Shown: positions 1-31,678 of the stretch, piece after piece
Layout: each line of letters begins with the position of its first letter
How positions within the stretch are numbered: the first letter of the stretch is position 1
Source: a virus
DNA length: 31,678 nucleotides
Strand: one strand, 5' to 3'
Virus record (IMG/VR): IMGVR_UViG_3300008339_000291
Coordinates: 1-31,678 of that record
Notes under the pieces: model-generated
Told to the model about the DNA's origin: nothing
Seen by the model: only the letters and a program-made list of their open reading frames with translations
Database searches by the model: none
Position numbers and translations under genes: made by a program

Positions 1-908
1 ATTTCTTCCCGCTTTACTGCGCGCACCTTGGCGGCTTCGGCTGCGGCGGCCGATTCAGCGATGCCCTTAATCGGCTCGGGTTCGGGGCCTTGCGTTTTTG
101 GCCCTCGAGCAATTTGACGCGCAAGATCGTAATAACGCGGGTCATCGTTTGCCTCGTACAAATCCAGCAAAAACGCTTGCCTGGGCGAGACTTCGACGCC
201 GATTGTTTCGCCACCAGGGCCTGCGCCACGGAGATTTCTCTTCTTCAGATCCGCGCCTGGTGTCGGGTACAGCACGCCGGCGGCCTCATCAAAAATATAT
301 GCGTCCGTCGCCTTAACGTTCTTCTGATCAATCTCCTGCGCCTGTTTCAGCAGTTCTCTCGGCGGCATGGTGCCGCGGTTCATCTCAATAAACTGCCGTC
401 CGGTCATCCGGTCTTGCCTGGGCGGCATGACCTGGATGCCCATCTGAGACAGCGGGCCGGGTTTGGGCAGGTACTCGCCCACGCCGCTTGCTCGATCGGG
501 CAGGCCGCCGGTGGGTTCGCTCGGTGGTGCGCTGGGTTGTCCGCTTGGTTGGCCGCCGAGGTAGCGCGCCAGTTGTGCGTCGGCTTGTTTCTGACGTTCA
601 ATATCCAGGCCAGCCGCCGCAGCTTCCATTTGGGCGCGAGCGATCTTTTCTTCCAGATCGGCGCTTTCCTGCTGGCCTCTTGCGTAACCCTCTGCCGCTG
701 GGGCAAGGCTCTCAAAGAAACTGCCGGTTTTCGTGGGCGTGAGAAATGCCTTCGCCACGTTCAGCAAAGCGGGGTCAAAAAACTGCTGCTTACGGGCCTC
801 AAGTGAGTTTGATAGACGCTCGAGTGCCTGTTCATAAGCGGCCCGTTTTTCGACTATACCCGGATCATCGCCGCCCATGTAAACCTGGGTTTTTTCTTTA
901 GGTGGCAT
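1..908 (-). CDS. putative internal virion / ejection-type protein (3' end beyond window)
   Basis: This is an open frame without a stop from ATG at 908 to the left edge, giving 302 visible residues; the C-terminus lies outside the window. The start is supported by AGGA about 9 nt upstream, and the frame begins 31 nt after the stop of the upstream gene. Residues 1-115 are Gln/Ala/Glu-rich and look helical, with a run of K/E/A residues about 80-110. A Pro/Gly/Ser linker follows (about 115-140), then a mixed alpha/beta part containing MTGRQFIEMNRGTMPPRELL, and the visible part ends in an Ala/Glu-rich helix. I recognise no enzymatic motif in the visible part. It is the third of three consecutive genes downstream of the hub and tape-like genes, where podophages usually encode internal core or DNA-ejection proteins; that role is inferred from position only. 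Confidence 0.8.
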   Translation of the reverse strand, partial: MPPKEKTQVYMGGDDPGIVEKRAAYEQALERLSNSLEARKQQFFDPALLNVAKAFLTPTKTGSFFESLAPAAEGYARGQQESADLEEKIARAQMEAAAAGLDIERQKQADAQLARYLGGQPSGQPSAPPSEPTGGLPDRASGVGEYLPKPGPLSQMGIQVMPPRQDRMTGRQFIEMNRGTMPPRELLKQAQEIDQKNVKATDAYIFDEAAGVLYPTPGADLKKRNLRGAGPGGETIGVEVSPRQAFLLDLYEANDDPRYYDLARQIARGPKTQGPEPEPIKGIAESAAAAEAAKVRAVKREE

Positions 909-939
909 CTTCGCGTCCTATCAACCGTGGTTGTTTGGG

Positions 940-1911
940 TTATTCATAAAGCCAGTCTGTCAGCTCAGTTTGGGTTCCAGCCGGCTGGCTTGGGTCAAAC
1001 AAGCCCGGCAAAATGCGCCGCGCCGCCTTTTCGATAAGCTCAAACCCCTTGCTCTGGGCCGTGCCTTTATCACCCGTCGTGCCACCTTGCGTTGCCCCGA
1101 GCAGGGCCAAAATACCGGAGATGTTATTGAGCGGTGATAATTGGTACTGGCTTTGCTGTCCAGGCCCGACCTTTTGCTCTGACGTCGTGAGGGGCACTTG
1201 ATAACCGCCCAGCAACTTTGCTGCCTCTGAGGCGGTTCGGAGCGGGGCATCTAGCAGACTTTGTTCATACGCCTGCCGTTCTGCGCCGGCCTTGGTCAGC
1301 GCGCCTGCGCCGGTCAGGCCATATTCTTGTGCCCTGCCGGCCAATGAGCCCTGCGTTTCGGCTGCCTGACGTTGCAGGGCGGCCTCATCCATTGCGGCCT
1401 TTAGGGCTTCAGCGTAGCCACTACGCAGCGCGCCGGCTTGCTGGCCGGTGAGGTTGGCCTGAATGTCTGCCATGGTCTGACCGAGGGCGCCTGCGTAACG
1501 CTGGCCGCCGATTCCGCCTGTACCCACAAACCCGGCCTTGAGAGACGGCATGATGTTGCGCTGCACGTTCTGCTGGGTAAGTCTCGACATCTCATCCACT
1601 ACGGACTGCGTGTAGGGATTCATGAATGACGAGATGCGCTCCGGGGTGATCCCTTGCGCTACACCAGCTGCGGTTTGTTGTGCGGCTGACAGGCCGGGCT
1701 GGTACGCCATCGCAGCCCCAGGCACCGCGGCATACCCCTGGGTTTGCATCGGGTCATATCCGGCCACCGATTGTTGCGGTGTCCTTGCCATGGCCTGCTG
1801 CCCGGCCTGGGACAAACCTGTGAGGTATTGGGTGTAATACTCCGGTGCCTTGGGCGTCGTGGTGACGGTGCTTGTAATGTCTGGGAGCGGAGCCCCTTGG
1901 GTCAAAGCCAT
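940..1911 (-). CDS. putative internal virion protein, Ala/Gln-rich
   Basis: The protein has 323 residues and starts at ATG 1911 with AGGAG 7 nt upstream, overlapping the tail of the 1390-residue gene region. Visible features are a Tyr/Gln/Pro-rich N-terminus, then MNPYTQSVVDEMSRL (about residue 97), a GxGGQRYAGALGQ segment (about 133-145) and a long Ala/Gln-rich helical stretch. A small hydrophobic patch, ISGILALLGA, lies near residue 265. Podophages of aquatic bacteria often carry a protein with the MNPYTxxV start, a GG-x-R turn and a long Ala/Gln helix next to the tape-like internal protein. That comparison is from memory. I infer an internal or ejection protein that may cross the host envelope, but nothing catalytic is seen. 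Confidence 0.8.
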   Translation of the reverse strand: MALTQGAPLPDITSTVTTTPKAPEYYTQYLTGLSQAGQQAMARTPQQSVAGYDPMQTQGYAAVPGAAMAYQPGLSAAQQTAAGVAQGITPERISSFMNPYTQSVVDEMSRLTQQNVQRNIMPSLKAGFVGTGGIGGQRYAGALGQTMADIQANLTGQQAGALRSGYAEALKAAMDEAALQRQAAETQGSLAGRAQEYGLTGAGALTKAGAERQAYEQSLLDAPLRTASEAAKLLGGYQVPLTTSEQKVGPGQQSQYQLSPLNNISGILALLGATQGGTTGDKGTAQSKGFELIEKAARRILPGLFDPSQPAGTQTELTDWLYE

Positions 1912-1913
1912 TG

Positions 1914-4900
1914 TTATCTCCTAGATTTCCGAGAGCCCTTCAGGTACTCCAAAGGGGACTTCGCTGGTGGCGGAAGGTCTTTCGGATGGTTCGACCGCGC
2001 ACGCGCTCTGATTTCATGCATCATGTCATAAAGTCTATCCGACCCTGCCTTGGTTGATCCGTTACCAAGCGCCGACACCACGTCCGCGGGGAACACAAAT
2101 TCCCCGTCAGCCAACATCGCAGGGATGTCGTCCGACTGGCCGTCGCCCTTGCCTGATACGGCAGCGCCGTGTCTGAAATCCACTCTCATTTTGCCCGAAT
2201 GGGGCACCATATTTAAGCCGCCTTCAGCATAGTACCGGGGGCCGGTTTTGCCGCCTGCGGCCATCAGTGGGGTCGCGAGGCCACCACTGGCAAACATCTG
2301 TTGGCCGAGGATGTCGTCGATCTCACTGGTTTGGCCGTAATTGAAATAACTTGGCATGGCTTGCTCCGGCTGCGGTTCTGGTTGTTCAATTGTGCGATCG
2401 GTGTAGCTTCCGGTGCCGACCTGCTTTAAAAACTGTTGCAGTGGGCCCTGAAACTCGTCGGTTCTGGCTTTGGTTTGCAGCGTCAGCGGGGCCTTTTTGC
2501 TGGGTGCTTCAGGCATGCCTGCCGGCACCGCCATAAAGCCCTGCATCAGATCCATGAGCCTGCTTTGCTGCGCGGCTTGTTGGGTTGCTGCCTGTTGAGC
2601 CGCTAGAGCCGACCCGAGCCCGGAGATCTGCGACCCCAGGCCCGACGTTACGCCCGACAACTCTTTTTGCAGGCCGGTTTGCACGCCTGCGATTGTCTGG
2701 CCGAGTTGTGACTGGCCGCTGCCGAGCTCTGCGAGCGCTTGATTGGTGGCGGTTTGGAACGACACGCCTTGCGCCACCAGATCATCCACACGCTTGGCAA
2801 AGTCTTGTTGCACTGTGGAGATTTGCTGTTGCGTCTGCGTGGCAGCCTCTTTTTGCGCGCGGGCAAGATCGGCCTGAGATTGCTGCAATCCCGACACCGA
2901 TACCCCGAGCCCTTGTAGCTGGCTTTGAGTTGCAAGTTGCCCAGCGGCGGCGGTCGTGCCTACCTTGTCAATCGCGGCTTGCAGGGCGGCATCTGCCGAG
3001 GCGCCTTTGGCTTGAGCGTTCTCAAACTCGGACTGAAATTGACCCTTTAATTGGTCAAAATTTTGACCAGTTTGTTTAGCAAAATCCGCGAGTTTTTGAT
3101 CAGTAGCCGATAATTTTTCAGTCAATGTGCCGACGCCGGCCCCGAGTTGGCCGATCTGTTCTGCTGTGGCTTGTTGATTGGCGGCGGCTTGCTGGCCGAC
3201 CTTATCAATCCCCGCCTGCAAAGCCTCGTCTGCCGATTTGCCTGCGGCCTGTGCTGCATCAAACTCCGATTTGAACTGTGACTTCACGGCGTCAAAATTT
3301 TGACCCGTTTGCACTGCAAAGTCGGCTAGCTTTTGATCGGTAGCGGTGAGCTTTGCGGTGATGTCTGCTTGCCCTTTTGCGGCCTGACCGGCTGCCGCCT
3401 CGATGGCCCCTTTGAGCGCGGCATCGGCTGATGCTCCAGCGGCCTGTGCTTCCTTGAAAGACCTTGAAATGTCTTCAAACTTTTGCCCAGTTGCAGCCGC
3501 AGCAGCTTCAAGCTTTTTCTCAATCTCTGCTTGACCGCCTGCGGCGTCAGCGGCGGCTTTATTGATGGCTTCTTTTAAGGCTTCGTCCGCGCTCGCGCCT
3601 TTGGCTTGAGCATCTTTAAATTCCTTCTTCAGATCTTCAATGTTTTGGCCGGTGGCTTTGGCAACGTCTTCTAGTTTTTTGTCGGTTGCCGCCTGCTTTT
3701 CAGCCGCTTTTTTTTCAGCCTCTTCAATGGCTTTTTTTAACCCCTCGTCTTTGACCACCTCTTGAGCTTGAGATTCTGGCTTTTTGACCTCCTCAGCCTT
3801 TTTCTCTGGCCCCGCTGGCTTGCCTTCGACCGGCAGGTCATACATCCAGTCTTTCATTCCCCCAGGCTCAGGGGCGGCTGGGGGAGGGGCGACAGGCACT
3901 TCACTAGGCGCCTGGATAACGGCGGGCTTGACCTCTGGAATTGAGATCGGTGTCGGGGTCGGGGCCGGGGTTGGAGTTGGAGCTTGCACGACCTCAGGGG
4001 GCGGCAGATCCACCGTTAAAGGCTTGACGGGGGCCTCGGTTGCCACGGTGATCGGAACAAAGCCCGTTTCCCCGCCTCCGCCGCCTTCTTGCCCACCAAT
4101 GAGTGAGTATCCAGGGCCGGGCACTGGGTTCTGCACCGTACCGAACGACGCGATGGATTCAAGTTCTCCGCGCGGTTCTTCTTTGTAGGCGCGAACAGTT
4201 TCATCCCCGCTGATCGTCAGACGATCCGCCGATGGCGTGTAATCGGCGATTCTTTTGCTCACCAAGTCCTGCAATTGCTGATCGTTGACTTCAATGCCTT
4301 GTTCTTTTGCAAAGGCAGACAAGTCACTGACCTGCTGATTCACAAACGATTTAAATTCTTCGCTTGATACGCCCTCGCCTAGAGCCTTGGTGGCGACTTC
4401 TTTTTGAGCGGCGTTGTCCCAGCCCTCTGTTTTGGCGGCTACGTCGGCGTATTGCGTGCTGCCGATCGCGTTGTTGAGCGCATCCAGCCGTTCTTTGGCG
4501 GTCTGGTAAGCCGTGGTGCCTGGGTCGAAGTAATTGACTTGGTTCTCGTAGGCATCGCGTGCCGCCGCGAGAGACTGGTATTCCGCCTCGGTTTTGTCGC
4601 TGGCGATATTGAGCCCACCGGCATCGATGATGGACTCTAAAAACGTCGGCGCTTCGGCAATCATCCCTGACTCGATTGCCATACGGTCAGCCTCTTGTTG
4701 CTGGGCCGCTTGCAGCACGTTGGTGGTCAATGATTCAGGCTCAATACCTTGTTGCAGGGCCGATTCGGCAAGGTCGTTTTTAAACTCTTTCGCCAGTGCG
4801 CTTGCGCCGGTTTTCATCACGGCGTTGAGTGCTGCATCAAACGGGTCGCCACCGGATACTGCGGCGCTTGCTGCGCTTTTTGCCGCTGCGGTGAAAACCT

Positions 4901-6086
4901 TTTGGATTGCCGGGTCCATTGGCGGAAGGTCGGAGAGCGCGATACCCGCACCGGCTGATGCAGCGCCCGCCAGTGCGCCAGTCAGCGGATCCCCGCCTGA
5001 GATGGCTGTTGTGGCGGCACCCTTTGCGGCGTTGCTAATTACTTCAACCGGCACGCCGGTGAAACTGGACATATCCCTGAGCAGCCCGCCCAGGCTGGTG
5101 GTGGCCGACGTTGCTCCGCCTAAAACACCTGCGTCAATTGCGGCTTCTGTTGCGGTGCTCAGTGCCGAGCTTGCAAGACTGTCGATGCCCTGTGCGATAC
5201 CTTGACCGATGGCCGCTGTGGCAGCGCCGGCCAAAATGCCCTTGAGTACGTTGCCCTCATTGACGATTGCCGTTGCTGCGCCCGAGATTGCACCGGCATA
5301 AACCGGCGGCACCCCGGCCAGCAGCAACCCGAGCGATAAGCCAGGGCCGAAATCGTTTATCAGGTCCCCAAAAAACCCTTTTGAGGTGGGGTTGTACACT
5401 GCCGCTTGTTGCAGGTTCCAGTCCGGCTTTGAGGGGTCAATATTGCGCAGCATGTCAAACGACATCGGCAACCCGATTGATTCCCTCAGCCCGAGCGGTA
5501 CGTAGTTTGAGTCGAGCGTGCCGGCGCTGATCTTGCCGTAACGTGATACGTCCTCGGCCCCAGCGAGCCCTGCGGCCAGTTCAAACTTTTCCTGGTCGGT
5601 CAGGCGACGGTCGTTCAGTTCAAAATCCAGCGGCGGCTCATAAATCGGAATTGGTTTGCTGTCGCTGAAAGCCTGATAGGTCGTTTTGGCAGGTGCGCCG
5701 GGCTGGTAGCTGTAAAACCCGCCCTCTCCGGTTTCGTTCCAGACCTCTTTAAGATCCGTTCCGTACTGGCTAGAGGCGGTGTTGTCGTAGATGTAGCCCA
5801 GCGGCTTGCCGTAGTTTCTATTGATCCAGTCGCCTTGATAATGCCTGTAGTTATAGGCGTCGGGCTCTGAGAGGTTTTTCAGCAACTCGGGCGACTTGGT
5901 GGCGGCGTACTCGGTCTGCATCTGCTTGAGCATTGCCGCGCGCTCGGCGTCGGTCGTGCGGCCGGTGTCCCAGCCCACCCCGAACCGCTGCACGTGCTGT
6001 TGCCAGATCCGGTTCAGGATGCCTTCCCACACCGGGTCGTCCGTCTGGCCTGGGTAGAGCGTCGTGGGCAGTGCGTCTGTTGCCAT
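1914..6086 (-). CDS. giant internal virion / tape-measure-like protein
   Basis: The protein has 1390 residues from ATG 6086; a TTG two codons earlier is less likely. In order: a soluble N-terminal part; a Gly/Ala-rich hydrophobic region (about 245-390) with several possible membrane or glycine-zipper segments and two copies of an SGGDPxxxAL motif; a Glu/Gln-rich helical region; and a Pro/Thr/Val linker (about 690-740) with PTPTPAPTPTP. Four coiled-coil repeats containing ATGQN or TGQN and G-x-SADxAL follow (about 790-1070). The C-terminal region has YAEGGLNMVP and then GDGQSDDIPAMLADGEFVFP with LGNGST. The last block is a recurring C-terminal motif of large phage tail or internal proteins (known family feature, recalled). 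A DNA-ejection or channel-forming role is inferred. It is the longest gene here and sits between the hub region and two other internal-type genes. Confidence 0.85.
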   Translation of the reverse strand: MATDALPTTLYPGQTDDPVWEGILNRIWQQHVQRFGVGWDTGRTTDAERAAMLKQMQTEYAATKSPELLKNLSEPDAYNYRHYQGDWINRNYGKPLGYIYDNTASSQYGTDLKEVWNETGEGGFYSYQPGAPAKTTYQAFSDSKPIPIYEPPLDFELNDRRLTDQEKFELAAGLAGAEDVSRYGKISAGTLDSNYVPLGLRESIGLPMSFDMLRNIDPSKPDWNLQQAAVYNPTSKGFFGDLINDFGPGLSLGLLLAGVPPVYAGAISGAATAIVNEGNVLKGILAGAATAAIGQGIAQGIDSLASSALSTATEAAIDAGVLGGATSATTSLGGLLRDMSSFTGVPVEVISNAAKGAATTAISGGDPLTGALAGAASAGAGIALSDLPPMDPAIQKVFTAAAKSAASAAVSGGDPFDAALNAVMKTGASALAKEFKNDLAESALQQGIEPESLTTNVLQAAQQQEADRMAIESGMIAEAPTFLESIIDAGGLNIASDKTEAEYQSLAAARDAYENQVNYFDPGTTAYQTAKERLDALNNAIGSTQYADVAAKTEGWDNAAQKEVATKALGEGVSSEEFKSFVNQQVSDLSAFAKEQGIEVNDQQLQDLVSKRIADYTPSADRLTISGDETVRAYKEEPRGELESIASFGTVQNPVPGPGYSLIGGQEGGGGGETGFVPITVATEAPVKPLTVDLPPPEVVQAPTPTPAPTPTPISIPEVKPAVIQAPSEVPVAPPPAAPEPGGMKDWMYDLPVEGKPAGPEKKAEEVKKPESQAQEVVKDEGLKKAIEEAEKKAAEKQAATDKKLEDVAKATGQNIEDLKKEFKDAQAKGASADEALKEAINKAAADAAGGQAEIEKKLEAAAAATGQKFEDISRSFKEAQAAGASADAALKGAIEAAAGQAAKGQADITAKLTATDQKLADFAVQTGQNFDAVKSQFKSEFDAAQAAGKSADEALQAGIDKVGQQAAANQQATAEQIGQLGAGVGTLTEKLSATDQKLADFAKQTGQNFDQLKGQFQSEFENAQAKGASADAALQAAIDKVGTTAAAGQLATQSQLQGLGVSVSGLQQSQADLARAQKEAATQTQQQISTVQQDFAKRVDDLVAQGVSFQTATNQALAELGSGQSQLGQTIAGVQTGLQKELSGVTSGLGSQISGLGSALAAQQAATQQAAQQSRLMDLMQGFMAVPAGMPEAPSKKAPLTLQTKARTDEFQGPLQQFLKQVGTGSYTDRTIEQPEPQPEQAMPSYFNYGQTSEIDDILGQQMFASGGLATPLMAAGGKTGPRYYAEGGLNMVPHSGKMRVDFRHGAAVSGKGDGQSDDIPAMLADGEFVFPADVVSALGNGSTKAGSDRLYDMMHEIRARARSNHPKDLPPPAKSPLEYLKGSRKSRR
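2890..3700 (-). repeat. four tandem coiled-coil repeats inside the tape-like gene
   Basis: Four consecutive units of about 55-80 codons share the pattern ATDxKLxDxAxxTGQNxxxxK, then [DN]AQAxGxSADxAL, then an Ala/Gly/Gln spacer. Units start near 3700, 3525, 3357 and 3117 on the minus strand. The last two are longest and most alike, and contain an additional QFxSEF segment. At DNA level the units are diverged, so this is an old internal duplication and not a simple-sequence tract. Confidence 0.8.
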
Positions 6087-6122
6087 ATTCAATCCGCAAA
6101 AGTAATGTTGGACAGGCTTGAT

Positions 6123-6362
6123 TTATACATTGATTGTCCCAGCCAACGCCGCTGCCCAATCAAACCAGTTCTCAAATTGCGCCGGGATCGGCACCGCTTC
6201 GTTGCCAAACAGCCCGATTGCAAGCAGCCCGTCACCCCAGGCTTTCCAGTCCGTCTGCGCGTTTGGTATTTCAAGTTGTTGCTCGGCGTACAACTCCACC
6301 ATCAGGCACGCCCACGACTCAAACGTGTGGTATCGCGGGTCATATACTTCCGCCTGGGCCAT
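6123..6362 (-). CDS. small conserved phage protein, Trp-rich
   Basis: The product has 79 residues; its ATG overlaps the stop of the upstream hub-like gene in an ATGA junction, which implies coupled translation. It is acidic and aromatic-rich, with six Trp residues including FESWACLMVEL and FENWFDWAAALAG near the C-terminus. Small proteins with a DWxxWAxAL ending recur beside tail-hub genes of podophages (from memory). No signal peptide or clear membrane helix is seen. Function unknown; position suggests a tail or virion component. Confidence 0.75.
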   Translation of the reverse strand: MAQAEVYDPRYHTFESWACLMVELYAEQQLEIPNAQTDWKAWGDGLLAIGLFGNEAVPIPAQFENWFDWAAALAGTINV

Positions 6363-8572
6363 CAGTACCCTCTGACGTCGCCGATGTCTGCGCTCAGCAG
6401 CAGCCGGCCAAGCTGATAATCACCGCCTGCCGTGTCCGACACAAACTTCAGCCGCAACTCTCGGCGCTGCTCTTTCATGTCAATTTTGTTGGTGGTTGAG
6501 TCAAACACATACGGTGCCGATTCGAAATCGTCTGATTGAGCATAAGGGCGGCCGGTTACGTACAGGCTCATCTCGCCTTCAAGCACAAAGTCAGGCTCCA
6601 CCCGTTCGAGTCTTAGCCATCGGTTTGCACCTTCCATGCCTGTCTGCGAGGGGCCGCCTGTGACTAAACCGAGTTCGCTTGTTTCAAAATAGCTTTCAAT
6701 CGCGATGACGTTTTGCCCTTCGATCTCGTCAGTGCCGATTTCATGCTGTAGCACCCGGATCCGATCGGGGGGTGTGGAAAACACGAGCTCTTCGGTGTCT
6801 GTGCCGGTTGCCGCCGCAGACATCTCAATCACCTGAGCGTAAATCGCTGTGACCGGCACCGAGAACCCTGCGCCCCCGCCGCCACCCAGGTTTGCGTCAC
6901 TTGCGCTCAAGACATCTCCGACTACATATCCAGCGCCCACTGACACGATCGTGACTGCCGTGACTGCGCCGCCTGCGACGGTGATGTCTGCGGTGGCGGT
7001 CATGCCCGTGCCGCCCGTCAGAGGTACGTCGGTGTAGGACCCGTTTGAGTACAGCGAGCCGCCCGTGATCGCGCCCAGGGTTTTGATGCCGCTGGATGTA
7101 ATCGCGAGGACCGTGGTGTCATCCGGGATGTCGGTGCCTGTAATCACCAGCCCCACGCTTATTAGCGGGTCATAGGTGTCCGAGTACAAAAACTCACGAC
7201 CCGACACCACGCCATAAGTCCCGGCGGTAACGGCTGTGACCTCAATCACGGCCCAGTCTGCGCGCACCGGGTAATGGAACACCTGCGAGAAATACCCCGC
7301 GCTGCGGCGTGCCCCTGGTGCGCTGCCTGCGTCATACCACGTGTTTTCGCGGACGTTGTAGATGATGGCGTCGTCGCATTCCGTGCTGTTGCCGCGCGGG
7401 TAATGCCACCAGATCTCACCAAACCTGGGCACCTTGGTGACCCACACCTTTTGCCGCTGGTTGTAGTTCAGGTTGTCAAAGAAATAGTTCTGGTTCATGT
7501 TGTTGGGGATCTCTTTGACCGTCCCGTTATACAACAGGAACCGATCCACCCCGCACCAGTAATAAATGCCGTCATACTCAATGACGCACTGGCTGGACAT
7601 GATTGAGCTTTGACTGCTGATGATGTCATACCGCCAGTATTGAGCCGGGGTGCCTGTGCCGCCGATAAACGACACCCTGATCAAGCTATCAAGGCTCCAA
7701 AACAACCCTGAAGGTGCGTTTGAGCCCCCGCGCACTGGCAACCCTGCAACAATCTTGCCGGCTGCTACGTTGGTTTCGTTTGCGTCTGCGCTGACCCAAT
7801 CCTGAGCGTTACCGGCGGAGCAGTTTTTGATGAGCCCGTTGTTGCCGAACACAAACACATACGGGTGCAGCACCACCACACCACCTGATACGCTGACGTT
7901 GTTGTTGAATGTGGCTGTTGCCGCGCCGGTGCCGCTCGCGTTTTGCGACAGCACGATATTCATCCCTGTCACCGATGCAATCGTGGTGCCTGCGGCCAGA
8001 TTGGCGCCGGTTACTGACTGACCTGCGGCGATCAATGGGTTTGCTACTGCGATCGTGGCCGCCGTTGATGCTGCGGTCGTGGTGAGCGTATCGGTGAAAA
8101 CCCCGATCTGGCTCATTGATGTGCCGTTTATGTCTCCGATCAGCACCGGGGTGTTGGTGTCGTTGTCGATCGCGGCGAGGTTCTGCCCTGGGTGGGCGAC
8201 CAGCGTGTTGAGTCCGGCACCCGCGACGTCATAAAAGCCATCAAACTGCCACAGGTTCAGGGCCGATGCCGTAAACCCTGACAACGTGAAATCACTGATC
8301 CCGGCACCGACGCCGTTCTGGTCAATCTGCAAGCGTTGCAGGCCGTCGCTGTATCCCGAAAAGATTGATGTCAGATCGTTTTTTGAGGACACCCAGATGC
8401 CGCGTGACGGGCCTTTCATCTCGTTTGAGATGACGCGATAGCCGCCGATCTTGCGCGGCCTGCCTCGCTGGAATCTGACCCATTTCCCGTCATTGTAAAA
8501 GTTCTTGTCCAGCACTGTGCCGTCGCGCTGGATACCCGGTAACGTATCAAGGGAAAATACTTTCTGGGTCAT
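6362..8572 (-). CDS. large tail hub / tail accessory structural protein
   Basis: The protein has 736 residues from ATG 8572, which overlaps the stop of the upstream fibre-like gene (ATGA). The N-terminus has the pattern RDGTVLDKNFYNDGKWVRF followed by GRPRKIGGY, which I recall from a widespread podophage structural protein placed near the tail adaptor, possibly analogous to P22-type tail accessory proteins. Much of the body is beta-rich with Trp/Tyr-containing strands (about 270-460). Two inserted small beta repeats of the type VTGxNxxxGTTIxxV are seen at about 179-225 and 473-500, followed by a Gly-rich module (about 504-575) with SVGAGYVVGDVLS. These inserts resemble add-on modules seen in phage tail proteins. 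Role as hub or DNA-retaining plug is inferred from length, fold signals and place. Confidence 0.8.
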   Translation of the reverse strand: MTQKVFSLDTLPGIQRDGTVLDKNFYNDGKWVRFQRGRPRKIGGYRVISNEMKGPSRGIWVSSKNDLTSIFSGYSDGLQRLQIDQNGVGAGISDFTLSGFTASALNLWQFDGFYDVAGAGLNTLVAHPGQNLAAIDNDTNTPVLIGDINGTSMSQIGVFTDTLTTTAASTAATIAVANPLIAAGQSVTGANLAAGTTIASVTGMNIVLSQNASGTGAATATFNNNVSVSGGVVVLHPYVFVFGNNGLIKNCSAGNAQDWVSADANETNVAAGKIVAGLPVRGGSNAPSGLFWSLDSLIRVSFIGGTGTPAQYWRYDIISSQSSIMSSQCVIEYDGIYYWCGVDRFLLYNGTVKEIPNNMNQNYFFDNLNYNQRQKVWVTKVPRFGEIWWHYPRGNSTECDDAIIYNVRENTWYDAGSAPGARRSAGYFSQVFHYPVRADWAVIEVTAVTAGTYGVVSGREFLYSDTYDPLISVGLVITGTDIPDDTTVLAITSSGIKTLGAITGGSLYSNGSYTDVPLTGGTGMTATADITVAGGAVTAVTIVSVGAGYVVGDVLSASDANLGGGGGAGFSVPVTAIYAQVIEMSAAATGTDTEELVFSTPPDRIRVLQHEIGTDEIEGQNVIAIESYFETSELGLVTGGPSQTGMEGANRWLRLERVEPDFVLEGEMSLYVTGRPYAQSDDFESAPYVFDSTTNKIDMKEQRRELRLKFVSDTAGGDYQLGRLLLSADIGDVRGY

Positions 8573-9816
8573 GTAAACACCCCACCCGCCACCCCGCCGC
8601 TAAATGTGCCGGTGCCGGTAATGGTGAGCCCGGTTGCCGTCAGCCCGAAACGCTTGGTGCCTGAGACTGAGATGCCAAACTCCCCCGATCCGGGCCTGTA
8701 AATGCCGGTTGAGACTTCTGACGAAAAATTCAACGCCGGCGCGCCCGCCGAACCGTTCACCATTGATAACGACAGCGCCCCTGCGGCGATCGTGTTTGCA
8801 TTAAACAGATTCACCGAGTCACACAGCAACGTCACCTGCTGGCTGGCCGGGATCACTGCCGTGGCCGCGCCGGATACGTTAGTGGTCAGCGTAATCGTGT
8901 AGCCTGCGCCTGTGCCGTCAGTCTGGTTGGTGACGTAATAGACCTGAATCGTCTGCGGCAAGATCACCGTCACGTTGCCCGAGAGCGTGCCGGTAAATTT
9001 GAGGATCGTGTTTGACGCCTCTGATGCCGTCAGGGTGTAGGTCCCTGATGACACCGCCTTGGTGAGCTGCGAGAAATTGAACTGCGTGCTCTTGCCCAGG
9101 CCGACCGTGTAAAACGCCGTCCCTGAGCACACCACTACGCACGAGTCTCCCGGCTGCAAGGAGATCGATGCTCCGCCGTTGATGAGGTTGCCGCCTGATG
9201 TTGCGATCGCCAGGGTGCCCGTTCCGCCGTTCCTGACCAACATAAACCAGTCATTGCCAAGTGTGGCGGCTGCGGTGAGGGTGAGCGTGCCGGCTCCGCT
9301 TGTCCACACGTACGCACTGGCACGATCCGCGGCCAGCGCGGTGTAATCCGACGAAAACGTCGTGACGCTGTGTGCCGAGTTCAGCGTGGCGCTGATTGCC
9401 TTGAGTCCGTACCCTGCGAGCGTTGCTGCATCAGCCGATGATGTCCCGACACCGAACGCGATATTTCCCCAGGTGCCGGCTTCGGTGGCGTTGGTTTTGA
9501 CGTAGATGTATTTCGCCTCACCCGCGGCGATGGTGATGATTGTCCCGGCGCCGTAATCTTTGACGGTGAAGGTCTGCGCGCCGACGTTTCGGATAAGGGC
9601 GTCTTGCCCGACCGAGGTTTGATTTGCCGGCGGCATGGTAAGCGACAGCCCGCCACTTGATGCGGTGACGTCCATGATTCGCGCCGCCACGTCGCCCGTG
9701 TCGTTGCCGTTCAGAGGCCACTCAAGCGTTGTGTTGGCGGCAATCGTAAAACTGCGATACGACACATCGGTCGGCTGGATTACGTTGCCTGAAAACGGCG
9801 ATACAAAGCTAGTCAT
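8569..9816 (-). CDS. tail fibre / spike-like structural protein
   Basis: The protein has 415 residues from ATG 9816. It is Thr/Ser/Gly/Ala-rich with short beta strands and few charges, as in trimeric phage fibres. The N-terminal half has LEWPLNGNDTG and LIRNVGAQTFTVKDYG, which recall a fibre domain type where strands carry N/G turns. The last 60 residues have GSAGAPALNFSSE, STGIYRPG and ISVSGTKRFGLTATGL, ending FSGGVAGGVFT. The large fibre at 15479-19237 ends in the very similar FSGGVAGGTF, so the two genes probably share an assembly tip. It lies between the adaptor and the hub gene. Receptor binding or collar role cannot be separated. Confidence 0.8.
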   Translation of the reverse strand: MTSFVSPFSGNVIQPTDVSYRSFTIAANTTLEWPLNGNDTGDVAARIMDVTASSGGLSLTMPPANQTSVGQDALIRNVGAQTFTVKDYGAGTIITIAAGEAKYIYVKTNATEAGTWGNIAFGVGTSSADAATLAGYGLKAISATLNSAHSVTTFSSDYTALAADRASAYVWTSGAGTLTLTAAATLGNDWFMLVRNGGTGTLAIATSGGNLINGGASISLQPGDSCVVVCSGTAFYTVGLGKSTQFNFSQLTKAVSSGTYTLTASEASNTILKFTGTLSGNVTVILPQTIQVYYVTNQTDGTGAGYTITLTTNVSGAATAVIPASQQVTLLCDSVNLFNANTIAAGALSLSMVNGSAGAPALNFSSEVSTGIYRPGSGEFGISVSGTKRFGLTATGLTITGTGTFSGGVAGGVFT

Positions 9817-9834
9817 AACGACCTCAAACGAGTG

Positions 9835-10470
9835 TTAGGCATCTCTGACGACAGCCTGCCGATCGCCAGTTCGCGTCAAATCTTCTGTCTTCAGCATCTC
9901 TACCGCTGATTGATATTGCGCCGACCACATCTGTATGCGTTCATCGTTTTTGAGGAACGGCATCGCCTGCAAAAGCGTTCCGTACAGCATGGCCTGCGGG
10001 GCATACTGCGTGAACCAGTTGCTCTGATTGGTTGAATCAAGCGGCTGCAAGCGCTCGTAGTACAGCACCTCAAACGTATAATCGTCGTCCGGGGTGGGCG
10101 CCACCAGCCAGTGCGTGTAGTCGTAGTCGCAATAAAACGCGGGTACGTCGGTCTGCGTGGGGTCGGGCCAATACTCGCGCAGGTACTCATACTTGCGCAG
10201 CAGCACAGGCCGTCGTTTGCCCGCGACGGTGATGTTCATGGACACCGTTTTGCGCCAGCGCGCGGGCTTGTCAATTACATTCACGCCTTGCGTCATGGCG
10301 CTTGAGGCAACGGCGATATTGCCAAGGAACTTGATGTCGGCCGCAAGCACCTGCTCAGCCAACATGATAAATTGCGGAATCTTGTCGAGAGTGGCCTGAT
10401 CCGTGCGTTCCAGATAAGTTTCCACGTCGTTGACGAGACTATCGTAGGTCATTACTGCGGCGACGGTCAT
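9835..10470 (-). CDS. head-tail adaptor (gp4-like) protein
   Basis: The product has 211 residues, with ATG at 10470 and GAGGGG 6 nt upstream. The N-terminal part has YDSLVNDVETYLERTD and a helical IPQFIMLAEQVLAADIKFL, then a strand-rich core ending PVLLRKYEYLREYWPD. The C-terminal half has the pattern HWLVAPTPDDDYTFEVLYYERL and LYGTLLQAMPFL. This is the pattern of P22 gp4-like adaptor proteins that ring the portal (family known; assignment by sequence feel). It sits directly before the tail fibre and hub genes. The protein at 19587-20657 carries a related C-terminal half, so there are two members in this phage. A second in-frame ATG at 10452 is possible. Confidence 0.8.
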   Translation of the reverse strand: MTVAAVMTYDSLVNDVETYLERTDQATLDKIPQFIMLAEQVLAADIKFLGNIAVASSAMTQGVNVIDKPARWRKTVSMNITVAGKRRPVLLRKYEYLREYWPDPTQTDVPAFYCDYDYTHWLVAPTPDDDYTFEVLYYERLQPLDSTNQSNWFTQYAPQAMLYGTLLQAMPFLKNDERIQMWSAQYQSAVEMLKTEDLTRTGDRQAVVRDA

Positions 10471-10515
10471 GAAGGCCCCTCGTTGTTACACGCCTAATTT
10501 TAGGACGTTTTCATG

Positions 10516-10881
10516 TCATGTGACGCGCTTCCATTCGGGCTTATTTACCCCGCGGCTGAAGTGTGGCGCGTCGTAAAGTTTGACGCCGTTACCACCCCAG
10601 CTATTGAGCGGGTGCAGGCCCTCCCAATACGCCCCCAGCGGGGCCAGGATGCTTTTGTCTGACACCAGTTTTCCATCCAGGAAAATGTTCAGATCAATCG
10701 CCAACCGCTTGAGATGGAGCGAGTCCATCGTCTTGGTGCGCCCGGTCTTCATGTAGATTTCCTGCTGCTCCGGGGTGCGATAAAGCTCGCCCGCCGTCAC
10801 TACAAAGCCCAGTTCTGTGGCCCGCTGAATCAGGTGAGTGACATCCAGCAAGAACGCCGCCTGTTGCGCCACCATGCTCAT
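10516..10881 (-). CDS. endolysin, M15-family (D-Ala-D-Ala or L-Ala-D-Glu) peptidase
   Basis: The protein has 121 residues from ATG 10881, whose ATG overlaps the holin stop (ATGA) and has AGGAG 6-7 nt upstream. M15/VanY-like metal site is visible: S54-x-H56-x6-D63 (SLHLKRLAID) and H107 in DAPHFSR, with LYRTPEQQ before it and a WGG motif at about 95-97. These are the usual zinc ligands of M15 peptidases, a family known to include phage endolysins cutting peptidoglycan stem peptides. Length is typical of small phage M15 endolysins. There is no signal peptide, so release depends on the holin encoded immediately upstream. Lysis role is firm; the exact bond cut is not visible. Confidence 0.92.
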   Translation of the reverse strand: MSMVAQQAAFLLDVTHLIQRATELGFVVTAGELYRTPEQQEIYMKTGRTKTMDSLHLKRLAIDLNIFLDGKLVSDKSILAPLGAYWEGLHPLNSWGGNGVKLYDAPHFSRGVNKPEWKRVT

Positions 10882-11381
10882 TTGTCGCTCCTGATCTGGG
10901 CCAGTTTTTCCACACACCTTGATCCAAAGTACGCTCCGAACACGATGATGCCCCACTGCCCCAGCAAGGACACATACGCCTCATTCGCGTTGTACCCGAA
11001 AGCCGACATCATCGAAAACAAAAAGTAACCCGCGAAAATTGCAATCAAACTCAACGGTCGGATGTTCTTTGACAACCAGGAGTCTGATGACATGTCCGTT
11101 TGCCAGCGGGTGCTGACGTTGTTGTCCTCGTTCTTGATGAGATCAGAGGCAATCTTGAGTTCTTCCAAGCCGAGTTTTTTCTCTTCCAGGCGGATCTTGA
11201 GCAACTCCTCTTCGTGCTCAAGTTCGTACTGCTTCAGCTTGGTGAGGTCCTGCGTGCTCAATGGCTCGCGAAGATCCACGCCGGTTTTATCCAGCACCCA
11301 GTCTTTGCCCTTGGCGACTGCGGCGTTCGCCAACAACCCAAGCCCCTGAGACAACAACCCCGCGACAAACGGTGGAATCAT
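10878..11381 (-). CDS. holin, three-transmembrane type
   Basis: The protein has 167 residues from ATG 11381, overlapping the upstream stop (ATGA) and the endolysin start. Three hydrophobic segments are seen: about 3-23 (a short amphipathic Gly/Ala stretch), about 107-126 (RPLSLIAIFAGYFLFSMMSA) and about 138-155. A charged helix of about 60 residues, rich in Glu, Lys and Leu, lies between segments 1 and 2. This recalls the 3TM holin-like families of phages and gene transfer agents. Being coupled to the endolysin, it is the likely inner-membrane hole former that starts lysis. Confidence 0.85.
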   Translation of the reverse strand: MIPPFVAGLLSQGLGLLANAAVAKGKDWVLDKTGVDLREPLSTQDLTKLKQYELEHEEELLKIRLEEKKLGLEELKIASDLIKNEDNNVSTRWQTDMSSDSWLSKNIRPLSLIAIFAGYFLFSMMSAFGYNANEAYVSLLGQWGIIVFGAYFGSRCVEKLAQIRSDK

Positions 11382-11602
11382 GCTTTGTCCTGTTTGTGAT
11401 CCAGCTTTTCAAATATCTGCTTGAGGATGGATTTAATCTCAGCGATGTCCGCTCGGTAGTCGTCTTTGGCAACATACTCGCGCGGGATCTCTGCTAGGGT
11501 GTCCTCAAGTTTTTGCAGCTTTCTGGTCAGGCTGTTGAACACAAACACCCCCAGGAAACCAGCAAAGCTCACCACCGCATTGAACAATTGCTGGTTATCC
11601 AT
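11378..11602 (-). CDS. small membrane protein, lysis-cassette accessory
   Basis: The product has 74 residues from ATG 11602; a GTG one codon earlier is possible. One N-terminal membrane helix (about 5-24, VVSFAGFLGVFVFNSL) is followed by a charged helical tail with IPREYVAKDDYRADIAEIK. That design matches small one-TM phage proteins next to holins, including pinholin or holin-regulator types (general knowledge, not a strict family call). The stop overlaps the holin start as ATGA, so it is translated together with the lysis genes. No clear Shine-Dalgarno motif is present before its start. Confidence 0.75.
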   Translation of the reverse strand: MDNQQLFNAVVSFAGFLGVFVFNSLTRKLQKLEDTLAEIPREYVAKDDYRADIAEIKSILKQIFEKLDHKQDKA

Positions 11603-11629
11603 CACAGAGACTCAGACGTTATGCATCTT

Positions 11630-11788
11630 TCAGGCATCGCTTGATTCCTCGATTTCGGGCTCCGGCAGTTGGCCTTTGGCCTCTTCGTGGATGCTGTTGA
11701 TCAGGTTCGCCACATCCACAAAAGGACGTGTTCCCAGATACCCCAAAACCGCATTGATCAATTCAACTGACAGAGACAACTTTTGCAT
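11630..11788 (-). CDS. small conserved phage protein (52 residues)
   Basis: This short gene runs from ATG 11788 to TGA at 11630, with GGAG 6 nt upstream of the start. The product begins MQKLSLSVELINAVLGYLG and continues TRPFVDVANLINSIHEEAK, ending in an acidic tail. Many phages carry small proteins with a ELxxxxLxYLGxRPxxEV core (recalled). It lies in a row of very small genes before the lysis cassette. Function unknown. Confidence 0.75.
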   Translation of the reverse strand: MQKLSLSVELINAVLGYLGTRPFVDVANLINSIHEEAKGQLPEPEIEESSDA

Positions 11789-11811
11789 GTGAGACTCCAT
11801 AATGAGTGTGC

Positions 11812-12000
11812 TTAATCTTTGTTTTTACCAAGCGCGATTGTGTCATCGCCTTTGGTGACCGTAACGTTACCATCTGTAACATCGACCCGCATCGGCTCTT
11901 TCTGGTCCAGCCGGTCAATCAGGTTTTGGATCACCTGAAACTCCGGCTTTTCCTGCTTGGCTGCGGTCCCCTTCCTGAGCACGTATCGAACTATGTGCAT
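11812..12000 (-). CDS. small hypothetical protein
   Basis: The product has 62 residues from ATG 12000, with no evident ribosome binding site. It is mixed basic/acidic, with VIQNLIDRLDQK followed by a strand-like MRVDVTDGNVTV and a K/D-rich end. It is the first minus-strand gene after the plus-strand regulator region, so its own promoter may lie in 12001-12150. I do not recognise a family. Coding is supported only by frame, size and dense spacing with its neighbours. Confidence 0.55.
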   Translation of the reverse strand: MHIVRYVLRKGTAAKQEKPEFQVIQNLIDRLDQKEPMRVDVTDGNVTVTKGDDTIALGKNKD

Positions 12001-12091
12001 AGCGCCGGAAGCAGAAATCCTAAGGATGTTACAGGAAGTCCACGAGATGCGTCTGGCCGCATAGGCCGGAATCTAAGTGTTTAGTCTATGG

Positions 12092-12120
12092 TTGACCCGC
12101 TTTAGGGAATGCTGTAAAGT
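12092..12120 (+). promoter_or_regulatory. sigma-70-type promoter for the XRE regulator
   Basis: TTGACC at 12092-12097 (five of six match to TTGACA), a 17-bp spacer, and TAAAGT at 12115-12120 (four of six match to TATAAT). This lies 36 nt before the regulator ATG. It is on the plus strand, against the direction of every other gene here. Confidence 0.55.
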
Positions 12121-12126
12121 GACACC

Positions 12127-12137
12127 TAATCAGATTA
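12127..12137. promoter_or_regulatory. 11-bp palindrome, candidate operator
   Basis: TAATC-A-GATTA is a perfect inverted repeat lying between the -10 box and the ribosome binding site of the regulator gene, where an autorepressor would block transcription. A second, looser inverted repeat, CTAA-N4-TTAG, lies at 12073-12084 just upstream of the -35 box, and ATCCT-A-AGGAT at 12017-12027. The sites are not alike, so a shared operator is unproven. Confidence 0.35.
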
Positions 12138-12155
12138 CAGAAATGGGGGAAGAAG

Positions 12156-12506
12156 ATGGGCGATAAAGAGCAGTTCGGGGCGTTCATCCGGCGCAAGCGG
12201 GAGGAGAAGGAACTCGGTCTGCGGGAGATGGCGAAGAAAATCGGGATCAGCCCGACCTACCTGTCCAAATGCGAGCGAGACGAGTTTCCGCCACCCGCCG
12301 AGGACAGGGTGCGGGCAATCGCAAAGGAACTCGGTTGCGATGTTGACGACCTGCTGGCAAGGGCGGGTCGGGTGTCCAGCGACATTTCGGACATCATCAA
12401 GCGTCACCCAGTGCAACTGGCCGCGCTGCTGAGGACCACGAAGGGCATGTCGGCCGATGACATCAATCGGCTGGCCAGTGAGGCGGAAAAGGTAAAGAAA
12501 AGGTAA
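12156..12506 (+). CDS. XRE-family helix-turn-helix transcriptional regulator
   Basis: The protein has 116 residues from ATG 12156; the nearby earlier ATG at 12143 is out of frame and closed. GGGGA lies about 6 nt upstream. The N-terminal helix FGAFIRRKREEKELGLREMAK leads into the HTH with MAKKIGISPTYLSKCERDEFPPP; the rest is helical, ending in a basic tail VKKR. It resembles Cro/CI-type regulators in the subgroup with a LREMAxxIGxSPTYLSKxERxExPPP core. It is the only plus-strand gene in the window. It has its own promoter and a possible operator, so self-regulation is likely. Its coding region overlaps, antisense, the 3' end of the minus-strand membrane gene at 12404-12781. It looks like a moron inserted in the virion operon; whether it acts in lysogeny is unknown. 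Confidence 0.92.
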   Translation: MGDKEQFGAFIRRKREEKELGLREMAKKIGISPTYLSKCERDEFPPPAEDRVRAIAKELGCDVDDLLARAGRVSSDISDIIKRHPVQLAALLRTTKGMSADDINRLASEAEKVKKR

Positions 12507-12781
12507 CGGCCCAGGCTGCCCGTAATGCCGGTGAGTATGCCGATCAGCGCCATCGCGGCTGTGGATACCAACCCCACAACCGGCGTCAGCGCCTCAGCCG
12601 GCAAAATAGTTGCTGCAAACACGCCAACACACACCAAAAACACAATAAGCAAGATCCCATACTTGCCGATGAATTTGCTGGCGACCTCTTTAGCAGACGC
12701 CTGCGCCTCAATCAGCTTGATCTGGTCCTCGACCTTTGGTGTGTCGTCCACGTTAAAGCCAGGGCGGCGGGAGCGCCGCAT
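12404..12781 (-). CDS. small membrane protein; C-terminus encoded antisense to the regulator
   Basis: The product has 125 residues from ATG 12781; a TTG at 12805 would add eight residues. Positions 1-30 are polar (RPGFNVDDTPKVEDQIKLIE), then two membrane helices follow: about 42-60 (GILLIVFLVCVGVFAATIL) and about 66-86 (TPVVGLVSTAAMALIGILTG). Residues from about 92 onward (S/A/L-rich with LFFTFSASLAS) are encoded by the complementary strand of the XRE gene and do not look like a natural membrane-protein end. A shorter ancestral gene probably stopped near 12506 and was extended when the XRE gene was inserted. A holin- or spanin-like role is possible because of nearby lysis genes but is not shown. 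Confidence 0.65.
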   Translation of the reverse strand: MRRSRRPGFNVDDTPKVEDQIKLIEAQASAKEVASKFIGKYGILLIVFLVCVGVFAATILPAEALTPVVGLVSTAAMALIGILTGITGSLGRYLFFTFSASLASRLMSSADMPFVVLSSAASCTG

Positions 12782-13076
12782 CAACAGGGTTTTTCTGAAG
12801 GTCAATTTGACTCGCCAATCCGGCTGTCATCGAATCAATCTGCTCCTGCCCCAGCGCCTCAACCACCCAGCCCTGTACCTGCTGCGGAGTCAGTTGATCG
12901 TAAGGCGTAAAGTCACCAGTCGGCGCCGGGACTGCAACGCTGCCGTACACGCTAGCGTTGTAGTCCCCATCGGATGCGGCATAGACCCAATTAACCATAA
13001 ACACTACATTCGTCAGGCCATCTTCCATCAACTTGACGTCCAGTACCGGAAAACTCCACGAATAAACGATTGTCAT
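12753..13076 (-). CDS. conserved small structural-type protein (DUF7936-like)
   Basis: The product has 107 residues from ATG 13076 with AAGGAG 8 nt upstream. It starts MTIVYSWSFPVLDVK, followed by strands with VVFMVNWVYAAS and GSVAVPAP, then the helical FTPYDQLTPQQVQGWVVEALG and a Pro-rich end. This pattern, with FxPYDQLTxxQVxGW, is common in small phage proteins next to fibre genes, which I recall as DUF7936. It follows the two large fibre genes, so fibre attachment or chaperoning is possible but unproven. Confidence 0.75.
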   Translation of the reverse strand: MTIVYSWSFPVLDVKLMEDGLTNVVFMVNWVYAASDGDYNASVYGSVAVPAPTGDFTPYDQLTPQQVQGWVVEALGQEQIDSMTAGLASQIDLQKNPVDAALPPPWL

Positions 13077-13086
13077 ATTGTGCTCC

Positions 13087-15468
13087 TTAGCTTGTGACTG
13101 CCTTGATTACTGCGAAGTTGAATACCGGCTGCTCTGTCGTCGTGCCGCCAGTCGTCGCAAAAGTGATTCTAAAACTACCCGCCGCCACCGCAGTCACGTG
13201 AATCATGTACAGATCGGTGCCGGACTTTTGACAGACCTTTACCACGTCCGTTGCAGCAACCTTGTTGTTGGTCACCGTGAACGATTGCCATGTAGCCGTA
13301 CCGGCTGCGCTGACCAGCGTGATAGCGCCGTTGGTCTTGTCCAAGGTCACGCCGGTTGTGCGCGAGGTTGTCTGTGTTACCGCGCCGCCTGAGCCTGTGC
13401 CGTAGCCTAGACCGCCCGTGCTGGTCACCAAAACGTCGCCGGTCGAAGTGATCGATAACCGCTCGGTGTTATCGGTGCCTATGGCTACCACGCCTGGATA
13501 GTTATTCCATAACCGTACAGCAGAGCTGTAAAACCCTACATAGCCATAAGCAGCGGCGTTTGATGGGTTGCGCATGTAGATAATCGCGCCGGGGGACCCC
13601 ACCGTCCCAACCATGTCAATCGCGTATCCCCAACCTAGCGTGTTGGTTGGCGATGAGGTTCCAATCCCAAGGTTTCCAGCGGTGCTAATCGTTGCCTTGA
13701 CCGAGTTATTGGTAATGAAGTTCAGATTGTGGTTGGTGTAGGACCCAATGTGAGGCACGTTGCTAAGCAACTGAAGCCGCAGATACCCAGTGCCATCGGT
13801 CACATCAACATACGCGTTGGCAGGACCCGTGAATCGCGCAACAGCTGTGGATGCGGTGGAAACATCTAGCCGATATGATGGGGATGCAGTACCAATGCCG
13901 ACGTTGCCCGCAAAATATCCGTTACCGTATACGTTCATCTGTACGCCGGTAGCCGCACCGTTGCCGTCTCTAAAATTAACGGTTCCAAGGTCAAGATACG
14001 TCGTGCTCCCGGCGCCCCCTAAGTTTCGAATAGCGCGAGTATCATTGAGATAGTACGAAACGCCGCCAGTGCCGGACGATCTAATTGGGCCGTCAACATC
14101 TAGTTTGTATGTAGGCGATGCAGTACCAATGCCGACGTTGCCCGACGAGTCAATCCGCATGCGCTCTGATGCGCCGGTTAGCCAAGCCCAATAATTGCTT
14201 CCGCCATCGTAGAATTGTCGAATGTTGGCTTGCCCGTCAGACAGGACGATGTAGTTACTAGCGGTACGAATATCCAACCCGCCCGAGTTGCCAGTGTAGG
14301 ACCCAAGGATGACGTTGTGACTTCCTGTGGTAATCGCGCTGCCGGACAAATATCCAAGAAATGTACTCTGGCCGCCTGTGGTGACCGCGTAGCCCGCCTG
14401 ATAACCGAGCGCTGTGTTGCTATAGCCGCTTGTGCTTGAGTAGAGCGACTCTCTACCGATTGCGACGCTTAAAGTTCCGGTAGACGTTCCAGACGCGCCG
14501 CGTAATGCGTTAAGCCCCAACGAGTCATTGCTTCCGCCTGTTTGATAGAATTGCGACTGGTAGCCAAGCGCAACACTAGATCCACCAGTGCTGTTTGAAT
14601 AGAGCGCCTGACGACCCACCGCAACCTGATTACCGCCACTTGTATTGCTGTACAACGCAAGTGCGCCAAGCGCGGTGTTGTTGCCGCCGCCGAGGTTCGA
14701 ATACATGGCCTGAGAACCGACCGCCACATTGACTGCACCAGTTGTGTTGGTCAGCAGAGCTGCTTGTCCAATTGCGGTATTTGACGCCCCGGTTGTATTC
14801 AGCGCAGCTTGATATCCGACCGCTGTATTGTTTGCTGCCGTGCTGACAGCGGCAAGGGCACTCGCCCCGACCGCAGTATTCAAAGAGCCCGTCGTGTTTG
14901 CCGCCAACGCACTTGCGCCAACTGCGGTGTTAGATGCCACCGCACCAGCACCACGGCCTACCGTGATCCCATAAACGGTCAAATCAGTGCCGCTATAAAG
15001 CAGGTTTGCGCTGTCTTGCAGCAAGCCAGAGGCGCCTGCATACGTTACCCGGCCCGACGTCAAAGACGACAATTGCAACGATGCCCCTGCCACCGTGCCC
15101 GTGAGCGTGGGGCTTGCCGCACGCACTACGTTGCCCGTACCCGTGCTCGACACCCACTCCGGTGCAGTCGCACCAGCATTGACTTGCAACACCTGGGCGG
15201 CAGTGCCGAGGCTGAGGAACGTCGTTGTGCTTGCGCCGGATTGATACGGCACTGAACCTGCCGAACCGCCTGAGAGGTTGGTGGCGGTGGTGCCGCCGCT
15301 TGATGCGTCAGCAATCACAAAAACGTTGCCACTGTTGTCTTTGGCGTAGAGCTTTTTGTCGGTGATGTTGATTGCCAACTCGCCATTGACCAGATTGCCG
15401 GCCGTGGGGGCCGCCGAGGCGGTTGTGCTGTAATACAACGAGATTGGGGTGTAACCCGTTTGTGCCAT
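13087..15468 (-). CDS. large tail fibre / adhesin with YadA-head-like repeats
   Basis: The protein has 793 residues. I take ATG 15468 as the start because GAGGG precedes it by 7 nt; an upstream ATG at 15585 would overlap the previous gene by 107 nt with a basic leader foreign to fibres. The N-terminal region has LYYSTTASAAPTAGNLVNGELAINITDKKLYAKDN, a common fibre-start pattern. Residues about 166-458 hold YadA/Hep_Hag-like repeats with NTAxGxxAL and xAIGRESLYS. Two or three repeats with GNxGIGTxSPxxxLDV follow. The final 90 residues have VTLDKTNGAITL and FAVIKAV, a frequent fibre C-terminal domain that I recall well. No S74 chaperone domain is seen. Receptor binding is the probable role. It is adjacent to a sister fibre. 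Confidence 0.88.
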   Translation of the reverse strand: MAQTGYTPISLYYSTTASAAPTAGNLVNGELAINITDKKLYAKDNSGNVFVIADASSGGTTATNLSGGSAGSVPYQSGASTTTFLSLGTAAQVLQVNAGATAPEWVSSTGTGNVVRAASPTLTGTVAGASLQLSSLTSGRVTYAGASGLLQDSANLLYSGTDLTVYGITVGRGAGAVASNTAVGASALAANTTGSLNTAVGASALAAVSTAANNTAVGYQAALNTTGASNTAIGQAALLTNTTGAVNVAVGSQAMYSNLGGGNNTALGALALYSNTSGGNQVAVGRQALYSNSTGGSSVALGYQSQFYQTGGSNDSLGLNALRGASGTSTGTLSVAIGRESLYSSTSGYSNTALGYQAGYAVTTGGQSTFLGYLSGSAITTGSHNVILGSYTGNSGGLDIRTASNYIVLSDGQANIRQFYDGGSNYWAWLTGASERMRIDSSGNVGIGTASPTYKLDVDGPIRSSGTGGVSYYLNDTRAIRNLGGAGSTTYLDLGTVNFRDGNGAATGVQMNVYGNGYFAGNVGIGTASPSYRLDVSTASTAVARFTGPANAYVDVTDGTGYLRLQLLSNVPHIGSYTNHNLNFITNNSVKATISTAGNLGIGTSSPTNTLGWGYAIDMVGTVGSPGAIIYMRNPSNAAAYGYVGFYSSAVRLWNNYPGVVAIGTDNTERLSITSTGDVLVTSTGGLGYGTGSGGAVTQTTSRTTGVTLDKTNGAITLVSAAGTATWQSFTVTNNKVAATDVVKVCQKSGTDLYMIHVTAVAAGSFRITFATTGGTTTEQPVFNFAVIKAVTS
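14095..14970 (-). repeat. YadA-head-like repeat module, copy A
   Basis: Inside the 793-residue fibre; begins near VGRGAGAVASNTAVGASAL and ends near GNVGIGTASPTYKLDV. It matches the second copy at 15515-16350 over most of its length at both protein and DNA level, but contains one additional NTAIGxxAL repeat of about 17 residues. Confidence 0.75.
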
Positions 15469-15478
15469 ATCAATGCCC

Positions 15479-18400
15479 TCAGAATGTTCCGCCAGCGACG
15501 CCGCCGGAGAAGTTGGCTGTCCCTGAAACATCAAGTTTATACGCCGGCGACGACGTTCCAATACCGACGTTGCCCGACGAATCAATTCGCGCGCGCTCTG
15601 ATGCCCCGGTTAACCACACCCAAGCATTGCTTGCACCAAGATAATATTGTCGAATATTGGCCTGTCCATCAGACAGCACGATGTTATTGCTAGCGGTACG
15701 AATATCAAGGCCGCCGGAGTTGCCGGTATACGCCCCGATCACTACGTTGTAGTTGCCCGTTGTGATTGCGTTGCCAGCGGTGTACCCGAGTAGAGTGTTC
15801 ACACCGCCTGTTGTGACTGCATACCCAGCTTGGTAGCCAAGCGCCGTATTGCTCGAACCGCTTGTGCTTGAATAAAGTGATTCTCTGCCAATCGCAACGC
15901 TTTGCGTGCCGGTAGATAACCCTGACGCCCCGCGCAGTGCGTTCAACCCTAGAGCGTCGTTGCCCCCGCCAGTTTGAAAATACTGAGAGTGATAACCGAC
16001 CGCAGTGCTTGATGCGTTTGTTGTATTTGAATAAAGCGCTTGTCGTCCGATTGCAACTTGGTTGGTTCCGCTCGTATTGCTGTATAGCGCGAGCCCACCA
16101 ACAGCAGTGTTATTCCCGCCGCCAAGGTTGGAAAACATCGCCTGCGAACCAATTGCCACGTTTACCGCACCGATCGTGCTTATCGCAGCTTGGTATCCAA
16201 TAGCCGTATTGTTGTTTTGGTTGGTGCTGGCGGACAGCGCACTCGCCCCGACTGCGGTATTAAACGTACCTATCGTGTTTGACGCTAAAGCATTTGCGCC
16301 AACTGCCGTGTTGGATGCAACTGCCCCCGAACCACGACCGACCGACACGCCATTCACCCCAAGGATTGCGCCATCAAACGTCAGCACGCTGCCCGTGGTT
16401 ACGACTTTAGACCCGTTCAGATAAGCCACACCATTGGCCGTGCCCCCCGTCAACGTCAGGCTGCTGCTGATTTGCGCGGTGCCGGCAACATCTAATGTTG
16501 CCCCAGGCGATGCGGTCCCTATGCCTACGTTACCGCTGGAATCTATACGAATCCCACGAGCCGAAGTGCTCCACTGACCAATGACCAGTGCGCCGGTATC
16601 AAATGACGTTCCGCCATAAATGATGGCGTGATCATTGAGCTGAACCAGTGGGTTGAAACTGCCTGCCGTGCAACGATTAAGAAAACGGTATGAGTACGTA
16701 TCTGATGTGTCGCTCAGCCGCAAAATTGGGCTTGAAGACGCGCCCGCGCCTTGTGCAATATGCACTTTTGCGGTTGTAGATGGGGCAGACAGGCCAATTG
16801 CCACCTGCGCCGAGTTCAATATCCGCATGACCTCCGTGCCGCCATTAGTTCCAACTTGGAAAATAATGTCCGATCCGGTCGTGCCTGCCGCAGTCGTTGG
16901 GCGAAGTTGTAGTGCCGCTGTAGTCGTTGTCCCGCCACAGATAATTGCTATTCTGGGCGCCGTAATCGTTGGGCTCGTCGCCCGCACTACGCTCCCTGTT
17001 CCAGTATTCAACGTCCAGACTGGTGCGCTGCCGTCTGACGTCAGCACATAGTTTGCCGCGCCGATTGCTAGGGTGGTTGTGGTGCTGGCGCCGGATTGAT
17101 AGAGCAGCGATCCGGCCGTCCCTCCTGCTATGTTGGTGGCTGTGCCTACGGTGACTGAGCTCGGGTCTGTCCATTGCGGGGCTGTGCCGCTGGATGTCAG
17201 CAAATACGTGCTCGCCCCGATCGCGAGTTTGGACAGGGTTGTTGATCCTGACGCATAAAGCGTGTCACCCGCGGTGTAAGAGGTGAATCCCGTCCCACCC
17301 AGGGACACCGCCACCGGAGAGGTGAGGCTGAACTGCGATCCGGTCAGCGTGAGCCCGGTGCCCGCGGAGTAAGTCCCTGCTCCCGAAAACTGCACGAACA
17401 CCACCGGGTCAGTGCCAACCGTTGTGACTGGATTGGTCTGCACCCAGCCCGTATTTGCGTAAAGCGTACCGTTCGACACAAACGTAAAGTCGCCGCTGGC
17501 AATCTCGGTTGCGGTGTCAAAGTCTGTTGCCCGCGTGAGTACGGTGCCGCCTGTGGCCCAGGTATAGATGCCGTTGTTGGCCTGGGTGGCTTCGTTCTTG
17601 ACGAGCACGCGGTCGCCGTTTTGCAGGCTGTACCCGTCCAACGTGGTGAGTGCCACCCCGAGCGTGAGCGTAGCGCCGATCCCGGCAGTGCCGTTGTTGT
17701 ACGTGACGCTGCCGCCGGTGATCGATGCCAAGGTTCCGGTGGTCGCTGCCGCGCAGGATGCGTGGACATGCAGCCCTTCTGCCACGGCATCCACATATTG
17801 CTTGGTTGCCAGTTGCAGCGCGCTCACCGGGTCTTGAGTCACCGCCACGGATGTGAGCCCGCCCAGCGTGAGCGACGATGCTCCCAGGCTGATGGATGTG
17901 GTGCCGATCGTGATGGATGAGTTCGCCAGATAGGCGTTTGCGATCGGCGTTGCGTTCCAAGTGCCGGATGTGATCGTGCCGGTGGTTGTGAGGCTTGCAC
18001 TACCTGCGAGCGGCGAGGCCCCTACGGTGTTGTAAGACACCGTTTTTGCGGCCGATCCGTTGAAGGTCGTGCCTGATGCGTCACCCGCGCCGCCGTTGTT
18101 GAACGTGACCGCGTTGGTGGTGTTTGCAGTGATCGTCCCCGAGGCGCCGAGGGCTACCGTCGTGCCGTTAAAGGTCACGCTTGAGTTGGTAAGCGACGCG
18201 TTGCCAATGTTGGACAGCGTGTTGCTTGAGCCGCTGATGGTTTTGTTGGTCAGGATCTCGCTGCCGGCAAGGGTGGCAAGCGTGCCGGTTGTTGGCAGTG
18301 TCACCGTGGTGGCGCCGGTCGCGGTGAGTGCGATCGCAAACGCGCCTACCGTTGAGAACGCATCTGCCGTTGAGATCGCGCCACCGAGTGTGATGGTGTA

Positions 18401-19237
18401 GGCGTTATTGACCCCGGTGCCGCCGCTGGCCGCGTTCAGGATGCCGCCGAGCGTGATGTTGCCCACACTTGCCACTGCCGGCGTAAGCCCTGTGCTGCCT
18501 GCGCTGAACGATGTAACCGCGCCGGTGAGCGCGAATTGTTTCCATGACCCTGACGCGTATCCGTCAAAGGTCTGTGTGTCTGTGTTGAATCTGAGTTGCC
18601 CGTCTGCGCCCGCGGGTTGCTGCGCCGTCGTCCCTGACGGAACGATCATCGCCGCTGTGCCGGGGATCGTGGGATTGGCTGACAGGCTCAGCGTCGGGTT
18701 ACCACTGCCGTTCCCGTTGGCGACGTTGATCTGATTGGCGGTGCCAAGGATTTGCACGCCCGCAATCGTTGAGCCGCCCACCACTGACAGCATGCCGGTG
18801 CCGCCGATATTGGCGATTGACGCGGCCAGTCCGGTGAGTTGCACTGTTGGGTTGCCCGCAACCCCGTCACCGTTGGAAACGCTGATTCCGGCCCCAGACG
18901 CCACGATCTGCCGGGAGGCCACAGTAGCACTGCCAGTCTTGACGATCATGCCATTGGAGGCCAATTCCAGGCTTCCAGAGGCACCGTTGAGCGATAGTTG
19001 CAGGGTGGATAACGCTCCACCGTCCGTAATACCGATGCCGGTCGCTCCCGACAGCGCGCGGCTGTTGGGGAGCGAGGGTTCCTGATTGACGGTGATGAAT
19101 GTCTGCTGCTGGTTGGGCGACGATGAGATCGCGCCCGTGGTGGTGCGCAAGGTCTGCCCGTTTTGCACGATTGCAACCAGCTCGGTGCCGGTTATTGGGC
19201 CTGCGGCAGGGAGTTGGGTAATCGTTACGTTTGGCAT
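15479..19237 (-). CDS. giant tail fibre with YadA-head-like C-terminal module
   Basis: The protein has 1252 residues from ATG 19237. The N-terminus has VTITQLPAAGPITGTELVAIV, a common fibre or baseplate-binding start. Residues 60-470 are repeated short beta-strand segments with TNKTISGSSNTLSNIG and similar G/T/S-rich units. About 472-622 is a known fibre domain with LATKQYVDAVAEGLHVHA and VKNEATQANNGIYTWA. About 740-960 has further G/S/T beta segments. Residues about 962-1241 carry YadA-like repeats similar to those in the next fibre. The tip ends FSGGVAGGTF. The gene is immediately upstream of the 793-residue fibre, whose start sits 10 nt downstream of its stop. It is likely the main long tail fibre; receptor unknown. 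Confidence 0.88.
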   Translation of the reverse strand: MPNVTITQLPAAGPITGTELVAIVQNGQTLRTTTGAISSSPNQQQTFITVNQEPSLPNSRALSGATGIGITDGGALSTLQLSLNGASGSLELASNGMIVKTGSATVASRQIVASGAGISVSNGDGVAGNPTVQLTGLAASIANIGGTGMLSVVGGSTIAGVQILGTANQINVANGNGSGNPTLSLSANPTIPGTAAMIVPSGTTAQQPAGADGQLRFNTDTQTFDGYASGSWKQFALTGAVTSFSAGSTGLTPAVASVGNITLGGILNAASGGTGVNNAYTITLGGAISTADAFSTVGAFAIALTATGATTVTLPTTGTLATLAGSEILTNKTISGSSNTLSNIGNASLTNSSVTFNGTTVALGASGTITANTTNAVTFNNGGAGDASGTTFNGSAAKTVSYNTVGASPLAGSASLTTTGTITSGTWNATPIANAYLANSSITIGTTSISLGASSLTLGGLTSVAVTQDPVSALQLATKQYVDAVAEGLHVHASCAAATTGTLASITGGSVTYNNGTAGIGATLTLGVALTTLDGYSLQNGDRVLVKNEATQANNGIYTWATGGTVLTRATDFDTATEIASGDFTFVSNGTLYANTGWVQTNPVTTVGTDPVVFVQFSGAGTYSAGTGLTLTGSQFSLTSPVAVSLGGTGFTSYTAGDTLYASGSTTLSKLAIGASTYLLTSSGTAPQWTDPSSVTVGTATNIAGGTAGSLLYQSGASTTTTLAIGAANYVLTSDGSAPVWTLNTGTGSVVRATSPTITAPRIAIICGGTTTTAALQLRPTTAAGTTGSDIIFQVGTNGGTEVMRILNSAQVAIGLSAPSTTAKVHIAQGAGASSSPILRLSDTSDTYSYRFLNRCTAGSFNPLVQLNDHAIIYGGTSFDTGALVIGQWSTSARGIRIDSSGNVGIGTASPGATLDVAGTAQISSSLTLTGGTANGVAYLNGSKVVTTGSVLTFDGAILGVNGVSVGRGSGAVASNTAVGANALASNTIGTFNTAVGASALSASTNQNNNTAIGYQAAISTIGAVNVAIGSQAMFSNLGGGNNTAVGGLALYSNTSGTNQVAIGRQALYSNTTNASSTAVGYHSQYFQTGGGNDALGLNALRGASGLSTGTQSVAIGRESLYSSTSGSSNTALGYQAGYAVTTGGVNTLLGYTAGNAITTGNYNVVIGAYTGNSGGLDIRTASNNIVLSDGQANIRQYYLGASNAWVWLTGASERARIDSSGNVGIGTSSPAYKLDVSGTANFSGGVAGGTF
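15515..16350 (-). repeat. YadA-head-like repeat module, copy B
   Basis: Inside the 1252-residue fibre near its C-terminus. It shares the order of motifs with copy A at 14095-14970, including NTAVGASAL, AIGRESLYSSTSG, NTALGYQAGYAVTTGG, SGGLDIRTAS and SSGNVGIGT, but lacks one of the NTAIGxxAL units. Confidence 0.75.
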
Positions 19238-19238
19238 G

Positions 19239-19583
19239 TTATGGCTGCTGGTTTAGTCCATCGAGATTGCCGTCATTTTCTACTACTTCGGTGTTTTGTT
19301 CAGGGGAAAGTACCCACCCGCCATACACCCCGGTTGCATCAATGTTGCTCGGATCCACCGCTACACTCACATCCGGCCGCGGGAATCGTATGGTAATCTT
19401 TTCTGTCTTTCGCGCCGGCAGTCTGTATGGGTCAAACTGATCCGCACACCCTTGGTTGCACACCTGCAAGCCTGGGAAGTTTGGGTCGCTGCGCATCTCT
19501 GCGTGCGGGCGCTTCATCTTGCAACGATCACATATCGCAATCGCGATGTCGGCGTAGCCGCGAGTATCAAGGAAGCGGGGCAT
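19239..19583 (-). CDS. small Cys-containing phage protein
   Basis: The product has 114 residues from ATG 19583, with GAGGTGAG 3-10 nt upstream, followed by the giant fibre start one base after its stop. Residues 18-47 contain CDRC and, 22 residues later, CNQGC, a spacing compatible with a small zinc-binding knuckle. PDPN-type SDPNFPGLQVC precedes the second pair. The next part has DPYRLPARKTEKITIRFPRPD, a motif recurring in phage proteins of this region (recalled); the last 25 residues are acidic. Function unknown; a small virion or assembly protein is likely by context. Confidence 0.75.
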   Translation of the reverse strand: MPRFLDTRGYADIAIAICDRCKMKRPHAEMRSDPNFPGLQVCNQGCADQFDPYRLPARKTEKITIRFPRPDVSVAVDPSNIDATGVYGGWVLSPEQNTEVVENDGNLDGLNQQP

Positions 19584-19586
19584 CGC

Positions 19587-20657
19587 TCACCTCGTGTATG
19601 GCGAAATGTTCGGTGCGAAATAAATCGGCGATTTGTCGCGTTCTTCCTGTTCGGCAAGAATCAGATGCTTGCTTGCCTGATCTTCAAGGTATTGCACACG
19701 ATCCAGCGGCACAGCGGGCAACTCGAGCGACATTTGATGCGCCAGCAGGCTTTGGATCGCCAGATACCACCGCTGCGGTATCTCAATCTCGCCTGCGAGA
19801 TCGCCCACGTCCATAATCTGACGCGAATACCAGACCACCATCTGCACAAACGTGTCTGACGGGACCGGCCACAGCGTAATTTGCGCCTGCGGGATCGTTC
19901 TGTTGAGCCAATACTGAAACGGCTGGTTTGCAGTGAAGTTTTTGTTTGGCAGGCTGGTGTAATCGTCCCGATTGAGCCTTGCCATGGGGATTTCGGTGCT
20001 GTTGTTGCCGAAATACAGCTCGCGCACGTTCAGGGTGTTGCCGCCCGTCTCACGCATACGGTAATACTGAACTGTTTGGCCGGGCTCAATGTCGTACCAC
20101 AGCCATTGATTGTCCACCCAAGCGGTTACTCCGGGGTTTTCGAGCGTTTCCCACGTAATACCATCGCTGGAATACTCAAAAACAACGTCAAAATCGCCAC
20201 TAACCCCAGGCAAAACACCAATTGAGCCCACATAAACAGGATTATCGGTGCCGTAATCCACAGAAATGCTGCCGTTTGGGGCCGATTGCGTGCATTTCGT
20301 GTTGATATTGCCATCAAACGCATTGTCTGCGATCCCCGACGAGGCTGAATATCCGTTTGTGATGTTGGGCGTGGGCCGATTCATGCGCCGGTAGAGCGCA
20401 TTGAGCACGTCATTGCCGCCGATCGGCAGGTCATAGATGTATTGGTTCGCCTTCAGGCCGTAAACCTTCTTTCCGATGGCCCAGTACTGGATGCCAATGT
20501 TGATCAGGTTCGACAGCACGTAATAAAGCGACTCGCGTGCAGACTTGACCTGCTCGCTGGTGAGCTCCTCAGCGAGTTTGCCGGCGCGTCTTGCGCCGTG
20601 GTCAATCAACGTCTGCACGTTGATGACGGTTGTTCCGACTGTTCCTGAGTAAGCCAT
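19587..20657 (-). CDS. adaptor-like / connector protein with discoidin-like insert
   Basis: The product has 356 residues from ATG 20657. The N-terminus has QTLIDHGARRAGKLAEELTSEQVKSARESL, a helical segment of gp4-like adaptors. Residues about 98-222 are a beta-sandwich with ASSGIADNAFDGN, VDYGTDNPVYVGSIGVLPG and VVFEYSSDGITWETL, which resembles F5/8C (discoidin) domains with their usual D-G-N and surface-display strands. After the insert the adaptor pattern resumes: WLNRTIPQAQITLWPVPSDTFVQMVVWYSRQI and HQMSLELPAVPLDR. Compare the second half of the 9835-10470 protein, which has the same order HWLVAPTPDDDYTFEVLYYERL. I infer two related adaptor-ring members; the insert may bind glycans on cells or on the virion surface. 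Confidence 0.78.
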   Translation of the reverse strand: MAYSGTVGTTVINVQTLIDHGARRAGKLAEELTSEQVKSARESLYYVLSNLINIGIQYWAIGKKVYGLKANQYIYDLPIGGNDVLNALYRRMNRPTPNITNGYSASSGIADNAFDGNINTKCTQSAPNGSISVDYGTDNPVYVGSIGVLPGVSGDFDVVFEYSSDGITWETLENPGVTAWVDNQWLWYDIEPGQTVQYYRMRETGGNTLNVRELYFGNNSTEIPMARLNRDDYTSLPNKNFTANQPFQYWLNRTIPQAQITLWPVPSDTFVQMVVWYSRQIMDVGDLAGEIEIPQRWYLAIQSLLAHQMSLELPAVPLDRVQYLEDQASKHLILAEQEERDKSPIYFAPNISPYTR

Positions 20658-20663
20658 CGTTTT

Positions 20664-21197
20664 TTACCAGCACTTCCAGCGTTTCATGGAGGCCCGCGCG
20701 CGACTGCCGGGCTCGCTCTTTTCTGCAATCGGCCTCATTCTTGCGCAAAACGAATCTTTCCTGGGGCCGCCCTCGGGCTGCGGGGCTTTCAGATTGCTGC
20801 CTGTCTCGCGGTTGTACTTTTCGCGGCCCTTGGCGGTGAGTCCGGCGCCTTGGCTCACGGGTAATTTCTCACCGCGGCCAACGCTTAAGGACACGCCGCC
20901 CTTTGCCATTTTGGCCGTCTTGGCCGACTCTTTAAATGCCTGAGCCGTTGGCGCGCCAGGGGATCCGGGCTTGCGCATCTTCTCACCCGAACCCTGAGCG
21001 ATCCGCTCGCGCTTGGCGTGGATGTTGGCATACAGCCCGCCCTCGGCCATCGGCAGGTGTCCATAGGCTTTTTTGCCTACGTTGCTGGCCGTATATTCCC
21101 GAGCTTGTTCCGACGTCATGCCGACCCGTTTAGCGACTTTTGGGTCGTGCTCAATGGCCTTCATCAGACGAAACTGCGCTTTGGATTTAGCTGGCAT
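20664..21197 (-). CDS. basic structural protein, DUF6321-like C-terminus
   Basis: The product has 177 residues from ATG 21197, whose ATG overlaps the previous stop (ATGA); an earlier in-frame ATG would run far into the upstream gene. N-terminal SKAQFRLMKAIEHDPKVAKRVG, then MAEGGLYANIHAKRERI and MAKGGVSLSVGRG are followed by GLTAKGREKYNRETGSNLKAP and RKDSFCARMRPIAEKS. The latter half matches a phage domain that I recall as DUF6321. It is strongly basic and may contact DNA or acidic partners inside the head or at the connector. It precedes the adaptor-like gene. Confidence 0.75.
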   Translation of the reverse strand: MPAKSKAQFRLMKAIEHDPKVAKRVGMTSEQAREYTASNVGKKAYGHLPMAEGGLYANIHAKRERIAQGSGEKMRKPGSPGAPTAQAFKESAKTAKMAKGGVSLSVGRGEKLPVSQGAGLTAKGREKYNRETGSNLKAPQPEGGPRKDSFCARMRPIAEKSEPGSRARASMKRWKCW

Positions 21198-21781
21198 CAA
21201 GACACCTGTTGCATGGTCAGGATAATTGACGGGATCGCCGGATACGCAGGCGACAGACTTGCCGGCAGATGCTCCAACGTGACCGCAACATCGGTCGGCA
21301 CCCAAATCAACTGCACGTAGTCATTGGCGTTCAAATCCAAAAACAGATTCCACGCCGCCACCGAATAGCCGTAAATGTTGGCGGTTTTGCGGGCCGGCAC
21401 TGTGATCTGGGTCGCCGAGTTGGGCAGATCCACACCATTCACACGAAACCAGATCGTTGCGTCATGCTGCTCGTTGGCCGTGTTCTTGAACTGCGCGCTG
21501 AACTGCAAATTATAAATGCCGTCGTTGGGCACTTTAAACTTGCTGCCATCTTCCAGCAGGATGCCGTCGCTGATGTCCGTGGTATTAAATGTCGCGGCCG
21601 TTCCCGCTGCGATGTTGCCGGTTTGGTCGGTACTGTCACTCCATGCACCGTATGCGTTGGCAAACGCCCGTATGGCGCTCAGCGCGGCTTTTACGTTGGC
21701 GCCCGACTGCACCAGAGGGATGACTTCGGTGCCGTCCAGCGTACTGGCCGCGGGCATGGCGGAAATCTTTTGGTCTGCCAT
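21197..21781 (-). CDS. beta-rich virion protein, C1q-like fold pattern
   Basis: The product has 194 residues from ATG 21781 (ATGA junction). After a short helical N-terminus with MPAASTLDGTEVIPLVQSG, which resembles attachment segments of phage fibres, the body is a strand series: WSDSTDQTGNIAAGTAATFN, then FKVPNDGIYNLQFSAQFKN, RVNGVDLPNSATQIT and VQLIWVPTDVAVTLEHLP. The order and turns recall C1q/TNF-like jelly rolls found in phage fibres. It may be a head-surface or collar fibre. Function inferred from fold only. Confidence 0.7.
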   Translation of the reverse strand: MADQKISAMPAASTLDGTEVIPLVQSGANVKAALSAIRAFANAYGAWSDSTDQTGNIAAGTAATFNTTDISDGILLEDGSKFKVPNDGIYNLQFSAQFKNTANEQHDATIWFRVNGVDLPNSATQITVPARKTANIYGYSVAAWNLFLDLNANDYVQLIWVPTDVAVTLEHLPASLSPAYPAIPSIILTMQQVS

Positions 21782-22017
21782 CAGGAGGACTCCAGAATAA
21801 TTTTCGAATCGTCTTCTTGCAGCACGTATCCGGGCGCGGTTTCGTCAGCCACGTAAAACGTTGCCACTGGCGTCTCGCCGTACAAATCAACCACGCCATC
21901 GTCGCCTACATCCTCACCAATGCCGCCACCCACAGGATTGGCGGCGCTGGTGTTTGCAGCAAACCCGTCCGTGGTGTTTGCTTGATTGGCGACGTCGCTG
22001 TATCCGACGTAGGGCAT
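21781..22017 (-). CDS. small Gly/Asp-rich protein
   Basis: The product has 78 residues, starting at the TAATG junction with the upstream gene and ending in an ATGA junction with the downstream gene. It is acidic with a Gly/Asn-rich middle (VGGGIGEDVGDDGVVDLYG) followed by strand-like TFYVADE and YVLQEDDSKIILES. Unknown; likely a structural accessory by position. Confidence 0.65.
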   Translation of the reverse strand: MPYVGYSDVANQANTTDGFAANTSAANPVGGGIGEDVGDDGVVDLYGETPVATFYVADETAPGYVLQEDDSKIILESS

Positions 22018-22319
22018 TAGATGCCTGCCTGCACGAGCTTGAGCGTTGCCGTGCCCGTTCCGCTATTTACGAGCAGCTTGATTCCGGTGACCGGGAAAGC
22101 ATAGTTGCCATCCTGGTTGGTAGTTTCGCCCGAGATTGTCGGATGCGAAAACCACGTGGTAAAGCCTACCGCCGGGTCGTCAAACGTGTGCTGTACGGTG
22201 TAATCCACCGTGCCCGTCACCACGACGCCAAACCCCACATTGAACGGGCTGATGTTGGTGTTCATCACCAACGCGGAGCTGGACCCTGTGCCCGTCTTGG
22301 AAACGGTTTGAAGTTTCAT
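22017..22319 (-). CDS. small beta-rich phage protein
   Basis: The product has 100 residues from ATG 22319, chosen over 22331 because GAGGGT lies 5 nt upstream. The body has VVVTGTVDYTVQHTFDDPAVGF, SHPTISGETTNQDGNYAFPVTG and VNSGTGTATLKLVQAG, a beta-sandwich-like pattern of small phage head or tail proteins. The first gene after the 22334-22356 terminator-like hairpin. Function unknown. Confidence 0.72.
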   Translation of the reverse strand: MKLQTVSKTGTGSSSALVMNTNISPFNVGFGVVVTGTVDYTVQHTFDDPAVGFTTWFSHPTISGETTNQDGNYAFPVTGIKLLVNSGTGTATLKLVQAGI

Positions 22320-22333
22320 GCTTACCCTCATTC

Positions 22334-22356
22334 AAAAACGGGGGCCGCAGCCCCCG
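22334..22356 (-). terminator. rho-independent terminator
   Basis: A 7-bp stem of CGGGGGC and GCCCCCG with loop of 4, followed on the minus strand by TTTTT at 22338-22334. It lies 8 nt beyond the stop of the Lys/Gly-rich protein gene, so transcripts from the head module are likely ended or attenuated here. The next gene starts only 15 nt further on. Confidence 0.7.
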
Positions 22357-22363
22357 CTTTGTT

Positions 22364-23296
22364 TTACTTCTTGACGCTGCCACCACGCTTTTTAGCCGGC
22401 GGCGTGACTGTTTTACTGACTTCCTTCTCGGTCGTCGTCACACCACCCAAGCCTTTCACTTTGTCAGCCACACTCTTGACCCAATTGATCGGGTTCATTG
22501 CTTCGCGCATGGCTCGGTTTTCCTGAGCCTCGCGCTTGTAATGCGCCTCGTACCCCTTGGTTTCACGGTCTGACTTTCCACCCTCTGCCATGCAGACCTC
22601 CCCACCTTTCTTGAACGTGCCAGAAAGTTGAGAGATCCTCACGGGTTTGGATGGTGACTTGCGCGGCATCGCCACGGGACGGCCTGTATCAACAAGACCC
22701 CCCGTGGCGTAGGCTTTTTTTGCGCAGCCGCCTTTCTTGTAGCCTGCCTGCGCCTTCGCCACGCCGCCGGTCGCGTAACCTCCGTCATTGCCAAGTTTCA
22801 CGCTGCCGGTTTTGGCGGGGCTTTTATCAGCCTTGCCGGTAACCATGCGCGTCTCGCCTGACACTGACTTGATCACACCACCCTTGGCGTACCCGCCTTG
22901 AGCATTGGCAACGCCGCCCGTTTTCAGCCCTTTATGGGCCTTGGAGGCGGGTTTGTTTTCATGTGACTTCAGTTCGCCCTTGAGCTTGCTGAACTCTTTC
23001 ATTTCGGCCGCATGTTCGGCCTTGGACTCGCCACCTTCTTTCATCATGCGCGCTGCCGCGCCGACTGGCGCCGCCGGGCCTGGAGCGCCCGGCATTGCAC
23101 GCATGGCACGACGACGCGCCATCATTGAAGGCTTGGCAGGAGCAGCAGCAGGCATCATCCCGCCACGCGCCGGCATAGCGGGCGCTGACAGACCACCAAC
23201 CTGCATCTTTTTCTCCACCTTGCCGCCCTTTTTGAGCTTGAGCTCAACGGTCGGCTCCGTGGTGTACATCTTTACCATCGGCTTAAATTGACCCAT
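22364..23296 (-). CDS. Lys/Gly-rich basic head-associated protein
   Basis: The product has 310 residues from ATG 23296 with AAGGAG 8 nt upstream; a TTG two codons earlier is weaker. It has repeated K/G/A-rich segments including GGYAKGGVIK, GGYATGGVAKAQAGYKKGGC, YATGGLVDTG and MAEGGK, plus an Ala/Met/Pro-rich stretch (about 40-85) and a K/E helix (about 95-115). The C-terminus is again basic, with TPPAKKRGGSVKK. No folded enzyme domain is recognised. It may bind DNA or act as a head-inner or minor structural protein; its place after the capsid and lectin-like genes supports a virion role. Confidence 0.7.
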   Translation of the reverse strand: MGQFKPMVKMYTTEPTVELKLKKGGKVEKKMQVGGLSAPAMPARGGMMPAAAPAKPSMMARRRAMRAMPGAPGPAAPVGAAARMMKEGGESKAEHAAEMKEFSKLKGELKSHENKPASKAHKGLKTGGVANAQGGYAKGGVIKSVSGETRMVTGKADKSPAKTGSVKLGNDGGYATGGVAKAQAGYKKGGCAKKAYATGGLVDTGRPVAMPRKSPSKPVRISQLSGTFKKGGEVCMAEGGKSDRETKGYEAHYKREAQENRAMREAMNPINWVKSVADKVKGLGGVTTTEKEVSKTVTPPAKKRGGSVKK

Positions 23297-23298
23297 GA

Positions 23299-23991
23299 TC
23301 AACGCTCCTTGGCGACAAAGACGTAATCAACAGTCATGGTCTTGGCGACAGCCTCACCATTTTGGAGAGAAAGGGTTACCGTCAGGTCTTCGTCATCCGG
23401 CAGGTTGGTGACAGCCATAGAGCCGCCCAACACACCATTGACGAAATACTGCACAGCATCGCTGCCGTTGTAGTAATACCCCAGCCTGATGAACGTGTCT
23501 GAAACCATCGTCGCTACGCTCGAGGCGGTGGTGGCGGTGTTGTTCTTCTCAACCCGCAGATCGACCGTTGCTGCGCCGTCTGCCTTGATGAAAAACACAC
23601 CGTCCGTCACATCAAGAGGCGTGGTGTCGGTGATCTGAAGACCGACCACAATATCCGACTGCGTTGCGTCGCTGACCTTGAGGCGAGCTTCAAAAAACAG
23701 CTTTTTGCCAGCCACAAACGTGAAGGATTCACCCTTCTTTTGCAGCGACACCAAATCATTGTCTGCTGCGGTATTGGTGATCAGCAACAATCCACCATCG
23801 CCGTCTGTCAAAGCCTGCGTCGCGCCTGCGTCCGTCTCGGTTACAGTCCAGTCTCCGGCCGTGTAATAGTCGAAGTCTTCCATGTAACTGTGGAACAGCG
23901 TCGGTGCCGGCATTCCCAGATCAGCATACGGAGAATCTTCGCCCACGTTGGTCACCCCGTTGGGGAACCGCGTCACGAGAAGATTTGCCAT
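23299..23991 (-). CDS. lectin/LamG-like beta-sandwich protein of the capsid region
   Basis: The product has 230 residues from ATG 23991 with AAGGAG 8 nt upstream. A long series of strands with YYTAGDWTVTETDAG, GGLLLITNTAADNDLVSLQ, FVAGKKLFFEARLKVS and VQYFVNGVLGGSMAV and ending LQNGEAVAKTMTVDYVFV resembles concanavalin-like (laminin-G) sandwiches in phage surface proteins. It follows the major capsid gene, so it may decorate the head and bind sugars. No catalytic residues can be named. Confidence 0.75.
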   Translation of the reverse strand: MANLLVTRFPNGVTNVGEDSPYADLGMPAPTLFHSYMEDFDYYTAGDWTVTETDAGATQALTDGDGGLLLITNTAADNDLVSLQKKGESFTFVAGKKLFFEARLKVSDATQSDIVVGLQITDTTPLDVTDGVFFIKADGAATVDLRVEKNNTATTASSVATMVSDTFIRLGYYYNGSDAVQYFVNGVLGGSMAVTNLPDDEDLTVTLSLQNGEAVAKTMTVDYVFVAKER

Positions 23992-24010
23992 CTATTTCTC
24001 CTTTTATTGA

Positions 24011-24028
24011 AGGGGGCTTGCGCCCCCT
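24011..24028 (-). terminator. GC hairpin after the major capsid gene
   Basis: A 7-bp stem AGGGGGC and GCCCCCT with a 4-nt loop (TTGC). On the minus strand it is followed by TCAATAAAAG, so the T-run of a strong terminator is missing. It lies between the major capsid gene and the lectin-like gene, 9 nt before the latter's AAGGAG, and may attenuate transcription or protect the 3' end of capsid mRNA. Confidence 0.4.
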
Positions 24029-24037
24029 CCTCAATCA

Positions 24038-24952
24038 TCAAACGCCGGGAGTGCCGTACATCGCGCGCGGGTCGGTGAAGCCGACGTCATAACGCTCGGT
24101 TGCCTTGTAGCGCATGGTGTCGGTTTCAAAGTCGCCTTCCATGGTCTTTTCCAGACCACGACGCATCATCAGCTTCATGCCTTCAGGTGCGTCAGTCTGT
24201 ACCCACCACGCGGTCGCGGAGGTCAGACGGGAAATGACAGCGGCACCCTCGTCCAGCAAGCCGATCGACTTGATGGGGTTGATGTCGTTGTTGGCGTTGC
24301 CGGCACGCAGCACCGACTTCAGCAGCACTTCGGCCTGGAAGACGTTGCCAGGGGCCACAACCAATTGGCGGGGCACCAGACGAATCTTTTTGCCGTTGTT
24401 GTCCACTGCCTGACGGATCTGGATGAGCATTTGCTCAAGCGAGGTCTGCGACAGGTTGGCGGGCGTGGTCAGCAGGTTGCTGAACGTGCCGTTCACGATG
24501 GGGTGAGACGCGCTGTTCAGTTGCACGCCGTCGCCGCCAGGGTAGGAGGCGTTGAACGCGCGGTTCAGCACGTTGGCGCACAGGGTTTCCTTGGTTTCAA
24601 TCAAGGACTGAGCCAGATGGCGGGCGTACACTTGGCCGATACGGATGTGGTCGCCGTCTTCGGTCAGCACTTTGGTCAGCGCAAAGGCCAGACCATACAC
24701 GCGGTACACATAGCGCTTCAGGAACAGCACGCCGCCTTGTTGGTACGTGACCGGAGTGCCGTCAGGCAACTCAGGAGCAGCACCAAAGCCGTACAGCACG
24801 GGCTCTTCATGGTAGTTGCGCGGGATGCCGTCCTGCTCGCGGAACACACGGCTCCACTCGTCAGCGCGCTGGTCATAAACACCGTCGAAGCACTCATTCA
24901 GAATGGGTTCGACAATTGAACGAAAATCAGTACTGCGCATCGGGGCTGCCAT
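24038..24952 (-). CDS. major capsid protein, HK97-fold type
   Basis: The product has 304 residues from ATG 24952 with GGAGGG 9 nt upstream. The body has YHEEPVLYGFGAAPELPDGT, a helix LAQSLIETKETLCANVLNRA (about 108-127), and later LVVAPGNVFQAEVLLKSVL, the usual P-domain pattern of HK97-fold capsid proteins. The C-terminus has GLEKTMEGDFETDTMRYKATERYDVGFTDPRAMYG, also typical. It follows scaffold-like and decoration-like genes and precedes a hairpin. I am confident it is the main shell subunit; the exact family name is not claimed. Confidence 0.85.
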   Translation of the reverse strand: MAAPMRSTDFRSIVEPILNECFDGVYDQRADEWSRVFREQDGIPRNYHEEPVLYGFGAAPELPDGTPVTYQQGGVLFLKRYVYRVYGLAFALTKVLTEDGDHIRIGQVYARHLAQSLIETKETLCANVLNRAFNASYPGGDGVQLNSASHPIVNGTFSNLLTTPANLSQTSLEQMLIQIRQAVDNNGKKIRLVPRQLVVAPGNVFQAEVLLKSVLRAGNANNDINPIKSIGLLDEGAAVISRLTSATAWWVQTDAPEGMKLMMRRGLEKTMEGDFETDTMRYKATERYDVGFTDPRAMYGTPGV

Positions 24953-24965
24953 TTATCAACCCTCC

Positions 24966-25538
24966 TTAGATGGCGTTAACGGACGCATTGAACTGCGACT
25001 CGTTGATGGTTACACGCACGACGGTATAAGCGTCGCCCCAAGCATTGTCCGGGTACGGGGCAATGTCACGAATGAGCATCTGAGCACTGTTGCCCGCGCC
25101 CACCAGGGTGGTGGACAGGGTGCACTGGCTCAGGCCCGTGGTCGTGGAGCCTGCGGTCGTATTGGACAAGTCGGCCATGTCGCCGATGGCGGTTTGCGCC
25201 AGCGAGCCAGCGGCCTGGATTTCATAAACGATATTGGGGTCGTTGTAGAAATAAGCCACGCACGAGCCGGTCTGGTAAGCCGTGTTGGCAGGCCAGTAGG
25301 GCGACACACGGCGGCGGCCGGTGGTGTCAGTCCACTCAACGCCAGCAAAGGCACCTTGGAAGGCATCACCCGCAGCGGCTACAACCAGATTGCCGTTGGA
25401 GTCGAGTTTGACGGGCTGACCTTTCAGAATGTCGGTGTTGTAAGCCGACGCGATACCGCCAGCAAGCGCTTGAGCGCGATCCAGACCAGAAGGATGGAAC
25501 GCGGGGCGCAAGCCGAACGGAGCATTGGTAGAACTCAT
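24966..25538 (-). CDS. virion structural protein, putative head decoration
   Basis: The product has 190 residues from ATG 25538 with AAGGAG 8 nt upstream. It starts MSSTNAPFGLRPAFHPSG, a frequent pattern for small proteins just upstream of podophage capsid genes (recalled). A beta-rich body with LVVAAAGDAFQGAFAGVEW, PYWPANTAYQTGSCVAYFYND and VYEIQAAGSLAQTAIG follows, with AYTVVRVTINESQFN at the end. The pattern fits cement or decoration proteins that stabilise the shell, but this is inferred from place and size. Confidence 0.78.
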   Translation of the reverse strand: MSSTNAPFGLRPAFHPSGLDRAQALAGGIASAYNTDILKGQPVKLDSNGNLVVAAAGDAFQGAFAGVEWTDTTGRRRVSPYWPANTAYQTGSCVAYFYNDPNIVYEIQAAGSLAQTAIGDMADLSNTTAGSTTTGLSQCTLSTTLVGAGNSAQMLIRDIAPYPDNAWGDAYTVVRVTINESQFNASVNAI

Positions 25539-25558
25539 ATTTCACTCCTTGGTTATCA

Positions 25559-25574
25559 CCCGTTAAAAAACGGG
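25559..25574 (-). promoter_or_regulatory. small intercistronic hairpin
   Basis: CCCGTT and AACGGG with loop AAAA overlap the stop codon of the conserved capsid-region gene at 25563. No T-run follows on the minus strand, so it is not a terminator. It may set the ratio of the two flanking mRNAs. Confidence 0.3.
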
Positions 25575-26099
25575 GGTGGGAACATTTCGGTTTAGGTCGC
25601 CGAACCCCTCGCCTTCAACACGGCCGAGCGAACGGCCAGAGCTATCACGCGCACCTTGGAGGTTTTCAAGTTGAACCCGAATCTTGTCGGCTTCTTCCAT
25701 CGGTGCCTCATGGTGCATTTGCAACATGATGTCCTGGTAAATCTCCTCAGGGATCTTGCACAGGATCATTTCGTTGCAAGCGATAACACCTTCAAATGCG
25801 CCAGCCTTGACTCGATAGTTTTCAAAACCGGGAAACTCCTCAGCCTTGACCGGCACATAACCGAGCCGGATTCTCTTGTCGATGCTGTCGTAACTGTTGG
25901 TTGTTGAAAGCCAGCAAAGATGCCATCCCTCAAGGGAAGGCACTTTCGGCAGTGCGCTTTGTGTCCATTCATCGCTCCACATCTTGCGACGCTCTTGCGC
26001 TGAGATGAACTTATCCTCAACTGGGGCACGGCTTAGGTCTTGTGAAGACCGTGGATCACGGCCGCCGGCGTTAAGTGATTTTTTAAGACGAGAATCCAT
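25563..26099 (-). CDS. conserved capsid-region protein
   Basis: The product has 178 residues from ATG 26099, 3 nt after the previous stop. It has FISAQERRKMWSDEWTQSALP, WHLCWLSTTNSYDSIDKR and LGYVPVKAEEFPGFENYRVK, then EMILCKIPEEIYQDIMLQMHH. I recall the pattern WLSTTxxYDxIxxRxRLGYxPVKAxExPGF from many podophages, always upstream of the capsid genes, without a known function. Helical C-terminus, no membrane segment. Head assembly accessory is likely. Confidence 0.8.
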   Translation of the reverse strand: MDSRLKKSLNAGGRDPRSSQDLSRAPVEDKFISAQERRKMWSDEWTQSALPKVPSLEGWHLCWLSTTNSYDSIDKRIRLGYVPVKAEEFPGFENYRVKAGAFEGVIACNEMILCKIPEEIYQDIMLQMHHEAPMEEADKIRVQLENLQGARDSSGRSLGRVEGEGFGDLNRNVPTPVF

Positions 26100-26102
26100 G
26101 TT

Positions 26103-27017
26103 TTAGCCCCTGTTCCTGCGGTCATATTCCGCGTATGCCTTGATCATTCGGTTGCGTTCAGCAGGGTTATCCCACTTGCCCGCATCTTTTATTGCCCGAA
26201 CACGTTCGGGACTTAACACAAAAGAATTGCCGTTTTGCCGGCCAACCGATGATTCACGGCTGGAACCCGTTACAACTGATCGGGGTTTTCGACGTGGTGC
26301 CTCATCTTGAAATTCATTGTAGCGATGGGGCAGACGCTTTTGCAAGCGGCGATCCAATTCATCCCAATATTCTTCGGTTGATGGGTTCCACCCTTCCGCG
26401 ACCAGTCGTGAATCAATGACTTTGGCGATCTGGCTGTCTTCATCGCTACCGTTGGGGTCGTACCAATCGTTGTCTTCCATCCACTCGTTTGCGAACCGCT
26501 TGAGCTGCGGGTCGATGGGGCTCACTTCCGGGTTACGTACTGATTGGTCTTTCACGCCGCGCATGGCTTCGACTTTGCGGCGGCTGTCGTACCACATCTC
26601 CTGCGCCTTCATGAACGCAGTGCCGTCGCTGTTGTCGGTGGCCTCACGCATTTTCTGCTGCGCGTATTGCAGACGCAGTTCCTCGTCCTCAATCGCCTTG
26701 TCCAGCCGCGCGAGGTCAGAGCTGTGCGTCTTGCGCTCCACCACTGCCAGCCGTTCCATCAACTCCTGGTTCTGGCGTTGGAGCAACGTTAGGCGCTGGT
26801 CTTTCTCTTCATTGGTGCGCTTGATGTACTCTTTTTTGGCGCGGCGCCTGTTACGGCGTGCCGCCCGGATCTCCTCGCGATCGTCGTCTTCTGAGTCCTC
26901 GGAGGCTTCCTGTTTCTGAACCGGCTCGTTGGGTTCAGATGTTTCCACTTCAGGCAGATCAACCGTTGCAGATCCGTCCTGTTGCTCTACGACATCCAGG
27001 TCTTTTTCTTCACTCAT
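26103..27017 (-). CDS. scaffold-like assembly protein
   Basis: The product has 304 residues, its ATG overlapping the GroES-like stop (ATGA). The first 50 residues are acidic and disordered (SEDSEDDDREE), then a basic helix RAARRNRRRAKKEYIKR, followed by a long coiled coil (about 60-155) rich in L, Q, E and R. Mid-region has FANEWMEDNDWYDPNGSDED and a helical EEYWDELDRRLQKRLPHRYN; the C-terminus is basic. Acidic start, long coiled coil and place before the capsid gene all fit a scaffolding protein (inferred). No protease is seen nearby. Confidence 0.75.
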   Translation of the reverse strand: MSEEKDLDVVEQQDGSATVDLPEVETSEPNEPVQKQEASEDSEDDDREEIRAARRNRRRAKKEYIKRTNEEKDQRLTLLQRQNQELMERLAVVERKTHSSDLARLDKAIEDEELRLQYAQQKMREATDNSDGTAFMKAQEMWYDSRRKVEAMRGVKDQSVRNPEVSPIDPQLKRFANEWMEDNDWYDPNGSDEDSQIAKVIDSRLVAEGWNPSTEEYWDELDRRLQKRLPHRYNEFQDEAPRRKPRSVVTGSSRESSVGRQNGNSFVLSPERVRAIKDAGKWDNPAERNRMIKAYAEYDRRNRG

Positions 27018-27445
27018 ACAAAGGCCCTCATTGACAACGGATCGCCTGTAATCGTGGCAATCACTTCATGGTCATTGATGATCATGAACAGCGCGGGCTC
27101 GTCTTTATCGCCCTCCACTGGCACCTCCCAGCGATCTCCGCCCCATTTAGGGACGCGGAGGAAGTCCCCAGGTTTGCACCATGATCCTTCGGGCCATTCC
27201 TGCATGGTGTCGCGATGCCGAAAAGCCAAGGGGCCGACTTCAATAACCTTGGCCACCATGTTGTTCCACTTCTCGGCTTCGCGAGTTTCTTCGGGAAGGA
27301 TAATCCCCGAGCTGGTCGTTGTTTTTTTGGTTCTGCGCAACTGAACCAGAATGCGGCCACCAAGGGGTTTTGCGCCGGGGTCCACGCTCGGAAATGCCCA
27401 AGCCATCTCGGCTTCGTTAGAAGCCTCCGGTCTATCTGTCGTCAT
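27014..27445 (-). CDS. GroES-like (Cpn10) co-chaperonin
   Basis: The product has 143 residues from ATG 27445, overlapping the upstream small gene by 14 nt and the scaffold gene by an ATGA junction. After a polar leader, residues 27-36 (KPLGGRILVQ) give the first strand of Cpn10, followed by the mobile-loop stretch with SGIILPEE, where I48-I49-L50 matches the IVL tripeptide that GroES uses to contact GroEL (known family feature). CKPGD at 90-94 corresponds to the V-K-x-GD-x-V strand of Cpn10, and IINDHEVIATI is a final strand. Slightly longer than bacterial GroES (about 97). It likely helps host GroEL fold the capsid or scaffold proteins, as T4 gp31 does. It sits between the portal and the scaffold gene. 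Confidence 0.85.
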   Translation of the reverse strand: MTTDRPEASNEAEMAWAFPSVDPGAKPLGGRILVQLRRTKKTTTSSGIILPEETREAEKWNNMVAKVIEVGPLAFRHRDTMQEWPEGSWCKPGDFLRVPKWGGDRWEVPVEGDKDEPALFMIINDHEVIATITGDPLSMRAFV

Positions 27446-27617
27446 CTTCTTCTTTCATTAAGTTGTCGAGGATCTGCAAAGCCTCTGCAAGCCCTGCATG
27501 CATCCCGACCATGCGGTTATAAGACTCCCAGTTGGCTGCATTGCCAGCAGCCAGGGACACAGCTATCTCAAGCTGTCGAGTCTTGATCCCGCCGATTAAG
27601 TCACCGATTGAAGACAC
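27432..27617 (-). CDS. small hypothetical protein, GTG start
   Basis: The product has 61 residues from GTG 27617, directly adjoining the stop of the previous small gene (TAA-GTG). It has IGDLIGGIKTRQLEIAVSLA, a helical middle with NWESYNRMVGMHAGL and an acidic end. No strong ribosome binding site is seen; re-initiation after the upstream stop is likely. It precedes the GroES-like gene by overlap. Function unknown. Confidence 0.7.
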   Translation of the reverse strand: MSSIGDLIGGIKTRQLEIAVSLAAGNAANWESYNRMVGMHAGLAEALQILDNLMKEEDDDR

Positions 27618-27767
27618 TTACTTTTTCTTCACCTGCGACAACCCACCCGCGGGGGCTTTCTGTTGCGACTTTTCTTGAAGGCTGGCGCCGTCGAGCTTGG
27701 CACCCATTGCGATGCGCTTGTGATAATTCACATCCACACCCTTTTGCTGCTGGTCGTTTGTTGCCAT
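27618..27767 (-). CDS. tiny hypothetical protein (49 residues)
   Basis: Runs from ATG 27767 to TAA at 27618; GGAGG lies 6 nt upstream inside the end of the portal gene. The product is polar and basic (MATNDQQQKGVDVNYHKRI, then GLSQVKKK at the end). It lies in the gap between the portal and the 61-residue gene. Function unknown; possible assembly accessory. Confidence 0.65.
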   Translation of the reverse strand: MATNDQQQKGVDVNYHKRIAMGAKLDGASLQEKSQQKAPAGGLSQVKKK

Positions 27768-27768
27768 A

Positions 27769-30291
27769 TCAACCTCCGATTTTGAGAGTTAAGTCAGCGA
27801 CGGTCTTGTCCTGTTCATGTTGCAACTTGGCCGCATCCCGCGTTAAACGGGCCGTCTCGATGCGCTCCTTGAGCTCCTGATCGCCTGTTGCGATGGCGAG
27901 CCGAAGCTGAAGTTCTTCCATCTGTACCTGCATGTCGTTCTGGAGCTTTTGCATTTCCATCTGCATCTTCGCGGACAACTCCTCGCCCTTGATCTGCATT
28001 TCTGCCTGATCGCGCTGGGCGCGGCGTTGCGTTTCTGCCATGCTGGTCTGCATGAGCACCTGCGCCTCTGGCGGCAAGGCGGGTTGTCCTTTGCTCTGCT
28101 GCAAGGTCTGCATGATCTTTTGAATCGCAGGCATCACCTTTTGGAAGGTGGTGTCGGTATCCAGCATCACATGCTGAGACGCGGCGCCAAAGATCTGGTC
28201 AATCATCTTCGGGTCGTTGAGCAATTCGTAATCCGGCAATTTCTCGCCGACCGCCTTTTGTGCGTAACCGTGCATGCGGTTGAGATACCACAGCACCAAG
28301 TGCTGCTTGATGTGCTCCATCGCTTTCTCAAGGAACACCGGCGCGATGATCGGGTTGCCACCAAAGTACGGATTCATCGCGTAATCTAGGTGCGCCTGGA
28401 TGTGCCCCAGGTGATCCTGCTCTGGGTACGCAAACGCTGCCTGCCCGATGCTCATGGCGACGTTTTCGTTGGCAGCATCCAACTTTGAGGGTGGCGGTAC
28501 GTCGACCATCAACTCATTGATGCCCGGCACCTTGATCTGCTTCAAAAACCGCATCACGACTGCGCGGCGATTAAAGAGGTCAGGAAACTTCTCTACCAGC
28601 CCGAGCACCGCCTGGGTCTGGGCCATGCGCTGCGTTTCAGAGAAGATGTGCGGATCCGACACCGGGATTACGTCAGTCACGCGAGCGAAGTCCTCGCGCT
28701 TGACATCAAGATCCTCCACCACTTCACCGCGGCGCATATCGTCCAGATACCAGCGGTTGATACGCGACAAGATCCGCAGCACACGCTTTTGAGACTCATG
28801 CAGGCGCGCGTGAATCGACGAGAATACCGCTGCGCCTTGTTCAATCAGAGCTTGCGTCGTGCCTACCGGCGTTTGCGCTGAAACGTCAGCAATCTTTTCT
28901 TCCGCGGTCGTCACGACGCCCTTGGCGGCGTTGGTCAGCCAGCCGAGCAACTCCATCAGCACCGGGCTCGGTGGGTTGAAAGGCATCGGCATTGCCAGTT
29001 TGCGCACGTCATCCACCCCAGGTGCGCCCTCGATCTCAGCCACCTGGGTGACCTCAACAACCTGAGACTGCCCCGAGATCTTGGCGCCCTTGAGCTTGAG
29101 CAAGGTTGCAGCGTTGTTGATATGCGCCGAGTCCAGCAACGCCCGCAGCGCACCCGTGAGCGCAGCCGACAGCCCTCCGATCAGGTGCGGCAGGCCTACG
29201 GCATACGCCCCACGCCAGGGGATGAACTTAAACTCAACGATCCAGTCGAGTTTGGTCATGGTGTCGTCGCCCTCTTCCCAGTTACGGTAAAGGCCGACCA
29301 CCTCGCTCTCGATGTCGTCGATCATCAGCACATAAGGCGCCAATTCACCCTTGCTATAGGGGTCGTCTTCGATCTCAAGCCATGTATAGATATGATAAAC
29401 GCGACGGATGCCGTCTTCGTTGTCGTTGGGCGACTTGCCCTCGATACGATCGGTGGCTTTCTGTGATGCAGTGGGGTCCGGCTCAAGCGAGGCGCGGATA
29501 AACGCCGTATCCCGATACAACCCCGCGTTGATGCGCTGGCGATACTCGTACTCGGAAATGTCGTCCATCTCCGTCACGCGCTGCGCGGTGTAAAAGTTTG
29601 CACTTGAGAACGGCAGCAGCACGTTATCAATCGGCAAAAACTGCGCACAGGGCCGCTTTTGGCGCTCGTCGTACCAGAGCTTGAGGAATTGCGAACCACC
29701 CAGAGGAAGTTGGGTGAGCATCTGCTCCTGCTCGTCCCGGAACTCTTCGATCTGCTCCGAGAGCTGCCAGTTCATGTAATCGCGCTTGCGCTCGGCGATC
29801 GCGGTTTTTTCTTCCGTCACGTCACCCAGGATCTTGGTTTTCGTTGGGCCATCAGGCGGGAACATCTCCTTGATCGCCCGAGCTGCAAAATCCACGCACG
29901 CCTCAGCCATCACCGGGTGCACAACCTTTGAGGCTCCCTGAAACTGCGCGCCACCAGGGGCGTCGTTACCCAGTCCGGTACGCCGGATGCCCTCTTCGTA
30001 CTGCTTATCGCGCTGCTTGCGGGCTTCCTTGTCCTTTTCGACGTACTCGATGTACCGCAGGGCTAGCCCACTCAAAAAGTACGAATCGACACGCCCCTCA
30101 TCCGCGAGGTTATCGTAGAAATCGCTGTCATCCAGCGGGCCTTTGGTGTCCAGTTGCACCACCACGGACCCGTCAGGCAACTCCTCAAGCTCGGCCTCAT
30201 CCAGCACGATCGGCTCTTCTTGTGGCTGTTCGTCAGTTTGGCCCTCAACAAATCGCCCAAACTCCGGGTCAACAGGAAACTCATTTGCCAT
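27769..30291 (-). CDS. portal protein
   Basis: The product has 840 residues from ATG 30291; an in-frame TTG at 30324 would overlap the previous gene. The N-terminus is acidic (DEQPQEEPIVLDEAELEELPDG), then a helical clip/stem region with YIEYVEKDKEARKQRDKQYEEG, and RRTGLGNDAPGGAQFQGASK, VVHPVMAEACVDFAARAIKE and PLGGSQFLKLWYDERQKRPC, which is the podophage portal signature that I recall for this family. Mid-protein has WRGAYAVGLPHLIGGLSAAL and a long helix-rich C-terminal region (about 650-830) of coiled-coil type ending LTLKIGG. Long compared with siphophage portals (about 450-550), typical for podophage barrels. It forms the dodecameric DNA entry ring (known role). Confidence 0.88.
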   Translation of the reverse strand: MANEFPVDPEFGRFVEGQTDEQPQEEPIVLDEAELEELPDGSVVVQLDTKGPLDDSDFYDNLADEGRVDSYFLSGLALRYIEYVEKDKEARKQRDKQYEEGIRRTGLGNDAPGGAQFQGASKVVHPVMAEACVDFAARAIKEMFPPDGPTKTKILGDVTEEKTAIAERKRDYMNWQLSEQIEEFRDEQEQMLTQLPLGGSQFLKLWYDERQKRPCAQFLPIDNVLLPFSSANFYTAQRVTEMDDISEYEYRQRINAGLYRDTAFIRASLEPDPTASQKATDRIEGKSPNDNEDGIRRVYHIYTWLEIEDDPYSKGELAPYVLMIDDIESEVVGLYRNWEEGDDTMTKLDWIVEFKFIPWRGAYAVGLPHLIGGLSAALTGALRALLDSAHINNAATLLKLKGAKISGQSQVVEVTQVAEIEGAPGVDDVRKLAMPMPFNPPSPVLMELLGWLTNAAKGVVTTAEEKIADVSAQTPVGTTQALIEQGAAVFSSIHARLHESQKRVLRILSRINRWYLDDMRRGEVVEDLDVKREDFARVTDVIPVSDPHIFSETQRMAQTQAVLGLVEKFPDLFNRRAVVMRFLKQIKVPGINELMVDVPPPSKLDAANENVAMSIGQAAFAYPEQDHLGHIQAHLDYAMNPYFGGNPIIAPVFLEKAMEHIKQHLVLWYLNRMHGYAQKAVGEKLPDYELLNDPKMIDQIFGAASQHVMLDTDTTFQKVMPAIQKIMQTLQQSKGQPALPPEAQVLMQTSMAETQRRAQRDQAEMQIKGEELSAKMQMEMQKLQNDMQVQMEELQLRLAIATGDQELKERIETARLTRDAAKLQHEQDKTVADLTLKIGG

Positions 30292-31678
30292 CTTTAGCGC
30301 CTTTCTTCTTCGGCTTTTCTTCAATCTGCGACAGGCCCAGCGCGCCTAACGCACCAAGCCCACCCACATAGGGCAGGATTCTCGGGTCAGCGTAGCCTAA
30401 CAGGTCGTTTTCGTTCATGCGGGCGGGGTCGAATGCGGCAAAGCGGGAACGGACTTGCGATGGATTAAACAGCGCCATCGTGGAGTAATCGCCACCAAGA
30501 CTTTCCCGTAGCTTCATTGCATCAAATCCCTTTTTGGTCAAATAATTGACCATTTCAGGGTTTTCATACATCAAATAACTGCCTGTTTTGTAGGCTTCAA
30601 TTTCTCGCGGGTCTGAAATGCCCTTCTGTGCGAAATAATCGGCCAACTCATCAAAGTTTTGCTCAGGATGAAAGGTGCGCTGACTGCGCGCCATCATCGG
30701 ATAAACCGCATTGTGAATTGCGTGCGTTGGCAGACCAATTTCTCTCGCGTGTTTCTGTTTTGCTGCGGCGGACATTTCATCGTAGGCTCGCTTAAACTCA
30801 TCGCCGTTGAGTTTATCTAGCGTTTCAAAATCAAACGACGATCGCCGTAGGTTCTTCGCCTGCGACTCAATAGCTTCCATCTCCTTCTCTTCACCCAACC
30901 GCGATTGCAATTTCCCTTTTCCGACCCATTGATTTGCAAATTCGGGCGAATCCGTAACAAACGATAAATTGTCGTCATACCCTGGCTTGAACCCGCCTTG
31001 AATATCTTGTTTGGATGCGTGATAGAAGTCCTCCATCCCCATCGCACGCGCTCTATCCATCGCCGTGTTTTCTTCCGGCAGGCCAAGCATTTCCATCGCG
31101 TTACGACGGGCAATATCGCCACGAATCGCACCCGTTCCAGTTTCCCGCGGCAAACCCTTGGCTTCGTTCTGCGCGCGGATCTCAGCAAGTTTTGCCTCAA
31201 GGTCAGCCTTGGGGGCGCTACGAAACTCCGGCGCATTCATCCCCAAGCGGGCGTAATCAACTTCGGCAGGCTTGCCGCCCCACTCTCCAGGTGCCCAGGG
31301 CTTTGCGCCCGTAGGCTTCTCGTTCACCTCAAGGATGCGGGGCAGGTCTTCCGAGAACAGCACAAAGTTTCGCGTGCCTTCGCCAGTACCGCGGGATCCT
31401 TGATCTAGGTACTTGATGCCGGGGATGGCGTATTCTCGCAACGTGTTGCTGATTGCTGCAGCCTTTTCCGGGCTTCTTCCCGATCCCATTTCCTGCAGCA
31501 ATTCGCCGCCAGTGCCTTGAGGATCAAACCCAATTCTTTCCATCAAATCTTTGAATTTAAACTCGCCCCCATGAGGCCCGACATTTTCAAATAAATGCTT
31601 TTGCTCCTTCAGCGGCTTATCCCAATCCAGCATGCGCGCGACGGCTTCGTCGGGGATGTCGACTTTGTAGAGGGAGCC
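30281..31678 (-). CDS. polyvalent-type protein with tandem ADP-ribosyltransferase-fold modules (5' end beyond window)
   Basis: An open frame from the right window edge to the stop at 30281, 465 visible residues; its N-terminus lies outside the window. Module 1 (visible residues 1-115) has SLYKVDIPDEAV, LDWDKPL and GIKYLDQGSRG followed by NFVLFSEDL. Module 2 starts at about 214: FYHAS with H220, FVTDSPEFANQ (about 239-249), VYPMMARSQRTFHPEQ, then GFDAM and LFNPSQVRS (about 402-410). Before it, LPEENTAMDRARAMGM is a typical linker. These are the His, Y/F-rich and Q/E motifs of the ART-PolyVal group in phage polyvalent proteins (family known; assignment by motif). The end has a Gly/Leu hydrophobic stretch and a basic tail. 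It directly precedes the portal and could be packaged and injected as an effector. Confidence 0.78.
   Translation of the reverse strand, partial: GSLYKVDIPDEAVARMLDWDKPLKEQKHLFENVGPHGGEFKFKDLMERIGFDPQGTGGELLQEMGSGRSPEKAAAISNTLREYAIPGIKYLDQGSRGTGEGTRNFVLFSEDLPRILEVNEKPTGAKPWAPGEWGGKPAEVDYARLGMNAPEFRSAPKADLEAKLAEIRAQNEAKGLPRETGTGAIRGDIARRNAMEMLGLPEENTAMDRARAMGMEDFYHASKQDIQGGFKPGYDDNLSFVTDSPEFANQWVGKGKLQSRLGEEKEMEAIESQAKNLRRSSFDFETLDKLNGDEFKRAYDEMSAAAKQKHAREIGLPTHAIHNAVYPMMARSQRTFHPEQNFDELADYFAQKGISDPREIEAYKTGSYLMYENPEMVNYLTKKGFDAMKLRESLGGDYSTMALFNPSQVRSRFAAFDPARMNENDLLGYADPRILPYVGGLGALGALGLSQIEEKPKKKGAKDGK

Follow-up and report, generated by a model that had tools for sequence, protein, structure and literature searches.

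The window, that is, the whole stretch of DNA analysed here, is a complete IMG/VR virus record of 31,678 bases which is classed as linear and is probably a fragment. On the basis of the list of open reading frames and of homology it carries 32 leftward genes that are phage late genes and, as the earlier note had claimed, a single convincing plus-strand gene, an XRE regulator. The capsid protein is 89.5% identical to that of MW202545 (57 kb) and 77% identical to those of the Caulobacter phages RW, GB2A, RLK, and KcrB (62 kb); in MW202545 and phage RW every annotated gene from the tail/lysis region to the capsid runs leftward. The XRE product is a helix-turn-helix repressor of the Cro/CI type (Pfam HTH_31, E = 1.6e-11) that matches capH (2e-9, PADLOC) and has SinR and an immunity repressor among its nearest solved relatives. 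The features of the locus are listed in Table 1.

Table 1. Features of the XRE locus and of the interrupted phage gene (positions in the window).
Feature	Position	Strand	Basis
Split phage gene, C-terminal part	11812-12000	-	Homology of relatives begins at residue 11; uninterrupted gene in L166
Left junction GCGG-T-CCCC, where phage meets attachment core (element TGGCT-CCCC)	11967-11971	+	L166, L207 and element ends
Insert, left (attL) end of a serine-recombinase integrative element, ~545-549 bp	about 11968-12516		blastn to L207; gap in L166 homology
Remnant coding PFLSTYRTMCIAPEAEILRMLQEVHEMRLAA-stop, detached C-terminal tail of the recombinase	11969-12064	+	In-frame continuity in L236; element comparison
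Predicted operator half-site TGTTTAG	12078-12084	+	Conserved across homologous loci
Promoter TTGACC-17-TAAAGT	12092-12120	+	Sequence; position conserved in homologues
Predicted operator half-site CTAATCA (consensus CTAAACA)	12126-12132	+	Conserved across homologous loci
Ribosome-binding site GGGGGAAG	12145-12152	+	Sequence
XRE regulator, ImmR/CapH-like, 116 residues	12156-12506	+	Pfam HTH_31; PADLOC capH; 91% identity to L207
Split phage gene, N-terminal part with both hydrophobic segments	12404-12805	-	Homology of relatives ends at residue 97; L166 nearly identical
Right junction AGGCT-G, core-like remnant followed by phage GCCCGTAATG	12513-12518	+	L166 empty site; element right ends; weaker than left

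The XRE gene is located in an insert that interrupts one late gene. A relative, L166 (IMGVR_UViG_3300017780_003662; 64,879 bases), aligns to window positions 12517-13411 and 11837-11971 with about 90% DNA identity and has an uninterrupted gene between the matching blocks, homology ending at 11971 and restarting at 12517; XRE is absent from the whole 64.9-kb contig. The counterparts of the two gene parts also form one uninterrupted protein in L055, L087, and L088. A homologue of the split gene occurs in 45 loci, one of which is cut by its own contig end; in all 44 informative loci, where one alignment runs across the break point, it is uninterrupted. Among viral contigs the exact 23-base sequence of the empty site is present in L166 only, the collection searches having used exact peptide or DNA patterns, which miss diverged relatives. 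In the window the N-terminal part has a new 36-residue end, as its final 36 codons are antisense XRE sequence, and the C-terminal part opens with about 10 insert-derived codons at an ATG that lacks a good ribosome-binding site. An intron was considered as the identity of the insert and rejected (no Rfam match; XRE antisense to the split gene).

The product of the interrupted gene has a charged C-terminus as well as two hydrophobic segments, and its match to a holin family falls short of the threshold (E = 0.0038). The homologous gene directly precedes the holin in L055, L087, and L088; the gene is called holin-like and lysis-adjacent here. Since its N-terminal half is nearly identical to that of L166 (dS 0.027), the insertion is probably recent, and selection on XRE within the phage is not readable from the sequence. 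The halves of the split gene diverge from L166 to different degrees (dS 0.45 for 11812-11970 vs 0.027 for 12517-12805), which suggests that a recombination boundary coincides with the insert or lies close to it.

These comparisons leave next to no room for XRE as a core regulator that this group of phages has long possessed. Homologues (86-88%) do occur in two small contigs of related phages (L002 2432-3049 and L003 2267-2887), but there the gene belongs to an early plus-strand operon (exonuclease-like, SSB, NinB) and is fused in frame to a YbcO nuclease domain; no relative of the XRE protein is encoded in the 50,697 phage records searched or in the L166 contig, and the empty site in L166 contradicts this reading. 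A core gene free of signs of insertion would have refuted the earlier note; the comparison with related phages, which lack the gene and expose clear signs of insertion, marks it as a foreign regulator. The SSB-like gene of L002 (387-836) contains an internal repeat of ~165 bp that is missing from the near-identical L003.

The insert corresponds to one end of a bacterial integrative element. Window positions 11967-12510 align end to end (82%, blastn) with L207, a betaproteobacterial MAG contig, and the family to which this sequence belongs is found mainly in alphaproteobacteria; no XRE matches were found in plasmid records. The reading frame of XRE is unbroken and, compared with L207, strongly conserved (dN/dS 0.057), a value that reflects mostly bacterial history. 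Synonymous divergence between the two copies is high (dS 0.83), so that L207 is probably not the exact donor. Several of the compared loci are short MAG contigs, and the searched set may lack sequences closely related to the window.

Three elements were read through (~16–18 kb; a locus of the family is, e.g., L260 653-16332) and have the same order: XRE, an M78 peptidase, a toprim protein, type I restriction genes and a 530-residue serine recombinase. In the Kordiimonadales copy all genes point in one direction. The M78 (ImmA/CapP-like) peptidase lies directly downstream of XRE in 38 of 43 bacterial loci and is recognized as Peptidase_M78 (Pfam) and capP (5e-18, PADLOC). Many of these peptidases (L207 1230-1997 and homologues) have the motif HEGGGH, one residue longer than the usual HExxH zinc motif. 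In the window no M78 (ImmA/IrrE/CapP) peptidase adjoins XRE, which is at most the orphan of a repressor/M78 pair; the statement of the earlier note that a partner gene is missing holds for this DNA; the donor family does have the partner, which has been lost here.

Homology among 31 loci begins abruptly at TGGCT, with unrelated flanks outside. In most of 20 genomes with the recombinase, that of L207 among them, the end of the recombinase gene passes into TGGCT, behind which lies a tRNA gene of mostly Gln- or Asn-like type; TGGCT(CCCC) is therefore read as the attachment core. In L236 (3546-3900) the recombinase and the left-end tail are contiguous and in frame, and the left-end peptide (consensus WLPFLNTYRTMCLAPEPDFRRVLEDVRELRLAA) would be the C-terminus of the recombinase in the excised form. 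The attachment core thus appears to lie inside the recombinase gene, and integration would detach a conserved C-terminal tail of ~33 residues ending in LAA (L260, L236, L288-L310). Such an ending is degron-like. No plasmid matches were found for the 33-residue tail, and no published description of an element family with its core inside the recombinase gene was found in the papers searched. A tRNA or tmRNA at the left end of the elements, proposed for its T-arm-like look, was discarded (ARAGORN gave none there and Rfam none in the eight loci scanned).

The insert is identified as the left end of such an element also because it retains the remnant of the recombinase tail, and this end occupies the attL position of the family. 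The window contains no recombinase or other element genes elsewhere and only one of the two attachment ends; the insert is a relic of a serine-recombinase element and not a member of the family.

On the plus strand the empty site reads TTGGCTGCGGT-GCCCGTAATG, the left side of the insert TTGGCTGCGGT-CCCCTTCCTG, the right side CCCAGGCT-GCCCGTAATG and the element core TGGCT-CCCCTTCCTG. Both junctions would fit one crossover after T, the left one strongly and the right one less firmly, as GGCT is all that the latter keeps of the core (expected by chance in about 1 of 64 cases). Serine integrases normally require an identical central dinucleotide. Of the 9 nt of the core the phage site shares only 5, and for this reason an illegitimate recombination event with host DNA at the microhomology TCCCC/TGCCC, independent of the recombinase and with an accidental coincidence at the element end, is a serious rival as to the route of arrival, not the origin, of the fragment. 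The presence of a single element end and the weakly diagnostic right junction are also compatible with it. We regard it as possible but the less probable route, considering that the left junction falls, in 545 bp, within a few bases of the attachment core, that one crossover point accounts for both junctions, and that the left end is cut at this position in an unrelated phage contig too.

An assembly chimera of phage and bacterial reads is very improbable: the contig is metagenomic and its left-junction sequence is present in no other viral contig (near-identical records are possibly outside the searched set), but the phage flanks meet at consecutive positions of one gene and the element side begins at its natural end, both of which would be unexpected in a chimera.

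The unrelated phage is represented by the contigs L004 and L005, in which the element left end, 99% identical to the bacterial copy L230, is cut at the core and adjoins lysis and tail genes. Internal deletions have joined M78 to HsdR, followed by a piece of HsdM. In L004 (5472-7437) this gives an M78/HsdR gene fusion and an HsdM fragment, with an exact tandem duplication of 123 bp at the right edge. An empty site for the L004 phage was not found, nor were close relatives. The repressor family is seen in three phage settings (the window; L004/L005; and L002/L003, fused to YbcO).

Upstream of XRE is the promoter described in the earlier note, with boxes at 12092-12097 (TTGACC) and 12115-12120 (TAAAGT) and a 17-nt spacer. 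The match taken alone is at chance level (1 found vs 1.4 expected from shuffles); its conserved position and the inverted pair TGTTTAG/CTAAACA that flanks it in 40 of 46 loci, compared with 1.1% of control windows (random windows from the same loci; up to 2 mismatches in 14 allowed), make it more than a chance match. The spacing of the pair is mostly 48–58 bases. The palindrome that had been noted between the -10 box and the start is probably TAATCAGATTA (12127-12137); in its exact form it is not conserved (L207 has CTAATCAGATGAC instead) and was rejected as the operator, the conserved signal being the two half-sites in Table 1. An RNA hairpin before the XRE start was also discarded (z-score +0.53, no structure). 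Each of three full elements has one TGTTTAG/CTAAACA pair, located at the XRE promoter, which fits a repressor that governs the promoter heading the element, in the manner of ImmR in ICEBs1 (PMC8960796). Autorepression of XRE through these operators is the most likely form of control judging from the sequence; any benefit of the gene to the phage is putative.

The same evidence speaks against the proposal that XRE is a phage regulator which slows the lysis operon by antisense transcription as well as by DNA binding. The gene is convergent with this operon and no plus-strand terminator-like sites were found between 11000 and 13500, including the region downstream of XRE, as the proposal would favour. 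Antisense interference by the XRE transcript is possible, and nothing points to its usefulness. A role in the timing of lysis nonetheless finds no support and is very improbable: the insert is absent from the relatives examined and unique to this phage among them, it brought its promoter and operators along from the bacterial element, the window has no other operator pair than XRE's own, and the insertion broke a lysis-adjacent gene.

The explanation that we consider highly probable is that XRE represents the left end of a bacterial integrative element which inserted into a phage late gene and of which nearly everything else was deleted, and that it is probably a self-repressing orphan repressor of the ImmR/CapH type. 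Elements of the donor family sit at a tRNA gene through their serine recombinase, with repressor and M78 peptidase at the left end (as in ImmR/ImmA and CapH/CapP), upstream of the type I restriction genes and the recombinase. It would have arrived site-specifically in the late gene, and a later deletion would have removed the element from M78 to just before the right core. What the phage retains is the last ~30 recombinase codons, the repressor, and the repressor's promoter between the two predicted operator half-sites; the peptidase and all that follows it are lost. The repressor would bind its own two half-sites and shut its own promoter, giving a low level of product that would stay uncleaved without the peptidase. 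The main visible effects in the phage are the splitting of the holin-like gene and possible antisense transcription.

This arrangement resembles several known systems. Phage morons are extra genes with their own promoter located between phage genes. XRE is likewise an additional gene with its own promoter among late genes; unlike a moron it does not lie between two intact genes, as the insert splits one gene, and it has a recognizable element end. CapH/CapP are regulators of CBASS. The repressor and the donor-family peptidase match capH and capP and a defence locus lies downstream; in contrast to CBASS, the cargo is type I restriction, and cleavage of the repressor is putative. The ImmR/ImmA pair of ICEBs1 (PMC8960796) is similar in that an XRE repressor followed by an M78 metallopeptidase controls an integrative element, and differs from the present case, in which the peptidase is lost, the repressor resides in a phage and the parent elements, which depend on a serine recombinase, have type I restriction genes as cargo. 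In mycobacteriophage BPs the attachment site is inside the repressor gene, and integration removes an ssrA-like C-terminal tail (PMC4557955). The element family shares with this integration-dependent immunity an intragenic attachment site and the removal of a C-terminal tail of ~33 residues, but the gene involved is the recombinase and not the repressor, and the role of the tail is putative.

With an integrative-element end inside a phage late gene and its empty site known, the gain of a host regulator can be traced nearly to the base. The window has also pointed to a family of elements in which the recombinase gene itself seems to contain the attachment site. That phages acquire the peptidase-free repressor as an anti-defence factor acting in trans against restriction-bearing elements is doubtful; if this were true, the uncleaved phage copy would repress the one XRE promoter that a resident element has, and the co-oriented restriction genes and recombinase behind this promoter would be silenced too. 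The use by phages of orphan CapH/ImmR-type repressors against restriction-bearing elements thereby becomes testable.
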